From contig NZ_CP029479.1 in assembly GCF_003150835.1 (NCBI RefSeq), positions 2,021,501 to 2,085,500 of the forward strand: a stretch of DNA of 64,000 nucleotides, read 5' to 3'. The stretch is from Phenylobacterium parvum (GTDB lineage Bacteria; Pseudomonadota; Alphaproteobacteria; Caulobacterales; Caulobacteraceae). The notes under the pieces are model-generated. The model did no database searches. It saw only the letters and a program-made list of their open reading frames with translations, and was not told where the DNA came from. This document shows positions 1 through 64,000 of this stretch, one piece after another. Made by a program: the position numbers and the translations under genes. Every line of letters starts with the position of its first letter. Position 1 is the stretch's first letter.

Positions 1-256
1 AGCCCGCCAGCAGGGCGTCGAGGCGACCCTGCGCCTCCAGGTCATGCAGGTCATCACAGCCGCCGACGTGCTGGCCGCCGATGAAAATCTGCGGATAGGT
101 GGCCGCCCCTCCTGATTTCTTCAGCATTTCCTCACGCCGGGCCGGATCGAAGGCCGCCTCGATCTCGGTCACCTCCGCGCCCTTGCGCTCCAGGAGGCCC
201 AGGGCCCGGACGCAGTAGGGGCAAAAGGGCTTGGTGTAGATGGTCACGGCGGCCAT
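1..256 (-). CDS. grxC: Glutaredoxin 3 (3' end outside window)
   Basis: Glutathione-dependent thiol-disulfide oxidoreductase of the cytoplasm. The first 85 residues are visible and nearly the whole protein is present, since family members are about 85-90 residues long. It shows the CPYC active site close to the N-terminus (K-P-F-C-P-Y-C), the cis-proline segment T-Y-P-Q-I-F-I and the glutathione-binding G-G-x-D-D-L end. The ATG at 256 is the only sensible start because it puts the first strand (A-A-V-T-I-Y) in place. It lies 30 bp downstream of comF on the same strand, so the two are probably one transcript. The last few codons and the stop are off the left edge. Confidence 0.93.
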   Translation of the reverse strand, partial: MAAVTIYTKPFCPYCVRALGLLERKGAEVTEIEAAFDPARREEMLKKSGGAATYPQIFIGGQHVGGCDDLHDLEAQGRLDALLAG

Positions 257-286
257 GCGCGTCTCCCTAGGCTCTCAGGGTGAAGT

Positions 287-1072
287 CTATATGGTGAGGC
301 TTGCCGGGTCTTTAACCCTGGCGATGACGGCGGCGTCCACCCCCGCCGCGCCGGCGGCCTTCAGGGCCCGGGCGCAGGCCTCGAGGGTCGCGCCGGTGGT
401 CATGACGTCGTCGATGAGGAGGATGCGCCGTCCTTCCACCTGGCGACGGCGACTGTCAGGGACCCGGAAGGCCGCGGCCACGTTCCGCCGCCGGCCGGTT
501 CCTGAGCGTCCCGCCTGCGCGCCGGTGTCCCGCCGGCGGACCAGGGCGTCGGCCAGGTAGGCCCGCGACCAGAGGCGGGCCAGGGGCCGGGCGATCTCTG
601 CCGCCTGGTTGTAGCGCCGCCGGAACAGGCGCGAGGGATGCAGGGGCACGGGGGCGACGGCGTCCGCCTCCGCCAGCAGGTCCCGGGACGAGCGCGAGAT
701 CCAGGCGGCGAACAGGCGTGAGAGGTCCGTCCGGTCGGCGTACTTGAGCTGGAGGACCAGGCCCCGGGAGGCGTCGTCGTAGAGACAGGCGGCGCGAGCG
801 CGGTCGAAGGCCCGGGGCTTGGCCAGGCAGGCCGCGCAGCGGGCGCCGGGTCCCAGGCTGAACTCGAAGGGCGTACCGCAGCCGTCACAGGCCGGATCGT
901 CCAGGAAGGTGATGCGGCTCCAGGCCTCGGCGGAGAGCCCGGGGGTCTGGACCGGTCGGTCATCATCCAGGGACCTGTGGGGATAGATGACGTCCAGCGC
1001 GGCCCGGCCCATCCGGGCGAGGGGCCCGGCGGGTTCCCAGGCCCGGCCGAAAGGTTCATTGTCGCGGCCCAT
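287..1072 (-). CDS. comF: ComF family phosphoribosyltransferase-like protein
   Basis: Protein of 261 residues with a ComF layout. An N-terminal zinc-finger-like segment has paired cysteines (C-D-G-C and C-A-A-C). A C-terminal type-I phosphoribosyltransferase domain carries the PRPP-binding stretch I-L-L-I-D-D-V-M-T-T-G-A-T. ComF is linked to DNA uptake and DNA processing in competent bacteria; its role in non-competent alphaproteobacteria is unclear. The ATG at 1072 overlaps the divergent methyltransferase ATG at 1071; an in-frame ATG at 1012 would remove the overlap and also fits the family. It is followed 30 bp later by glutaredoxin. Confidence 0.88.
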   Translation of the reverse strand: MGRDNEPFGRAWEPAGPLARMGRAALDVIYPHRSLDDDRPVQTPGLSAEAWSRITFLDDPACDGCGTPFEFSLGPGARCAACLAKPRAFDRARAACLYDDASRGLVLQLKYADRTDLSRLFAAWISRSSRDLLAEADAVAPVPLHPSRLFRRRYNQAAEIARPLARLWSRAYLADALVRRRDTGAQAGRSGTGRRRNVAAAFRVPDSRRRQVEGRRILLIDDVMTTGATLEACARALKAAGAAGVDAAVIARVKDPASLTI

Positions 1073-2000
1073 GCCGCCCTCCGCCTCGCCCCCGCGAATC
1101 TTCGACCGCGATCTCCTGCGCCGGCGGCTGGACCGGGCCGCCCCGGGATACGCCGGGGCCGACTTCCTGAAACGCCGCGCCGCAGGCGACATCGTGATGC
1201 GCCTGGAAGCCATCATGCGCGACTTCCCCCGCGCCGTCGACCTCGGGGCCCGCAACGGCGCCTTCGCCGAAGCCCTGGCGGCCAGCGATGCGGCCCCCCG
1301 GGTGGGCCTGCTGGTCGAGGCGGACCTGTCCGGGGCCATGCTGGCGGGACGGGCGGGGATGCGCGCCGTCGCAGACGAGGAGCGCCTGCCCTTCGCCCCT
1401 GCCAGCCTGGACCTCATCGTCTCCAGCCTGTCCCTGCACTGGGCCAACGACGTGGTGGGCGCCCTCGTGCAGGCCCGGCTGGCGCTCAAGCCTGACGGCC
1501 TCTTCATCGGGGCCCTGTTCGGCGGGGCGACCCTGACCGAGCTGCGCCAGGCCCTGACCGCCGCCGAGCTGGAGCTGACGGGCGGAGCCGGGCCCCGGGT
1601 CTCGCCCTTCGCCGACCCCTCGGACGCGGCGGGCCTCCTGCAGAGGGCCGGCTTCGCCCTGCCCGTGGCCGACGTCGACCGGGTGACCGTGCGCTACGAC
1701 CATCCCCTGAAGCTGATGGCGGACCTGCGGCGGATGGGGGAGACCTCGGTCCTGGCTGAGCGGCACCCGCGCCCCCTGACCCGCAAGGTCCTGGCCCGGG
1801 CCTTCGAGATCTACCAGAGGGACTTCGCCGGCCCGGACGGGCGGATCGCCGCCACCTTCGAGATCCTGACCCTGACCGGCTGGTCGCCCTCGGAGATCCA
1901 GCAGAAGCCCCTGCGCCCGGGTTCGGCCAAGATGCGGCTGGCCGAGGCCCTGGGCGGGGAGGAGCACAGCGTCCCCGGGACCCGGCCTCAGCGGCGCTGA
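1071..2000 (+). CDS. SAM-dependent methyltransferase, BioC/NDUFAF5-like
   Basis: Class I methyltransferase of 309 residues. The conserved opening P-R-I-F-D-R-D-L-L is followed by a SAM-binding glycine motif (D-L-G-A-R-N-G) near residue 60 and the post-II segment L-D-L-I-V-S-S-L-S-L-H-W-A-N-D. This opening and overall pattern match the alphaproteobacterial homologues of the mitochondrial complex I assembly factor NDUFAF5, which are often annotated as BioC-like; the substrate cannot be told from sequence. The ATG at 1071 is preferred over an upstream GTG/ATG near 987 because homology begins at P-R-I-F-D-R. The 3' end overlaps the convergent kinase gene by 13 bp. Confidence 0.8.
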   Translation: MPPSASPPRIFDRDLLRRRLDRAAPGYAGADFLKRRAAGDIVMRLEAIMRDFPRAVDLGARNGAFAEALAASDAAPRVGLLVEADLSGAMLAGRAGMRAVADEERLPFAPASLDLIVSSLSLHWANDVVGALVQARLALKPDGLFIGALFGGATLTELRQALTAAELELTGGAGPRVSPFADPSDAAGLLQRAGFALPVADVDRVTVRYDHPLKLMADLRRMGETSVLAERHPRPLTRKVLARAFEIYQRDFAGPDGRIAATFEILTLTGWSPSEIQQKPLRPGSAKMRLAEALGGEEHSVPGTRPQRR

Positions 2001-2830
2001 AGCGGGCCCGGCGTCCGGTCGGGGGCGAGGTCGACCACGATGTCGCCCGGCGGGTCGGCGATCAGCCGCCGCGTGATCCGCTCGTAGCGGGCCAGGAAAT
2101 CGTCCAGTTCAGCCGCGTCCATGGCCCGGCCGGGCCGGCCGGCCGCGATGGCTCGGGCCAGATCGGCCTCCTGCTCCCCCCGCCAGCGGCGGACGGTCGG
2201 AAAGTCCGGCGCGCGAAGGAAGACCGTCAGGTCCGGGGCCTTGAAGAGATCCGCATATCGTCCCGCCAGCGCCGCCTCCACCGCCCCGCGCCAGGTCCCG
2301 TCCGCGTCGTGCTCGCGTTCGAGGGCGTTGATGGGCGCAGAGGCCGCCGCCGAGGGATCGGGCCGGGCGCCCAGGCACCAGCCTTCCAGGATCACGACGT
2401 CGGCGGGCCCCTCAAAGACCGGCCGACCGGCCTCCGGGACGGGGGCGTCGCGTCCCTTGTCGAAGCGCGGCAGGCGGACGGGCCCGGGACGGCCGAGGGC
2501 CTCCAGGACGGACAGGGCCAGGGCTGGGTCATGCGTGCCCGGCGGCCCGCGCACGGCGAAGAGAGGGTGGACCCGGCGGGCCAGGTCCGCCCTGGCCTCC
2601 GGACCAAGATAGACGTCGTCCAGGGACAGGACGGCGCAGGACCGGCCCTCCGCCTCCAGGATCGAGGCGAGTTTCGCCGTCAGTGTCGACTTGCCAGAAC
2701 CCTGCGCCCCGGAGAGGCCCAGCACCCAGCCTGGCCGGTCGGAGCGGGACAGGACGAGATCAGCCAGGGCGTCGACCAGCCCCGCCACAGGCTCAGACCA
2801 GGTCCCGGAGCCAGGCCACCAGGGGCGCAT
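1988..2830 (-). CDS. P-loop kinase, D-glycerate 3-kinase-like
   Basis: Protein of 280 residues with a Walker A motif G-L-S-G-A-Q-G-S-G-K-S-T at about 39-50, a S-L-D-D-V-Y-L loop and V-I-L-E-G-W-C-L-G in the middle, as in the GLYK/uridine kinase-like group. These enzymes phosphorylate D-glycerate at O3 in photorespiratory-type or serine-cycle carbon flow. The assignment rests on the motif set and size; pantothenate or uridine kinase-like alternatives are less likely. The ATG at 2830 overlaps mutT by 38 bp; a GTG at 2788 would abolish the overlap. It is probably cotranscribed with mutT upstream. Confidence 0.75.
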   Translation of the reverse strand: MRPWWPGSGTWSEPVAGLVDALADLVLSRSDRPGWVLGLSGAQGSGKSTLTAKLASILEAEGRSCAVLSLDDVYLGPEARADLARRVHPLFAVRGPPGTHDPALALSVLEALGRPGPVRLPRFDKGRDAPVPEAGRPVFEGPADVVILEGWCLGARPDPSAAASAPINALEREHDADGTWRGAVEAALAGRYADLFKAPDLTVFLRAPDFPTVRRWRGEQEADLARAIAAGRPGRAMDAAELDDFLARYERITRRLIADPPGDIVVDLAPDRTPGPLQRR

Positions 2831-3203
2831 CCGCCGGCGGCATGGGATAATCGCCCAGCCGGTTCGGCTTCACCCAGGCCAGGCCCGCGTGCTCCTTCGC
2901 CGTCACAACCCCGCTCCATCGGCGCACCAGGTAGAGCGGCATGAGCAGGTGGAAATCCTCATAGGCGTGGCTGGCGAAGACGAAGGGGGCGAGGCAGGCT
3001 TCGGTGACTTCGATGCCCAGCTCTTCGGACAGTTCGCGGATCAGGCAGGCCTCGGGCGATTCGCCCGCCTCCACCTTGCCCCCGGGAAACTCCCAGAGGC
3101 CCGCCAGGGCCTTGCCCTCCGGGCGCTGGCAGATGAGGACGCGGCCATCGACATCGATCAGGGCGGCGGCGGCCACGAGCAGCAGGCGTTGGGTTTCGGA
3201 CAT
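2793..3203 (-). CDS. mutT: 8-oxo-dGTP diphosphatase (MutT), NUDIX family
   Basis: A 136-residue NUDIX hydrolase of typical MutT size, which cleans oxidised dGTP from the nucleotide pool. The NUDIX box lies at residues 42-64 (G-K-V-E-A-G-E through R-E-L-S-E-E-L-G-I), preceded by L-W-E-F-P-G-G as in MutT. The ATG at 3203 gives the usual short N-terminus (M-S-E-T-Q-R-L-L-L-V-A-A-A-A-L); longer in-frame extensions look non-coding. It is divergent from the DEAD-box helicase. In many alphaproteobacteria mutT sits near argJ and secA; here the helicase and a repeat array lie between them. Confidence 0.9.
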   Translation of the reverse strand: MSETQRLLLVAAAALIDVDGRVLICQRPEGKALAGLWEFPGGKVEAGESPEACLIRELSEELGIEVTEACLAPFVFASHAYEDFHLLMPLYLVRRWSGVVTAKEHAGLAWVKPNRLGDYPMPPADAPLVAWLRDLV

Positions 3204-3468
3204 GACGTCTTGATCGCCCCGGCGGGCCGGGTTGGCAAGCCGGCCTTGACTTCCGGGGCCCGGAAGGCCACTTCCCCCCTGCGCACCGGCTCCTCCGGGG
3301 CGACATCGGCGTTCCAGTCGCGTGAGGGTTGCCCCGGCAACTCGCCTGTCGAGCGCCTTGAAGCGACATCGCAGATCGCCCCGCCACGCGGGGGCATCCC
3401 CACAAGACACGCCGAACGGCGCCCCAGAGACGGGCCGCCCGATTCCGCGCACCGAAAGACACCTTCAC

Positions 3469-4923
3469 TTGACCCAGTTTTCCGACCTCGGCCTCGATCG
3501 CGGCCTCCTCAAGGCCCTTTCCGACGAGGGCTATTCCACGCCGACGCCCATCCAGGCCCAGGCCATTCCCCCCGTCCTCGAGGGCCGCGACATCCTGGGC
3601 ATCGCCCAGACCGGCACCGGCAAGACCGCCGCCTTCGCCCTGCCCATCCTTCACCGCCTAGCCGCCGACCGCCGACCGGCCCCCCGGCGCGGCTGCCGCG
3701 TCCTGGTCCTGTCCCCCACCCGCGAACTGGCCACCCAGATCGGCGAGAGCTTCAAGGCCTATGGCCGGCATCTCGGCGTCTCCGTGACCGTGATCTTCGG
3801 CGGCGTGAAGTATGGCGGCCAGATGCGCGCCATGGCGCCCGGCGTCGACGTCCTGGTGGCCACTCCCGGCCGCCTGATCGACCACCTGGGCGAGAAGACC
3901 GTGACCCTGCAGGGGGTCGAGACCTTCGTCCTGGACGAGGCCGACCAGATGCTGGACATGGGCTTCATCGTCCCGATCCGCAGGATCGTGAAATACCTGC
4001 CCAAGGCCCGCCAGAACCTCTTCTTCTCGGCGACCATGCCCACCGAGATCGGCCAGCTGGCCGGCGAACTCCTGAACCCCAACCCCGTCAAGGTCTCGGT
4101 CACCCCCCAGGCCACGACAGTCGAGAAGGTCCGGCAAAAGGTCATCTTCGTAGAGCAGGACCGCAAGCGCGCCCTGCTGGCCGAGTTGTTCGAGGCCAAG
4201 GACTTCCGCCGGGTGATCGTCTTCACCCGGACCAAGCGCGGCGCCGACCGCGTGGCCCGCGCCCTGGAGCAATCCGGGGTCGAGGCGGCGGCCATCCACG
4301 GCGACAAGAGCCAGGGCCAGCGCGAGCGCGCCCTGGCGGCCTTCAAGGCCGGCGAGGTCCGCGCCCTGGTGGCCACCGACATCGCCGCCCGGGGGATCGA
4401 CATCGACGCGGTCAGCCATGTCGTCCAGTACGAGCTGCCCAATGTGCCGGAGTCCTACGTCCACCGGATCGGCCGGACGGCCCGGGCCGGGGCGGACGGC
4501 ACCGCCGTGGCCTTCTGCGCCGATGACGAGCGCAACCTCCTCAAGGACATCCAGAAGGTCACTCGCCAGACGATCCCGAACGAGGATCGCCGGCGGGATG
4601 CGGGCCTGTCGGTGATGAGCGCCCACCTGCCCGACGGCGCCAAGGAACCCTCGGCGCCCAAGGGCCGGCAGGGCCAGGGCGGCCACCGCAAGGGCGGCTC
4701 GCCCCGCAATGGCGGCGGCGCCCGGGCGGCGGACGGCTCGTCCCGTCCCGAAGGTCGCTCCGACCTGCCCGGCGGCCTGCGCAAGCAGAGGAACCGCCCG
4801 TCGTCGGCCAAGCCCGCGGGCGGCAAGCCCGGGGACTTCGCCTCCACCCGCCCCATCGACCAGTCCGCGTTCCGCGGTCCGAAGCGCGAGAGCGCCGGGG
4901 CGAAGTGGAGCCCGGTGGACTAG
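3469..4923 (+). CDS. DEAD-box ATP-dependent RNA helicase, RhlE-like
   Basis: About 484 residues. The Q motif (T-P-T-P-I-Q) is followed by Walker A T-G-T-G-K-T (Lys about 52), D-E-A-D at about 156-159, S-A-T (F-F-S-A-T-M), and motif VI H-R-I-G-R-T-A-R-A-G. A glycine-, lysine- and arginine-rich low-complexity tail from about residue 390 is typical of RhlE-type helicases acting in ribosome assembly or RNA decay. The TTG at 3469 is chosen because L-T-Q-F-S-D-L-G-L is where family homology begins. The longer frame from 3322 has no family-like sequence, and no ATG or GTG lies near the conserved start. Confidence 0.9.
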   Translation: MTQFSDLGLDRGLLKALSDEGYSTPTPIQAQAIPPVLEGRDILGIAQTGTGKTAAFALPILHRLAADRRPAPRRGCRVLVLSPTRELATQIGESFKAYGRHLGVSVTVIFGGVKYGGQMRAMAPGVDVLVATPGRLIDHLGEKTVTLQGVETFVLDEADQMLDMGFIVPIRRIVKYLPKARQNLFFSATMPTEIGQLAGELLNPNPVKVSVTPQATTVEKVRQKVIFVEQDRKRALLAELFEAKDFRRVIVFTRTKRGADRVARALEQSGVEAAAIHGDKSQGQRERALAAFKAGEVRALVATDIAARGIDIDAVSHVVQYELPNVPESYVHRIGRTARAGADGTAVAFCADDERNLLKDIQKVTRQTIPNEDRRRDAGLSVMSAHLPDGAKEPSAPKGRQGQGGHRKGGSPRNGGGARAADGSSRPEGRSDLPGGLRKQRNRPSSAKPAGGKPGDFASTRPIDQSAFRGPKRESAGAKWSPVD

Positions 4924-4942
4924 GACGGCCCGACCCCCGGCT

Positions 4943-5050
4943 GACCCCCTCCGGCCCGCATTCGCGGTCCACCTCCCCCTGGGGGGAGGAATTAGAGCGC
5001 CCAATTGCTCCCCCAAGGGGGAGCTGTCGGCGAAGCCGACTGAGGGGGTC
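4943..5050. repeat. REP-like palindromic repeat, copy 1
   Basis: About 108 bp beginning GACCCCCTCC and ending GAGGGGGTC, so the outer ends are inverted repeats. Inside is CACCTCCCCC followed by GGGGGGAGGAAT, then a second hairpin GCTCCCCCAAGGGGGAGC, then GGCGAAGCCGAC. It is almost the same sequence as copy 2, which starts 124 bp further on. The pair lies between the 3' ends of the convergent helicase and argJ genes, where such elements commonly sit and may act as a bidirectional terminator or mRNA stabiliser. Confidence 0.85.
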
Positions 5051-5066
5051 AATTCCCGTCTCCGTA

Positions 5067-5173
5067 GACCCCCTCCGGCCCGCATTCGCGGTCCACCTCC
5101 CCCTTGGGGGAGGAATGACTGAGCCTATTGCTCCCCCAAGGGGGAGCTCCCGGCGAAGCCGGGTGAGGGGGTC
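5067..5173. repeat. REP-like palindromic repeat, copy 2
   Basis: About 107 bp, same orientation and architecture as copy 1: the same outer inverted ends, the shared block CCGGCCCGCATTCGCGGTCC, and the same inner hairpin. It differs mainly in the middle spacer and in the stem GAGCTCCCGGCGAAGCCGGG, where base changes occur on both arms (CGGCTTCGCCG-type stem preserved). This suggests selection on the folded structure. It ends 16 bp before the argJ stop codon. Confidence 0.85.
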
Positions 5174-5189
5174 AGCGACGTCGCAGGAC

Positions 5190-6629
5190 CTAGCTCCGGT
5201 AATCCCCGTTGATGGCGACATACTGTTTGGTCAAATCGCAGGTCCAGATGCTGGCCGAGCCGCGGCCAACGCCGACATCGACGCTGACCTCAAGCTCATC
5301 CTTCTTCATGTAGGCGCTCATCTTCGCCTCGTCGTAGGTCGGCGAGATGAGGCCGTCCTGGGCGGCGACCAGGGGTCCGAACTGGACCTTGAGGCGAGTC
5401 CGGTCGATAGGCTCGTCCGCCCGGCCGACCGCCATGACGATCCGGCCCCAGTTGGCGTCCTCGCCCGCGAAGGCGGTCTTCACCAGGGGACTCTCGGCGA
5501 TGGTCCGGGCGATCTTGCGCGCCGAGGCGGGGCTTTCCGCGCCCGAGACGTTGATCCGCACGAACTTGGTCGCCCCCTCCCCGTCCCGCACCAGCTGAAG
5601 GGCCAGGTCCAGCAGGACCGCCTCGAGCTTTTCCCGGAAGTCCGCAAGGCGCCGGTCGCCGGCGCGGCTGATGCGCGGGGCTTCGGACTGGCCGGTGGCG
5701 AAGAGCAGGAGGGTGTCGTTCGTCGAGCGGTCGCCGTCCACAGTCACGCAGTTGAAGGTCGAGCGCGTGTAGAGGCTGGCCAGGTTCTGCAGGGCCTTGG
5801 GCGCGATGTCGGCGTCGGTGGCGACGAAGGCCAGCATGGTGGCCATGTCGGGCGCGATCATGCCCGAGCCCTTGCAGATACCGGCGATGCGAACCGTTTT
5901 TCCGTCGATCTCGGCCTCGGCGAAGGCGCCTTTGGGAAAAGTGTCCGTCGTCATGATCGCCCGGGCCGCGCCGGCCCAGGCGTCGGCCGACAGGGCGGCC
6001 TCGGCCTCGGGCAGGCGCTGGGTGATCTTCGCATCGTCGAGCAACACGCCGATGACCCCCGTCGAGGCCAGCATGACGTCGCGCTGGCGGCAGTCGAACC
6101 GCTTGGCCACCGCCGAGGCGACCCGGCGGGCGGCGTCGGCCCCGGGCTTGCCCGTGAAGGCGTTGGCGCAGCCGGCATTGACCACCAGGGCCCGGGCGTC
6201 CTCGCCCTGGGACTGGGCCAGGGCCCGCCGGCACCAGTCGACCGGCGCGGAGCCGACGCCGTGCCGGGTGAAGACCCCGGCGACGCTTGTGCCCTCGGCG
6301 AAGCGCATGACCAGGAGGTCCTCGCGCTCGTGCTTGTAGAACCCGGCCCGGCCGGTGGCGATCTCCACGCCGTCGATGGGCGGGATGCGCGGGAAGGGAA
6401 CGGCCAGGGGCGAAACCGGCAGGGCGCCCTTGGCGGGGGCTGCGGGCGCGTCCGCCGGCTCGTCGAAGGCCCGCGACTGGCGGTCGGCCCGCCGCAGGGC
6501 GGCGCGCTTCAGGGCCGAGGCCAGGGGATCCAGGGCGCGCTCGATCGTCTGGCCCACGGCCTCCACCGGCTTGGTCGCAGGCTTGCGGCGCGAGGGCCCG
6601 GACCCGGGCGAGGTCGGCTTGCGGCTCAT
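5190..6629 (-). CDS. argJ: Bifunctional glutamate N-acetyltransferase / N-acetylglutamate synthase (ArgJ)
   Basis: ArgJ moves the acetyl group from N-acetylornithine to glutamate in arginine synthesis. It is made as a precursor that cleaves itself before a nucleophilic Thr; the site is visible as P-D-M-A-T-M-L with Thr at residue 264. Other family blocks are [14 protein letters not shown], and the end segment [15 protein letters not shown]. At 479 residues it is about 70 longer than usual. The extra Lys/Arg/Ala-rich N-terminus (residues 1 to about 75) is not part of the known fold, so a downstream start is possible. Its ATG overlaps the stop of the parvulin gene by 4 bp, favouring the long form or coupling. 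Confidence 0.93.
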
Positions 6630-7594
6630 GGCTTGGTCCCCTCCGTCTTGCCTTCGGGCTCGTCTTGCGGTGCGGGCGGCCCCGTGGCGGGTTCACGGGG
6701 CTGGCCGGGCACGTCAGGCGTGGTCTTCAGGAAGGTCTGGACCTTGGCCTGCCCGCGCAGCTTTTCCAGCAGGTCCCGGACCTGGTCGTAGGTCAGGAAG
6801 CGGACGATCTGGGGACGCGCCGCCTCCAGGGTGATGGGCTGCTCCGGGCGCCGGTCCTCGACCTTGACCAGGGCCCAGCCCCCCTCGACCTGGAAGGGAC
6901 CGATGGTCTGCCCCGCCTTTGCCGGCTTGAGCGCGGCCTCGTAGGAGTCCGGCATGATATCGACGGTGAAATAGCCCAGGTCGCCCCCGTTGAATCGGGT
7001 CGCCGCATCCAGAGACCGCTCCATGGCAAGGGCCTCGAAGGAGCCGCCCGAGGCCAGCAGCTTGCGGATCGCCTCGGCCTCGGCCTGGGTGGCGACCAGG
7101 ATCTGGCGGGCGCGGATCTCCTCGCTCGCCCGGGAGAGCCGGACCTGTTCCTGGTAGAGCGTGCGGATGGCCTGCTCGCTGATCGCCCCGGTGACGGTGG
7201 CGTCCACCACGAGGTCGGCCAGGATGCGCTCCCGGGCCGCGGCGAGGCGGCGCTGGACCGCCGGGTCCTTGTCGAGCTTGCGGCGCGCGGCCTCGGCCGC
7301 CAGCAGGCGCCGGTCGATGACCTCATCGGTCGTGCGCCGGAAGGGTTCCGAGGCGGGGTCCAGGGGCTCACCTTCGCCGATCAGACCCTGGGCGACGGCC
7401 TCACGCTTGACGTCCGAGGTCCAGACGGGAACGCCATCGACCCGCGCCACCACGACATCCCCGGCCTCTGGCGGGGTTTCCGAGCGCTCACGGCCCTGGC
7501 AGCCGGCCAGCGCCAGGGAAGCGGCGGCGAGCACCGCGAGAAGGGGCCCAGGAGGGCGGAATCGGGCAACGACCAGCGACATGCCGTCGGACAT
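6626..7594 (-). CDS. Parvulin-type peptidyl-prolyl isomerase lipoprotein
   Basis: A 322-residue periplasmic foldase. It has a hydrophobic signal ending in the lipobox L-A-G-C (Cys 32), an N-terminal helical chaperone region, then a parvulin (PpiC/rotamase) domain at roughly 140-235 with R-A-R-Q-I-L-V and G-G-D-L-G-Y-F. The proline-rich C-terminus is low complexity. It belongs to the SurA/PrsA-like group that helps fold exported proteins. It is divergent from secA and overlaps argJ by ATGA, an arrangement conserved in several alphaproteobacteria as far as I know. The start could also be the Met at residue 5. Confidence 0.88.
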
Positions 7595-7804
7595 CCTTGC
7601 GGGAGCGAACCGGGAACTGTCCCTAGACCTTCCCGCGCGCCCTGCAAAGCTTGGGGGCGGATCAGACCCCGGCGGCGGCCTGCGTTGACAGTCAGGGGGG
7701 GCCTGCTTAAGTCACCCCCACCCCGGGGGAAGCGGGTTTTCCGGGCGCCAGGCCGGCCGCTCGAAGCGCCGCCCCCTCACCCCGCACAGGTCCGGACCCA
7801 TCCC

Positions 7805-10561
<2,757 letters not shown>

Positions 10562-11134
10562 CCGGACTGTCGCCGCTGGCGCCGTCAGCGGCCCTGCTGG
10601 ACCTGAACAACGCCCACGCCGTGGAACTGTCCTTCCTGACGGGAGCGGCGTTCGCCCGGCTGGCCGGCTTGGCATTCCATGCGCGCCAGGCGGGCGAGGC
10701 GGACGCCTTCCTCATCGCCCTCGACCAGGACGCGGACTACGACAATCCGAACTTCCGCTGGATGCGAAGCCGCTTCGAGCGCTTCGTCTACATCGACCGT
10801 GTGGTGGTCGCGCCGGAGGCTCGGGGCCGGGGCCTTGCCGGGGCCCTGTATGCAGACCTCTTCACAGCCGCCCAGGCCGCCGGCCACACGCGGATTGTCT
10901 GCGAGGTGAACTCGGACCCGCCCAACCCCGCCTCCGACGCCTTCCACGCAAGGCTGGGCTTCGCAGAGGTGGGCGCCGCCACCCTACCGGGAGGCGCCAA
11001 GACGGTGCGCTATCTTTCAAGGACAATTGCGTTGTGAGGCGTCACTGCCGGTCCTAGCCTGATCTGAACCGGTCCTGGTGGGAGCCCCTGTCCCGTGCGG
11101 GATCCCAGGACGACGCAAGGCGGGGAGAAACACC

Positions 11135-11776
11135 GTGCTCGGGCCCACCGACTTCCTGCCGCTGACGCCGGCCCTTTCGGCAATCCTCTGGGTCGAGGTG
11201 ATCGTCTACCTGGGCCTCGGCCTCTTCGGACTCTTCGACGACTACTTCGAACGACACCCTGCCTGGACGATCCGGGACGGGCGGCCCAACGGCTATCTCC
11301 GGATGACCGCCAAGACCGCGCACAAGCTGCATGCGGCGATCTGCCTGATCCTGGGCTGGATCGCCCTCAACGGCCTTCTGGAGCAGAGGGTCAGCCGCTT
11401 CGAGATCGAGACCCTCTTCCTCAGCCTGGCCGTCCTGATGTCGGGGGTGTGGTCAATGAAGCTGCCCGGCAGGATGGGCGTCCTGGGCATCGTCCTGAAG
11501 CCGGAGTTCTGGATCCAGATCGCCATGTTCGCGATGTTCCTGCCCTTCATCCGACCCCAGGTCGCCTTGATCTGCGTTGCGATCAATCTCTGGGGGATCG
11601 TATTCTTCTTGCTGAGGGGCAAGACGGCGCTTTTCGTTCCCTACACCTCGGAGACCCTTGTGCGGGACGTGGAGGATGCCCTGGGTGAGGAGAGGGCCAA
11701 CAGGGTTCGGCGGATCCTCGGGCACAAGGGGCCTGCTCAGGCAGAGGGTTCGACACCGCCGAACGCCGCCGCATAG
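11135..11776 (+). CDS. Conserved hypothetical integral membrane protein
   Basis: About 213 residues with four or five hydrophobic segments (for example A-I-L-W-V-E-V-I-V-Y-L-G-L-G-L-F near the N-terminus, then segments near 65-80, 95-110, 125-150 and 155-170). A soluble charged C-terminus contains T-L-V-R-D-V-E-D-A-L-G. The GTG at 11135 is preferred because it is preceded by GGGGAGAA at good spacing and removes a basic leader that does not look like protein. I do not recognise the family. Its 3' end overlaps the convergent ArsC-like gene by 40 bp. Confidence 0.7.
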   Translation: MLGPTDFLPLTPALSAILWVEVIVYLGLGLFGLFDDYFERHPAWTIRDGRPNGYLRMTAKTAHKLHAAICLILGWIALNGLLEQRVSRFEIETLFLSLAVLMSGVWSMKLPGRMGVLGIVLKPEFWIQIAMFAMFLPFIRPQVALICVAINLWGIVFFLLRGKTALFVPYTSETLVRDVEDALGEERANRVRRILGHKGPAQAEGSTPPNAAA

Positions 11777-12102
11777 AGCTCTGGCCGGAAGCCGAGGACC
11801 CGCCGGTCGCCGAGGTCCAGCAGGGGCCGCTTGATCATGGAGGGCTGGGCCAGCATCAGGGCGATGGCGCGGCCGGCGTCGAGGCCGGTCCGGTCCGCCT
11901 CGGGCAGCTTGCGGAAGGTGGTCCCGGCGCGGTTCAGGACCCGCTCCCAGCCGAACTCGTCCACCCAGGCCGAGAGGCGCCCGGCGTCAATCCCCGAGGC
12001 CTTGTAGTCGTGGAAAACGTAGTCGCGGCCGTGGGCGGCCAGCCAGGCGCGGGCCTTGGCCACCGTGTCACAGGCCTTGATGCCATAGAGGGTCGCGGTC
12101 AT
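11737..12102 (-). CDS. ArsC/Spx-like reductase family protein (YffB-like)
   Basis: A 121-residue thioredoxin-fold protein of the ArsC/Spx group: Y-G-I-K-A-C-D-T-V-A-K-A at the N-terminus carries a single active-site Cys (C-D-T rather than C-x-x-C). Family segments are H-D-Y-K-A-S-G-I, N-R-A-G-T-T-F-R-K-L and P-S-M-I-K-R-P-L-L-D. This matches the YffB subgroup, which is probably a glutathione-dependent thiol reductase rather than a true arsenate reductase. No arsenic resistance genes are nearby. The ATG at 12102 is preceded by a GGAGGAG-like site. Confidence 0.88.
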   Translation of the reverse strand: MTATLYGIKACDTVAKARAWLAAHGRDYVFHDYKASGIDAGRLSAWVDEFGWERVLNRAGTTFRKLPEADRTGLDAGRAIALMLAQPSMIKRPLLDLGDRRVLGFRPELYAAAFGGVEPSA

Positions 12103-12113
12103 CAGGCTCCTCC

Positions 12114-12665
12114 TCAGCCGCCAACCCGGACCAGTCGGGTCTGGTTGCGGAACGCCCAGGGCGCATCCGGGGGAGACAGGGGACGGACCTCCTTCACCGA
12201 AAGAAGGGTGGCGCCGTCGCGGGTCTCGGTGATGCGGATGCGGGCCTCGGCGTCCCCGTCCACGCCGGTTCGCTGGTAGACAATCGTCCAGTGGGTCGGG
12301 TCGCGATAGTCCGGAACCGTCACAGTCTCCGTGAAGACTTCTGCAGGCCGGCCCTTGCGCAGGCTGGCCGAGGTGACCGCGCCGGCGGCCGGGTCGAAGA
12401 GGCTGGCGGTCGTGATCCTCACGGCGCCCGCAGAGGGACCATCGTCGAAGACCGAGGTCCTCAGGACCGTGACGCCATCGCCCATAGCGGTGATCCGGGT
12501 CTGCACCGGAAGCTCCATCAGCTTGTCGTCCTGGTAGTTCCGGTAACCCAGGGCGCCCTTCCAGTCGCCGGCGAGCCCAGCCTGGAGCTCCGCGGCGGAC
12601 GGGGCGGCGATGGTGGGTCCGGCCAGGAAGAGGAAGGCGGCGAAGATGGCGGTCGGCAGGCGCAT
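12114..12665 (-). CDS. Hypothetical exported protein
   Basis: A 183-residue protein with a clear Sec signal peptide (M-R-L-P-T-A-I-F-A-A-F-L-F-L-A-G then A-x-A cleavage near residue 20). The mature part is rich in beta-strand patterns, starting with L-A-G-D-W-K-G-A-L-G-Y-R, reminiscent of small lipocalin-like or DUF1579-like beta proteins, but I cannot assign it. It lies 11 bp upstream of the ArsC-like gene on the same strand, likely in one transcription unit with it and the NTF2-fold gene. Confidence 0.75.
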   Translation of the reverse strand: MRLPTAIFAAFLFLAGPTIAAPSAAELQAGLAGDWKGALGYRNYQDDKLMELPVQTRITAMGDGVTVLRTSVFDDGPSAGAVRITTASLFDPAAGAVTSASLRKGRPAEVFTETVTVPDYRDPTHWTIVYQRTGVDGDAEARIRITETRDGATLLSVKEVRPLSPPDAPWAFRNQTRLVRVGG

Positions 12666-12686
12666 TGGGGCTCCGGAAAGGGCGCG

Positions 12687-13064
12687 TCAGGACAGGGTCA
12701 CGAAGGTCTCGGACTCGATCATCCACTGTCCCGTAACGCGACGCCAGACCGCAAGGTAGGCACCGGACTGGGCCGGGGCGTCCTTCCAGCCCGCCGTCCA
12801 GCGGCCGTGCTCCGCGGCGCGCGCGCCCGCGGCGTCGACCTCGATGCGCTCCGGCGTCCGGACATAGCCGCCGAAGCCCGGGTCGGCGAACTGGCTGGTG
12901 AAGGCGGAGAGGATGGCCTCGCGGCCGGTGATGACCGAACCGTCTCCGGCGATCACCACCGCCGTAGGCAGGAAGACCGGACCCAGCCGCGCAGCCTCCC
13001 GGCCGGCGATGAACCGGTTGGTCAGCCGCCGGCGGGCGCGGATGGCGTCCGCGGGGTCGATCAT
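12687..13064 (-). CDS. NTF2-fold protein (SnoaL-like / DUF4440)
   Basis: A 125-residue protein with the pattern of the NTF2-like fold: an N-terminal helix (I-R-A-R-R-R-L-T-N-R-F-I), V-V-I-A-G-D-G-S-V-I-T-G-R-E-A-I, then strands ending in A-Y-L-A-V-W-R-R-V-T-G-Q-W-M-I-E-S-E. Such proteins are isomerases, dehydratases or ligand binders; the sequence gives no substrate. It sits between an SDR oxidoreductase (18 bp upstream) and an exported protein, all minus strand. Confidence 0.75.
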   Translation of the reverse strand: MIDPADAIRARRRLTNRFIAGREAARLGPVFLPTAVVIAGDGSVITGREAILSAFTSQFADPGFGGYVRTPERIEVDAAGARAAEHGRWTAGWKDAPAQSGAYLAVWRRVTGQWMIESETFVTLS

Positions 13065-13081
13065 CGCCGTTGGACCTCTGG

Positions 13082-14095
13082 CTAGTAGGCCGTCCAGCCG
13101 CCGTCGGTGGCGTAAACGCCGCCGGTGAAGTTGGACGCCTCCGGCGAGAGGAGGAACAGCATCATGGAGACCTGTTCGCCCACCGTGGCCGGCCGCTTGT
13201 TGGAGTCCGTGTATGAGAGCAGGCTGTCGATCTTCAGCCGGCCCATGGTCGGACCCTTCTGGTCCTTCATCGAGGCGGCCACCAGGATGCCGGCGCGCTC
13301 GACCATCGGGGTGTCAGTGGCCGCCATGTTCACCGAGTTCACCCGGATCCCGTAGGGCGCATAGTCGATGGCGGCGTTACGGGTCAGGCCGGTGACGGCG
13401 TGCTTGCTGGCCACATAGGCCGGGTTACCCGACAGGCCCGTCAAGCCGGCGATGGAGCCGACATTGACGATGGCGCCCCCGCGGCCCTGGGCCAGCAGTT
13501 GGCGCAGTTCGGAGCGCATGCTGCGGAAGACCCCGGCGGTGTTGATCCGCACTACGTTGTCGAAATACTCGTCCGAGGCTTCGTGGATGGGGGCGAAGAC
13601 CAGCTTCTTCTGGCGGGCGTAGTCTACGGGGTCGCCCGAGAACACCCCGTCCATCACGCCGGCGTTGTTAAGGGCCAGGTCCAGGCCCCCGAACTTGTCG
13701 ACCGCCGCCTTCACCATGGCGTCACAGACCGAGCTCTCCGAGACATCGCCGTAGACAAAAACCGCCTTGCCGCCCGCGGCGTTGATCTTGTCGACCACGG
13801 CCTGACCTTGGTCCTTGATCCAGTCGACGCCGACGACGTTGGCGCCTTCCTTGGCGGCGCGGATGGCCGCCGCGGCTCCCATGCCACGGGCGCAGCCGGT
13901 CACGATCAGGGTCTTGCCCTTGAACCGACCCGGGATGACGTACTCCGGATCAACCGGCGTCATGTCCTTGACCCCGATGCCCTTGGCGCCCTTCGGCCCC
14001 ACCTGGGCGGCGGCGGGCGGGGCGGTCGCCGCGGCGGTCGCGGCGGCGCCGGCGATCGCTATGCCCTTCAGGATATCCCTGCGTTCCATCTGCAA
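13082..14095 (-). CDS. SDR family oxidoreductase with Tat signal peptide
   Basis: A 337-residue short-chain dehydrogenase. The Rossmann motif T-G-C-A-R-G-M-G is at 66-73, N-N-A-G at 143-146, and the catalytic Ser 214, Tyr 227 and Lys 231 (Y-V-A-S-K) are all present, so it should be active with NAD(P)H. Unusually it begins with a twin-arginine leader (E-R-R-D-I-L-K-G, then an Ala-rich hydrophobic stretch and A-A-A-Q), implying folded export with its cofactor to the periplasm. The start is ATG at 14095 or the Met two codons later. It may form a unit with the NTF2-fold gene downstream. Confidence 0.88.
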
Positions 14096-14235
14096 TTTCC
14101 CCTTCCCGGGATTGGCCAGAAACTCACAACTGTATCTTTTGGGACTATTCCTTCATCTTACCGCTACCTCAAGTTGAAACGCGGACGCCGGGGGAGAACA
14201 GGCCCGGTGGGTCGCAGCAAGAAGGTCCCAAGCCG

Positions 14236-15987
14236 ATGATTTCGCACCCGAAATCCCGGAATATCGGGCGTTCAGGCGCCGTCGCTTTGGCCTTCCTGGC
14301 CCTCGCCGCTGCGCCGCAGGCAGCCCGCGCTCAGGCGGCGGGCGTGTCGGATCCCCTGAATGGGTCGGCGATCGAGACGCTCCGGGTCGTGGTGGTCAAT
14401 CCCGGTCCGGATGCGGCCGTGGCCGAGCGGGTCGCGGACTCAGTGCGCCGGTCCCTGGCCCTGTTCCCAGGGGCGCGCTTCTCCAAGGAGACCTTCGACC
14501 TGCAGCTGGCGCGCGCCCGCCGGACCGCTGAGGTGGGGGCCATTGATTACGGCGTGAAACTGGGATCGGCGGGCGGCGTGGACGTCGAGGTGCGCGTCAC
14601 CCTGGGCGAGTCCGCCGCAACACGGGAAGGCCGAGGGCGCCTCGCAGGCGATCCCAACGCCGGCTCCCTCCTGCTTGACCGGAACGGGACCTACATCGTC
14701 GGCAAGTTCGACACCCTCGGCCTCTACTACGCCAACAACAACTCCTGGTACGGCCAGCCCGGGCCCCTGCTGGCGGGTAACCCGCTTGTCCAGGGCCAGC
14801 CCTCGGGGGCAGGCTACCGCGACTGGGCGGAGGCCTATGTCCACTATGGGGTCTACGGGATCACGCCCCTGTCCAAGCAGGTCTACCTGTATGGCGGCCT
14901 GAGCGGCATCACCGCGGCCTCCAGCGGTGATGAACTGTTCAGCAGCAAGACCCGTACCCACACCGGCCTAGAGGACGCCTATGTCGGCCTCGTCGGCGGC
15001 TCCACGGACGCCTCCGGGAACCGGCTGGTCTACAACCTCTCCGCCGGCCGCCAGAAGTTCACCCTGGCGAACGCTTTCCTGATCGCCAACACGGCGGCCA
15101 ACGGACACGACCGGGCCGCCCTTCAGGCGAACGCCCGCTGGGCCGCCGATAACCTCGTGCTTGCCCAGGTCGCCTACAATCGCCTCCGCCTGGAGGCCTT
15201 CTACCTCGACCCCGACGAACTCCCGATACTCGACTCGGGAACGCGGCTGGCCGGGATAAACGCCGAGTTCCGCCCCTCCCCCGACTGGATGGTCGGCGTC
15301 AGCTATGTCCAGGCCAGGGACGGCAAGACGGCCTACTACGGCCCAACGGGTACGCTGGCAGGCGTGCGCAAGGGCCTCCGGGTCTACGACGCCCGGTTCT
15401 CCTATGCGCCGGCGGAGTCCCGGCAGGGTCCCTTTGGCGGCGCGGAGATCGCCCTGCAGGAAAATGCTGACTTCTCGATGAAGGCCAGGGCCGGCTGGGC
15501 CGAGCTCGGCTACCGCTGGCCTGCGGCGACCTGGTCGCCCTCCGTAAGCTACCGCTACTCCTACTTCTCAGGGGATGACCCGGCCACCTCCGCCTTCGAG
15601 CGTTGGGACCCCCTGTTCTCGGGCGGGAACGGCGAACAGTGGGTCCAGGGCGCCAACCACTTCAAGGTGGTGCAGGACAGCAATGTCATCGCCAACCGGA
15701 TCCAGGCCCGGCTGAAGCCCGACCCTCGGGTCGAGATCGTACCCCAGCTCTGGACCTTCCGGGCCGCCGAAGCGAACAACATCGGCGGCAACCCCGCCCT
15801 GTCCTTCCTGAACAGCCGCGACTACGGGCGCGAGGCGAACGTCACCGCAAAGTGGTTCGTTTCCCGGAAGATCTACGTGCACGGCCACCTCGCCTACACC
15901 CAGCCCGGCGATGCGGTCAGGCGGGCCCTCCCGGACAAGCCGGACGGCTGGCTCAGCGTCCTGATGTTCCTGCGCTACGCCTACTGA
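14236..15987 (+). CDS. Outer-membrane beta-barrel protein, alginate-export/porin-like
   Basis: A 583-residue protein with a signal peptide (hydrophobic run ending A-A-R-A-Q-A near residue 34), a periplasmic N-terminal segment with several short V-V-V-N-P-like strands, then a long region of alternating aromatic strands (for example L-G-L-Y-Y-A-N-N-N-S-W-Y) ending in a terminal aromatic residue (R-Y-A-Y-stop), the usual BAM signal. The strand pattern resembles alginate-export (AlgE-like) channels. The substrate is unknown. It is divergent from the SDR gene. The last 7 bp overlap the convergent small exported-protein gene. Confidence 0.75.
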   Translation: MISHPKSRNIGRSGAVALAFLALAAAPQAARAQAAGVSDPLNGSAIETLRVVVVNPGPDAAVAERVADSVRRSLALFPGARFSKETFDLQLARARRTAEVGAIDYGVKLGSAGGVDVEVRVTLGESAATREGRGRLAGDPNAGSLLLDRNGTYIVGKFDTLGLYYANNNSWYGQPGPLLAGNPLVQGQPSGAGYRDWAEAYVHYGVYGITPLSKQVYLYGGLSGITAASSGDELFSSKTRTHTGLEDAYVGLVGGSTDASGNRLVYNLSAGRQKFTLANAFLIANTAANGHDRAALQANARWAADNLVLAQVAYNRLRLEAFYLDPDELPILDSGTRLAGINAEFRPSPDWMVGVSYVQARDGKTAYYGPTGTLAGVRKGLRVYDARFSYAPAESRQGPFGGAEIALQENADFSMKARAGWAELGYRWPAATWSPSVSYRYSYFSGDDPATSAFERWDPLFSGGNGEQWVQGANHFKVVQDSNVIANRIQARLKPDPRVEIVPQLWTFRAAEANNIGGNPALSFLNSRDYGREANVTAKWFVSRKIYVHGHLAYTQPGDAVRRALPDKPDGWLSVLMFLRYAY

Positions 15988-16325
15988 CGGCGGGGGGCGG
16001 GGCCCAGCCGGGCGGCGCCTTCCTCGAAAGTCCTGCGGGCGTTGCCGCAGAAGTCCTGGCCGAGGAGGGGCGTCTCCGACGAGGTGGAGACAGCCGCAGA
16101 AGCGATCCCGTGGCCGAAGGCGGCGGCAAAGTCGAAGGCCGCGTCAGGGCCAAGCTGGCGCTGGACCTCTCCCGCCATGCCGCGGACCCGGGCGTCGAAG
16201 GCGTCCCTCTGGGTGCCGGGCGTGCACTGGTGCACAACGCCCGCAAAGAAGCCGAGCCTGGGGACATCCGTTCGGGGGAGCGCAGGTTGGGCGGCTACAG
16301 CGGCGGCGAGGATCACGGCGAGCAT
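15981..16325 (-). CDS. Small hypothetical exported protein
   Basis: A 114-residue protein with a short signal peptide (M-L-A-V-I-L-A-A-A-V-A-A-Q-P) and two Cys residues in the mature part (H-Q-C-T-P and D-F-C-G-N-A) that could form one disulfide. I do not recognise a family. It stands alone on the minus strand between the barrel gene and the oxidoreductase gene. Confidence 0.6.
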   Translation of the reverse strand: MLAVILAAAVAAQPALPRTDVPRLGFFAGVVHQCTPGTQRDAFDARVRGMAGEVQRQLGPDAAFDFAAAFGHGIASAAVSTSSETPLLGQDFCGNARRTFEEGAARLGPAPRRQ

Positions 16326-16402
16326 GTCGGGAACTCCCTAAGGGGACTTAAGGCTGCAAGTCTGGCAGGCGCCCCCACCAGGGCGCAACCCCCCGCCGGG
16401 GA

Positions 16403-17392
16403 TCAGCTCGCCAGGGGCTCCACCACCACCGTGCCGGCCTTGGTCCCGGACTCCACCTGCTCGTGGGCGGCGGCGCAGTTGGCCAGGGCATGGCGGCCGG
16501 CCACGGGCAGGATCCGGGCGCCGGTGGAGATCCACTGCAGGATGTCGGCCTGGGCCCGGCGGCGCGCCTCATGCGGGCTGACCGGCAGGTAGACCCCGTG
16601 GATGTTGAGGTTGAGGCGCATGAGGTCGCCCGCAGGCACGAGGGGACGGGGCTCACCCTTGGTGGCGTAGAAGGCGATGGAGCCGTTCCCCTTCACGCAG
16701 GCCAGGGTGACGGGAAGGTTCCCCCCGAAGTCGACGTCGACCACATGGTCCACGCCGGTCCCGGCGGTGAAGTCGCGGACCCGGGCGGCGACATCCTCGC
16801 GCCGGTAGTCCACCACGAGGTCGGCGCCGGCGGCGCGCGCCCGGGCGGCCTTGGCCTCGCTGCTGGCCGTGGCGATGACGGTGGCGCCCGCCCACTTGGC
16901 CAGCTGGACGGCGTAGAGCCCCACAGCGCCAGCGCCCCCCGTGACCAGGACCGTCCGGCCCTGGACGGGGCCGGCGACGAACAGGCTGCGGTGCGCCGTC
17001 ATGCAGGGAATGCCCAGGGTGGCGCCCTCGGCGAAGGACACGGCCTCCGGAAGGGGCGTGACGAGGTCGGCGTCGAGCTCGATGTACTCCGCCGCCGAAC
17101 CAAAGGCCCGGCCATTCCTCTGGCCGTTGTAGAACCAGACCCGCCGGCCCAGCCACCGGTCGGGGGTCTCCGGACCCACCGCCTCAACCACCCCGGCGCC
17201 GTCGCTGTTGGGGATAATGCGCGGATAGGCCATGGGCGCCGGGCCCGCCCGCATTCCGGCGTCGGACGGGTTGACCCCCGAGGCGTGGATTCGGATCAGC
17301 ACCTGGCCCCGGCCAGGCGTCGGGGTGGGAACCTCGCCGAACTGCAGGACCTCGCGGGCCGGGCCCGTGCGTTCGTACCAGACCGCCTTCAT
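16403..17392 (-). CDS. NADPH:quinone oxidoreductase, zinc-free MDR family
   Basis: A 329-residue medium-chain dehydrogenase/reductase of the zeta-crystallin type. It has the GroES-like N-terminus with G-V-N-P-S-D, the linker G-A-T-L-G-I-P-C-M-T-A-H-R, the NADPH-binding V-T-G-G-A-G-A-V-G-L-Y-A-V-Q-L, and A-T-A-S-S-E-A-K. Structural zinc-site cysteines are absent, as expected. It likely reduces quinones or enones using NADPH. It is divergent from the carboxylase gene, with a 183 bp shared upstream region. Confidence 0.88.
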   Translation of the reverse strand: MKAVWYERTGPAREVLQFGEVPTPTPGRGQVLIRIHASGVNPSDAGMRAGPAPMAYPRIIPNSDGAGVVEAVGPETPDRWLGRRVWFYNGQRNGRAFGSAAEYIELDADLVTPLPEAVSFAEGATLGIPCMTAHRSLFVAGPVQGRTVLVTGGAGAVGLYAVQLAKWAGATVIATASSEAKAARARAAGADLVVDYRREDVAARVRDFTAGTGVDHVVDVDFGGNLPVTLACVKGNGSIAFYATKGEPRPLVPAGDLMRLNLNIHGVYLPVSPHEARRRAQADILQWISTGARILPVAGRHALANCAAAHEQVESGTKAGTVVVEPLAS

Positions 17393-17575
17393 GACCGGCC
17401 CTGGCGCCCCATGTCTGTCATCACCGCCTCCTGGGCCCTCTACCGGGCGAACCTAGCCGAGCCATCAAGGCTGTGCGAGCCCCCGAGGCGCCCTGGCTCT
17501 GGCCTTGCCCTGGGGGTCTGATGCTAAGGTGACGAAAAGACCGCAACAGACGGTCGCCCCCGGAGAAACGAGCCC

Positions 17576-20500
17576 ATGCCCAAGCGTCTCCTGATCGCCA
17601 ATCGCGGCGAGATCGCCATCCGGATCGCGCGGACCGCCGCCGACCTCGGGGTAGGGTCAGTCGCAGTCTACGCCGACGATGATGCGGCCTCGCTGCATGT
17701 CCGGGCGGCCGATGAGGCGGTGAGCCTCGGGCGCACAGGCGTTCCGGCCTATCTCGACATTGCGGGGATGATTGGAGCGGCACGGTCAGCCGATTGCGAC
17801 GCCATTCACCCCGGCTACGGCTTCCTGAGCGAGAACGCCGACTTCGCCCGGGCCTGCGAAGCCGCGGGCCTGGTCTTCGTAGGGCCCCGCCCGGAGAGCC
17901 TCAGCGTCTTTGGCGACAAGGCCGCCGCCCGGGCCCTGGCGGAGTCCTGCGGGGTTCCCCTGCTCGCCGGGATCAGCCGGCCGGTCACCCTGCACGAGGC
18001 CCAGGCCTTCCTGGCGTCTCTCGGCGCGGGTGGGGCGGTGATGCTGAAGGCGGTGGCCGGCGGCGGCGGGCGCGGCATGCGCCCCGTCAGCGACCCGGCG
18101 GACCTCGCCGCCGCCTTCGAACGGGCGACCTCGGAGGCGAAGACCGCCTTCGGCTCCGGCGACCTCTATGTGGAGGAGCTGATGCCCCGGGCCCGGCACG
18201 TCGAGGTCCAGATTCTGGGAGACGGCGAGGGCGGGGTCATCCACCTTTGGGACCGCGAGTGCTCGCTGCAGCGCCAGAGGCAGAAGGTGATCGAGATCGC
18301 CCCGGCCTTCGGCCTACCCGAACCCCTGAGGGCGGACATGCTGTCGGCGGCTGTCGCCCTCGGCCATGCGGCGGGATACCGGGGCCTGGGCACCATTGAG
18401 TTCCTGGTGGACGCCCGGCCGGGCGCGCCGCCCCGCTTCGCCTTCATCGAGGCCAACGCCCGGCTGCAGGTCGAGCACACGGTCACGGAGATGGTCCTCG
18501 GCCTCGACCTGGTGGAACTCCAGCTACGCATCGCCGACGGCGCCCGCCTGTCGGACCTGGGTCTCGCCGGGGGCGCCCCTGCGCCCCAGGGCGCGGCGAT
18601 CCAGGCCCGGGTGAACCTGGAGACCATGACGGCCGACGGCGGCTCGCGGCCCTCGGGCGGCGTCCTGAGCGCCTATGATCCGCCCTCGGGGCCCGGGGTC
18701 CGGGTCGACGGCTACGGCTATGCCGGCTACGCCACCCCGACCCGCTACGACTCCCTGCTGGCCAAGGTCATCACCCACGGCCGTGACCTGGGGGCCGCCA
18801 CGGCCCGGGCCCGGCGCGCCCTGTCGGAGTTCAAGATCGGCGGCGTGAAGACCAACATCGACTTCCTGGACGCCCTGCTGGCCAGCGACGCCCTGCCGGC
18901 GGGGACCCTGCACACGCGCTATGTTGAGGAACACGCGGCGGACCTGCTGGCCGCCGAGGCCGCGCGCGCGCGCTACTTCGAGCCGGCCGGCGGCGCGGTG
19001 CGAAAGGCCGGGGCCAAGATCGACCTGGTCGATCCCCTGGCGGTCCTGTCCGTGAAGGCGGGCGACGGCGGTGCAGGGCCGGCGCCAGACCTCGCCGCCC
19101 CCCGCGAGGTCGCCCAGGGCCCCGCCGGGACCTTGGCGGTCCTCACCCCCCTCCAGGGGCTGGTCATCAGCCTCTCCGCCGCCGTGGGCGACATCGTCCG
19201 CGCCGGCCAGCCCGTGGCGGTGATGGAGGCCCTGAAGATGGAGCACGTGATCGTCTCCGAGGTCTCGGGCGTGGTCCGCGAGGTGACGCTGGAGCCCGGC
19301 GACACGGTCTTCGAGGACACCCCTCTCCTCTTCGTCGAGCCCGCCGAGGTGGAGGGCGACTATGTCGGCGCCCGGGCGCCGGACCCTGACGAGATCCGTC
19401 CCGACCTCGCCGAGGTCCAGCGCCTGCACTTCCTGGCCAGCGATGCCGGGCGACCGCAAGCCGTAGGCCGCCGGCGGGCCCAGAACCGCCGCACCGCCCG
19501 GGAGAACGTGGCCGACCTCTGCGACCCGGACAGCTTCATCGAGTACGGCCCCCTGGTCACCGCCGGCCGGATGCGTTCGGACACGCAGGAGGTGCTTGAG
19601 GAGCGCCTTGTGCGCACCTCGGCCGACGGCATGGTCATCGGGGTCGGCCAGGTCAACGGCGACCTGTTCGGGCCGGAAGCCTCCCGCTGCGCCGTCGTGG
19701 CCTACGACTACACGGTGCTGGCCGGGACCCAGGGGACCAAGAGCCACCAGAAGACCGACCGGATGCTGCGCGTCGCCCAGCACAGCAAGCTGCCGGTGGT
19801 GCTCTTCTCGGAAGGCGGCGGCGGTCGCACGGGCGGCGGGTCCGGCCCGCCCATCGGCTCGTCCGGGGTCACCTCGCTCGGCGGGCTGTCGACCCGGACC
19901 TGGCGCGAGTTGGGCAAGCTGTCCGGGCTCGTGCCCATCGTCGGGGTGAATTCCGGCTACTGCTTCGCCGGCAATGTGGTGCTGCTGGGCGCCTGCGACG
20001 TCATCATCGCGACCAAGGACTCCTCGATGGGGATCGGCGGCCCGGCCATGATCGAGGGCGGCGGCCTGGGCGCCTACTCGCCCGACGAGGTGGGCCCGGT
20101 CAGCATCCAGGAGCCGAACGGGGTCATCGACCTGCTGGCGGAGGACGAAGCGGAGGCCGTCGCCCTGGCCAAGACCTACCTGTCCTATTTCCAGGGGCCC
20201 GTTTCGGACTGGACCGCCCACGACCAGAGGCCCCTGAGGCACATCGTCCCGGAGAACCGCCGGGCGGTCTACGACATCCGCAAGGTCATCGAGACCCTGG
20301 CTGATGTCGGCTCCATGCTGGAGCTGAGGCCGCGCTGGGCGACCTCCATGATCACCGCCCTGATCCGCATCGAGGGGCGGACCGTCGGGGTGATCGCCAA
20401 CAACTGCAACTCCACCTCCGGGGGCGCCATCGAGAGCGTAGGGGCCGACAAGGCCAGCCGGTTCATGCAGCTGTGCGACGCCTTCGACATCCCCCTCCTG

Positions 20501-20983
20501 TCCCTGATCGACACCCCCGGGAACATGGTGGGGCCCGAGGCCGAGAAGACCGCCCTGATCCGCCACTGCGCCCGGATGTACGTGGCCGGAGCCAACATCA
20601 CGACCCCGGTCTTCAACGTCGTCCTGCGCAAGGCCTATGGCCTGGGCGCCATCGCCATGGCGGCGGGAAGCTTCGACGAGACCTTCTTCTCGGTCGCCTG
20701 GCCGACGGGCGAGTTCGCCGGCATGGGGCTGGAAGGCCAGATCAAGCTTGGCCGGCGCGGCGAACTCCAGGCCATCGAGGACATCCCGGCCCGCCGCGCC
20801 CTCTACGACAAGTGGGTGGCCGACGCTTACGACTGGGCGCGGGCGGTGAACGCCGGCACGGTCTTCGAGGTCGACGACGTCATCGACCCGGCCGACTCCC
20901 GCAGGTGGCTGGCCATGGGCCTTAAGGCCAATCCCCAGCCGACGCGGACCGGCAAGAAGCGGGCCTGGATCGACACCTGGTAG
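17576..20983 (+). CDS. Single-chain acyl-CoA carboxylase (biotin carboxylase + BCCP + carboxyltransferase)
   Basis: A 1135-residue protein joining all parts of a biotin-dependent acyl-CoA carboxylase. Residues 1 to about 450 are the biotin carboxylase (L-I-A-N-R-G-E-I-A-I-R-I, E-A-N-A-R-L-Q-V-E-H). The biotinyl domain around 525-590 has E-A-L-K-M-E-H with the biotinylated Lys at 554. From about 610 to the end is a complete carboxyltransferase with both halves (E-G-G-G-G-R-T-G-G-G, then I-D-T-P-G-N-M-V-G-P). Such single-polypeptide enzymes are known as the long-chain acyl-CoA carboxylase (LCC) type; most relatives use two or more subunits. The preferred acyl-CoA cannot be deduced. The divergent quinone oxidoreductase and a downstream WYL regulator flank it. 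Confidence 0.93.
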   Translation: MPKRLLIANRGEIAIRIARTAADLGVGSVAVYADDDAASLHVRAADEAVSLGRTGVPAYLDIAGMIGAARSADCDAIHPGYGFLSENADFARACEAAGLVFVGPRPESLSVFGDKAAARALAESCGVPLLAGISRPVTLHEAQAFLASLGAGGAVMLKAVAGGGGRGMRPVSDPADLAAAFERATSEAKTAFGSGDLYVEELMPRARHVEVQILGDGEGGVIHLWDRECSLQRQRQKVIEIAPAFGLPEPLRADMLSAAVALGHAAGYRGLGTIEFLVDARPGAPPRFAFIEANARLQVEHTVTEMVLGLDLVELQLRIADGARLSDLGLAGGAPAPQGAAIQARVNLETMTADGGSRPSGGVLSAYDPPSGPGVRVDGYGYAGYATPTRYDSLLAKVITHGRDLGAATARARRALSEFKIGGVKTNIDFLDALLASDALPAGTLHTRYVEEHAADLLAAEAARARYFEPAGGAVRKAGAKIDLVDPLAVLSVKAGDGGAGPAPDLAAPREVAQGPAGTLAVLTPLQGLVISLSAAVGDIVRAGQPVAVMEALKMEHVIVSEVSGVVREVTLEPGDTVFEDTPLLFVEPAEVEGDYVGARAPDPDEIRPDLAEVQRLHFLASDAGRPQAVGRRRAQNRRTARENVADLCDPDSFIEYGPLVTAGRMRSDTQEVLEERLVRTSADGMVIGVGQVNGDLFGPEASRCAVVAYDYTVLAGTQGTKSHQKTDRMLRVAQHSKLPVVLFSEGGGGRTGGGSGPPIGSSGVTSLGGLSTRTWRELGKLSGLVPIVGVNSGYCFAGNVVLLGACDVIIATKDSSMGIGGPAMIEGGGLGAYSPDEVGPVSIQEPNGVIDLLAEDEAEAVALAKTYLSYFQGPVSDWTAHDQRPLRHIVPENRRAVYDIRKVIETLADVGSMLELRPRWATSMITALIRIEGRTVGVIANNCNSTSGGAIESVGADKASRFMQLCDAFDIPLLSLIDTPGNMVGPEAEKTALIRHCARMYVAGANITTPVFNVVLRKAYGLGAIAMAAGSFDETFFSVAWPTGEFAGMGLEGQIKLGRRGELQAIEDIPARRALYDKWVADAYDWARAVNAGTVFEVDDVIDPADSRRWLAMGLKANPQPTRTGKKRAWIDTW

Positions 20984-21105
20984 TGTGAACCGGCTCCGGA
21001 ACGACAGGATCGGTCGTAGGTTCCCGCGGGAGGCCCGGCGGGGCCTTGAACTCCAGCGGCCCGCAGGGACAGGGTCCGGCTCCCATCCACGGTCCGGAGC
21101 CCTTC

Positions 21106-22107
21106 ATGCGTCTCGACAAGGCCACCGCCCTCCTCCACCTCGCCCGCCGCCTGGCGGGATCTGCGGAGGGCCTCGCCCTGGAGGAGATCGCGGCGGAGTT
21201 CGGCGTCGACCGGCGCACGGCGGAGCGGATGCGGGACGCAGTGCGCGACCTCTTCCCGCAGATGGAGGAAATCCGCGAGGGCCGGGCCAAGCGATTCCGG
21301 ATCCCGGGCGGCCTGGACCCCTTCTTCGAGACCCCCACCGTGGAGGAACTGGCCGATCTCGCCCTCGCCGCGGGGGCGGCGCGCCGGGACGGTCTGGAGG
21401 GGCGGGCCGGGAACCTGCTCAGCCTGGCGGGTAAGGTGGAGTCCCGCATCCGGCCCGGGCTGAGGGTGCGTTACGCCGCAGACGTGGAGGCCCTGGCCCT
21501 GACGGAGCGCATCGCCCTGCGCCCCGGGCCACGGCCGGCCTGCGACCCCGAGGTGCTGAGACGTCTGAGGACGGCCCTGCTGGCCATGAAGCAGGTCCGC
21601 TTTGCCTATTCGGCGCGGGGCGGCGCCGAGGCCGTCCAGCGGACCGTCGACCCCTGCGGCCTGCTCTTCGGCTCGGTCTACTACCTGGTCGCCCGCCGGA
21701 CCGGCGCTCCTGACCCGGTTCTCTGGCGACTGGACCGCATGGCTGGCGTGGAGGTGCTGGAGACCCCCGCCCAGGTCCCTGAGGGCTTTGACATGGACGC
21801 CTTCGCCCGCCAGTCCTTCGGCGTCTTCCAGGAGCCGGCGGAGGACATCGTCCTGCGCGTCCGGCCCGGCTCGGCCGACCTCGCCCGGTCCTTCCTCTTC
21901 CACCCCACCCAGACCTTCGAGCCCCAGCCCGACGGCGGCCTTCTGCTACGCCTTAGGACAGGGGGCCTCCTGGAGCTGTGCTGGCACCTCTTCACCTGGC
22001 GCGGCGAGGTGGAGATCCTGGGACCGGACAGGCTGAAGGCGCTGATGGCGGAGGAACTTGTGCGGTTCCTTTCCCCGGGACCTGCCGGCCCGAACGACCA
22101 GTCCTGA
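21106..22107 (+). CDS. WYL-domain transcriptional regulator
   Basis: About 333 residues. An N-terminal winged helix (L-E-E-I-A-A-E-F-G-V-D-R-R-T-A-E-R-M) is followed by a WYL ligand-sensing domain around 160-240 (V-D-P-C-G-L-L-F-G-S-V-Y-Y-L-V-A) and a C-terminal WCX-like extension (V-L-R-V-R-P-G-S). WYL proteins regulate DNA damage, defence or metabolism in response to nucleic acid or other ligands. The ATG at 21106 opens M-R-L-D-K-A, the usual start of this family; the upstream in-frame extension looks non-coding. Its target is not evident. Confidence 0.88.
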   Translation: MRLDKATALLHLARRLAGSAEGLALEEIAAEFGVDRRTAERMRDAVRDLFPQMEEIREGRAKRFRIPGGLDPFFETPTVEELADLALAAGAARRDGLEGRAGNLLSLAGKVESRIRPGLRVRYAADVEALALTERIALRPGPRPACDPEVLRRLRTALLAMKQVRFAYSARGGAEAVQRTVDPCGLLFGSVYYLVARRTGAPDPVLWRLDRMAGVEVLETPAQVPEGFDMDAFARQSFGVFQEPAEDIVLRVRPGSADLARSFLFHPTQTFEPQPDGGLLLRLRTGGLLELCWHLFTWRGEVEILGPDRLKALMAEELVRFLSPGPAGPNDQS

Positions 22108-22165
22108 CGGATGGGCCGCCTAGGGTGCCCTCCGGAGGCGCCCAGGTGGGCGCCGGGAGGGACCC

Positions 22166-22546
22166 ATGAGAACCATCGTCACCGCAGCGCTCTGCGCATC
22201 CATCCTGGCCGGCTGCGCCTCGTCGCCGGACAAGATCTCCGCGTCCTACGTCTCACCGATCCAGTATTCGGGATACGAGTGCGACCAGATCCGGGCTGAG
22301 CTGCTGCGGGTGTCCGGCAAGGTCCGGGAGGTCGCGGGCGCGCAGAAACAACAGGCCACCAACGACGCCATCGCCATGGGGGTCGGCCTCGTCCTCTTCT
22401 GGCCGGCCCTGTTCTTCCTCGCCGGAGGCAATGACCGGAAGGAAGAGCTCTCCCGACTGAAGGGCGAGTACGACGCCCTTGAGCAGGCCGCCATCCAGAA
22501 GAACTGCCCCGTGGCGTCCGAGCTCAAGGCGGGCCGCGGCGGCTGA
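22166..22546 (+). CDS. Small membrane-associated lipoprotein
   Basis: A 126-residue protein with a lipobox I-L-A-G-C (Cys 17) after a short signal sequence, a central hydrophobic segment (A-M-G-V-G-L-V-L-F-W-P-A-L-F-F-L) at about 70-88, then a charged helix beginning D-R-K-E-E-L-S-R-L-K-G-E-Y that may be a short coiled coil. A strong ribosome site, GGGAGGGA, lies just upstream of the ATG. It resembles small lipoproteins of unknown function found in many proteobacteria (sometimes phage-associated). Confidence 0.78.
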   Translation: MRTIVTAALCASILAGCASSPDKISASYVSPIQYSGYECDQIRAELLRVSGKVREVAGAQKQQATNDAIAMGVGLVLFWPALFFLAGGNDRKEELSRLKGEYDALEQAAIQKNCPVASELKAGRGG

Positions 22547-22599
22547 CCCCTTAACGGTCCTCGTCGACAGCGTCCCCTTTATCAAGCACGGCGCCTCTA

Positions 22600-22672
22600 G
22601 GTCCTCCCCCCTGGGGGAGTAAATGGCGCGGTGATTTCTCCCCCGCAGGAGGCTCCACCCCTTGGGAGGGGC
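22600..22672. repeat. Degenerate REP-like palindromic element
   Basis: Intergenic element holding the palindrome CTCCCCCCTGGGGGAG at 22604-22619, an AT-richer spacer, then a second C/G hairpin-like block (CTCCCCCGCAGGAGG). The order and spacing of the two hairpins resemble the repeats at 4943-5173, so it may be a decayed or variant copy. It lies between the lipoprotein and TRIC channel genes on the same strand. Confidence 0.4.
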
Positions 22673-22708
22673 TCGCCATCAGTCGCCGGAGACTTTAGGC
22701 GTGTGGTC

Positions 22709-23350
22709 ATGACCACCCTGCACGCCCTCGGCCAGCAGTCCCTGTTCGCCCTGGAAATGATGGCCGTCCTCGCCGGCGCCCTGTCCGGGGTGCTGGGCGC
22801 CCTGCGCCAGAAGATGGATCTGGTCGGGATCTGCGTGTGCGGCTTCCTGACCGCCTTCGGCGGCGGGGTGGTGAGGGACATACTGATCGACCGGCGCCCC
22901 TTCTTCTTCGTCGAGCACCAGGGCGTCCTCATCGCCGTCCTGGCGATCAGCGCCGGCAGCGCCATCCTGGTGGGGCGCCGGGGCCTGGAAAGTGGTGAGC
23001 GCTGGCTGCAGGTTCCCGACGCCATCGGCCTGGGCCTCTTCAGCGCCACCGGCGCGCACCTTTCCCTGACCCTCGGCCAGCCACCCCTGGTGGCGGTGAT
23101 GATGGGCGTAATCACCGGCAGCTTCGGCGGGGTGCTGCGGGACCTGATCTGCAACCAGATCCCGGTCCTGTTCAGCGACCACAGGCCCTACGCCATCTGC
23201 GCGGCGGCAGGCGCGGCGGCCTATGTCGTCCTGTCGACATCAGGAGCCGCGGCCGAACTGTCGATCGCCGCCTGCGTGCTCGTCGCGACGGGCCTCCGGC
23301 TACCGGCCATTCGCCTCGACTGGCGCCTGCCGCCAACCGGGACGGCCTGA
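22709..23350 (+). CDS. TRIC-type cation channel family protein (UPF0126)
   Basis: About 213 residues with seven hydrophobic segments in two homologous halves, each bearing the family signature: F-G-G-G-V-V-R-D-I-L near residue 48 and F-G-G-V-L-R-D-L-I near residue 135. Prokaryotic members form trimeric potassium-permeable channels homologous to TRIC; the usual bacterial annotation is UPF0126. The start is ATG at 22709, with a GTG two codons upstream possible. Confidence 0.9.
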   Translation: MTTLHALGQQSLFALEMMAVLAGALSGVLGALRQKMDLVGICVCGFLTAFGGGVVRDILIDRRPFFFVEHQGVLIAVLAISAGSAILVGRRGLESGERWLQVPDAIGLGLFSATGAHLSLTLGQPPLVAVMMGVITGSFGGVLRDLICNQIPVLFSDHRPYAICAAAGAAAYVVLSTSGAAAELSIAACVLVATGLRLPAIRLDWRLPPTGTA

Positions 23351-23501
23351 CCCCCTTGTTGGCGCCCTGGCCGCCTTGCCGGGATGGAGCGGGATTGGTA
23401 AATCGGACCACCGGGGTCCAGCAACCTCCCGTCCAGGCCCTGCGGCCCAAGCGTTGCCCTCTCCGCCCGCGCGACTGCGGGCGCTTGGGCATGAGGCGCA
23501 C

Positions 23502-24815
23502 GTGACGACAGACACCCAGGTTCCGGACTTCCAGACCTTCCTTGGGGCCTTCGCCCGGATCGGCTGCCTGAGCTTTGGCGGCCCGGCCGGCCAGGTCGCC
23601 CTGATGCACCGCGAGATCGTCGACGAGCGACGCTGGCTGACCGACGAGCAGTTCCTGAACGCCCTCAACTTCTGCCACCTGCTGCCCGGGCCGGAGGCCC
23701 AGCAGATGGCCACCTGGATCGGCTGGAAGCTTCATGGCTGGCGGGGCGGCCTTGCGGCCGGGCTCCTGTTCATCCTGCCCGGCGCCCTGGTGATCCTGGC
23801 CCTGACCCTGGCCTATGTGCTGGCGGCCCAGGCGACCTGGTTCGCCGCAATCTTCCTGGGGGTGAAGGCGGCGGTGCTCGCCATCGTCCTGCAGGCGCTG
23901 ATCCGGATAGGCCGCCGGGCCCTGGACACCCCCTTGAGGCAGGGGCTGGCGGGGGCGGCCTTCCTGGCCCTCTTCGCCCTGGACCTGCCCTTTCCCTGGG
24001 TGGTCGGCATGGCGGCGGTGCTGGGCGCGCTCGTTGCGCGGGTGCGCCCCGGCTGGCTGGGACTGTCGCCGCCCACCGATGTCGGCGGCCAGGCCGCCCC
24101 GCCCTGGAAAGCCTCTGTGCAGAGCCTCGTCCTCTGGGGGCTGGTCTGGGCCGCACCCATGGCGGCGGTGATCCTGACGCTGGGCCCCGACCATGTGCTC
24201 TGGCGGATCGGCGTCTTCTTCTCGCAGCTGGCCGTCGTGACCTTTGGCGGGGCCTACGCCGTTCTGGCCTACATGGCCCAGGAGGCGGTGCAGGGGTTTG
24301 GCTGGCTCTCCACGCCGGAGATGGCCGACGGCCTCGGCCTGGCCGAGACCACGCCGGGCCCCCTGATCCTTGTGACCCAGTTCGTCGGCTTCCTGGCGGC
24401 CTTCCGGGCGCCCGAGCCCTTCACCCCCCTGGTGGCGGGCCTCCTCGGCGCAGGCCTGACCACCTGGGTGACCTTTACCCCCTGCTTCCTCTGGATCTTC
24501 ACCTTCGCGCCCTGGATCGAGCGCCTGCAGGCGTCGGTCTTCCTGCGGGGGGCCCTGTCGGCCCTGACCGCGGCGGTGGTCGGGGTTATCGCCAGCCTTT
24601 CCCTGTGGTTCGCCCTGCATGTCCTGTTCTCCCGGGTCGGGACCCTGCAGGCGGGGCCCGTGCGCCTTCCGGCCCCTGCGGCGGAGAGCCTGGATCTCAG
24701 CGCCCTGGTCCTGACGATCCTGGCGCTGGTCCTGGTCTTCGGCGCCCGGTGGGGCGTCCTGCGGGTGCTGGCCGTCTGCGCCGGCGGGGGGCTCGTCCTG
24801 TCGGTCTTCGCCTGA
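23502..24815 (+). CDS. chrA: Chromate efflux transporter (CHR family, two-domain)
   Basis: About 437 residues made of two homologous CHR halves, the long form typical of proteobacterial ChrA. The first half has F-L-G-A-F-A-R-I-G-C-L-S-F-G-G-P-A-G-Q and L-N-F-C-H-L-L-P-G-P-E-A-Q-Q. The second has V-V-T-F-G-G-A-Y-A-V-L and T-T-P-G-P-L-I-L-V-T-Q-F-V-G-F. About ten to twelve membrane segments are predicted by eye. The GTG at 23502 is chosen because V-T-T-D-T-Q-V-P-D-F precedes the conserved opening. No chrB-type regulator is adjacent. A GC hairpin follows the stop. Confidence 0.9.
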   Translation: MTTDTQVPDFQTFLGAFARIGCLSFGGPAGQVALMHREIVDERRWLTDEQFLNALNFCHLLPGPEAQQMATWIGWKLHGWRGGLAAGLLFILPGALVILALTLAYVLAAQATWFAAIFLGVKAAVLAIVLQALIRIGRRALDTPLRQGLAGAAFLALFALDLPFPWVVGMAAVLGALVARVRPGWLGLSPPTDVGGQAAPPWKASVQSLVLWGLVWAAPMAAVILTLGPDHVLWRIGVFFSQLAVVTFGGAYAVLAYMAQEAVQGFGWLSTPEMADGLGLAETTPGPLILVTQFVGFLAAFRAPEPFTPLVAGLLGAGLTTWVTFTPCFLWIFTFAPWIERLQASVFLRGALSALTAAVVGVIASLSLWFALHVLFSRVGTLQAGPVRLPAPAAESLDLSALVLTILALVLVFGARWGVLRVLAVCAGGGLVLSVFA

Positions 24816-24817
24816 GG

Positions 24818-24832
24818 CCCCCGCGTCGGGGG
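24818..24832 (+). terminator. Possible terminator hairpin after chrA
   Basis: CCCCCG, then CGT, then CGGGGG, directly after the chrA stop codon. A 6-bp all-GC stem with a 3-nt loop; there is no clear T-run afterwards, so termination strength is doubtful. Confidence 0.4.
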
Positions 24833-24918
24833 TGACAGGCCAGCCTCTGAGAACCTGGAGCCTGCTCCCTTCAGACGGAACGTCTCAAGGGGATAAACAG
24901 GCACTAAATTCAGTATGT

Positions 24919-24970
24919 TAGATCATGTTTCGATCCGATAACCGGTTCCCACTTATCGGAACATGATCTA
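24919..24970. repeat. Interrupted palindromic intergenic repeat (ATCATGTT...AACATGAT type)
   Basis: A 52-bp inverted repeat. Outer arms TAGATCATGTT / AACATGATCTA pair perfectly. Inner arms CCGATAA / TTATCGG pair perfectly after a 5-nt bulge (TCGAT) on one side. The loop is CCGGTTCCCAC. Elements with the core GGTTCCCACTT and flanking ATGATC arms are common in alphaproteobacterial genomes, so this is probably a member of a dispersed repeat family. The base composition is clearly lower in GC than its surroundings. Confidence 0.75.
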
Positions 24971-24983
24971 GGACAGGTGCGGC

Positions 24984-25613
24984 ATGTCCCACGCCTTCAC
25001 ACCCGCATTCCGAGAACGCCTTGCCGGCGCCTGCGCGGCCTTCCCGCGGATTGCCCATGAAGGCGGGAACCTGAAGCGGGCGGCGGTGGCCCTGACCCTG
25101 ACGGCGGCGGACGATGGATCGGGGCAGACCGCCTTCGTCCTGACCCGCCGCGCGGCCAGCCTGCGGGCCCACTCCGGCCAGTGGGCCCTGCCCGGCGGAC
25201 GGCTGGACCCCGGCGAGACCCTCGAGGAGGCCGCCCTGAGGGAGCTTTCCGAAGAGGTCGGGCTGGACCTGCCGCAGAGCGAGATCCTCGGCCTCCTGGA
25301 CGACTACCCCACCCGGTCAGGCTATGTGATCACCCCGGTGGTCGCCTGGCTGAGGGACCCGGCGGCCCTGCGGCCGAACCCGGCGGAGGTGGCCTCGACC
25401 CACCTGATCCGGCTCGACTACATCGCCGCACCCGACGCCGTGGACTTCGAGACGATACCGGAGAGCGACCGGCCGCTGATCCGGCTGAGGATCTCGGAGG
25501 AACACCGGATCCACGCGCCCACGGCGGCGGTGGTCTACCAGCTGCGGGAGCTGGTGGCCGGCCGGGTGACCCGGGTGACGGACCTGGAGCAACCGGTCTT
25601 CGCCTGGCGCTAG
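24984..25613 (+). CDS. NUDIX hydrolase, CoA pyrophosphatase-like
   Basis: A 209-residue NUDIX protein. The box lies at 72-94 (G-R-L-D-P-G-E through R-E-L-S-E-E-V-G-L), preceded by L-R-A-H-S-G-Q-W-A-L-P-G-G, the UPF0035-type element marking coenzyme A diphosphatases (NudL/PCD1 group). Expected reaction: CoA or oxidised CoA to phosphopantetheine plus 3',5'-ADP. The start ATG is 13 bp after the palindromic repeat, so that repeat sits in its leader or promoter. Confidence 0.85.
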   Translation: MSHAFTPAFRERLAGACAAFPRIAHEGGNLKRAAVALTLTAADDGSGQTAFVLTRRAASLRAHSGQWALPGGRLDPGETLEEAALRELSEEVGLDLPQSEILGLLDDYPTRSGYVITPVVAWLRDPAALRPNPAEVASTHLIRLDYIAAPDAVDFETIPESDRPLIRLRISEEHRIHAPTAAVVYQLRELVAGRVTRVTDLEQPVFAWR

Positions 25614-25754
25614 GGGGCGGCCGGCGGACCGTGCGAATGGCCGGGACGCCCGCCCATGCAGTGTGCGAGAACAGGGCGTGACCGCGAGGACATGTCAGGT
25701 GCAGGAAGGCCCCTGGACCTTGCCTGGCGCCAGGCCAGGACAGGAGACGAGCTC

Positions 25755-26372
25755 ATGAGGGCGCAGGCGGCGTCCCGACGCACCCGGCTGGCGCCCGAGG
25801 CCCGCCGGAACCTGATCCTCGACGCCACCGCCGCACTCATCCTCGAGGGCGGACTCTCCGCCGTGAGCATGGAGCGCGTGGCGGTCCGGGTCGCGGTGAG
25901 CAAGGGGCTGATCTACAACTATTTCCCGACCCGGGACGCCCTCCTGGCGGCCCTGCTCCGCCGGGAGCAGACCGAGCTTCGCGAGCGCGGCATGGCCTCG
26001 GCCCTGGAAGCCCGGTCCTTCGAGGCCCTGATCCGCCAGACCACCCGGCTGTACCTGGAACAGACCCGGGACCGGGGCGCCATGATCTCGGCCCTCCTGT
26101 CGGACCCGTCCGTGGCGGCCCTGATGCAGGACGACATCCGCACCGACAGGGACAAGACCTTCCGCTATTTCGTCCAAGCCGCCCGGCGGGAGTTCCACCT
26201 ACCCCTGGAACTGACGATCGCTGCGGTCGACCTCCTGTCCACGGTGACAGGACAGGCCGGCCTGCAGGTCGCGCGGAAGCAGATGGATGTCGGCCCTGCG
26301 ACTGAGATCTGCGTCGATCTCATTCTCGGCGGGCTGTCCCGGCTCGATCCCGGCAGGCCCCTCAGGGACTAG
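25755..26372 (+). CDS. TetR/AcrR family transcriptional regulator
   Basis: A 205-residue regulator. The N-terminal TetR helix-turn-helix is visible (I-L-D-A-T-A-A-L-I-L-E-G, then V-A-V-R-V-A-V-S-K-G-L-I-Y-N-Y-F-P). A variable helical ligand/dimer domain follows. The ATG at 25755 is supported by an AGGAGAC site upstream; the in-frame upstream sequence from 25656 is not TetR-like. It is convergent with the aldo/keto reductase operon and could regulate it, but no operator was identified. Confidence 0.9.
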   Translation: MRAQAASRRTRLAPEARRNLILDATAALILEGGLSAVSMERVAVRVAVSKGLIYNYFPTRDALLAALLRREQTELRERGMASALEARSFEALIRQTTRLYLEQTRDRGAMISALLSDPSVAALMQDDIRTDRDKTFRYFVQAARREFHLPLELTIAAVDLLSTVTGQAGLQVARKQMDVGPATEICVDLILGGLSRLDPGRPLRD

Positions 26373-26402
26373 GATACGCCCGGGAAGCAGAAGGCGGGAA
26401 GG

Positions 26403-27368
26403 TCACCACGCATAGGCTTCGGGCGCGGCGCCACAGGCGGGGAAGATCTCGTCCAGTTGGCGCAGGACCGTCTCGTCCAGGTCCAGACCCGGCGCCTCCA
26501 GGAGGGCGGCGAACTGGTCGCGGCGCCGCGGCCCGACGATCGCCGAGGTGATCCCCGGCTGGTGCAGGAGCCAGGCGATGGCGACCAGGCCCGGCGCCTG
26601 GCCCAGCCTGGCGCAGAGGGCGGTGAAGGCGGCCAGGCGTCCGGCGTTGATTCCCGCCGCATCGCGGACCTGGGCGCCGCTCCGGCGGCCGGACGGGTCC
26701 GTGGACGCCCCGGCCAGGAGACCGCCAGCGAGCGGGCTCCAGGCGATCACGCCGATGCCGTAGGCCTGGCAGGCGGGAAGCACCTCGAGCTCGGCCCGGC
26801 GCTCGACGAGGTTGTAGAGGCTCTGCTCGCAGACCAGGCCGAGCCGCTGGCCAGCCATGGCCCTCTCGTTGAGCCGGGCGATGGCCCAGCCGGGGAAGTT
26901 GCTGGAACCCACATAGGTGATCTTGCCCTGGGCGATGAGCCGGTCCATCGCCTGCCAGATCTCCTCAGGCGGCGCCGCGCGGTCGATGTGGTGCATCTGG
27001 TAGAGGTCGATGTGATCGACGCCCAGGCGCCTCAGGCTGGCGTCGCAGGCGTTCTGGATATGGCGGGCCGACAGACCGCGGTCGTTGACGTCCGCCGACA
27101 TGGGCTCGTGGACCTTGGTGGCCAGGACAACCCGGTCGCGGCGGGACGGGTCCTCGGTCAGCCATTCCCCCAGAAGGCGCTCCGTCGCCCCCACCCCGAG
27201 ACGGCCGCCGTACTGGTCGGCGGTATCGATGAAATTCACCCCCGCCTCGAGGGCGTCGTTCAGGATGTCGAAGCTCTCCGCCTGCGAGGTCAGGGGACCG
27301 AAATTCATGGTCCCCAGGCAGATCTCGCTGACCTGGAGGGCGGTGCGTCCCAGGCGGCGATATCTCAT
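26403..27368 (-). CDS. Aldo/keto reductase
   Basis: About 321 residues of the AKR fold. It has M-R-Y-R-R-L-G-R-T-A-L-Q-V-S at the start, catalytic D-T-A-D-Q-Y-G-G (Asp/Tyr), Lys in V-L-A-T-K-V, and His in Y-Q-M-H-H-I-D. NADPH-dependent reduction of an aldehyde or ketone is expected. The ATG at 27368 overlaps the stop of the upstream PhyH-like gene (ATGA), indicating coupled translation in the catabolic operon. It is the last gene of that operon. Confidence 0.92.
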   Translation of the reverse strand: MRYRRLGRTALQVSEICLGTMNFGPLTSQAESFDILNDALEAGVNFIDTADQYGGRLGVGATERLLGEWLTEDPSRRDRVVLATKVHEPMSADVNDRGLSARHIQNACDASLRRLGVDHIDLYQMHHIDRAAPPEEIWQAMDRLIAQGKITYVGSSNFPGWAIARLNERAMAGQRLGLVCEQSLYNLVERRAELEVLPACQAYGIGVIAWSPLAGGLLAGASTDPSGRRSGAQVRDAAGINAGRLAAFTALCARLGQAPGLVAIAWLLHQPGITSAIVGPRRRDQFAALLEAPGLDLDETVLRQLDEIFPACGAAPEAYAW

Positions 27369-28318
27369 GGCGCCCTCAGGGTGGGGCCGGTCACCAGGGT
27401 CTCGCTGGAGTCGAGAACGCAATGCCGGACCCGCTTCTGGGCGGTTTCAGACAGGGTCCGGTAGTCCGCGTAGCTGATCCCGGGGACGATGGGCTCGCGG
27501 AACCAGGGGGCATAGAACTCCAGGTTCGGGATGGCGCGCATGGCGTCCGAGAGGTTCGGCGTTCCCCCGTGCCAGGCCCGCACGTCGCGGATCATCACGG
27601 CGCCGGCGGGCGCCGGGCAGACCGTGCTCAGCCGCATCCACTCGGGCTCCTCCTCGAGGGAGGGGATAGGGTGCCGTGAGTTCTGGGTGCCCGGAATCTG
27701 CCGCGTCGGGCCGTTCAGCCGGGTCACGTCCTGGGGCAGGAAGTTGGCGCAGACATAGGGACAGGGCAGGTCGCGGATCGTCAGCTGCCGGCGCGGGTCG
27801 TGGAAGGCGCTGAAGGGAGTCGCGGCGCTGTCCTTCCAGTCCCGGACATCCGAGTGCAGGGGCTGATAACCCGTCGCGCCGGGCAGGCAGAAGTCGCCGC
27901 TGGCCGCCCGCAGGACGAAGTCCGGCGACTGGAAGATGGCCGTGACCACCGAATTGACGATGTCGTTGTCGAGCAGCATGCGCCACTCGGGCCGGTGAAG
28001 TTGGCTGCGCGTCAGGCTGGAGCCGCCGAAGGAATAGCGGTGCGAGCCCCGGTTGCCCTTGCGGTCGGTATCGAGGGCGAGGATCTCGTCGGCGACCTCG
28101 CGGCAGCCCCGGGCCAGGACCTCGACCTCTTCGCTGTCCAGAGCGTTGGCGATCACCACGAAGCCATCCCGACGGAAGAGTTCGGCCGCATGCGCAAGGT
28201 CCCCGCGCTCGAGAATCTCGAGCCCCCGGATGCCGTTGTTGGACTCGAGATAGGCGCGTTGGGCGTCCACGTCGGCAAGGTGGGAAGAGGTCGCCGCGTT
28301 GGGCGTGATCGCGTTCAT
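27365..28318 (-). CDS. Phytanoyl-CoA dioxygenase (PhyH) family protein, first
   Basis: About 317 residues of the Fe(II)/2-oxoglutarate dioxygenase superfamily, PhyH branch. The metal motif H-x-D is visible as P-L-H-S-D-V-R-D (His 155, Asp 157), and a distal His lies in A-W-H-G-G-T-P-N. The ATG at 28318 is favoured over 28378 because GGAG lies at correct spacing before it. It is not closely similar to the second PhyH-like protein encoded just upstream. It probably hydroxylates a small organic substrate degraded by the neighbouring amidohydrolase and reductase; the substrate is unknown. Confidence 0.85.
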   Translation of the reverse strand: MNAITPNAATSSHLADVDAQRAYLESNNGIRGLEILERGDLAHAAELFRRDGFVVIANALDSEEVEVLARGCREVADEILALDTDRKGNRGSHRYSFGGSSLTRSQLHRPEWRMLLDNDIVNSVVTAIFQSPDFVLRAASGDFCLPGATGYQPLHSDVRDWKDSAATPFSAFHDPRRQLTIRDLPCPYVCANFLPQDVTRLNGPTRQIPGTQNSRHPIPSLEEEPEWMRLSTVCPAPAGAVMIRDVRAWHGGTPNLSDAMRAIPNLEFYAPWFREPIVPGISYADYRTLSETAQKRVRHCVLDSSETLVTGPTLRAP

Positions 28319-28348
28319 TCCAGTCTCCACCTTGGGCGCTTCCGATTC

Positions 28349-28380
28349 CGCCAATGGCGCTATTGACTTTTCTTGCAATA
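28349..28380. promoter_or_regulatory. Possible operator or promoter region between the two PhyH-like genes
   Basis: This AT-richer intergenic patch holds the 11-bp palindrome CGCCAATGGCG (28349-28359) immediately beside TATTG-N10-CAATA (28361-28380). Two adjacent inverted repeats in an 83-bp gap inside an otherwise tightly packed operon may be a regulator site or an internal promoter. Confidence 0.3.
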
Positions 28381-28401
28381 ATTTAGGCCCCGGGCAAGGC
28401 C

Positions 28402-29199
28402 TCAGGCCAGCTTGAGGAAGCCCGGGTCCCGAAAGGGGTCGCCCGCCTTCATGCGCTCATGGAAACCCGCCACCCGGGGACCAGCCCCGCCCTCTCGAGG
28501 ATCGTAGACCGCATCCTCGCCAAAGAACCTGAGGGTCAGGGTGCGACGGCGGGTCCCGGGATGGGTGGGCGCCCCGCCATGCAGGACCTTGGGATGGAAG
28601 AGGACAACGTCGCCGGGCTCGACGGCGAAGCTCACGATCTCCCACCGGTCCCGCCCCGCCTCGATGTCCGGCAGGACCGGCAGGGATGATCGCGGATGGG
28701 TCGGCAGGGTGTCGTCGTCGATGTCGAAGCGCGAGCCATTGTAGAGCCGGCCCCGGTGCGATCCAGGAATGAACTCCAGGGAGTCCGCCTGGGCGCAGGC
28801 ATCGAAGGTGATCCAGGCCACGGCCAGCTGGTCGCCCGCAACGGCCAGGTAGGAGCTGTCCTGGTGCCAGGGGGTGCGACGCGCCTCCCCGCCCTCCTTC
28901 AGGAAGACCTGCTCGTACATGAACCAGCAGGCCCCACCGCCCCAGAGGCGGGCGATCTCGGCTGGCAGGGGCGAGGCCTCCAGCATGGCCCGGTAGCCCT
29001 TGAGGACATCGGGGTTGTAGAGATCCTGATAGAAGAGAGCGTCCGAGTTCCTTGAGGGGATCCGCGACGCCAGTGGGCCGGGGTTGGCGAGGCTCCAGCT
29101 CCAGGCGGCTTCCGCCTCAGCCAGGGACCGGGCGTCCAGGGCGCCGGGCAGGAGGACGACCCCGTCCCGGGCGTAGGCCTGTGCAAGGTCAGGGCTCAC
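28402..29199 (-). CDS. Phytanoyl-CoA dioxygenase (PhyH) family protein, second
   Basis: About 265 residues. The Fe(II) motif H-x-D is in T-P-W-H-Q-D-S-S-Y (His 112, Asp 114), the third metal His in V-L-H-G-G-A-P, and the 2-oxoglutarate-binding Arg in R-R-R-T-L-T-L-R-F. E-F-I-P-G-S-H-R-G is the usual PhyH strand. The GTG at 29199 overlaps the amidohydrolase stop (GTGA), so the two genes are translationally coupled. A longer frame extends upstream but is simply the wrong frame of the amidohydrolase gene. Confidence 0.88.
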   Translation of the reverse strand: MSPDLAQAYARDGVVLLPGALDARSLAEAEAAWSWSLANPGPLASRIPSRNSDALFYQDLYNPDVLKGYRAMLEASPLPAEIARLWGGGACWFMYEQVFLKEGGEARRTPWHQDSSYLAVAGDQLAVAWITFDACAQADSLEFIPGSHRGRLYNGSRFDIDDDTLPTHPRSSLPVLPDIEAGRDRWEIVSFAVEPGDVVLFHPKVLHGGAPTHPGTRRRTLTLRFFGEDAVYDPREGGAGPRVAGFHERMKAGDPFRDPGFLKLA

Positions 29200-30356
29200 G
29201 GCGCATTCATTCGGAAGAGGTCCAGGGCGGTCTTGCCGACGATCTTCTGGGCGTCCTCTACGCTGCAGGCCCGGAAGACGGCCTCGAGGGCCCCTCGCGT
29301 GTAGCCGAATGTGCTTTCCTGGTGGGGGTAGTCGGAAGACCAGAGGCAGGTCTCCGGCCCGATGCGATGCAAGAGCTCGAGCCCGACCGGGTCGGTCATG
29401 AAGGTCGCATAGCAGTTGGTCCGCCAGTACCAGCTGGGCGGATGCGCAAGCCTGGGCGACACCGAGGTCGGGAAGCTGTTGTAGATCATGTCGGCGTCGT
29501 GGAGCATGGAGGCCACCCAGGCCAGGCCCGCCTCCACGAACACCGCCTTCAGGCCCGGGAAACGGTCGAAGACCCCGCCAAAGGTCAGCTGGGCCCAGTT
29601 CTGGCGGAAGCCCTGCATCTGGGTGAGGACCGAGACCCCGACCGCGCCCGCCTCGGCCGTGGGGATCGCCTCGCCGATGTGGAAGGCGAGCGGCAGGCCG
29701 GAGCCCTGGATCGCCTCCCACAGGGGGTCCATCCGCGGATGGTTGTACTGGATGGTGCGGCCGTCTGCGAACTTTCCAGGCTTGATGGGGATCATCAGGC
29801 AGCGCGCACCCAGCTCCAGGCACCGGGCCACGCTGTCCCGCGCAGCCTCTGGGTCCCAGTAGCTTGGCACCATCACCGAATAGAGCCTGCCGGGCGCCTG
29901 GGCGCACATCTCGCTGATGTGCGTGTTGTAGGCGCCGAACACGTGCTCCTTGTGCTCGATCTCGCCGAACATCATCAGGCCGAAGAGCCGCTGCGGGAAG
30001 ATCAGCTCCTTCTCGACGCCCTCGATGTCGAGGTCCTTCAAACGGGCCTCGACGCTGGTCAGGCCGGGATAGCACTCCAGCGCATCGCACAGGTGGCGGG
30101 CGACGGGGTTGGGCGTCATGGAGCGGCCGTTGATGGACAGGTCCCAGCCGCCATCCTTGAAGATCATCCGGGGCGCGGCGTCGCGCAGGTGCGGCGGGAA
30201 GCGGTCGACCCAGAGGTCGGATTCCAGCATGTGGCTGTCCGCGGAAATGATGCGCGTGCCCGCCGGCCACTCGCGGGTCTTGGCCTGCGGCGTGCGCCGG
30301 GCCGCCACCGGCTGACCCACCTGCTCCGGAATCTCGAGGATGAAGCCCTCGGCCAT
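29196..30356 (-). CDS. Amidohydrolase family protein (COG2159, ACMSD-like)
   Basis: A 386-residue TIM-barrel metal hydrolase or decarboxylase: I-I-S-A-D-S-H-M-L-E near the N-terminus (metal D-x-H), F-H-I-G-E in the middle, and the late W-S-S-D-Y-P-H-Q-E-S with the metal Asp. Members hydrolyse or decarboxylate aromatic and amide substrates. It is the first gene of a four-gene minus-strand operon with two PhyH-type dioxygenases and an aldo/keto reductase, which looks like a catabolic or detoxification route. It is divergent from the DUF2939 gene, with 234 bp between them. Confidence 0.88.
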   Translation of the reverse strand: MAEGFILEIPEQVGQPVAARRTPQAKTREWPAGTRIISADSHMLESDLWVDRFPPHLRDAAPRMIFKDGGWDLSINGRSMTPNPVARHLCDALECYPGLTSVEARLKDLDIEGVEKELIFPQRLFGLMMFGEIEHKEHVFGAYNTHISEMCAQAPGRLYSVMVPSYWDPEAARDSVARCLELGARCLMIPIKPGKFADGRTIQYNHPRMDPLWEAIQGSGLPLAFHIGEAIPTAEAGAVGVSVLTQMQGFRQNWAQLTFGGVFDRFPGLKAVFVEAGLAWVASMLHDADMIYNSFPTSVSPRLAHPPSWYWRTNCYATFMTDPVGLELLHRIGPETCLWSSDYPHQESTFGYTRGALEAVFRACSVEDAQKIVGKTALDLFRMNAP

Positions 30357-30590
30357 GGCGTCGCCTCCCGTTCTTTTCCGGAAGGCTAGGTCTGGCGCAG
30401 GCGTGAGTCGAGACCGGACCGCCGAAGCAGGTCCACCAAAAAAGTTCGGCCGGGTTCACCGCTTGTTGATCGCGATGGTGGTTTCTTGGGAGCCAGAGGG
30501 GCCGGTGACGAGGATCCAGGCCCTGAAAAGTCGGAACGACAGTGGCTGAGAGAGGCGGCGAACGGGACCGCCCGGACTGGAGGATTGCAC

Positions 30591-31784
30591 ATGGATCGGA
30601 AACTCATCTGGCTTGGCGCGGCGGCGGCCTTAGCCCTTGGCGGGGCCTATCTCGCCTCCCCCCTCCTGGCTCTGAAGTCCCTGCAGGGCGCCATCGGGTC
30701 CGGAGATGCAAAGAAGCTGGAGACCCTGGTGGACTTCCCGGAGGTCCGCGAGAACCTCAAGACCCAGGTGAACGCCATGATGGGGGCCAAGGCGGGCGAG
30801 GATCCCAAGATGGCCGCCTTCGCCTCCATCCTGATCGGCGGCCTTGTGGAGACCATGGTGACGCCCGATGGAATGCTGAAGATCCTGGCGGCCGGCGACA
30901 TCTCCCTGGAGGACAAGGACGGCGCCAAGCCCGCGACCAGCGATCCTGAAAAACCCCGGACACCGGCCACGGTGACCGGCATGTCCTATCTCGACTTCTC
31001 CCATTTCCGCGCCCAGCTCGCCCCGGAGAAGGGCGAGGCCGAGGGCATGGGGCTGGTGCTGGAGCGACGCGGCCTCTTTGGCTGGAAACTGACCCGTCTT
31101 GAGCTGCCCAAGGAGGCCGACGCCAAGGCCTCCGCCGTCTCCGCCCCGGTCGCCGCCGGGCCCGCGGCGCCGGTGTCCGATGCCGACCTCGAGGCCAAGC
31201 TGCCGGACGCCTTCGCCGCGGCCTTCCCCGGTTCGCCGGTCAAGTCCGTCGGCAAGGGCGACCAGGCGCGCACGCTCACCTTCAAGCCGCTGAAGCTGCT
31301 CAAGACAGCGACCGGCTACGCCCTTCTGGCGAACGGCGCGAAGGCGGAAGGCAGCCATGCCGAGACCGGCGCCCTCTCCATCTCCTACCTGCGCTGGGGC
31401 CCCAAGGGCTTCGAGCTTTCCGGCCAATGGCTGGAGGCCGCCGCCGGCGAGACCTTCGGCGCGCCGCCCGAGACCACCGTCCGGACCGACCTCCTGGCCG
31501 AGCCCGTCATCCTGGCCAAGGCCGGGGGGATGTGGGGCGGCTGCGCCATGTCCTTCACGGACGTGCTGACCTTTGGGCCCAACGGTCCAAGGACCCTCGC
31601 GTCGGTCCAGACGGGATACGAGACGGAGGAGGGAAGCCTCTCCGCCGTCATCACCCCGACCGACGGGCGCTCCGGCTTCGCCGCCAGCTACAAGGGCGAC
31701 GATGTGAAGGTCCCCAAGGTCACCTACACGGTGCGCGGCGACAAGGCCGTCCCCGATGTCGAGGCCGGTCTTCCCACCTGCTGA
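30591..31784 (+). CDS. DUF2939 family protein
   Basis: A 397-residue protein with an N-terminal membrane anchor or signal (L-I-W-L-G-A-A-A-A-L-A-L-G-G-A-Y-L). It is followed by L-L-A-L-K-S-L-Q-G-A-I and D-A-K-K-L-E-T-L-V-D-F-P-E-V-R, the hallmark of DUF2939. An Ala/Pro linker near 195-215 leads to a C-terminal half rich in beta-strands. The function of DUF2939 is unknown; it is probably periplasmic. The start at 30591 has an excellent CTGGAGGA site. It ends against a strong bidirectional terminator. Confidence 0.82.
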   Translation: MDRKLIWLGAAAALALGGAYLASPLLALKSLQGAIGSGDAKKLETLVDFPEVRENLKTQVNAMMGAKAGEDPKMAAFASILIGGLVETMVTPDGMLKILAAGDISLEDKDGAKPATSDPEKPRTPATVTGMSYLDFSHFRAQLAPEKGEAEGMGLVLERRGLFGWKLTRLELPKEADAKASAVSAPVAAGPAAPVSDADLEAKLPDAFAAAFPGSPVKSVGKGDQARTLTFKPLKLLKTATGYALLANGAKAEGSHAETGALSISYLRWGPKGFELSGQWLEAAAGETFGAPPETTVRTDLLAEPVILAKAGGMWGGCAMSFTDVLTFGPNGPRTLASVQTGYETEEGSLSAVITPTDGRSGFAASYKGDDVKVPKVTYTVRGDKAVPDVEAGLPTC

Positions 31785-31793
31785 ACGGACAGA

Positions 31794-31822
31794 CTGTCCC
31801 GTCCCGCTAAGGGACGGGACAG
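31794..31822. terminator. Strong bidirectional terminator hairpin
   Basis: A perfect 12-bp stem CTGTCCCGTCCC / GGGACGGGACAG with the 5-nt loop GCTAA, placed exactly between the stops of the convergent DUF2939 and UGSC selenoprotein genes (8-9 bp from each). Symmetry allows it to serve both strands. It marks the downstream end of the selB-selC-selenoprotein transcription unit. Confidence 0.85.
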
Positions 31823-31829
31823 CGCCGGA

Positions 31830-32348
31830 TCAGGCCGTCAGGGCGGTGACGACAGATTCGAAGACCTCCCGGGCCTTCTGGCGCATTTCCTCGTCGTTGG
31901 CGTCCTGGATCGGGTGATCGACCAGCAGGTAGCGCGCACCCTCCATGCCCAGCGCCTTGCGCTGGACCTCGGCGGCCTCGGCGAACTCGCTGGAGGCGAT
32001 GGAGACGGCGGGAAGCCCCTGGATCTCGAACCACACAGTGTCGTGCAGACTGCACGTCGTGCATGATCCTCAATCGGCGAGGGCTTCCACCAGGACGCTG
32101 CATTCCGACTTGATCTTCAGCCGCAGGTCCGAGGGACAGGGCTTGGTGAAGGTCGGCTTGGCGTAGCGCCGGATCTCGTTGTCCGGGAAGCGGTCGGCCA
32201 GCAGGCGCTCCAGCTCGTCGAGGAGCACGTTGCCCCGGGGCTTGCTGATGTCCAGGAGGCCGATCACCCCCTCGATGGTTCCCGTTCGCGGGGTGATCTG
32301 ACGGGCGACGGGCACGCGCTCGTCGGTCGGATCCAGGATGGTGGTCAT
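31830..32348 (-). CDS. UGSC-motif selenoprotein (in-frame UGA = selenocysteine)
   Basis: Read through the TGA at 32072-32070, the gene encodes 172 residues with Sec at position 93. The local sequence is A-D-U-G-S-C-T-T-C-S-L-H-D-T-V, the signature of the UGSC family of (seleno)proteins. The N-terminal part starts M-T-T-I-L-D-P-T-D-E-R-V and the part after Sec continues without interruption in the same frame (W-F-E-I-Q-G-L-P-A-V through E-V-F-E-S-V-V) to a genuine TGA at 31832. The start has a GGAGG site 6 nt upstream. Biochemical function is unknown; a Sec/Cys redox centre (U93, C96, C99) is inferred. It lies 31 bp after the thioredoxin-like gene and close to selC, selB and selA. Standard gene callers would break it into two fragments. 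Confidence 0.93.
32042..32072 (-). promoter_or_regulatory. Bacterial-type SECIS hairpin after the UGA codon
   Basis: In the mRNA, 18 nt separate the UGA from the loop AGUCU (32051-32047), closed by the perfect 5-bp stem CGUGC/GCACG, which can be extended by a G-C pair after an A-A mismatch. E. coli fdhF has UGA, 17 nt, then the loop AGGUCU on a GC/GC stem; the GU in the loop is what SelB recognises. Position, loop sequence and size all agree well. The hairpin is inside the coding frame, as in all bacterial selenoprotein mRNAs. Confidence 0.8.
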
Positions 32349-32379
32349 GACTTTCCTCCGAAGTCCGGAAACGAGGCTA

Positions 32380-33965
32380 TCAGCAGTCGATCTTCCTGGA
32401 AACGACCGTTGAGCCCATGGCCCCGGTGACCCAGCCGTGGAAGGCGGCCGAGAACTTGCCTGCCTCCGAACCGGCCACGACGATGTGGATATACTTGCCG
32501 TCGGCGAACTTGGGCGTGGGCGTCTCCAGCATCTCGGGCGTCATTCGCGCGGCGGAGGCGACGGGAATGCCCGCGCCGGAGATGTCGTTCGACACCATCT
32601 CGCGCAGGGGCCGGGCGGTGACCTCCTGGATCCGGGCCCGCAGCCGGTCCTTGGGATAGTCGCCGTCCACCATCAGGGTGTTGATGTGTTCGGGGCAGAC
32701 CACCAGCAGGGCGTCCACCGGCATGCGCCGGATCTTGGGCAGGAACATGCCCTCCAGCCCCAGGCCCAGGGTCCCGGCGATCTGGTCCGGGCGGCGGGAT
32801 TCCTGGTCGACGATCTGGACTGGCCCGCTGGTCATGGCGAAGGCCGTGACCACCGAGTCCTCGCGCGCAAAGCCGCGCTCGACGTGCAGGGGATCCCAGG
32901 GCGAGCCCTCCTCCCACTCGGCGAAGCACATGGTGAACTTCATGGGACTGGACAGGGTGGAACGGTCCACGCCGCCCGGCCTAGCGCCGCCGAGGTTGCG
33001 GATGATGAGCCGCACCGCCCGGCCGATGGTGGCGTTGGCGCGGTTGCCGGTCCCAAGGGCGCCCAGCTTCATGTTCATGCCGATCCGGTGGCGGATCGGC
33101 CCGTTGACGACCAGGACGGGCGAGGCGCCCATGGTGGTGGCGTTGACCCCATGGATGTTGAATTCGTCGGTGCAGACCGCCTCCAGGGCGGCGATGACCA
33201 CAGGCAGGTATTCCGGCCGGCAGCCGGCCATCACGGCGTTGATGGCGACCTTCTCCACCGTGGCCGGGGCCATGTTCGGCGGGACGATGGCGACGACGTC
33301 CTGGGGGTCGCGGGTCGTCCCCGCCAGCATCCGGACCACCCGCTCCGGGGTGGGGGGACCAGGGGCAGGCCGTCGCTGAAGCCCTGGTCAAACAGGAATT
33401 CGTCGATGTCGTCGGAGGCGGCGATCTCGATCCGGCGGGCGCGGATCGGGCTGCCCTCGGCCTCGGCGACCAGACGGTCGTGGATGTCGGGGTCCAGGTG
33501 CTTGGAGCCGCAGCCCGGGCGCCAGTCCGGCAGCTCGGCCCAGGCGATCTCTGGCCCGGAGCCGCCCAGGGCCGAAGTGACGCCCTGGACCAGGGCCTCC
33601 CACTCCGCCTTGACGAAGCCCTCCATCCCCGGCGACGCCGCGCCCCTGGCGTCGGTCCAGAAGACCGCAGGCACGCTCTCGAAGTCCCAGCCCAGGGAGG
33701 TGCGCAGGGCGCCGTCGTCCAGGATGGGCAGGGTCAGGCCGTGCCGGTCGCGGAGGATCTCGGCGCCGTCCCGGGCCTGGGCGACCATCCAGATGTCGGC
33801 CCTGTCGCCCCAGGCCTGGTGGAAGGCCTCCAGCAGGGGGGCGACCAGGTTGCAGGTGGCGCAGTCCTCCTTGGCGAAGACAACCAGGCTGGGACGGCCC
33901 GTGGGATAGCTGTGCGGGGTTCCCTCCAGGTCCTGGAGGGTGAAGGCGGGCGGGGTCGGGCTCAT
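32380..33965 (-). CDS. Thioredoxin-like two-domain protein linked to UGSC, interrupted by a -1 frameshift
   Basis: Frame one starts at ATG 33965 (GAGGA site upstream) with a thioredoxin-like domain: F-A-K-E-D-C-A-T-C-N-L gives a C-x-x-C at Cys 35 and Cys 38. It then runs into D-G-L-P-L-V-P-P (to codon 205). The remaining domain continues only in the -1 frame, T-P-E-R-V-V-R-M-L-A-G-T to the C-terminal K-I-D-C at 32380. A join at the C-run would give about 528 residues. The C-terminal domain (V-A-I-N-A-V-M-A-G-C-R-P-E-Y, H-V-E-R-G-F-A) is of a type found beside UGSC genes; I know no function. It could be a programmed frameshift, a sequencing error or a pseudogene; both halves keep normal coding composition. 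Confidence 0.78.
33351..33357 (-). other. Slippery heptamer C CCC CCA at the frameshift
   Basis: On the coding strand the zero-frame codons CCC and CCA (204 and 205) are preceded by C, giving X-XXY-YYZ. Slipping both tRNAs back by one gives CCC CCC and continues ACC CCG GAG (T-P-E), exactly the frame of the rest of the domain. A missing C in a seven-C run would look the same. Confidence 0.5.
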
Positions 33966-34025
33966 GTTTCCGTCCTCTTCCTTGTCGTTGGCCCCAGGGG
34001 TTCCTTGTCGTACCGCGGGCGGAGT

Positions 34026-34120
34026 TGGCGGAGGTGGATGGGAATCGAACCCACCACACGCCTCAGAGACGTGTCACCGGTTTTGAAGACCGGGGAAGCC
34101 ACCAGACTCCAGTCACCTCC
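34026..34120 (-). tRNA. selC: tRNA-Sec (anticodon UCA)
   Basis: A 95-nt tRNA including an encoded 3' CCA. It shows the acceptor GGAGGUG pairing with CACCUCC, the anticodon arm CCGGU-CUUCAAA-ACCGG with anticodon UCA at 34086-34084, a long variable arm (ACACG / CGUGU stem around UCUCUGAGG), and a T-arm with GGUUCGAUUCC. The length equals that of E. coli tRNA-Sec. It starts 13 nt after the selB stop codon and ends 60 nt before the thioredoxin-like gene on the same strand, so it is probably excised from a polycistronic transcript. Confidence 0.96.
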
Positions 34121-34133
34121 AGCGTGGGAGACA

Positions 34134-36059
34134 CTAGTGCGGGACCGGCGCGGGACCGAAGCGGTTTCTTGGCGCCGTGACCTGGCGGACATCGCCCCTG
34201 CGGGCCGTATCGCCCCGGGAGTCCAGGAACTCCAGGGCCGGGACGATGAACTTGCGGGAGGTGGACAGGGCCGCCCGGGCCTCGCCCGTGGTGAACGCCA
34301 TCGGCGGGGGAAAGGCCGCGTGCAGGGCCCCGACCGCGGCATCCAGGGCGTTGAGGTGGAAGACCAGGGTCTGCCGCAGGGCGTGGTTGCGCAGGGCGAC
34401 CAGCCGACCGGACGCCAGCAGGAGTTCCATCAGGTCCGCCTCGAAGGCCGAAGGGTCCGGCGGGCTCAGGCCCCCGGCCCGGAAGTCGGACTCGATCCCG
34501 GCCAGCCGGGACAACTGGTCGGCGGAGAGGGTGGCGAAGGGGTCATGTCCGGCGAGGGCGATCCGGCCCCGCTCAAGGCGGATCTCCCCGGCGTCAGCCA
34601 GACGGTTCTCGGCCCAGGCGATCAGGGCGGGGGAAAGGGCGCGCGAAAGTCCGTTCCGGAAAGCGGCCAGGGGAATGAAGGCCTGCAGGGGCTGGCGGCC
34701 GTGGGCCTCGGCCAGCCGGTCCAGATAGGCCTGCCTCGCCGCCGCGAGGGCGGCCTCAGGAGCGAAGACGCCCTCGTCCAGGCGAATGAGGGACAGGGAG
34801 AGCGCAGCCTCGACCTCCGCCGGCGACCGCCGGGCGAGCCGGGCCGCCTCGGCCAGCGACACCGCGCCGCCGTCCCGACCTGCAAGGCCTGCTGCAATCC
34901 CGTCGAGGTCCCCGGCGAGGGTCGCCGCCAGGAGCCCGCGGCGGGCCTCGAGGGTCCGGGCCCTCAGCTCGGGAGCCACCGGGTCCAGCACACGGCCTCC
35001 GCCCAGGGTGGCGGCAGGCGAGGGACGGCGCAGGAGAAGGCGCTGGCCGGCATGGACCGGCGCGGGCGCCGCCAGGCGCAGCTGGGCCAGCCCCTCCGCC
35101 CCGGGCGCAAGGGCGGCGTCCCCGATCAGGCGGACGCGGGCGATGTCCTGCCGGGCGCCCCAGAGGACCCGGACCTCGTCCCCCGACCGGAGGGGGCGCG
35201 GGGCTTCCGGGGAGAGTGTCAGGGCGATGTCGATGCGGGCGGTGGCCGGAAAGATCCCCGGCGTGCAGAGGACCTCCCCCGGGCGGACCTCGTCCGGCGC
35301 CACGCCGCGCAGGGCCGCCGCCGCCCGGCCGCCGGCCCGGGCCGAGGCCACCTGCCGGCCGTGGACCTGGAGCTGGCGCACCTGCACCCGGCGGCCAGAG
35401 GGTTCCAGGACCCCCTCGTCACCCGCACCAAGGTCCGCACCCTGCAGGGAGCCGGTGACGACGGTCCCGGCTCCCGCGAGGCTGAACACCCGGTCCATGG
35501 GCAGGAAGACCCCCGGCAGGGGGTCGGGCGGCGGGGCCTGCGCGGCCAGGGCCCGGATCCCCCCGTGAAGGGCCTCCAGCCCCTCGCCGGTCACGGCCGA
35601 GCAGAAGACGAGGGGCGCAGAAGCCAGGAAGCTGTCCTCCATCTCGCGACGCAGGCGGGCCTCGAGGCCTGGGCGGGCGTCCGGCGGGACCAGGTCGGCC
35701 TTGGTCACCGCCACCAGGCCCAGGTTGAGGCCCATGAGGCCGGCGATCTGCAGATGCTCGCGGGTCTGGCGGGCGAAGCCCTCGACAGCGGAGACGACCA
35801 GCAGGGCCGCCCGGGCGCCCGCCGTTCCCATGACCATGGCGCGCAGGAAGTCCTCGTGGCCCGGGGCGTCCAGGAAGTCGATATCGCCGGCGGGATCCTC
35901 GCGGAAGGCGAAGCCCAGGGCGATGGACATCCCCCTCGACTTCTCCTCTGGCAGGCGGTCGGTCTCCATGCCGGTCAGGGCCCGGACCAGGGCCGTCTTG
36001 CCGTGGTTGACGTGGCCGATCACCGCCAGGCCAAGGGGCGGAGGCGGGGCGCCGGTCAC
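34134..36059 (-). CDS. selB: Selenocysteine-specific elongation factor SelB
   Basis: A 641-residue GTPase that carries Sec-tRNA to UGA codons by binding the SECIS hairpin. The G domain has G-H-V-N-H-G-K-T (G1; Asn replaces the more usual Asp), D-A-P-G-H-E-D-F (G3) and T-K-A-D (G4). Domains II and III follow. The C-terminal winged helices (about 380-641) end with S-R-K-F-I-V-P-A-L-E-F-L-D, typical of the SECIS-binding WH4. The GTG at 36059 is the start, since V-T-G-A-P precedes the G domain at the usual distance. It is divergent from selA and immediately precedes selC. Confidence 0.96.
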   Translation of the reverse strand: MTGAPPPPLGLAVIGHVNHGKTALVRALTGMETDRLPEEKSRGMSIALGFAFREDPAGDIDFLDAPGHEDFLRAMVMGTAGARAALLVVSAVEGFARQTREHLQIAGLMGLNLGLVAVTKADLVPPDARPGLEARLRREMEDSFLASAPLVFCSAVTGEGLEALHGGIRALAAQAPPPDPLPGVFLPMDRVFSLAGAGTVVTGSLQGADLGAGDEGVLEPSGRRVQVRQLQVHGRQVASARAGGRAAAALRGVAPDEVRPGEVLCTPGIFPATARIDIALTLSPEAPRPLRSGDEVRVLWGARQDIARVRLIGDAALAPGAEGLAQLRLAAPAPVHAGQRLLLRRPSPAATLGGGRVLDPVAPELRARTLEARRGLLAATLAGDLDGIAAGLAGRDGGAVSLAEAARLARRSPAEVEAALSLSLIRLDEGVFAPEAALAAARQAYLDRLAEAHGRQPLQAFIPLAAFRNGLSRALSPALIAWAENRLADAGEIRLERGRIALAGHDPFATLSADQLSRLAGIESDFRAGGLSPPDPSAFEADLMELLLASGRLVALRNHALRQTLVFHLNALDAAVGALHAAFPPPMAFTTGEARAALSTSRKFIVPALEFLDSRGDTARRGDVRQVTAPRNRFGPAPVPH

Positions 36060-36132
36060 CGGAACTGTCCCTGGCGAGGGCGATGCATGGAGACTCCCTA
36101 CGTCGAACCGGCGGCGAGGTCATCCGCCTCGC

Positions 36133-36162
36133 TTGCCGGGGCTCGGAAGGCCTCCCTATAGT
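36133..36162 (+). promoter_or_regulatory. Possible sigma-70-type promoter for selA
   Basis: TTGCCG and TATAGT separated by 18 bp, ending 24 bp before the selA GTG, within the 127-bp region shared with divergent selB. The -10 box is unusually AT-rich for this genome. Not confirmed by any start-site data. Confidence 0.4.
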
Positions 36163-36186
36163 CCGGCCCCAAGAGGAACCGCCCCC

Positions 36187-37647
36187 GTGACCCTGAAGCC
36201 CCCCAAGGCCGCCCGAACCGATCCCCGGCGTCAACTTCCGGCGGTCGGAGTTGTCTGCGAGGCGCCTGAAGCGGCGTCGCTTAAGGCCCGGTTCGGCGGT
36301 GCGGCCCTGACAGCTGCGGTGAGGTCAGTCCTGGCCGAGGCCCGGATGCGGCTGGCCGCCGAACCCCTCGCCCTTCCCACCGTCACGGACCTGCTGCAGG
36401 CGGTGGAAGCCCGCCTGTCCGAGGGTGTCCGCGAGACCCTGTTCCCGGTGATCAACGCCACGGGCGTGGTGATCCACACCAACCTCGGGCGGGCGCCCCT
36501 GGCGCCGGAGGCGGTGGCGGCGATCCAGGCCGTCGCCGGCTACGCCAACCTCGAGATGGACCTGGACACGGGCCGACGGTCTTCGCGGCAGGCGCACCTC
36601 GCCCCGCTGATCGCCGAGCGGACGGGGGCCGAGGCGGGCCTGGCGGTCAACAACTGCGCCGGCGCCGTCCTGCTGGCCCTGGCCGCCCTGGCGGAGGGAG
36701 CGCCGGTCATCGTGTCGCGCGGCGAGCTGGTCGAGATCGGCGGCGGCTTCCGCATCCCGGACGTGGTGGCCCAGAGCGGCTCGCGCCTGGTGGAGGTGGG
36801 AACCACCAACCGGACCCACCTGCGCGATTACGAAAGGGCCCTCGCCGAGCATCCGGACGCCCGGGTCATCCTGCGGACCCATCCCAGCAATTTCCGGATT
36901 TCAGGCTTCACCAGCGCCCCGTCCCTTGAGAGCCTGGCCCACTTCACCCACGCCCACGGCCTCCTCCTGGTCGAGGACCTGGGCGGGGGCGCCCTCGTGG
37001 ACCTCTCGCCCTTCGGCATGGCGGACGAACCGACGGTGCAGTCCAGCCTCAAGGCGGGGGCCGACCTGGTGATCTTCAGCGGCGACAAGCTGCTGGGAGG
37101 TCCCCAGGCGGGCCTGGCCGCCGGGCGCAAGGCCCTTGTGGACCGGCTGGAAGGCCATCCCCTGGCCAGGGCGCTCAGGCTGGACAAGCTGTCGGCGGCG
37201 GCCCTGGCGGCCACCCTGCGGCTCTACCGCCCGCCCTCGGACCCCTTCGCCCGGATCCCCGTCCTGAGGAGCCTGGCCCAGGACGCCCAGGCCCTGGACG
37301 CCCGCGCCCAGGACCTGCTTGCGCGGATCGAAGGCCTGCCGGGGCTCACCGCAGAGGTCATCGCGACCGAGGGCTTCGCCGGCGGCGGGGCCCTGCCCAT
37401 GCGCCCACTGCCCGGCCGCGCCCTGGCCCTGTCCTGCGAGAGCCTCGGCGACGAGGACCTGGCCCTGCGCCTGCGTACAGGCCCGACCCGCGTGCTGGGA
37501 CGCATCGAGCAGGATCGGGTGCTCCTCGAGATGCGGACGGTCGGGGACGCTGAGGTCCCGGCCCTGGCTGAAGCGATTGTTGCGGCGGCGGGGGAAATCG
37601 GCGGCGTGCCGCGACGTCATCCGGAGACGCCCCCTTCCCTCGCCTGA
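36187..37647 (+). CDS. selA: L-seryl-tRNA(Sec) selenium transferase SelA
   Basis: A 486-residue PLP enzyme that converts Ser-tRNA(Sec) to Sec-tRNA(Sec) using selenophosphate. Family blocks are I-N-A-T-G-V-V-I-H-T-N-L-G-R-A-P-L, T-T-N-R-T-H-L-R-D-Y, and F-S-G-D-K-L-L-G-G-P-Q with the PLP lysine at 301. The N-terminal domain (R-R-Q-L-P-A-V) that grips tRNA is present, and the length fits the bacterial decameric type. The start is GTG at 36187 with AAGAGGA upstream. It is divergent from selB; selD is not nearby. Confidence 0.96.
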   Translation: MTLKPPKAARTDPRRQLPAVGVVCEAPEAASLKARFGGAALTAAVRSVLAEARMRLAAEPLALPTVTDLLQAVEARLSEGVRETLFPVINATGVVIHTNLGRAPLAPEAVAAIQAVAGYANLEMDLDTGRRSSRQAHLAPLIAERTGAEAGLAVNNCAGAVLLALAALAEGAPVIVSRGELVEIGGGFRIPDVVAQSGSRLVEVGTTNRTHLRDYERALAEHPDARVILRTHPSNFRISGFTSAPSLESLAHFTHAHGLLLVEDLGGGALVDLSPFGMADEPTVQSSLKAGADLVIFSGDKLLGGPQAGLAAGRKALVDRLEGHPLARALRLDKLSAAALAATLRLYRPPSDPFARIPVLRSLAQDAQALDARAQDLLARIEGLPGLTAEVIATEGFAGGGALPMRPLPGRALALSCESLGDEDLALRLRTGPTRVLGRIEQDRVLLEMRTVGDAEVPALAEAIVAAAGEIGGVPRRHPETPPSLA

Positions 37648-37721
37648 TGTACGGCGACATATGGCCGGCACAGGGACCGGTGCAGGCCGCTCCACATCCA
37701 TGACGGGACCAGAGGGACGCC

Positions 37722-38921
37722 GTGCCAGACCCCGGGATGTTCCCGCCGATCCGCCAGGCCGCCCTGGAGCGCCTCACAGGGTTTGTCCCGGCGGCGGGGC
37801 GCGCCTATGCGGAAGGCCGCAACCTGGACCCGGGGCCCGGCGAACCGACCGCCGTCTCACGGCTCTCCCCCTATCTTCGCCACAGGGTGCTCTCGGAAGC
37901 CGAGGTGGTCGATGCGGTGGTGCAGGCCCACGGGGTCGCCGGCGCGGACAAGTTCATCCAGGAGGTGCTCTGGCGCACCTACTGGAAGGGTTGGCTGGAA
38001 ATGCGGCCTTCCACCTGGTCGCGGTTCCTGGAGACGCGCGACCGCCAGCGGGACGGCCTGGCCGATGTGCGGGCCCTCGCCGACGCAGAGGCGGGCCGTA
38101 CGGGCATAGAAGGCTTCGACGACTGGGCCTGCGAACTCGCCCGGACCGGCTACCTGCACAACCACGCGCGCATGTGGTTCGCCTCGATCTGGATCTTCAC
38201 CCTGCGCCTGCCCTGGGCCCTGGGGGCGGATCTCTTTCTTCGCCGGCTCATCGACGCCGACCCGGCCAGCAACACCCTGTCCTGGCGCTGGGTGGCGGGC
38301 CTGCAGACACCGGGGAAGACCTACCTGGCGACCCGGGAGAACATCGCCCGCTTCACGGGGGGCCGCTTCGCCCCTTCGGGCCTCGCGACGGACGCCTTTT
38401 CCCTGGTGGAGGCGCCGCCTGAACCCCCGGCGGGCCTGCCGCCGGCCGCAGGCTCACCGCCGCCCGGGCCCTTCCTGCTGCTGGCGACGCCGGAGGACCT
38501 GACCCCCGAACTTGGAGGCATTGAGCCGTCGGCGGCCGCCGCGGCGATGGTCACGGCGGATCCCAGGCTGTCCTTCGGGGAGGCCGCCCGGCGGTTCACG
38601 GCCGGCGCGGCAAGGGACGCCGCCGATCGCCTCGCCGGGCGAATGGAAGGGCCGGTGACGATCCTGGCCCGGCTCGACGCCGACGCCCTGGTCGCGGCAG
38701 CCCAGGCGGCGCAGGTGAAGACCCTTGTCACCCCCTTCGCGCCCGTGGGCCCCACGGCGGACGCCCTGGCGCAGGCCGCGCGGACGCTTGAAGCCGAGGG
38801 CCTGCGGCTCATCCAGATCCGCCGCGACTGGGACTCCCGCTTCTGGCCCCACGCCACTGCGGGCTTCGTCGCCTTCCGCAAGCAGATCCCGGCCCTGCTG
38901 GAACCGGGGATGTCCCGGTGA
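37722..38921 (+). CDS. Photolyase-like FAD-binding domain protein lacking the antenna domain
   Basis: A 399-residue protein. Residues 1 to about 230 match the FAD-binding helical domain of the photolyase/cryptochrome family (S-R-L-S-P-Y-L-R-H-R, F-I-Q-E-V-L-W-R-T-Y, H-N-H-A-R-M-W-F-A-S, N-T-L-S-W-R-W-V-A-G). The usual N-terminal alpha/beta photolyase domain is missing. A separate C-terminal domain of about 150 residues, joined by a Pro/Ala-rich linker near 235-250, includes L-L-L-A-T-P-E-D-L and a possible alpha/beta fold. Function is unknown; it may act with the complete photolyase whose GTG start overlaps its stop by 4 bp. Confidence 0.82.
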   Translation: MPDPGMFPPIRQAALERLTGFVPAAGRAYAEGRNLDPGPGEPTAVSRLSPYLRHRVLSEAEVVDAVVQAHGVAGADKFIQEVLWRTYWKGWLEMRPSTWSRFLETRDRQRDGLADVRALADAEAGRTGIEGFDDWACELARTGYLHNHARMWFASIWIFTLRLPWALGADLFLRRLIDADPASNTLSWRWVAGLQTPGKTYLATRENIARFTGGRFAPSGLATDAFSLVEAPPEPPAGLPPAAGSPPPGPFLLLATPEDLTPELGGIEPSAAAAAMVTADPRLSFGEAARRFTAGAARDAADRLAGRMEGPVTILARLDADALVAAAQAAQVKTLVTPFAPVGPTADALAQAARTLEAEGLRLIQIRRDWDSRFWPHATAGFVAFRKQIPALLEPGMSR

Positions 38922-40456
38922 GGCGTCCCCTGCAGGTGGTCTGGTTCAAGCGCGACCTGCGCATCGTTGACCACCGCCCCCTTGCCCTGGCCGCCGAAGC
39001 CGGGCCGGTGCTGCCCCTCTACATCGTCGAGCCCGGGCTCTGGGCCCAGCCGGACGCCTCGGGAAGGCAGTGGGCCTTCGCCGCGGAGTGCCTCGAAGAG
39101 CTGGCGGTTTCGCTGGCTGGGCTGGGCCAGCCCCTGTGCGTCGAGGTCGGGGAGGCGGTGGAGGTGCTGGACCGAATCCACGAGGGCCATGGCGTCGCCG
39201 GCCTCTGGAGCCACGAGGAGACCGGGAATGGATGGACCTACGCCCGGGACCTGGCCGTCGGGGCCTGGGCGAAGGCGGCGGGCGTCCCCTGGCGCGAGGA
39301 ACGCCAGTTCGGCGTGATCCGCCGCCTGAAATCCAGGAACGGCTGGGCCCAGGCCTGGGACCGGGACATGGCCAGGCCGACGACGCCGCCGCCCGAAGGG
39401 CTTGTTCCCCTTGGCGGGGACTGGCCGGCGCAGCTTCCGTCGGCGGACGACCTCGGCCTGGCGCCCGACCCCTGTCCCCATCGCCAGACGGGCGGACGCA
39501 CGGCCGCAATGGAGATGCTGGAGAGCTTCCTGTCCGGGCGCGGGCGCGACTACCGCCGGGAGATGTCGAGCCCGCTTACGGCCTACGGCTCCAGTTCGCG
39601 GCTCTCGCCCCACCTGACCTGGGGGTCGATCTCTATGCGGGAGGTCGCCCAGGCCACCTGGGCGCGCCAGCGCGGGCTCCGGACTTCGGGCGCGCCCGAC
39701 GCCGGACGTTGGCGGGGGTCCCTCGCCTCCTTCTCGGGACGCCAGCACTGGCGCTGCCACTTCGTCCAGAAGCTGGAGGACGAGCCGCGGATCGAGTTCG
39801 AGAACCTCCACCGCGCCTACGACGGCGTCCGCCCGGATGCGCCCGATCCGGACCGCCTGGAGGCCTGGAGCCAGGGCCTGACCGGCTATCCCTTCCTGGA
39901 CGCCTGCATGCGGGCGCTGGACGCCCATGGCTGGATCAACTTCCGCATGCGCGCCATGCTGATGTCCTTCGCCAGCTACCACCTCTGGCTTCCCTGGCGG
40001 GAAAGCGGCCTGCACCTGGCGCGCAAGTTCGTGGACTACGAGGCGGGAATCCACTGGCCGCAGGTGCAGATGCAGTCAGGCACGACGGGCATCAACACGC
40101 TCAGGATCTACAACCCCGTGAAGCAGGGTCACGACCAGGATCCCGACGGCGCCTTCGTCCGGGCCTGGGTTCCCGAACTCGCGGCTGTCCCCGACGCCTT
40201 CCTCCATGAGCCCTGGCGCTGGGAGGGGGCGGCCAGCCTCGACTATCCCGCCCCGGTCGTCGACAACGCCGAGGCCATGCGGGCGGCCCGCGAAACCCTC
40301 CACGCCCTGCGCCGCGACAGCGGCCACAAGGGCGCCGCCCGGGTCATCGCCACCAAGCATGGAAGCCGCAAGTCCGGTCTGACCGGAACGGGCGATCGCC
40401 GGCGAGGCCGGGCAAAGCCCACGGACAGCGTCCAGCTGACCCTGGACTTCGGCTAG
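38918..40456 (+). CDS. Cryptochrome / deoxyribodipyrimidine photolyase family protein
   Basis: A 512-residue protein with the full photolyase layout. The N-terminal antenna-binding domain starts V-V-W-F-K-R-D-L-R-I-V-D-H. The C-terminal FAD domain has S-R-L-S-P-H-L-T-W-G, T-G-Y-P-F-L-D-A-C-M-R-A-L, W-I-N-F-R-M-R-A-M and G-I-N-T-L-R-I-Y-N-P. It probably repairs UV lesions with blue light or senses it. The C-terminal 60 residues are basic (K-H-G-S-R-K-S-G-L). The GTG at 38918 overlaps the preceding stop (GTGA), so both proteins should be made together. The exact photolyase class is not settled. Confidence 0.88.
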   Translation: MRRPLQVVWFKRDLRIVDHRPLALAAEAGPVLPLYIVEPGLWAQPDASGRQWAFAAECLEELAVSLAGLGQPLCVEVGEAVEVLDRIHEGHGVAGLWSHEETGNGWTYARDLAVGAWAKAAGVPWREERQFGVIRRLKSRNGWAQAWDRDMARPTTPPPEGLVPLGGDWPAQLPSADDLGLAPDPCPHRQTGGRTAAMEMLESFLSGRGRDYRREMSSPLTAYGSSSRLSPHLTWGSISMREVAQATWARQRGLRTSGAPDAGRWRGSLASFSGRQHWRCHFVQKLEDEPRIEFENLHRAYDGVRPDAPDPDRLEAWSQGLTGYPFLDACMRALDAHGWINFRMRAMLMSFASYHLWLPWRESGLHLARKFVDYEAGIHWPQVQMQSGTTGINTLRIYNPVKQGHDQDPDGAFVRAWVPELAAVPDAFLHEPWRWEGAASLDYPAPVVDNAEAMRAARETLHALRRDSGHKGAARVIATKHGSRKSGLTGTGDRRRGRAKPTDSVQLTLDFG

Positions 40457-40539
40457 CGGAGACCGCGAGGGGGGCAAGGCGAGGATCCCGCCCCAGAGGC
40501 TGCCGCCCGGGACTTGACGCCCGCACCCCGGCAGCACAT

Positions 40540-40566
40540 TTGTGTTGAGAATGCTTCTCAATACAA
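40540..40566. promoter_or_regulatory. Fur-type iron box upstream of the iron ABC operon
   Basis: TTGTGTTGAGAA-TGC-TTCTCAATACAA is a 27-bp near-perfect palindrome containing TGAGAA-N3-TTCTCA, close to the Fur box. It lies 42 bp before the start codon of the iron-binding protein gene, where bound Fe-Fur would block transcription. It is the most AT-rich short stretch in the surrounding region. Confidence 0.85.
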
Positions 40567-40607
40567 TTTCCCGGTGGAACCTCGCCACCGACCGAAAGGC
40601 GCGATCC

Positions 40608-41633
40608 GTGAAAACCCTCCTTCAGATCCTCTCCGTCTCACTCCTCGGGATGGCGGCCTGCTCCGCCCCGAAACCCGCGGAGAAGGTGGTGAACGTCTAC
40701 ACCGCCCGGCACTACGACAGCGACCTGGCCCTCTATGAGCAGTTCGCCCGGGAGACGGGGATCAAGGTCAACAGGATCGAGGGCAAGGCCGACGAGCTTG
40801 TCGCCCGCCTCAAGGCGGAGGGCGCCAACAGCCCCGCCGACGTCTTCATCGCCGCCGACGCCGGCGCGCTCTGGAGGGCCCAGGAGGCCGGGCTCTTCCA
40901 GGCGCTCAAGTCTCAAACCCTGGAGGCCCGCATACCCGCCGCCCTCCGGGAACCCGATGGCGCCTGGTTCGGCTTCTCCCGACGGGCGCGGGTGGTCGCC
41001 TACGACGCGGCCAAGGTGAAGCCCGAGGAAGTCGACGACTATGCCGAACTGTCGGGCCCGCGTTTCCGCGGCAAGATCTGCGTCCGGTCCTCGGACAGCA
41101 TCTACAACCTGTCCCTGGTGGGCGCCCTGATCGAGGCCTGGGGCCCGCAGAAGGCCGAGGCCTGGGCGAAGGGCGTCGTCGCCAACATGGCCCGGCCTCC
41201 TGAAGGCGGGGACCGCGACCAGATCCGCGCCGTCGCCTCGGGGGTCTGCGAGGTCGCGATCACCAACAGCTACTACTACCTGCGCATGGCGTCCGGGACG
41301 GACGAGGCGGACCGGGCCGTCACGGAGAAGGTCAAGCTGGCCTTCCCCAGCCTCGACGGCCAGGGATCCCACGTGAACATCGCCGGACTGGGCCTTGCGA
41401 AGGCATCGCCCAACCGGGAGAACGCGGTCCGGCTCATGGAGTTCCTGACCTCTCCTGCAGCCCAGGCCCACATCGCGGCGAACAATTCCGAATTCCCGGT
41501 CTCGCCCGAAGTTGAGGCCCCAGAGGCGGTGCGGGCCTATGCCGGCTTCAAGGCGCACCCGATGAGCGCTTCGGCCTTCGCCCGCCGCCAGCCGGAGGCC
41601 CAGTCGATCATGAGCGCGGCGGGCTGGCGCTGA
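40608..41633 (+). CDS. fbpA: Ferric iron ABC transporter substrate-binding protein
   Basis: A 341-residue periplasmic binding protein of the FbpA/AfuA type: a lipobox-like leader (L-L-G-M-A-A-C, Cys 18), then V-N-V-Y-T-A-R-H-Y-D-S-D-L-A-L-Y-E and the iron-binding Tyr pair in N-S-Y-Y-Y-L. The GTG at 40608 gives a proper signal with an AAAGG site; the longer frame upstream would run through the Fur box. It is the first gene of a three-gene iron uptake operon. Confidence 0.92.
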   Translation: MKTLLQILSVSLLGMAACSAPKPAEKVVNVYTARHYDSDLALYEQFARETGIKVNRIEGKADELVARLKAEGANSPADVFIAADAGALWRAQEAGLFQALKSQTLEARIPAALREPDGAWFGFSRRARVVAYDAAKVKPEEVDDYAELSGPRFRGKICVRSSDSIYNLSLVGALIEAWGPQKAEAWAKGVVANMARPPEGGDRDQIRAVASGVCEVAITNSYYYLRMASGTDEADRAVTEKVKLAFPSLDGQGSHVNIAGLGLAKASPNRENAVRLMEFLTSPAAQAHIAANNSEFPVSPEVEAPEAVRAYAGFKAHPMSASAFARRQPEAQSIMSAAGWR

Positions 41634-41668
41634 GCCCCCGCCCGACTTTCGGGACCGCAGGCTCCCGG

Positions 41669-43228
41669 GTGATCGGCGTCCTGGCCGCCTGCGCGGCGGC
41701 CGTGGTCCTTCTGCCCCTGTCCGGAGTCCTCGCAGCGGCCTTCGGCGAGGGGGCTGCAAGGATTCCCCTGTCCGACGTCCTCAGATACGCCGCGACCACG
41801 GCCGTCCTGGCCGTATCCGTCGGGGTGCTGACCGCCGTCGCCGGCGCGGCGGCGGCATGGCTGGTGGTGATGCACAGGTTCCCGGGGCGTTCAGTCTTTG
41901 CATGGGCGCTCGCCCTACCCCTGGCCATGCCCGCCTTCGCCCTGGCCTACGGATACGCCGACCTGTTGGATGTGGCGGGACCCCTCAGGAGCGCGATCCG
42001 GGACCTCACCGGCCGGGACCTGCCTTTCGAGATCCGAAGCCCCGGAGGCGCGGTCTTTGTCCTCTCGGCGGCCTTCTATCCCTATGTCTTCCTCGCCATG
42101 CGCGCCGCCTTCCTGAACCTGCCGGGTTCGGCCATGGACGCCGCCCGGATGCTGGGGTTCGGGAGCGCCGCGGCCTTCTTCAAGGTCGCCCTGCCGCTGA
42201 CCCGCCCGGCCCTGGGAGCCGGTGTCGCCCTGGCCGTGATGGAGACGCTGGCGGACTATGGAGCCGTTCACTTCCTCAGTGTCCAGACCCTGACCACCGG
42301 CGTGGTCCGGGCCTGGTCGGTCTATGGCTCCACCGTCAGCGCCGCCCGCTTCGCCCTGCCCCTCCTGGCGGCGGCCGCCGTGCTGCTCTGGATCGAACGG
42401 GCGGGACGACGGGGCCGTATCCACGAGACGGGAAAGACCCGCTGGCGGTCCCCGGAGCCCGTCCCCCTCGGCCGGGGACCGGGCCTGGCCGCCGCCGCCT
42501 TTTGCCTCTTCCTGCTCTGCGCCGGCCTCCTGGTCCCGGCGGGATGGCTGGTCGCCCACCTCGGGGCGCAGTCCCCCGACTGGGGCCGTCTTGCGCTCGC
42601 CGCGCGCAACAGTCTGGGCCTGGCCCTTGCCGGGGCGCTGGTGACCGTGGGGCTCGCCACCCTCCTGGCCCTGGGATCCGAGCAGCGCCCACGCCTCGTC
42701 CGGCTGGCCAGCCTGGGCTACGCAACGCCAGGCGCCGTCATGGCCATCGGCCTCCTCGCCCCCGCAGGGGCGATCTGGAGCCTCTTCCCCGGGTCGGGAA
42801 CGGCCCTGGCCCTGGTCCTGTTGGTCCTGGCCTACGCGGCGAGGCTCATGGCCTCCGCCCTGGAGCCCATCGACGCCGGGCTCACCCGCATCCGCCCCTC
42901 CCTGCCGCAGGCGGCGCGGACCCTGGGACGCAGCGAGTTCGCCAGCGCCCTGTCGGTCCGGCTTCCCCTTGCCGGCGGCTCGCTCCTCACCGCCGGGCTG
43001 ATCGTGCTGGTGGATATCCTCAAGGAGCTTCCGGCCACCCTCATCCTGAGGCCCTTCAATTTCGACACCCTGGCGGTGATCGCCAACAACTACGCCCTGG
43101 ACGAGCGGCTGGGGCAGGCCGGGGCGCCGTCGCTGATGATCCTGTTCCTCTCCCTGCCCGCCGTGATCTGGCTGACGGGGCGTATCGCCGCAGCGGCCCC
43201 GCCGACCGGAAGGGAAACGCGCCCATGA
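41669..43228 (+). CDS. fbpB: Ferric iron ABC transporter permease
   Basis: A 519-residue protein with about 12 membrane segments in two homologous halves. Each half has an ABC permease EAA-like loop (M-D-A-A-R-M-L-G-F and A-A-R-T-L-G-R-S-E-F-A). This is the fused double permease typical of FbpB-type systems. The GTG at 41669 is 35 bp after the binding protein stop. It overlaps the ATPase gene by ATGA. Confidence 0.92.
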   Translation: MIGVLAACAAAVVLLPLSGVLAAAFGEGAARIPLSDVLRYAATTAVLAVSVGVLTAVAGAAAAWLVVMHRFPGRSVFAWALALPLAMPAFALAYGYADLLDVAGPLRSAIRDLTGRDLPFEIRSPGGAVFVLSAAFYPYVFLAMRAAFLNLPGSAMDAARMLGFGSAAAFFKVALPLTRPALGAGVALAVMETLADYGAVHFLSVQTLTTGVVRAWSVYGSTVSAARFALPLLAAAAVLLWIERAGRRGRIHETGKTRWRSPEPVPLGRGPGLAAAAFCLFLLCAGLLVPAGWLVAHLGAQSPDWGRLALAARNSLGLALAGALVTVGLATLLALGSEQRPRLVRLASLGYATPGAVMAIGLLAPAGAIWSLFPGSGTALALVLLVLAYAARLMASALEPIDAGLTRIRPSLPQAARTLGRSEFASALSVRLPLAGGSLLTAGLIVLVDILKELPATLILRPFNFDTLAVIANNYALDERLGQAGAPSLMILFLSLPAVIWLTGRIAAAAPPTGRETRP

Positions 43229-44283
43229 CTCCCCTGCTTGAACTCCTGCAGCTCTCCCGCCGGTTCGGATCCCGCGATGTGGTCGACTCCGTCAGCCTGG
43301 AGCTGCACCCGGGACGGATCGCCTGCCTCCTGGGCCCGTCAGGCTGCGGCAAGAGCACACTTCTGCGCCTGGTCGCCGGCCTCGATCGCCCGGACGAGGG
43401 AGAGATCCGTATCGGCGGCCAAACCGTCGCCTCGCCGGCGGGCGCGCTGCCCCCGGAGGCGCGCGGGGTGGGCCTCGTGTTCCAGGACAATGCGCTGTTC
43501 CCGCACCTCGACGTCGAGGCCAACGTCGGCTTTGGCCTTGCCGGCCTGTCGCGGGCGGACCGACGGCGGGAGGTGCATCGCCTGCTGGACCAGTTCCAGA
43601 TCGCACCGCTGGCGTCGGCTTGGCCGCACAGCCTGTCCGGTGGGGAACAGCAGAGGGTGGCGATCGCCCGGGCGCTGGCGCGGGCGCCCTCGGTCCTCCT
43701 GCTCGACGAACCCTTCTCGGGACTGGACGGGGTCCTGAAGGAAGCCGTCCGCAGCGCCCTGCTGGACGACCTGCGACGGCTGGGCGCGACGGTCCTGGTG
43801 GTCACCCACGACCCCGAGGAGGCCATGGCCATCGCCGACGATCTCTTCCTGATGTCGGACGGGCGGATCCTCCAGGCCGGGGCCCCGGAAGCCCTCTACC
43901 GGCGCCCTGTCAGCCTGGTGGCGGCCCGGCTGCTTGGGGAGATGGTCGCCATCCCAGGGATGGCGAAGGGCGGCCGCGTCGAGACGATCCTGGGCGACCT
44001 TGTCGCGCCGGACGTGAGGGACGGTCCGGTCCAGGTCGGACTGCGCCCTGAAGCCCTGCAGCCCGCCGGCGATGGCGCAGAGGTCAATGTGCTGGCTCGA
44101 CGGTTCGCCGGAGATGGCCACCGGCTTACCCTGGACCTTGGGGGCGTTCCGGCGCCGCTCCGCTGGCGGGAAGCGCCGCCGACGCCGGGCGGGACCGTAA
44201 AGGTCCGGCTGGATCTCGCCGGCGCCGTCGTGTTCGGCGACGCCGGCGAGCCGGTTGTCAGCGGGCGTCCTCGCGCAGGTTGA
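43225..44283 (+). CDS. fbpC: Ferric iron ABC transporter ATP-binding protein
   Basis: A 352-residue ATPase: Walker A G-P-S-G-C-G-K-S-T, Q-loop V-F-Q-D-N-A-L-F-P-H, signature L-S-G-G-E-Q-Q-R-V-A, Walker B L-L-L-D-E-P-F-S-G-L-D, H-loop T-H-D-P-E-E-A. The C-terminal regulatory TOBE-like domain (V-G-L-R-P-E-A-L) marks the FbpC/PotA type. It completes the iron import operon. The end overlaps the convergent SPFH gene by 26 bp. Confidence 0.92.
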   Translation: MTPLLELLQLSRRFGSRDVVDSVSLELHPGRIACLLGPSGCGKSTLLRLVAGLDRPDEGEIRIGGQTVASPAGALPPEARGVGLVFQDNALFPHLDVEANVGFGLAGLSRADRRREVHRLLDQFQIAPLASAWPHSLSGGEQQRVAIARALARAPSVLLLDEPFSGLDGVLKEAVRSALLDDLRRLGATVLVVTHDPEEAMAIADDLFLMSDGRILQAGAPEALYRRPVSLVAARLLGEMVAIPGMAKGGRVETILGDLVAPDVRDGPVQVGLRPEALQPAGDGAEVNVLARRFAGDGHRLTLDLGGVPAPLRWREAPPTPGGTVKVRLDLAGAVVFGDAGEPVVSGRPRAG

Positions 44284-45271
44284 TGAACGGCGCGCCGCCG
44301 GATCCGGTCACCTGGGGCATCTTGCCGTCCCACTTCTCAACGGCCTTCAGGTCCACGTAACGCGGGTTCGCCGCCAGGGCCTCGTTGATGATCCGGATGG
44401 ATTCCGCCTCGCCTCGGGCCGCGGCGATCTGAGCCTCGGCCTGGGCCTGGGCCTTGGCCACCTGGGCTCGGGCGGTCAGGGTCTCCTGGTCGGTCCGGGT
44501 CTTGGCCTGGATGGCCTGGAGGATGACGTCCGGGTAGCGGATCGTGCCGATCCAGTCGAGCTGGCTCACCACCACGCCGTGCCGCGCCCACTTGGTGGCG
44601 ACCCGTGCGAGGGCGCGCTGGATCACCACCTGGCGACCACCGGAGTAGAGGGCGTCGACGTTCACCTTCTCGGCCTCGGCGGCGATGGCCGAGCGCACGT
44701 CATTGCGGATCGGCCCATCGAGCAGCTGGTCGAAGGTGAGGCGATAGGTCTCGTAAAGCTTGGGCGCCGAACCGCGGGTGACCTGCAGGGTGATGGCCAC
44801 GTCGGCGGTCATCGGCAGGCCGGTATTGTCGGCAAAGGCGATCTCTTCGTTCTCGGGACCGCGCTCGTCCGGCTCGCGGTTGTAGCTGTAGGTTCGCTGG
44901 ATCACCGGGAACTCGACGATCCGCTCTCCCACGCCCCGGAAATGCCAACCTGAGGACAGGGGCTGGGCGTCCACACCGGCCGAAGGCCCGAGGGTGCGGA
45001 TCTTGACCCCGACATTGCCGGGTTCGACGGTCTTGCCAGCGATTATGAGGATCACCAGCACCAGGATCAGGGCGGATAGCGCGACGGACACCCGGCGGAT
45101 GAAGGCAGGATCAGGAATTGGAATCGGAGCACCCCTTTGGTTTTCCCCCCTCCGCAGATGTGTGTCGGAGCGGCTATCTTCAAGCCGTGAAGGTGGAAGA
45201 ACACCGCAAACCGGCCCTCGAGGGGCGATGCCGAGGATCTGAGTAAGGTCAATTCCACTGGGTTTCAGCAC
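44258..45271 (-). CDS. SPFH/prohibitin-family membrane protein
   Basis: The recognisable protein begins with a single N-terminal membrane segment ([17 protein letters not shown]). This is followed by an SPFH domain ([19 protein letters not shown]) and an Ala/Glu/Gln-rich coiled region ([12 protein letters not shown]). It ends with [20 protein letters not shown]-like prohibitin sequence. It may scaffold membrane proteases. The start is uncertain: the GTG at 45271 is the longest option and adds about 55 residues without family resemblance, while no ATG lies close to the membrane segment. Confidence 0.82.
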
Positions 45272-45320
45272 GCCCCTGGGCCATCATGGCGATGGGGGAT
45301 GTTTCCGGAGATTCCATTCC

Positions 45321-46409
45321 ATGCCGTCGTCTGAGACCGCTGTGCTTCCTGGCCGTACGGAGGGCGCGCCGTCGCGCCTGACCCTCCGCCGCCCCGATGA
45401 CTGGCACGTCCACCTCCGCGACGACGCCATGCTGGCCTCGGTGGTCAACTACACCGCCCGGCAGTTCGGGCGCGCCATCGTCATGCCCAACCTCAAGCCG
45501 CCGGTGACGACCGTCGCCGCCGCCCGCGCCTATCGCGAACGCATCCTGGCGGCGGTGGAGCCCGGCCTGGATTTCACGCCCCTGATGACCTGCTACCTGA
45601 CCGACGGCCTGGATCCCGCCGAGGTCGAGCGGGGCTTTGCCGAAGGGGTCTTCACCGCCTGCAAGCTCTATCCCGCCCACGCCACCACCAACTCCGCAGC
45701 CGGCGTGACGGACGTGCGCCACATCCACGGCGTGCTGGAGGCCATGCAGAGGATCGGCATGCCCCTGCTGATCCATGGCGAGGTCACCGACCACCATGTC
45801 GATATCTTCGACCGCGAGGCCGTGTTCATCGACCGGGTCCTGAACCAGCTGGTCGCAGATTTCCCGGCCCTGAAGGTGGTGTTCGAGCACATCACCACGG
45901 CCGACGCCGTAGCGTTCGTCGAGGCCTCGGGCCCCAACATCGCGGCGACCATCACGCCGCACCACCTGGCGATCAACCGCAACGCCATGTTCGAGGGCGG
46001 GATCCGGCCGCACTTCTACTGCCTGCCGGTGGCCAAGCGCGAGCCCCACCGCCTCGCCCTTCGCCGAGCGGCGACCTCGGGCTCGGCCAAGTTCTTCCTG
46101 GGCACGGACTCCGCCCCGCACCCGGTGGGGGACAAGGAAACCTCCTGCGGCTGCGCGGGCATCTTCAACGCCCCCTACGCCCTGGAAAGCTACGCCGCCA
46201 TCTTCGAGGAAGAAGGCGCCCTGGACCGGCTGGAGGCCTTCGCCTCCGAGAACGGGCCGCGCTTCTACGGCCTGCCCCTCAACGCCGGCTCGGTGACCCT
46301 CGAGCGGCGCACCGCCTCGGTCCCCGGGGTGCTGAAGCTGGCGGCGGCCGACCTCGTGCCCTTCCACGCCGGGGAAGACCTGGGATGGAGCCTGGCCGAC
46401 GCCGGCTGA
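45321..46409 (+). CDS. pyrC: Dihydroorotase, class II (PyrC)
   Basis: A 362-residue zinc enzyme that cyclises carbamoyl-aspartate to dihydroorotate in pyrimidine synthesis. Metal ligands are visible: H-V-H (His 29, His 31), the carboxylated Lys 115 in A-C-K-L-Y-P-A-H, His in L-L-I-H-G-E-V and F-E-H-I-T, and Asp in L-G-T-D-S-A-P-H. Length is slightly over the usual 345 because of a short N-terminal tail. Divergent from the SPFH gene. Confidence 0.96.
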
Positions 46410-46509
46410 GCAGGAGCGCCGCCGCCGTCCCGGCAGCCCGCCGCAGGTTTCCGGTTCACGGGGCGCCCAGGGTAGGCGTAAGCAGGGTCATCGGACGCAG
46501 GGAGATGGC

Positions 46510-47790
46510 ATGGGCGCGGTCATGGAAGGCCTGCAGCAGATTCAGGGACTGGTCGGCCTGGTCTTGCTCACTGCGGGCGCCTGGGTCCTGTCGGAGGACC
46601 GGCGGGCCCGGCCTCGGCTTCGTTGGATCCTTGGGGCCCTCCTGCTCCAGGTCCTGATCGCCCTGGTGGTGGTCCGGGTTCCGTTCGTGTGGTCAGTTAT
46701 CGGCCTTGCAAACCACGCCGTGGCGGCCGTCGAGAAGGCCACCCTTGTCGGCTCCAGCTACATGTTCGGCTACACCGGCGGCGCGCCCGCGCCCTTCGAG
46801 CTGAAGCCCGGCGCCGCGGCGCCCGTGATCATCGCCTTCCAGATCCTGCCGCTCATCATCGTCTACTCGGCCCTGGCGGCCCTGCTCTGGCGGTGGGGGG
46901 TCCTGTCGCGGATTGTGGCGGGCCTCTCCTGGGCCCTTCGCAGGACCCTCGGCGTCAGCGGCGTGGTGGGCCTCAGCGGCGGCGCGAACATCTTCCTCGG
47001 CGTGGTGGAGTCGCCCCTGGTCGTTCGCGCGTATTTCGAGCGGATGAGCCGGTCGGAGCTGTTCGCCGTCATGACCCTGGCCATGTCCACCATCTCAGGC
47101 GCCATTCTGGTCCTCTACGCCCAGACCCTCGCCAAGACGGTGCCGGACGCCGTCGGGCACATGATCTCCGCCTCGCTGATATCCCTGCCAGCGTCGGTGC
47201 TCCTGGCCCGCCTGATGGTTCCGGGAGACGGTGCGACAGAGACCTCGAGCGATGAGACGGGTCTCACTTATGACAGCAGCATCGACGCCATCGTCCGTGG
47301 GACGATGGACGGGGTCCAGCTGTTCCTCGCCGTGATCGGGATGATCATCGTGATCTTCGCCCTGGTCACCCTCGCGGATTTGGCCCTGGCGCTGGCGCCG
47401 GCGGTGCAGGGTGAGCCCCTCACCGTGAGGCGAGTCTTCGGCTGGATCTTCTCGCCCCTGATGTGGACCCTGGGCGTGCCCTGGGACCAGGCGCCACAGG
47501 CCGGCGCCCTGATGGGGACGAAGACCATCCTGAACGAGTACGTCGCCTACATGGACCTGGCCGCCCTGCCGCAGGGGACGCTGGATCCCCGCAGCCAGCT
47601 TATCGTGACCTACGCCCTGTGCGGCGTGGCCAACCTGGCCAGCGTCGGCCTGCTGGTTTCGACCATCGGGACCCTTGCGCCCTCACGCCGGGCGGAGGCT
47701 GCGAGCCTGGGCATGAAGTCCTGGGTTGCGGGGAACATGGCCTCGGCCATGACCGGGGCGGTGATCGGCCTCGTCACCCGCATCGCCTGA
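46510..47790 (+). CDS. Concentrative nucleoside transporter (CNT/NupC family)
   Basis: A 426-residue membrane protein with about nine or ten hydrophobic segments. CNT signatures are G-S-S-Y-M-F-G-Y, F-Q-I-L-P-L-I-I, the ligand-contacting G-V-V-G-L-S-G-G-A-N-I-F-L-G and G-T-K-T-I-L-N-E-Y-V-A-Y, and C-G-V-A-N-L-A-S-V-G. It imports nucleosides with sodium or protons; having it after pyrC fits pyrimidine supply. Followed 5 bp later by the phosphatidyltransferase gene. Confidence 0.93.
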   Translation: MGAVMEGLQQIQGLVGLVLLTAGAWVLSEDRRARPRLRWILGALLLQVLIALVVVRVPFVWSVIGLANHAVAAVEKATLVGSSYMFGYTGGAPAPFELKPGAAAPVIIAFQILPLIIVYSALAALLWRWGVLSRIVAGLSWALRRTLGVSGVVGLSGGANIFLGVVESPLVVRAYFERMSRSELFAVMTLAMSTISGAILVLYAQTLAKTVPDAVGHMISASLISLPASVLLARLMVPGDGATETSSDETGLTYDSSIDAIVRGTMDGVQLFLAVIGMIIVIFALVTLADLALALAPAVQGEPLTVRRVFGWIFSPLMWTLGVPWDQAPQAGALMGTKTILNEYVAYMDLAALPQGTLDPRSQLIVTYALCGVANLASVGLLVSTIGTLAPSRRAEAASLGMKSWVAGNMASAMTGAVIGLVTRIA

Positions 47791-47795
47791 CCGAC

Positions 47796-48398
47796 ATGTT
47801 CGACGCCCGCCTTCGTCCGCTCATCGACCCGGCCCTGAACCGGATCGGCCTGGCCCTTGCCCGACGGGGCGTGGGCGCAAATCCGGTGAGCGCCGCAGGC
47901 GCCATACTGGGTGCGCTTGCAGGGGTGACCATCGCCGCAGGTCATCCGCTTGCGGGACTGGCCCTGGTCCTCGCCAGCCGGTTCCTCGACGGCCTTGACG
48001 GCGCGATCGCCCGCGTCCGTGGAACGACCGACTTCGGGGGCTACCTGGACATCGTCTGCGACTATGTCTTCTACCTCGCGGTGCCCCTGGGCTTTGGTTT
48101 TGCGGCCCCGGAAAACCTGCCGTTCGCCCTGTTGCTGGCCGCATCCTTCACCCTGACGGCGGTGAGCTTCCTCGCCTACGCGACGCTGGCGGCCAAGCAG
48201 GGCCTAGAATCCCGGGCGCATGGGCGGAAGAGCTTTTTCTACAGCACTGGGCTGGCCGAGGGCGCCGAGACCCTGCTGGCCTTTGTCCTGATGTGCCTTT
48301 GGCCCGCTGCATTCCCGCAGATCGCCGTCATCTTCTCAGGCCTGTGCCTCCTGACGGTGATCCAGCGTAGCGTGATCGCCCGACGTGTGTTTCGATGA
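47796..48398 (+). CDS. CDP-alcohol phosphatidyltransferase family protein
   Basis: A 200-residue integral membrane enzyme with the active-site motif D-G-A-I-A-R followed by G-x3-D-x3-D (Asp 68, Asp 85, Asp 89), inside five or six membrane segments. It transfers a phosphatidyl group from a CDP-alcohol to a second alcohol; the acceptor is unknown. Overlap-free but tight spacing to the transporter suggests one operon. Confidence 0.9.
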   Translation: MFDARLRPLIDPALNRIGLALARRGVGANPVSAAGAILGALAGVTIAAGHPLAGLALVLASRFLDGLDGAIARVRGTTDFGGYLDIVCDYVFYLAVPLGFGFAAPENLPFALLLAASFTLTAVSFLAYATLAAKQGLESRAHGRKSFFYSTGLAEGAETLLAFVLMCLWPAAFPQIAVIFSGLCLLTVIQRSVIARRVFR

Positions 48399-48446
48399 CC
48401 CTGAGATCGCCGCCCGCCGGGTGCGCGCAGACCTGAAGGTTCCCGC

Positions 48447-49256
48447 ATGAAACTCAAGCTGGCTCGCGCCTCGCTGATCGTTTCGCTCCTTCTGCCGCTC
48501 TACTTCATGGTGGCGGCGCTGGGCGTGAAGTTCGGCCTCTGGTCCTGGCAGACCGGGCTCGTGAAGATGATCATCCAGCTCGGGGCGCCGCTGATCGGGC
48601 TCACCCTCCTTCTCGGCCTTGTCGCGACGGTCGTCACCCTTTTCCGGAAGCCGCGCACGGGCTGGCGGATGGCCCTCGCCGGCCTGCTGGTCCCCGTCCT
48701 CGCCCTCGTCTATGTGGGCCAGGTCCAGTCCCGGTCGGCGCGCATTCCCCCGATCCATGACGTCTCCACCAACATTACGGACCCGCCGGTCTTTTCCCCC
48801 GCAGTCATGGCCGCCCGGAAGGCCGCCGGAGCCAACCCGGTCAGCGCCATGGACGCGCCGATGGGCAGCCTTCCCGCATACCAGGGGCCCGGCTTCGCCG
48901 CCCTGGCCGCCAAGACCCTCGGGCAGGTCGGACATGAGGCCTATCCGGCCGTTCGTCCCCTGGCCCTGTCCGCCGACCCGGCCAGGGTCGCGGCGGCGGC
49001 CGAGGCCGAGGCCAAGGCCCAGGGCTGGACCCTTGCGACCTCGGACCCGGCCGGAGGCGTCATCGAGGCGACGGCGGAGACCTTCTGGTTCGGCTTCAAG
49101 GATGACGTCGCCATCCGCATCCGGCCCGGGGTGAACGGAGGCTCTGTCGTGGACGTCCGCTCCACCTCCCGGGTCGGCCTGAGCGACATCGGCGCCAACG
49201 CCGTCCGCATCGAGGGCTTCCTTGCGGGGCTGAAGGTCCGGACCGAAGCCCGCTAG
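48447..49256 (+). CDS. DUF1499 domain membrane protein
   Basis: A 269-residue protein with three N-terminal membrane segments (roughly 8-30, 40-65 and 72-92) followed by a soluble DUF1499 domain (I-H-D-V-S-T-N-I-T-D-P-P, then V-A-I-R-I-R-P, D-V-R-S-T-S-R-V-G-L-S-D-I-G). The function is unknown. Cotranscription with the next gene is likely (11 bp gap). Confidence 0.85.
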   Translation: MKLKLARASLIVSLLLPLYFMVAALGVKFGLWSWQTGLVKMIIQLGAPLIGLTLLLGLVATVVTLFRKPRTGWRMALAGLLVPVLALVYVGQVQSRSARIPPIHDVSTNITDPPVFSPAVMAARKAAGANPVSAMDAPMGSLPAYQGPGFAALAAKTLGQVGHEAYPAVRPLALSADPARVAAAAEAEAKAQGWTLATSDPAGGVIEATAETFWFGFKDDVAIRIRPGVNGGSVVDVRSTSRVGLSDIGANAVRIEGFLAGLKVRTEAR

Positions 49257-49267
49257 CCGCACAGCGG

Positions 49268-50398
49268 ATGCTCCGCGCACGCGTCCGGGTCGTCCTGGTC
49301 GGGGCGGGACACGCCCACCTCCTGGTGCTGAAGCACGCCGGCGCCCTGCGTGCGGCCGGGGTCGAGCCGATCCTCGTCGCGCCGCCGACCTTCCACTATT
49401 CGGGCCTTGCGACCGCCGTGCTCTCCGGCGCCCTCCCGCCGGGCAGAGCCCTCCTGGACGTCGGCGCCCTCGCCGCGCGCTACGGGGTCCGGCACCTGCC
49501 GGCGGAGGTTGCGGCGATCGACCGGCAGGCACGCCGCCTGCATCTTTCCGATGGGCAGGACCTCGCCTACGACGCCGTCTCCTTCAACATCGGCAGCGTC
49601 ACGGCCTGCGGGGGCGACCTTCAGGGCGAAGGCGAGGCCTGGCCGGTCAAGCCGCTTTCGGGTCTTGCCGGCCTCCGCAGGCGCCTGGAGGACCACCTTG
49701 CAGACGGCGTTTCGCCATCGATCGTGGTGGCGGGCGGCGGCCCCACGGGATTTGAGGTCGCCGCCGCCCTCGCCGGACGGGTGGAACGGGCGGGCCTGTC
49801 GCCGCGTGTGCTGATCCTCCGGCGGTCGATGCCGGACTGGGCGTCCGCTCGGGCCCTGGGAAGGCTCTCGGCGGCGCTCCAGCGCCGCGGAATCCTCCAG
49901 ACCTCTGGCGAGGCCGCTGGGCGCCGACCGGGTGAGGTCCTGCTTTTGGATGGAGGAGCCCTGCCCTGCGACCTCCTGGTGATGGCCACCGGCCTGCAGG
50001 CGCCCGCCGTGATCGCCGACCTTGGCCTTCCCCTCTCCCAGGACGGTCGCCTCGCGGTCGGGCCCACCCTCCAGTCGCCTGGGGACCCCACGGTCCTCGC
50101 TGTCGGGGACTGCGCGGTGATCACCGGTTCGCCGCGCCCTCCAGCAGGGGTGTTCGGGGTGCGGGCCGCTCCGATCCTTGCCCACAACCTGGCGGCGCTG
50201 GGGACGGGCGCGCGCCTTGCAACCTTCGCGCCCCAGTCTCGATGGCTCTCCATCCTCGACCTTGGCGACGGGACCGGACTGGCCCTGCGGGGCCGGGTCT
50301 GGAGCCTCGGGCGCGGCGCCCTCATGCTGAAGCGCCGGCTCGACCTTGGCTTCGTCGACGGCCTGCGCGCCGCCTCAGGCGAAGTGCTTGAGGACTGA
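49268..50398 (+). CDS. FAD/NAD(P)-dependent pyridine nucleotide oxidoreductase, SelD N-terminal-like
   Basis: A 376-residue flavoprotein. The FAD motif V-V-L-V-G-A-G-H-A-H-L-L-V-L-K-H resembles the NDH-2-like oxidoreductase domain often fused to the N-terminus of SelD (selenide, water dikinase) in bacteria. A second dinucleotide motif is V-V-A-G-G-G-P-T-G-F-E-V, and V-G-D-C-A-V is the second FAD element. The kinase half is absent. It may be a quinone or sulfide reductase; its distance from the Sec genes is about 12 kb. The 3' end overlaps a convergent oxidoreductase by 24 bp. Confidence 0.72.
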   Translation: MLRARVRVVLVGAGHAHLLVLKHAGALRAAGVEPILVAPPTFHYSGLATAVLSGALPPGRALLDVGALAARYGVRHLPAEVAAIDRQARRLHLSDGQDLAYDAVSFNIGSVTACGGDLQGEGEAWPVKPLSGLAGLRRRLEDHLADGVSPSIVVAGGGPTGFEVAAALAGRVERAGLSPRVLILRRSMPDWASARALGRLSAALQRRGILQTSGEAAGRRPGEVLLLDGGALPCDLLVMATGLQAPAVIADLGLPLSQDGRLAVGPTLQSPGDPTVLAVGDCAVITGSPRPPAGVFGVRAAPILAHNLAALGTGARLATFAPQSRWLSILDLGDGTGLALRGRVWSLGRGALMLKRRLDLGFVDGLRAASGEVLED

Positions 50399-51793
50399 CA
50401 CCAACCTGCGGGTGCGGTCTGAGAACAGGGCCGGGGTGTAGAACTGGCCGGCCAGCCGCTTGTTGATCTCGCCGCGCGTGGGATAGGGCGCGATCATCCC
50501 AGTCATCTGGCTGAGCTTCAGCCCCGAGGCGAGGGCCAGGGACCAGAGGTGGATGTGATCCCCCGCATGGCGGCCCGCCAGGGTCACGCCCAGGATCTTG
50601 CCCCGGCCGGTGGTGACAAGCTTGCCGAAGCCCCGCACATCGCCCTCGGCCTGGGCCCGGTCGTTCTCGGCGAACTCGAAGACCTGGACCCGGACATCCG
50701 CCCCATGGCGTCGGCGCGCCTCGGCCTCGCCCAGGCCGATCGCCGCCACCTCGGGATCGCAGTAGGTCACCCGGGGGACCTGCAGGGCGTCAGCGTTGAC
50801 CGGCAGGGCGAAGAGGGCCCGACGGACCACCAGAGAGGCGTGGGCGCCGGCGAGGTGGGTGAACTGGCCCCTCCCGGCGGCGTCGCCGATGGCGAAGACC
50901 CGGCGGTTGGTGGTCAGGAGCGAACGGTCGGTGCGAACGCCCTGCCGATCGAAGGCGATCCCGGCAGCCTCCAGGTTCAGCCCCTCCAGCGAGGGGGTCC
51001 GGCCCACGGCGACGAGGAGGTGTGATCCGGAGATCCGAACCTCATCGTCCCCTGACTTCGCGACCAGGACCGGGCCCGGCTCGACCCGGAGCACCGTGTG
51101 TCGCTCGAGGAGCTCGACCCCGTCGGCGAGCAGCTGGCGACGCACCACGCCGGCGGCTTGAGGGTCCTCGCGGCCGAGGATGTCCCCGGCCTCGACCACG
51201 ACGACCTCGGAGCCCAGCCGGCGGAAGGCCTGGCCCAGCTCCACCCCGATGGGTCCGCCGCCCAGGACGATCAGGCGCTCCGGCAGGGCCTTGAGCTCGA
51301 ACACGGTCTCGTTGGTCAGGTAGGGCGTGGCGTCCAGGCCCGGGATGGGGGGAACGGCAGCCCGGGAGCCAGTGGCGATGACGAACTTGCGGGCGGTTAC
51401 GCGGATGCTGTTGCTGGCGACGGTCCGGCGGTCGACGAAACGGGCGGCCTCGCGCACCACCTGCACGCCCAGGCCTTCGAACCGCTCCTGGCTGTCGACC
51501 GGGGCAATGGTCCGGATGGTCTCGTGGACGTGGGCCATGACCCGGGCGAAGTCGACCTCGACCGGGCCGGCGGTGACGCCGAGGCCCCCGCCGCTGCGCG
51601 CCGAGTGGGCGGCGGAGGCGGCGGCGATCAGGGCCTTGGACGGGACGCAGCCATAGTTGAGGCAGTCGCCCCCCATTTCGCCCTTCTCGAAGAGGACGAC
51701 CTTCAGGCCCAGCTGGGCGGCGCCTGCGGCCACGGAGAGCCCTCCGGAACCGGCACCGATGATGGCGATGTCCGCCTGGATCGTCTGGGTCAC
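50375..51793 (-). CDS. FAD-dependent pyridine nucleotide-disulfide oxidoreductase (Lpd/MerA-like)
   Basis: A 472-residue flavoenzyme with FAD motif I-G-A-G-S-G-G-L-S-V, the redox disulfide G-G-D-C-L-N-Y-G-C-V-P-S-K-A, NAD(P) motif V-L-G-G-G-P-I-G-V-E-L-G and second FAD motif A-I-G-D-A-A-G. The dimer-interface end normally carrying His-Glu (H-P-T-x-x-E) reads Y-P-T-R-G-E, which differs from true dihydrolipoamide dehydrogenases, so substrate specificity may differ. It follows a TVP38 membrane gene with ATGA overlap, a pairing seen in other bacteria. Confidence 0.9.
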   Translation of the reverse strand: MTQTIQADIAIIGAGSGGLSVAAGAAQLGLKVVLFEKGEMGGDCLNYGCVPSKALIAAASAAHSARSGGGLGVTAGPVEVDFARVMAHVHETIRTIAPVDSQERFEGLGVQVVREAARFVDRRTVASNSIRVTARKFVIATGSRAAVPPIPGLDATPYLTNETVFELKALPERLIVLGGGPIGVELGQAFRRLGSEVVVVEAGDILGREDPQAAGVVRRQLLADGVELLERHTVLRVEPGPVLVAKSGDDEVRISGSHLLVAVGRTPSLEGLNLEAAGIAFDRQGVRTDRSLLTTNRRVFAIGDAAGRGQFTHLAGAHASLVVRRALFALPVNADALQVPRVTYCDPEVAAIGLGEAEARRRHGADVRVQVFEFAENDRAQAEGDVRGFGKLVTTGRGKILGVTLAGRHAGDHIHLWSLALASGLKLSQMTGMIAPYPTRGEINKRLAGQFYTPALFSDRTRRLVSVLKHFA

Positions 51794-52506
51794 AGGGGCT
51801 TTCCCGAGCGGGCCCGGAGGCGCTGGAAGACGGTGGCGCCCAGGGTCAGGAGACCGAGGGCCAGGAGGGGCAGGAAGACCTTGGGCGAGAAGATCACCCC
51901 GAGGTCTGGGGTCCCGCCGCGGGAGAGGATCTCGCCGATCCCGGCGCCGATGCCGCTGTAGATGAAGGTCGCCGGCATGATGCCCAGGAAGGTCGCCAGG
52001 GCGTAGGCCCGCAGGGGGGCGTGGGCCAGGGCGGCGGCCACATTGACCAGCCAGAAGGGGGCCAGGGGAATGAGGCGCAGGGTCAGGATGTAGCCAAACG
52101 CGCCTTCCTGGACCCCGTCGATCACCGCCTTCAGCCGCCCGCCTGAAGCCTCGGCCCGGTCCCGCAGGGTCTGCCCGAGGGAGGTCTTGACGGCATAGAA
52201 GACCAGGATCGCGCCGAGGGTGGCGCCAATCACGGTCGCCGCGCCGCCGATCCAGGTCCCAAACAGGAAACCGCCAGCCAGGGTCAGGATCGTCCCTCCC
52301 GGGAGGCTGACCGCGGTGGCGAGGGCGTAGACCGCGATGAAGGCGAGGAGCGCCAGGGGCAACTGCTGGGCCACGAAGGCCCGCAAGGTGGCCTCATGGG
52401 CCTGGAGGGATGCGAGGTTGAGGTAGCCGCCGGCGCCACTGGCGAAGACGGCGATCACCCCTGCCAGAAGCAGGAGCAGGGGCAGGAAGCGTTTGAGGCG
52501 AGCCAT
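51790..52506 (-). CDS. TVP38/TMEM64 family membrane protein (DedA-like)
   Basis: A 238-residue integral membrane protein with the VTT/SNARE-associated core A-L-A-T-A-V-S-L-P-G-G-T-I-L-T-L-A-G-G and R-L-I-P-L-A-P-F-W-L-V-N-V. About six hydrophobic segments. Members are thought to handle membrane lipids or ions. It overlaps the downstream flavoenzyme gene by 4 bp, suggesting a shared redox or membrane role. Confidence 0.9.
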   Translation of the reverse strand: MARLKRFLPLLLLLAGVIAVFASGAGGYLNLASLQAHEATLRAFVAQQLPLALLAFIAVYALATAVSLPGGTILTLAGGFLFGTWIGGAATVIGATLGAILVFYAVKTSLGQTLRDRAEASGGRLKAVIDGVQEGAFGYILTLRLIPLAPFWLVNVAAALAHAPLRAYALATFLGIMPATFIYSGIGAGIGEILSRGGTPDLGVIFSPKVFLPLLALGLLTLGATVFQRLRARSGKPL

Positions 52507-52594
52507 CCGGTCTCCGATGCGGCGGGGCGCCTCCTCTTAGCGGCGACAGCGGGTAGGCGCCATCGCCTTGTCGCCGGGACGGAGGATGGCCCGC

Positions 52595-53509
52595 CTAGAG
52601 GTAGCCTGCGGTCGTGACGACGCACTTAACCCGGGCGATCTGCTCCCGGGCAAGGCGTTCGCCCTCGGCCTCCTGGGCGGCGTTGAGGACGTTCTTCGCA
52701 TCCATGACAACGGTCTCGACGACGCCCTGGCGCATCTGGATGGTCTTGTCGCTGATATAGTCCGGCGGGGGTGCGGAGGCCGCGACCAGGGCCCACTTGT
52801 AGGCCTCGACCGGGTCCTTCTTCACGCCCTCGCCCGTGCGGTAATAGACGGAAACGGTGTCGGCATGATCGCACCAGCCCTGCTCGGCGGCCTTCCTGTA
52901 CCAGTAGACGGCGCGGGACTTGTTGGGCAGGAACTCCGTCCGCTTTTCCCCGAGGCCGACCGCCACCAGGTCGGAAGCGTCGAAGGTGAACCCGAGATCG
53001 TACATGGTGGCCAGGTGATACTGGGCGTGGGGGTCGCCCTTCTCGGCGGCCTTCTCGTAGTAGGCGCCCGCCCCGGCGAAGTCGTGGCGGTTCTCGAGGA
53101 TCTTGCCCAGGCGCTTCATGGCCTCCACGTGGCCCTGGGCCGCCGCCTTTTGGAATTCCTTGGCGGCCAGGTCGGTGCTTCCCTCCACCCCGGTCCCGGT
53201 CTGTAGGACGTCTCCGAGGGTGAACTGGGCCTCGGCGAGCCCCTGTTCCGCCGCCTTGCGGTACCAGGTCACCGCCTCTGTGGTGTCCTGGGGCGCGCCG
53301 TCTCCCGTCGCGTACATGCGGCCGACCTTGAGCTGGGCCGCCGCATCCCCCTTGTCCGCCGCCCCGCGGACGGCCGCGGCCTGCTGGGGGGTGTAGGCGG
53401 GCGCTGCGGCCTTGGCCTCATCCTCGTCGGGCGCCTTTCCGCAGCTGGCGAGACCGAGCGCTGAGACGAGGGCGAGGGCCGCGAGGCCCTTCAGACGTAG
53501 GCTGTGCAT
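52595..53509 (-). CDS. Sel1-repeat lipoprotein
   Basis: A 304-residue lipoprotein (lipobox L-A-S-C, Cys 23) with several Sel1-like repeats, each of the pattern A-x-x-x-L-G-x-M-Y-x-x-G...A-x-x-W-Y-R-K-A-A-E-Q-G (W-Y-R-K-A-A-E-Q-G appears twice). Such alpha-solenoids mediate protein contacts. The ATG at 53509 has AGAAGGAGG upstream. Partners are unknown. Confidence 0.88.
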   Translation of the reverse strand: MHSLRLKGLAALALVSALGLASCGKAPDEDEAKAAAPAYTPQQAAAVRGAADKGDAAAQLKVGRMYATGDGAPQDTTEAVTWYRKAAEQGLAEAQFTLGDVLQTGTGVEGSTDLAAKEFQKAAAQGHVEAMKRLGKILENRHDFAGAGAYYEKAAEKGDPHAQYHLATMYDLGFTFDASDLVAVGLGEKRTEFLPNKSRAVYWYRKAAEQGWCDHADTVSVYYRTGEGVKKDPVEAYKWALVAASAPPPDYISDKTIQMRQGVVETVVMDAKNVLNAAQEAEGERLAREQIARVKCVVTTAGYL

Positions 53510-53574
53510 CCTGCCGGATCCTCCTTCTGCATCACCGGGCAGGCCATTCGACCCTTTCCGTTCCCAAGGAACCC

Positions 53575-56139
53575 TTAATGCGGGCGGAGGCGTCGCCGGA
53601 GCCACAGGACCTTGAGGCCTTCCAGACCAAGGAAGACGAACAGGGCCGCGAGGAGGACCAGGGCGGCCTCATGCGGGCCAAGGGGGGCGAAGCGGAACAG
53701 GCCGGCGAGGGCCGGCAGGACCTGCGAGGCCAGCAGCCCCAACGTGACCAGTCCCAGCACGACAGCGAGGGCCGGGTTGGGCCTGCGGACCGCCGAGGCC
53801 AGGGAGGCGCTGAAGCGGCGGTTGACGAGGATCAGGGCGACAATGCCCAGGACCAAGGCCAGGAAGGTGGCGGAGCGCAGGGTGTCGGCGTCCAGCCCCG
53901 TCCTCCAGAGCCCCAGGGACAGGCCCGCTGCGACGAGCAGGATAAGGGCGCCCTGCAACAGCGCCCCGCCGACCAGGCCCCGGGAGACCAGGGGCTCATC
54001 CGAGGGGCGCGGCGGGCGCTGTAGGAGGTCGCCCTCCTCGACCTCCGCCTCGAAGACGAGGGCGCAGACCGGGTCGATGATCATCTCCAGGACGGCGATG
54101 TGGAAGGGTCCCAGCAGGAGGGGCATGCCCGTGAGCAGGGGCAGGAGGGCCAGGCCGGCAATGGGGATGTGGGCGGCGACAATGAAGGCCATGGCCTTAC
54201 GCAGGTTGTCGTAGATGCGCCGGCCCATGCCGATGGCCCGGACGATGGAGCCGAAGTCGTCGTCGAGCAGGACGAGGGACGAAGCCTCCCGGGCGACGTC
54301 GGCGCCGCGTCCGCCCATGGCGATGCCGATGTGGGCGGCCTTGAGCGAAGGGGCGTCATTGACCCCGTCGCCGGTCATGGCGACGACCTCGTCGGCGGCC
54401 TTCAGGGCCTCGACCAGCCTCAGCTTCTGCTCGGGCAGGATGCGGGCGCAAACGCCGACGGTCCGGAGCCTCTGCGCGAGGCCGGCGTCGTCCAGGGCCG
54501 CAAGCTCGGCGCCCGTCAGCACGTCATCGGCGTCTATGCCCGCCTGCCGGGCGATGGCCCGCGCCGTCTGGGGATAGTCGCCGGTGATCATGATCACGCG
54601 GATGCCGGCGGCCCGGCACTGGCGCACAGCTTCAGGAACTGAGGCCCGCAGGGGATCGGCCAGGCCGACGAGGCCCCGGAAGACCAAGGGAAAGTCGCGC
54701 TGGGAGGCCGGTGGCGGGCCTTCAGGCCAGCGGGCGTCGGCGACGCCCAGCACGCGTAGCCCCTGCCCGGCCAGCGCGTCCACCGCCGCCTCCATTCGGG
54801 TGCGGTCCGCGCCCGCCAGGCCGCAGAGGTCGGCGATGGCCTCCGGCGCGCCCTTGGCGGCGACGAGACAACCGCCGGCGGCCGGGTCGCCCTCCCAGAC
54901 CTGGGTCATGGCCAGCAGGGCGCGGTCCAAGGGATAGTGCGCGACCAGGGCCCCAACGGCGCTCCGGGCGGCCGGGTCGCCGCCAAGGTCGTGGAAGGCG
55001 ACTTCCATCGGGTCCACCGGCTCGGGCGCGCTGGCGAGGATGCCAAGCCTGACGAGATCAAGGAAGTCCGGGCCCAGGGGGAAGCCGCCGCCCCGCCCCC
55101 GCCGGGCGGTGCGCCCGTCGGCCAGGTGCAGGGCCTCGATCCGCATGCGGTTCTCGGTAAGGGTGCCGGTCTTGTCCGTGCACAGGACGGTGGCGGACCC
55201 GAGGGTCTCAATGGCGGCGGCGCGCCGGGTCAGCACCCGTCCCCGGGACATCCGCATGGCCCCCATGGCCAGGAAGATGGTCAGGACCAGGGGAAACTCC
55301 TCGGGTAGCATGGCCATACCCAGGGCGATGCCCGCCAGGGCCGCCTCCAGCCAGCCGCCCCGCAGGAGCCCGTAGAGGAGGGTCGCCAGGAGGCTGGCGG
55401 CGAGGCCGGCGGCGGCGAATCCCAGGACAAGCCGCCGGGTCTGGCGCTGGAGCCTTGGCGCCTCGGTCTCCAGGCTCGCCAGGACGCCGCCGATCCGGCC
55501 GATCTCGCTGGACGCGCCGGTGGCCGTGACGACGCAGAGCCCGGACCCGGCGACCACCAGGGCGCCCGCAAAGATGAAGGGCAGGTCCTCACCCCCCGGA
55601 CGCGCCGTCGCCCCGGGCCCACCCGGGCCACAGGCAGCCTTGCGGACAGGGACGGACTCGCCCGTGAGCAGGGACTCGTCCACCTGGAGCCCCCGCCCCT
55701 CATACAGCCAGCCGTCGGCCGGCGCCCGGTCGCCCTCGTTCAACGCGACAAGATCGCCGCGGACCACCTCCCGCCCCGCGATGCGCTTGCGCACGCCCCC
55801 GCGGATGACCAGGGCCCGGGGGCTGGTCAGGTCGCGCAGGGCCTCAAGGGCCCGCTCGGTCCGCGCCTCCTGCACCACGGTGATGAGGCCGGACAGCACG
55901 GCGAAGGCCGCCAGGACCAGGGCCTCCTTGCGGTCGCCCAGGGCCATATAGATGCCGCCGGCGACAAGCAGCAGGGCCAGCATGGGCTCGCGCAGGACAT
56001 CCGCCAGGATGCGGAACAGGGTGCGCCGCCCCTGCCGGGGCAGGACATTGAAGCCTTCGGCCTGCAGGCGGCGGGCCGCCTCGGCGTCGGTCAGGCCCGT
56101 AGGGGGCGGCGCTTCCAGACCGGGTGGCGACAGGCTCAC
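53575..56139 (-). CDS. P-type cation-transporting ATPase (calcium-type group)
   Basis: An 854-residue P2-like ATPase: L-T-G-E-S at about 158-162, ion-site P-E-E-F-P at 279-283 in M4, phosphorylated Asp 322 in D-K-T-G-T-L-T-E-N, and the hinge T-G-D-G-V-N-D-A-P-S-L. About ten membrane segments. The P-E-E-F-P M4 motif resembles bacterial Ca2+/Mn2+-type pumps rather than copper pumps (no C-P-C). The ion cannot be fixed. It is the sole pump in the window. Confidence 0.92.
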   Translation of the reverse strand: MSLSPPGLEAPPPTGLTDAEAARRLQAEGFNVLPRQGRRTLFRILADVLREPMLALLLVAGGIYMALGDRKEALVLAAFAVLSGLITVVQEARTERALEALRDLTSPRALVIRGGVRKRIAGREVVRGDLVALNEGDRAPADGWLYEGRGLQVDESLLTGESVPVRKAACGPGGPGATARPGGEDLPFIFAGALVVAGSGLCVVTATGASSEIGRIGGVLASLETEAPRLQRQTRRLVLGFAAAGLAASLLATLLYGLLRGGWLEAALAGIALGMAMLPEEFPLVLTIFLAMGAMRMSRGRVLTRRAAAIETLGSATVLCTDKTGTLTENRMRIEALHLADGRTARRGRGGGFPLGPDFLDLVRLGILASAPEPVDPMEVAFHDLGGDPAARSAVGALVAHYPLDRALLAMTQVWEGDPAAGGCLVAAKGAPEAIADLCGLAGADRTRMEAAVDALAGQGLRVLGVADARWPEGPPPASQRDFPLVFRGLVGLADPLRASVPEAVRQCRAAGIRVIMITGDYPQTARAIARQAGIDADDVLTGAELAALDDAGLAQRLRTVGVCARILPEQKLRLVEALKAADEVVAMTGDGVNDAPSLKAAHIGIAMGGRGADVAREASSLVLLDDDFGSIVRAIGMGRRIYDNLRKAMAFIVAAHIPIAGLALLPLLTGMPLLLGPFHIAVLEMIIDPVCALVFEAEVEEGDLLQRPPRPSDEPLVSRGLVGGALLQGALILLVAAGLSLGLWRTGLDADTLRSATFLALVLGIVALILVNRRFSASLASAVRRPNPALAVVLGLVTLGLLASQVLPALAGLFRFAPLGPHEAALVLLAALFVFLGLEGLKVLWLRRRLRPH

Positions 56140-56209
56140 GATGATGGGCTTCCCTGCGGGATGAGGGGTGAGCCTAGACCCGCTGGGGGCCGGGGTCTTT
56201 GACTTATCC

Positions 56210-57175
56210 CTAACCCTCGCCCGTCAGGAACCGGCGCGGGTTGTCCACGAACAGCATCCGGATGTCGTCGTCCGTGGCGCCCATCTCCTGGAGGTCCGGG
56301 ATCACATGCCGGTGCATGTAGAGGTACTGGTCCGGATTGGACTTCAGGAAGGCGTGCTCGTCCGGCATGGAGCCGTCGGGCAGTTCGTTGTGGACATGCA
56401 GGCAGATGCAGTCGTGGGAGGGGCAGAGCCGGTGTCCCCAGCCGGCGTCCATCAGCCGCTTCAGGGTCACCGTGCGCATGTGCGGGCTCACATGCCGGCC
56501 CGGATAGCGGTCGAGGCCCAGATAGCAGCCCTGGTCGAGGATCCAGGTCAGGTATTCGGTGTCGGTGGTGTCATTGGAGTGGTCGATCTTCACCCGGGTG
56601 AGGTCGACGCCCTCCTCCTTGAAAATGGCGATCTGGCGCCTGGCGACCTGGCCGGTCGGGAAGGAGTGCACCATGATCGGCGCCCCGGTCTCCCGGTGGG
56701 CGCGGGCCACGGCCCTGGCCATGGTCTCCAGGGGCGGGGTCACGCCCTCGAAGTCGGCGGCGCACTTCAGCATGCCGGCCTTGACCCCCGTGCCGCGGAA
56801 GCCCTCCTCGATGTCGCGGATGAACTCCCGGGCCATCTGGTTGGGCCCGACGCCGGTGAGGAAACGCGGGACGTCCAGCCACCAGCCGGTGACGTTGATG
56901 ATGTTGACCCCCGAGCCCTTCGAGGCCGCGACCAGCAGCTCGGCGTTGCGGCCGAGGTCGAAGGTGGTGGCGTCCAGGATGGTGTCGATCCCCGCGGCCT
57001 TGGCCTCCGACAGGGCGGCGATGGCGCGGGCCTCCCGGTCCTGGCCCAGGAGGTCGGGATAGGCGTCGTAGAGGCCGCTGGCGGCGACCATGACGTGCTC
57101 GTGCATGAGGGTGAAGCCGAGCTGGTCGCCGGAGATCGGCCCGAGCACGGAGTTTACAAGGCCAGAGCTCGCCAT
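56210..57175 (-). CDS. Phosphotriesterase-family metal hydrolase
   Basis: A 321-residue amidohydrolase-fold protein of the phosphotriesterase family. It shows the first metal pair M-H-E-H-V, the late ligands P-I-M-V-H-S-F, K-I-D-H-S-N-D, and Asp in S-H-D-C-I. This subgroup often acts as lactonase (N-acyl homoserine or other lactones) rather than a true phosphotriesterase. It stands alone on the minus strand between the P-type ATPase and the TPS locus. Confidence 0.88.
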   Translation of the reverse strand: MASSGLVNSVLGPISGDQLGFTLMHEHVMVAASGLYDAYPDLLGQDREARAIAALSEAKAAGIDTILDATTFDLGRNAELLVAASKGSGVNIINVTGWWLDVPRFLTGVGPNQMAREFIRDIEEGFRGTGVKAGMLKCAADFEGVTPPLETMARAVARAHRETGAPIMVHSFPTGQVARRQIAIFKEEGVDLTRVKIDHSNDTTDTEYLTWILDQGCYLGLDRYPGRHVSPHMRTVTLKRLMDAGWGHRLCPSHDCICLHVHNELPDGSMPDEHAFLKSNPDQYLYMHRHVIPDLQEMGATDDDIRMLFVDNPRRFLTGEG

Positions 57176-57196
57176 GGTGTTCCCTCCCCCGCCGGC

Positions 57197-58915
57197 TCAG
57201 TATCGCCAGGTCAGCGACGCCGAGATCCAGTCCCGGTCGGCGAACGCCTGGTCGCTTTCGACATGTGACCATTCCAGCCGGCCGAACATCGAGGCTCGCC
57301 CAGTCGTCGCCGCCTCGAAGCGCAGGCCCGCGCCAAGCTGGCGCGTATCCGCGCGGCCAAGCTCGCCCGGCAGCGGGGACTGGAGCCAGGTCCGCCCGGC
57401 CGCCCCAAAGACGTAGGGCAGGATTGTGGTGCGACCCGCCGGGAGGGCCCGGCTCACGTCGAGCCGGGCGGCAAGCATGTCGTCGCCGAGTAGGGAGCCG
57501 GTCGGCGGGCCGGAAATGAGATCAGCCGAGGCGATTGCGCCCTGCTCAGAGCGCAGCAGGGGATTCCCGAAGCCGGTCTGGCCTCGCAGCAGAACCCTCG
57601 CGGATGAGGCGTCCCCGAGCGGCGCGAAGACGCCCAGCGACCCCTGGAGGCGCGTGAATTTCGCATCCGCCCCGAAGCGGGACAGGGGCCTCAGGGGCGT
57701 CGCCTCGTCGACGGACCGGGCGCCCAGGCCATCTAAGCCCTGCGACACCTCAAGTTCGTAGTCCACGCGGCCGCCACGATCGAGGGCCTCAAAGCCGTCG
57801 ATAGCGATCCTGGCGACCCGGGTCCGGTCCGCGAACAGGTCCACGGCGGGGCCCAGGATGCCGGTGGTCTGGCCTTCGCTGGCAGCCTCAAGGGTGAGCC
57901 GGATATCTTGTGAACGGTGGCGGGAGCGCAGGGTCGCGAGATTCACGAAAACGCCCACCCGGTTGAACTCATTCTGGAGGGCCAGCGGGGCGCTAGCGCC
58001 CCTCGGAGCCGACGCGCTGAAGGCGAGTTCACCCCCGACGCTCAGGCCACGGTTACCGAGCGGGACCTGGGCATGGAGCGAGGCGTAGCGACGAAGCGTG
58101 TCGTCGGACCAGGAGGGGTCGTCCGGCGAAATCGCGGCGGTGAGGAGGATCCGCTCACCCAGGCCCAGGAGACTGTTGAGCGCCAGGGAACCCGTCAGCT
58201 GCTCGCGCCCGACCTCTTCGCTCAGGCTGTTGTCGATCGTGACGGCCATCTGGAACGGTCGGTGTTCTCCAGCCACCACAAGAACCGTTCCGCCGGTGAG
58301 GGTGCCCGGGCTCAGCGCGGATTGCAGGGCCAGGCCGGAGGCGTCGCCGGCCAGCAGGAGGCGCCGCTCGAACTCGGAGGCGAGCAGGGGCTCGCGATCG
58401 ACCAGGGGCGTGAGCACAGCCTCCACCCTGGCCCGTACGGCGTCGGGCAGACCCTGGAGGTCAATCCGCTCGACAAACCCGGATACGACCAGGACCCGCA
58501 CGATCCCGGTGTCGCGTTCAAGATCCTGGGCGGGCACAACGACGCGCACAAGCGGGTAACCCGCCTCGAAATAGGCCGCCTGCAGGGCGGCGGCGTAACC
58601 ATAGACATCCGCGACGGAGACTTCGGCCCCGAGGGCCGGCTTCAACGCCTGCGTCCGGGCCTCCAGCTGCGCCAGGCCGCCGTCGACCTGCAGGTCGCGC
58701 AGGGCGAAGCGAATGGCGTCTGCACCCTCCGGCGCACCCTGTCCCCTTGCGGCGGGGAAGCGAAAGCCGCCGGGAGGAACCTGGTTCTCGAGCGCCTGTG
58801 CTGGCCGTGACTGGCTTGGCGATGGCGTCTGGGCAAGGGATGGCGCCGACGCCAACATGACCACGCTGGTGACCAGGGCGAAGGCCGTCGACCTTGCGGC
58901 CAGGGAAGGCGTCAT
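57197..58915 (-). CDS. TpsB two-partner-secretion outer-membrane transporter (ShlB/FhaC-like)
   Basis: A 572-residue Omp85-superfamily pore. Signal peptide to about residue 29 (S-L-A-Q), a POTRA region around 60-200 (A-D-V-Y-G-Y-A-A-A-L-Q-A-A-Y-F, G-Y-P-L-V-R-V-V-V-P), then a barrel domain ending in a C-terminal aromatic residue (S-A-S-L-T-W-R-Y). The ATG at 58915 gives a good signal peptide; the upstream frame does not. It lies 10 bp after the large TpsA-like gene, so they are one operon and this protein should secrete it. Confidence 0.9.
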   Translation of the reverse strand: MTPSLAARSTAFALVTSVVMLASAPSLAQTPSPSQSRPAQALENQVPPGGFRFPAARGQGAPEGADAIRFALRDLQVDGGLAQLEARTQALKPALGAEVSVADVYGYAAALQAAYFEAGYPLVRVVVPAQDLERDTGIVRVLVVSGFVERIDLQGLPDAVRARVEAVLTPLVDREPLLASEFERRLLLAGDASGLALQSALSPGTLTGGTVLVVAGEHRPFQMAVTIDNSLSEEVGREQLTGSLALNSLLGLGERILLTAAISPDDPSWSDDTLRRYASLHAQVPLGNRGLSVGGELAFSASAPRGASAPLALQNEFNRVGVFVNLATLRSRHRSQDIRLTLEAASEGQTTGILGPAVDLFADRTRVARIAIDGFEALDRGGRVDYELEVSQGLDGLGARSVDEATPLRPLSRFGADAKFTRLQGSLGVFAPLGDASSARVLLRGQTGFGNPLLRSEQGAIASADLISGPPTGSLLGDDMLAARLDVSRALPAGRTTILPYVFGAAGRTWLQSPLPGELGRADTRQLGAGLRFEAATTGRASMFGRLEWSHVESDQAFADRDWISASLTWRY

Positions 58916-58925
58916 CGGCAGGTTC

Positions 58926-61900
58926 CTATTCGGGGGGCAGACAGACGCCGGCGGCGGCCGCGACACAGGCTCCGGCCACAGCGCCCACCGCCGGACGCTC
59001 TGTTGCGTCTCCGACCCCCGCCGCACCGTCGATCACAGCCGAGCCCTGTAGGGCTGGGGCGCTCCCCGACGCACCGCCGCCAGGCCCCGGCGCCGGACCT
59101 GTCCCCGGGAGCTGGCTTGCGGGAATGAGGTCGGGACCCAGGCCAATGATGGTCAGGTCCGCGCCGATAAAGGCGATCTGGTAGTTCGGATTGCCGACCG
59201 AGCCGATGAGGATCGGATAGGCCCCCGGCGCTTCTCCAGCCATTCGGGCCAGGCGTCCCGAAAGGGTGTCGGCGAACTGCAGGGCCCCGGTCGTGACCCG
59301 GTAGGTCAGGGCCGGATCCGGCTGACCCACGAAGCGCCTTACGGCATCGGCCGTAATCGTGATCGGCCTCGGGGTGATGGTCAGGTTGGCCCCGACATAG
59401 GTGACCGCGTAGTTGGCGCCGGCCGCCAGGCTGCCCTGGGTGATGGCCACGGTTCCCACCCCGGTGGACGGGGTGGCGGTGGTGGCCAGGGCCCCGGTCA
59501 GGACGTCGCCGTTGACCAGCCCCGAGCCCCCGACCGTGTAGGTCAGGGCCGGGTTCGCCTCGCCGTAGACGCGGCTCAGGGCGTTGGCCGTGAGGAGCAG
59601 GGGCCTCGGGGTGATGGTCAGGTTGGCCCCGACATAGGTGACCGCGTAGTTGGCGTTAGCCGCAAGACTGCCCTGGGTGATGGCCACGGTTCCCACCCCG
59701 GTGGACGGGGTGGCGGTGGTGGCGAGCGCCCCGGTCAGGACGTCGCCGTTGACCAGCCCCGAGCCCCCGACCGTGTAGGTCAGGGCCGGGTTCGCCTCGC
59801 CGTAGACGCGGCTCAGGGCGTTGGCCGTGAGGAGCAGGGGCCTCGGGGTGATGGTCAGGTTGGCCCCGACATAGGTGACCGCGTAGTTGGCCCCGGCTGC
59901 CAGGCTGCCCTGGGTGATGGCCACGGTTCCCACCCCGGTGGACGGGGTGGCGGTGGTGGCCAGGGCCCCGGTCAGGACGTCGCCGTTGACCAGCCCCGAG
60001 CCTCCGACCGTGTAGGTCAGGGCCGGGTTCGCCTCGCCGTAGACGCGGCTCAGGGCGTTGGCCGTGAGGAGCAGGGGCCTCGGGGTGATGGTCAGGTTGG
60101 CCCCGACATAGGTGACCGCGTAGTTGGCGCCGGCCGCCAGGCTGCCCTGGGTGATGGCCACGGTTCCCACCCCGGTGGACGGGGTGGCGGTGGTGGCCAG
60201 GGCCCCGGTCAGGACGTCGCCGTTGACCAGCCCCGAGCCCCCGACCGTGTAGGTCAGGGCCGGGTTCGCCTCGCCGTAGACGCGGCTCAGGGCGTTGGCC
60301 GTGAGGAGCAGGGGCCTCGGGGTGATGGTCAGGTTGGCCCCGACATAGGTGACCGCGTAGTTGGCGTTAGCCGCAAGGCTGCCCTGGGTGATGGCCACGG
60401 TTCCGACACCGGTGGATGGGGTGGCGGTGGTGGCGAGGGCCCCGGTCACGGTGTCGCCGTTGACCAGGCCGGAGCCCCCGACCGTGTAGGTCAGGGCCGG
60501 GTTCGCCTCGCCGTAGACGCGGCTCAGGGCGTTGGCCGTGAGGAGCAGGGGCCTCGGGGTGATGGTCAGGTTGGCCCCGACATAGGTGACCGCGTAGTTG
60601 GCGTTAGCCGCAAGGCTGCCCTGGGTGATGGCCACGGTTCCGACACCGGTGGATGGAGTGGCGGTGGTGGCGAGGGCCCCGGTCACGGTGTCGCCGTTGA
60701 CCAGGCCGGAGCCCCCGACCGTGTAGGTCAGGGCCGGGTTCGCCTCGCCGTAGACGCGGCTCAGGGCGTCTGCGGTCAGGGTGATCGGCCGCGGGGTGAT
60801 GCCCAGCGTACCGTTGACCAGGGTGAACTGGTAACCCACTTCGGAAGCGAGCATGCCCAGGGCGACCGTGATCGGCGCCGACCCGACGCCGGTGGACGCG
60901 GTCGCTGTTGTGCTGAGGCTCGCTGCACCCGTCGTGCTGTTGGCCAGGGTGTCGCCGGTCAGGAAGCCGGTCACGCCATAGGTCAGGGTCGGGTTGGCGT
61001 TTCCATAGATGCGGCTCAACGAGTCGGCGGTCACTGTCAGGACCGGCGCGATGCGATAGGCGATCACATTGGCGCCGGCGGGCGCATAGGCCGCAAATGC
61101 AGCTGCGTCGGCGATGTTGTAGCGCCGGGTGAAGCCGGTCACCCCCTCCAGCGTGTTGTCCGGCGTGTCGGAGAAGACCCCGTAGACGCCGCCGCCGGTC
61201 AGGCTGAAGGCCCCTGCCCCGGCGTTGTTGGTGAAGGTCCCGGTCCGAGCCTGAAGGTCGATGGCCCGGCCCGGGCCCGAGGCGGCCAGGACCGTCCCGG
61301 GGTTCAGGACGAGGTTGCTGCCTGTGGTCGGACCGGCGTTGGAGACGGCGATCGTCCGGGCGGTGATGGAATTCAGGGTCACCGAACCGCTGGTCGGCGT
61401 GGTGAGGCCCGCACCCGGCGCGAGGGTGATGCTGACCGCGCCGGTTCCCGCGTTGAGGGTCGCGCCGGCGCCCATGGTGATGACCGCCGCCCCCGCCTGG
61501 CGGTTGGCGTTGACGGTCGCAAGGTCTGACCCACCGGAATTGGCGGTCAGGTTCACGGAGCCATTGGCCGTGGTCATCGGGGCGTTCAGCAGGATGGATC
61601 GTCCCGACGTCAGGGTCAGGGTCCCAGCCGTGGCGCCACCAACATTCAGGGCGCTGATGAGGGTGATGTCGTTGGAGGCTTCCAGCGTGATGTTGGTCCC
61701 GCTGGCCAGGGCGGCGGCAAGGCCTGCGACGGGGACATAGCTGGTCCCCGTGGAATTGGTGGCGAAGGCCAGGCTGCCGGCTGGCAAAAGCGTGGATGTG
61801 AACAGGTGCACGGCGCCTGTATTGGACCCAAACACTGGTGAGCCGAGCGCCAGTCGCTCGCCCGCGGCGTCGAAGGCCACCGCGCTGCCGAACCCTCCGA

Positions 61901-64000
61901 CCAGTCCCAGCCCATAGAGGTCCAGATTCCCGGTTCCGACATAACCCGCGCCCAGGGTCGCCGAGAGCGCACCGCCGCCAAAGCTGGTGTTCGTGAAGGT
62001 GAACAGCCGCACTGAGCCGGAGTCGGAGACCAAATTGCTGAAGCCGTCGTCGTTGGGCGCCCCGACCGCCAGCCGATTCCCGGGCCCGTTCAGCGAGGCG
62101 GAGACGCCGAACCAGTCGCTGGCATCCAGGTCGGCGCCGAGGTCGATGTTGTTTCCGCCGGTATAGCCCCGGCCAATAGTCGCCGCGAGCGCACCACCGC
62201 CAAAGCTGGTGTTCGTGAAGGTGAACAGCCGCACCGAGCCGGAGTTGGTGACAACATTGCCGAAGCCATCGTCTCCGTATGCCCCTACCGCCAGCCGATC
62301 CCCGGCCCCGTTCAGCGAGACTGAAAAGCCGAAGACATCGCTGGCCTCCAGGGCGGCGTCGAGGTCGAGATTATCTCCACCGACATAGCCCCGGCCCAGT
62401 GTCGCCGCGAGCGCACCACCGCCAAAGCTGGTGTTCGTGAAGGTGAACAGCCGCACCGAGCCGGAGTCGGAGTACCCATTGCCAAAACCGTCGTCTCCGG
62501 CCGCCCCGACCGCCAGCCGGTCCCCGGCGGCATTCAGCGAGACGGAGGCGCTGAACTGGTCGAAGGTGCCCAGGTCGGCGCCAAGGTCGAGATTACTTCC
62601 GCCGCTATAGCCCCGGCCGAAGGTCGCCGCGAGCGCGCCACCGGCGAAGCTGGTATTGGTGAAGGTGAATAGCCGCACCGAGCCGGAATTTGTGAACGCA
62701 TTGGCGGAGCCGTCGTCCCCGGTTGCCCCGACCGCCAGCCGGTCACCGGCCGCATTGAGCGAGACGGAGAAGCCGAACCAGTCGTTCGCCTCGAGTGCCA
62801 CACCGAGATCGAGATTGTTTCCGCCGGTATAGCCCCGGCCAATGGTCGCCGCGAGCGCACCACCGCCAAAGCTGGTGTTCGTGAAGGTGAACAGCCGCAC
62901 CGAGCCGGAGTTCGTAAAGGCATTGCCGAGGCCGTCATCGCCGAATGCCCCGACCGCCAGCCCGTCCCCGGCCGCGTTGAGCGAGACGGAGAAGCCGAAC
63001 TGGTCGCTGGACTCCAGGGCGGCGCCGAGGTCGAGATTGTTTCCAACGGGATAACCCCGGCCGAGGGTGGCCGCGAGCGAACCGCCGGCAAAGCTGGTGT
63101 TGGTGAAGGTGAAGAGCCGCACCGAGCCAGAGTTGGCGAAAACATCGCCAAACCCGGCGTCCCCCCACGCCCCGACCGCCAGCCGGTCCCCGGCGGCGTT
63201 CAGCGAGACCGAGCCCAACGCGTCATTAGCCACCAGGGTGGCGCCGAGGTCGAGATTGTTTCCCCCGCCATAGCCCCTGCCGAGGGTCGCCGCGAGGGCG
63301 CCTCCACCAAAACTGGCGCCGGTGAAGGTGAATAACCGCGCCGAGCCAGAGTTGAAGAATGCATTGGCGAAGCCGTCATCGCCCGCCGCCCCGACCGCCA
63401 GCCGGTCTCCGGCCGCATTGAGTGAGACGGAGACGCCAAACTGGTCGGAGTTCTCCAGGACCGCGCCCAGATCGATATTGCTTCCGCCGGTATAGCCCCG
63501 GCCAATGATGGCCGCGAGCGCACCTCCGCTGAAGCTGCTGTTGCTGAAGGTGAAGAGACGAACAGAGCCGGAGTCGGCGAACGCATTGCCGAAGCCATCG
63601 TCATTGTTCGCCCCGACAGCTAACCGGTCGCCCGCTGCACTCAGCGAGACGGATGTACCGAACTGGTCGTTGGCCTCCAGGGCGGCCCCGAGGTCGAGAT
63701 TGGCGCCGCCCGAATAGCTCCGCCCGAGGGTCGCCGCGAGCGACCCGCCGCCGAAGCTGGCGTTGGTAAAGGTGAACAGACGCACTGAGCCTGACACGCC
63801 GAACGCGTTGCCAAAGCCGGCGTCGCCGGGCGCACCGACCGCCAGCCGGTCACCAGCCGCGTTCAGCGAGACGGAGGCGCCGAACTTATCGCCGCTGTCC
63901 AGGGCCGCGCCGAGGTCGAGATTGGCGCCGCCGGTATAGCCACGGCCGATCGTCGCTGCGAGCGCCCCGCCACCGAAGCTGCCGTTGGCAAAGGTGAACA
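58926..64000 (-). CDS. Giant TpsA-like adhesin with beta-propeller-like and MBG-domain repeats (N-terminus outside window)
   Basis: More than 1690 residues are visible; the frame is open to the right edge, so the N-terminus with any TPS secretion domain is not seen. From the edge inward: nine or more 74-residue units (S-G-S-V-R-L-F-T-F-T-N...L-N-A-A-G-D-R-L-A-V-G) resembling FG-GAP/integrin-type repeats, a degenerate last unit, a haemagglutinin-like beta region, then seven to eight MBG/YDG-type domains of about 79 residues (L-T-A-N-A-L-S-R-V-Y-G-E-A-N-P), and a short tail with two Cys. It is probably surface-exposed or secreted, with adhesive function inferred from domain type and the TpsB partner. 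Confidence 0.88.
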   Translation of the reverse strand, partial: FTFANGSFGGGALAATIGRGYTGGANLDLGAALDSGDKFGASVSLNAAGDRLAVGAPGDAGFGNAFGVSGSVRLFTFTNASFGGGSLAATLGRSYSGGANLDLGAALEANDQFGTSVSLSAAGDRLAVGANNDDGFGNAFADSGSVRLFTFSNSSFSGGALAAIIGRGYTGGSNIDLGAVLENSDQFGVSVSLNAAGDRLAVGAAGDDGFANAFFNSGSARLFTFTGASFGGGALAATLGRGYGGGNNLDLGATLVANDALGSVSLNAAGDRLAVGAWGDAGFGDVFANSGSVRLFTFTNTSFAGGSLAATLGRGYPVGNNLDLGAALESSDQFGFSVSLNAAGDGLAVGAFGDDGLGNAFTNSGSVRLFTFTNTSFGGGALAATIGRGYTGGNNLDLGVALEANDWFGFSVSLNAAGDRLAVGATGDDGSANAFTNSGSVRLFTFTNTSFAGGALAATFGRGYSGGSNLDLGADLGTFDQFSASVSLNAAGDRLAVGAAGDDGFGNGYSDSGSVRLFTFTNTSFGGGALAATLGRGYVGGDNLDLDAALEASDVFGFSVSLNGAGDRLAVGAYGDDGFGNVVTNSGSVRLFTFTNTSFGGGALAATIGRGYTGGNNIDLGADLDASDWFGVSASLNGPGNRLAVGAPNDDGFSNLVSDSGSVRLFTFTNTSFGGGALSATLGAGYVGTGNLDLYGLGLVGGFGSAVAFDAAGERLALGSPVFGSNTGAVHLFTSTLLPAGSLAFATNSTGTSYVPVAGLAAALASGTNITLEASNDITLISALNVGGATAGTLTLTSGRSILLNAPMTTANGSVNLTANSGGSDLATVNANRQAGAAVITMGAGATLNAGTGAVSITLAPGAGLTTPTSGSVTLNSITARTIAVSNAGPTTGSNLVLNPGTVLAASGPGRAIDLQARTGTFTNNAGAGAFSLTGGGVYGVFSDTPDNTLEGVTGFTRRYNIADAAAFAAYAPAGANVIAYRIAPVLTVTADSLSRIYGNANPTLTYGVTGFLTGDTLANSTTGAASLSTTATASTGVGSAPITVALGMLASEVGYQFTLVNGTLGITPRPITLTADALSRVYGEANPALTYTVGGSGLVNGDTVTGALATTATPSTGVGTVAITQGSLAANANYAVTYVGANLTITPRPLLLTANALSRVYGEANPALTYTVGGSGLVNGDTVTGALATTATPSTGVGTVAITQGSLAANANYAVTYVGANLTITPRPLLLTANALSRVYGEANPALTYTVGGSGLVNGDVLTGALATTATPSTGVGTVAITQGSLAAGANYAVTYVGANLTITPRPLLLTANALSRVYGEANPALTYTVGGSGLVNGDVLTGALATTATPSTGVGTVAITQGSLAAGANYAVTYVGANLTITPRPLLLTANALSRVYGEANPALTYTVGGSGLVNGDVLTGALATTATPSTGVGTVAITQGSLAANANYAVTYVGANLTITPRPLLLTANALSRVYGEANPALTYTVGGSGLVNGDVLTGALATTATPSTGVGTVAITQGSLAAGANYAVTYVGANLTITPRPITITADAVRRFVGQPDPALTYRVTTGALQFADTLSGRLARMAGEAPGAYPILIGSVGNPNYQIAFIGADLTIIGLGPDLIPASQLPGTGPAPGPGGGASGSAPALQGSAVIDGAAGVGDATERPAVGAVAGACVAAAAGVCLPPE
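59364..60785 (-). repeat. Six tandem 237-bp repeats (MBG domain units)
   Basis: Six consecutive near-identical units of exactly 237 bp (79 codons). They differ mainly at two spots: codons for D-T-V-T versus D-V-L-T, and A-A-N-A-N versus A-A-G-A-N. These variants recur in a mixed order, pointing to duplication plus gene conversion. A divergent unit flanks each side (60786-61030 and 59150-59363). Confidence 0.93.
61994..64000 (-). repeat. Tandem 222-bp repeats (74-residue propeller-like units)
   Basis: The marker GTGAAGGTGAACAGCCGCAC (with small changes) recurs every 222 bp from 61994 to the right edge, at least nine periods. Units are about 75-90 percent alike at the nucleotide level by eye, less uniform than the 237-bp array, and keep the frame throughout. 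Confidence 0.92.

Follow-up and report, generated by a model that had tools for sequence, protein, structure and literature searches.

Does an in-frame UGA in the genome of the freshwater-type bacterium Phenylobacterium parvum end a short open reading frame, or does it encode selenocysteine (Sec), and if the latter, what kind of enzyme might the resulting protein belong to? The question is raised by two short minus-strand fragments near the middle of the window, by which we mean the whole stretch of 64,000 nucleotides analysed here. A preliminary description, made from the sequence alone, had proposed that the two are one selenoprotein of the UGSC family. That family was named in 2008 (Zhang and Gladyshev, 2008; PMC2398784), in an ocean survey that also suggested a thioredoxin-like (Trx-like) fold for it.

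One reading frame across a UGA

The minus-strand frame has a single interruption, the in-frame TGA at 32072-32070, and is itself closed by a TGA; 92 residues lie before the internal codon and 79 after it, so that reading it as Sec gives a product of 172 residues in which Sec occupies position 93 of the motif A-D-U-G-S-C-T-T-C. This read-through protein matches PF24696 (UGSC) with an E-value of 3.2e-48 and 164.6 bits (cut-off 25), over residues 3-171 of the protein and positions 1-171 of the 172 in the profile, and NF041046 ('UGSC family (seleno)protein') with an E-value of 4e-50 and 169.5 bits (cut-off 125). Both models span the residues flanking the UGA on each side, and these end-to-end matches bear out the proposal that the two fragments are one protein of the family; U-G-S-C-T-T-C is present in the read-through frame. 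The open flanking frame and the Shine-Dalgarno-like sequence ahead of the ATG (Table 1) were likewise found as the preliminary description had them.

Table 1. Coordinates of the UGSC gene, its partner and the Sec-insertion genes (window positions, except for selD)
Feature	Position	Strand	Basis or remark
UGSC-family selenoprotein gene, 172 aa with Sec93	31830..32348	-	PF24696, NF041046, conserved UGA
Predicted bacterial SECIS hairpin, core (CGUGC AGUCU GCACG)	32042..32056	-	Stem conservation, invariant codons
In-frame UGA (Sec93), U-G-S-C-T-T-C motif	32070..32072	-	Aligned Cys in homologue L034/L097
Shine-Dalgarno-like GGAGG, 6 nt 5' of the ATG at 32348	32355..32359	-	Sequence
Partner gene: N-terminal thioredoxin domain (CATC) and ~320-aa domain; frameshifted	32380..33965	-	Intact in relatives
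C6 run, site of the 1-nt partner frameshift	33352..33357	-	C7 in closest relative
selC, tRNA-Sec, anticodon UCA	34030..34120	-	RF01852 78.4 bits (Rfam); ARAGORN
selB, Sec-specific elongation factor	34134..36059	-	TIGR00475 above cut-off; SelB-wing_2, SelB-wing_3
selA, selenocysteine synthase, divergent from selB	36181..37581	+	TIGR00474 506 bits; PF03841 E 8e-127
selD	277958-278887 (contig)		About 1.7 Mb from the window genes

A hairpin of 5-6 bp, C[G/A]UGC[A/U]GUNUGCA[C/U]G, is predicted 13 nt 3' of the UGA. Across 56 distinct sequences its five core stem pairs are each preserved in 53-56; an alignment of 55 sequences has the same pattern. One of the pairs changes from G-C to A-U in five sequences, a compensatory exchange, and to G-U in 16, and covariation is this small because the element is nearly invariant. 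Within the hairpin all five testable codon positions use a single codon across the family set, while outside it 5 of 83 do so (Fisher P 6e-6), and its Ser codon is invariably AGT, which is rare elsewhere in these genes. Folded as a single sequence the hairpin is modestly better than its shuffles (z -1.6), and it matches no Rfam SECIS family at gathering score; when a covariance model of it was run against the genome, the sole convincing site was that of the UGSC gene. Membership of the UGSC family is thus indicated by a full-length model match above cut-off, a conserved UGA-encoded U-G-S-C, a SECIS element downstream and Sec-insertion genes in the same genome, and from these sequence comparisons we put the probability that the UGA is read as Sec in a UGSC selenoprotein at about 0.93.

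Conservation of the UGA and the machinery to read it

The preliminary description had predicted that homologues would carry Sec or Cys at position 93 and that conservation would extend across the UGA, and both are seen. Of 299 Caulobacteraceae genomes 30 have a UGSC-family match, with an in-frame TGA in 28, and in 27 of these 28 the match is a close homologue (76-99% identity) that reads U-G-S-C at this position; the nearest named relatives, Phenylobacterium MAGs within the Caulobacteraceae, are 98% identical. A genome of the same genus (G229, locus L034/L097) has Cys-Gly-Ala-Cys in place of U-G-S-C, and no tRNA-Sec above the tRNA-Ser-like background. Among the close or Chloroflexota loci that were read, the UGA also stands at the site in Hyphomonadaceae, one gammaproteobacterial MAG and Dehalococcoidia (Chloroflexota), and many other alphaproteobacterial genomes have UGA-type UGSC genes, several of them in multiple copies. 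Mean pairwise NG86 dN/dS is 0.18 5' of the UGA and 0.11 3' of it, and there is purifying selection on both sides; together with the PF24696 match and the conservation of the UGA and its flanks, these values exclude a frame kept open by chance. A search of IMG/VR (query P0001) returned no viral relatives.

A clear tRNA-Sec gene is present in 27 of the 28 UGA-type genomes and in 9 of the 271 others (Fisher P 1e-29, inflated by the relatedness of the genomes, although the pattern is clear nonetheless), where tRNA-Sec was called by a gap in score, at least 61 bits versus a background of at most 56, a threshold set post hoc as the RF01852 cut-off alone gave no separation from tRNA-Ser-like matches. 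In G115, the one UGA-type genome without a clear tRNA-Sec, the contig with the UGSC gene is 3 kb long and the gene lies at its edge, and both genomes with only non-UGA forms also lack a clear tRNA-Sec. Among the 27 genomes with a close homologue, 24 have the UGSC gene and selC on one contig, ~2 kb apart, and the other three have the UGSC gene at a contig edge. With clear tRNA-Sec genes in about 36 of the 299 genomes, the use of Sec is patchy in the Caulobacteraceae. Two genomes (G108 and G144) have two high-scoring tRNA-Sec genes each, one adjoining the UGSC gene and the other (~87 nt) elsewhere, which suggests two separate Sec systems. Several UGA-type UGSC homologues, up to eight per genome, were seen in G484, G577, G654, G492, G661 and G377, and some of these selenoprotein-rich alphaproteobacteria also carry PrdB-like UxxC selenoproteins.

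A lone UGA in a short open reading frame is a frequent kind of artefact, and the adjoining partner gene does have a frameshift in this assembly. Yet the notion that this codon simply terminates translation, or was misread from a Cys codon in sequencing, with only a relic frame behind it, is refuted by the conservation of the UGA and is exceedingly improbable: the identical codon recurs in dozens of independently assembled genomes, selection 3' of it is as strong as 5', and UGA-type genes track tRNA-Sec while the genome of the Cys homologue has no clear tRNA-Sec.

The P. parvum genome is a single contig of 2.83 Mb, and the minus-strand order of genes is selB, selC, partner gene, UGSC gene, with SelB carrying the winged-helix domains that bind SECIS elements. 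The earlier claim that the Sec machinery lies upstream on the same strand therefore holds for selC and selB and fails for selA, which is on the opposite strand. Sec genes of this kind have been reported from the Caulobacterales (Mukai, 2021; PMC8124441), and the alphaproteobacterial selBC clusters described there, Caulobacterales included, share with this locus a selB followed by selC on the same strand and further open reading frames behind. Unlike the arrangement of that report, selC is not nested in selB but lies outside it, a 13-nt gap separating the two. The published clusters also serve formate dehydrogenase, whereas no convincing Fdh-alpha was found in the P. parvum genome, where the weak matches contain no stops. 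Scans of the genome for PF07355 (no match), for Fdh-alpha and for further UGSC-type SECIS elements flanked on either side by a long read-through frame (none found) were not exhaustive; they brought no second selenoprotein to light, so selABCD may be retained for the UGSC enzyme alone. Each of two adjoining plus-strand open reading frames (37722-38921 and 38918-40456) has a match to the photolyase FAD-binding domain, only a partial one in the first; duplication of a photolyase/cryptochrome gene, or a frameshift in it, may account for the pair.

The case had been thought probably poorly described, Caulobacteraceae not being generally regarded as users of Sec. We found no report of Sec use in Phenylobacterium in the open-licence literature, but the case is less undescribed than supposed because of the selBC genes known from Caulobacterales (PMC8124441), the curated PF24696 and NF041046 models and the name 'UGSC family (seleno)protein' that NCBI already gives to such proteins.

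The partner gene and the predicted fold

In relatives, the partner is an intact frame of ~530 aa. Its thioredoxin domain has CxTC in 33 of 33 cases and gives ResA/Trx matches; the ~320-aa domain has no Pfam or NCBIfam match, and its invariant residues include two Cys (44 of 44). A sequence search of the PDB recognises only the Trx part, and Trx/ResA matches dominate when the partner model is run through Foldseek. The partner family (A4, e.g. L078:4368-5966) is conserved across bacteria and haloarchaea. A hidden duplication relating UGSC to the partner was considered and rejected (hhalign 0.3%). In the window the partner frame is split by the loss of one C from a run that is C7 in the closest relative, and the other relatives read have an uninterrupted frame; the frameshift is likely an assembly error, but a genuine one might leave this strain with a module that does not work.

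The linkage of the two genes is close to invariant: of 124 loci, 110 have the partner within 500 bp of the UGSC gene and in the same orientation, and most of the others are at contig ends. At five loci UGSC(UGA) and the partner are fused in a single chain, and the UGSC/Unknown_1 fusion mentioned in the 2008 survey (PMC2398784) is probably this same fusion. The two are also in one chain on a conjugative plasmid of Acidovorax sp. T1 (L170, NZ_CP021650.1), where an annotated 96-aa 'hypothetical protein' (4908-5198) ends at the Sec UGA and is thus a misannotated plasmid-borne selenoprotein gene.

The neighbourhoods of the pair suggest carboxylate or acyl-CoA metabolism. An Arthrobacter locus reads trxB-trxA-partner-UGSC(Cys), a Roseovarius locus reads partner-UGSC-trxB and adjoins a CaiB CoA-transferase and a TRAP transporter, and the Cys forms of haloarchaea lie near CoA-transferase, TRAP or acyl-CoA genes. 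Divergent UGSC-like/partner fusions without the UxxC residues, in Sporomusa (L172) and Vibrio europaeus (L174), adjoin aconitase X (AcnX/DUF126), hinting at hydroxy-acid metabolism.

An AlphaFold2 model of UGSC built with 47 sequences (pLDDT 94.3) contains five strand-helix units in succession and places Sec93 immediately ahead of a helix formed by residues 94-109. Its top Foldseek matches in the PDB are FMN reductases and flavodiiron/flavodoxin-like domains (TM about 0.4-0.5), and the predicted structure does not have the thioredoxin topology; the model thus argues for a flavodoxin-like fold and not for the Trx-like one suggested by the 2008 survey.

At the sequence level, UGSC may be remotely related to the GrdB/PrdB selenoproteins. 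In a profile alignment (hhalign) with GrdB/PrdB-like UxxC selenoproteins, Sec falls on Sec and Cys on Cys with an E-value of 1.2e-4 and a probability of 55.6%, the comparison sequences being taken from the same class and two unrelated controls giving 0.3% and 0.1%. Trx-system neighbours in some loci are a further likeness; the differences are that no UGSC homologue (set A3) matches PF07355, that UGSC has about 170 aa as against a profile of 347 positions, and that the partner is unrelated at the sequence level to the pyruvoyl subunits, whose Pfam families match none of its 44 members. Alphaproteobacterial PrdB/GrdB-like proteins with an in-frame TGA were also found among the PF07355 matches (L132-L151); at the loci read through, the context is mostly V-P-[VA]-U-P-x-C, and the match found by the family search ended before the TGA, for which reason no internal stop was reported.

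A candidate reductase in two parts

How might such a pair work? SelB, guided by the hairpin 3' of the UGA, would insert Sec from tRNA-Sec at position 93. In the predicted flavodoxin-like alpha/beta fold of the protein, Sec93 stands where a helix starts and Cys96 follows one turn later. The near-invariant linkage and the gene fusions point to UGSC and the ~320-aa partner domain being one enzyme. Sec93 would be the nucleophile acting on a small-molecule substrate, which is probably a carboxylate or a metabolite of the CoA type, and Cys96 would resolve to give a Sec93-Cys96 selenenylsulfide; the Trx domain of the partner (CxTC) would then reduce this bond and would itself be recharged by thioredoxin reductase. 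Judged from sequence comparisons, it is rather probable that UGSC and its partner constitute a Trx-fed two-component reductase of this kind, in which the gene neighbourhoods suggest UGSC as the catalytic half.

A narrower possibility, which we regard as doubtful, is that the pair is a true relative of glycine and proline reductases, the partner holding the substrate as GrdE or PrdA does and Sec93 reductively cleaving a C-N, C-O or similar bond. The register of the Sec columns would fit this, as would an operon with trxA and trxB, which resembles those of glycine reductases, and the CoA-transferases, TRAP transporters and aconitase X nearby, which suggest carboxylate catabolism; however, the homology probability is only 56%, PF07355 and the pyruvoyl-subunit families have no match, and the organisms bearing UGSC are largely aerobic, unlike the classical users of glycine and proline reductases. 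Still less likely is a role for UGSC and its partner in stress defence, detoxifying electrophiles or metals rather than serving catabolism: many selenoproteins do so and the flavodoxin-like reductase matches would be consistent with it, but resistance or stress genes are not consistently found beside UGSC, whose neighbours are mainly genes for transport and for acyl-CoA or carboxylate metabolism. That UGSC acts alone as a Trx-fold oxidoreductase, a general thiol or peroxide reductase, is very unlikely, for although the UxxC motif is typical of Trx-like selenoproteins, the model with its five strand-helix units matches flavodoxin-like folds rather than Trx, UGSC is tied to the partner in nearly all loci, and the partner already supplies a separate Trx domain.

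For the two-component reductase it is tempting to go further and speculate that UGSC and its partner are the halves of an uncharacterised class of Trx-fed reductive enzymes, a class with a distant kinship to glycine and proline reductases that serves small-carboxylate catabolism in aerobic bacteria and haloarchaea and is mostly selenium-dependent in Alphaproteobacteria; put this fully, the proposal is a tentative one.

In its full-length match, its U-G-S-C, its UGA with a hairpin downstream, and the prevalence of Sec forms in Alphaproteobacteria, the gene studied here does not differ in anything essential from the UGSC family as known (PMC2398784; PF24696; NF041046), apart from standing directly behind selB-selC and the gene that fuses Trx to the partner domain, and from a predicted fold other than the one described in 2008. 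The Phenylobacterium gene is one more well-supported case of a described family. What is newly added is an unannotated partner domain, the fusions with UGSC, the link to thioredoxin and the predicted flavodoxin-like fold, which would revise the thioredoxin fold surmised in 2008; together these turn a protein of 'function unknown' into a testable candidate for a two-component reductase.
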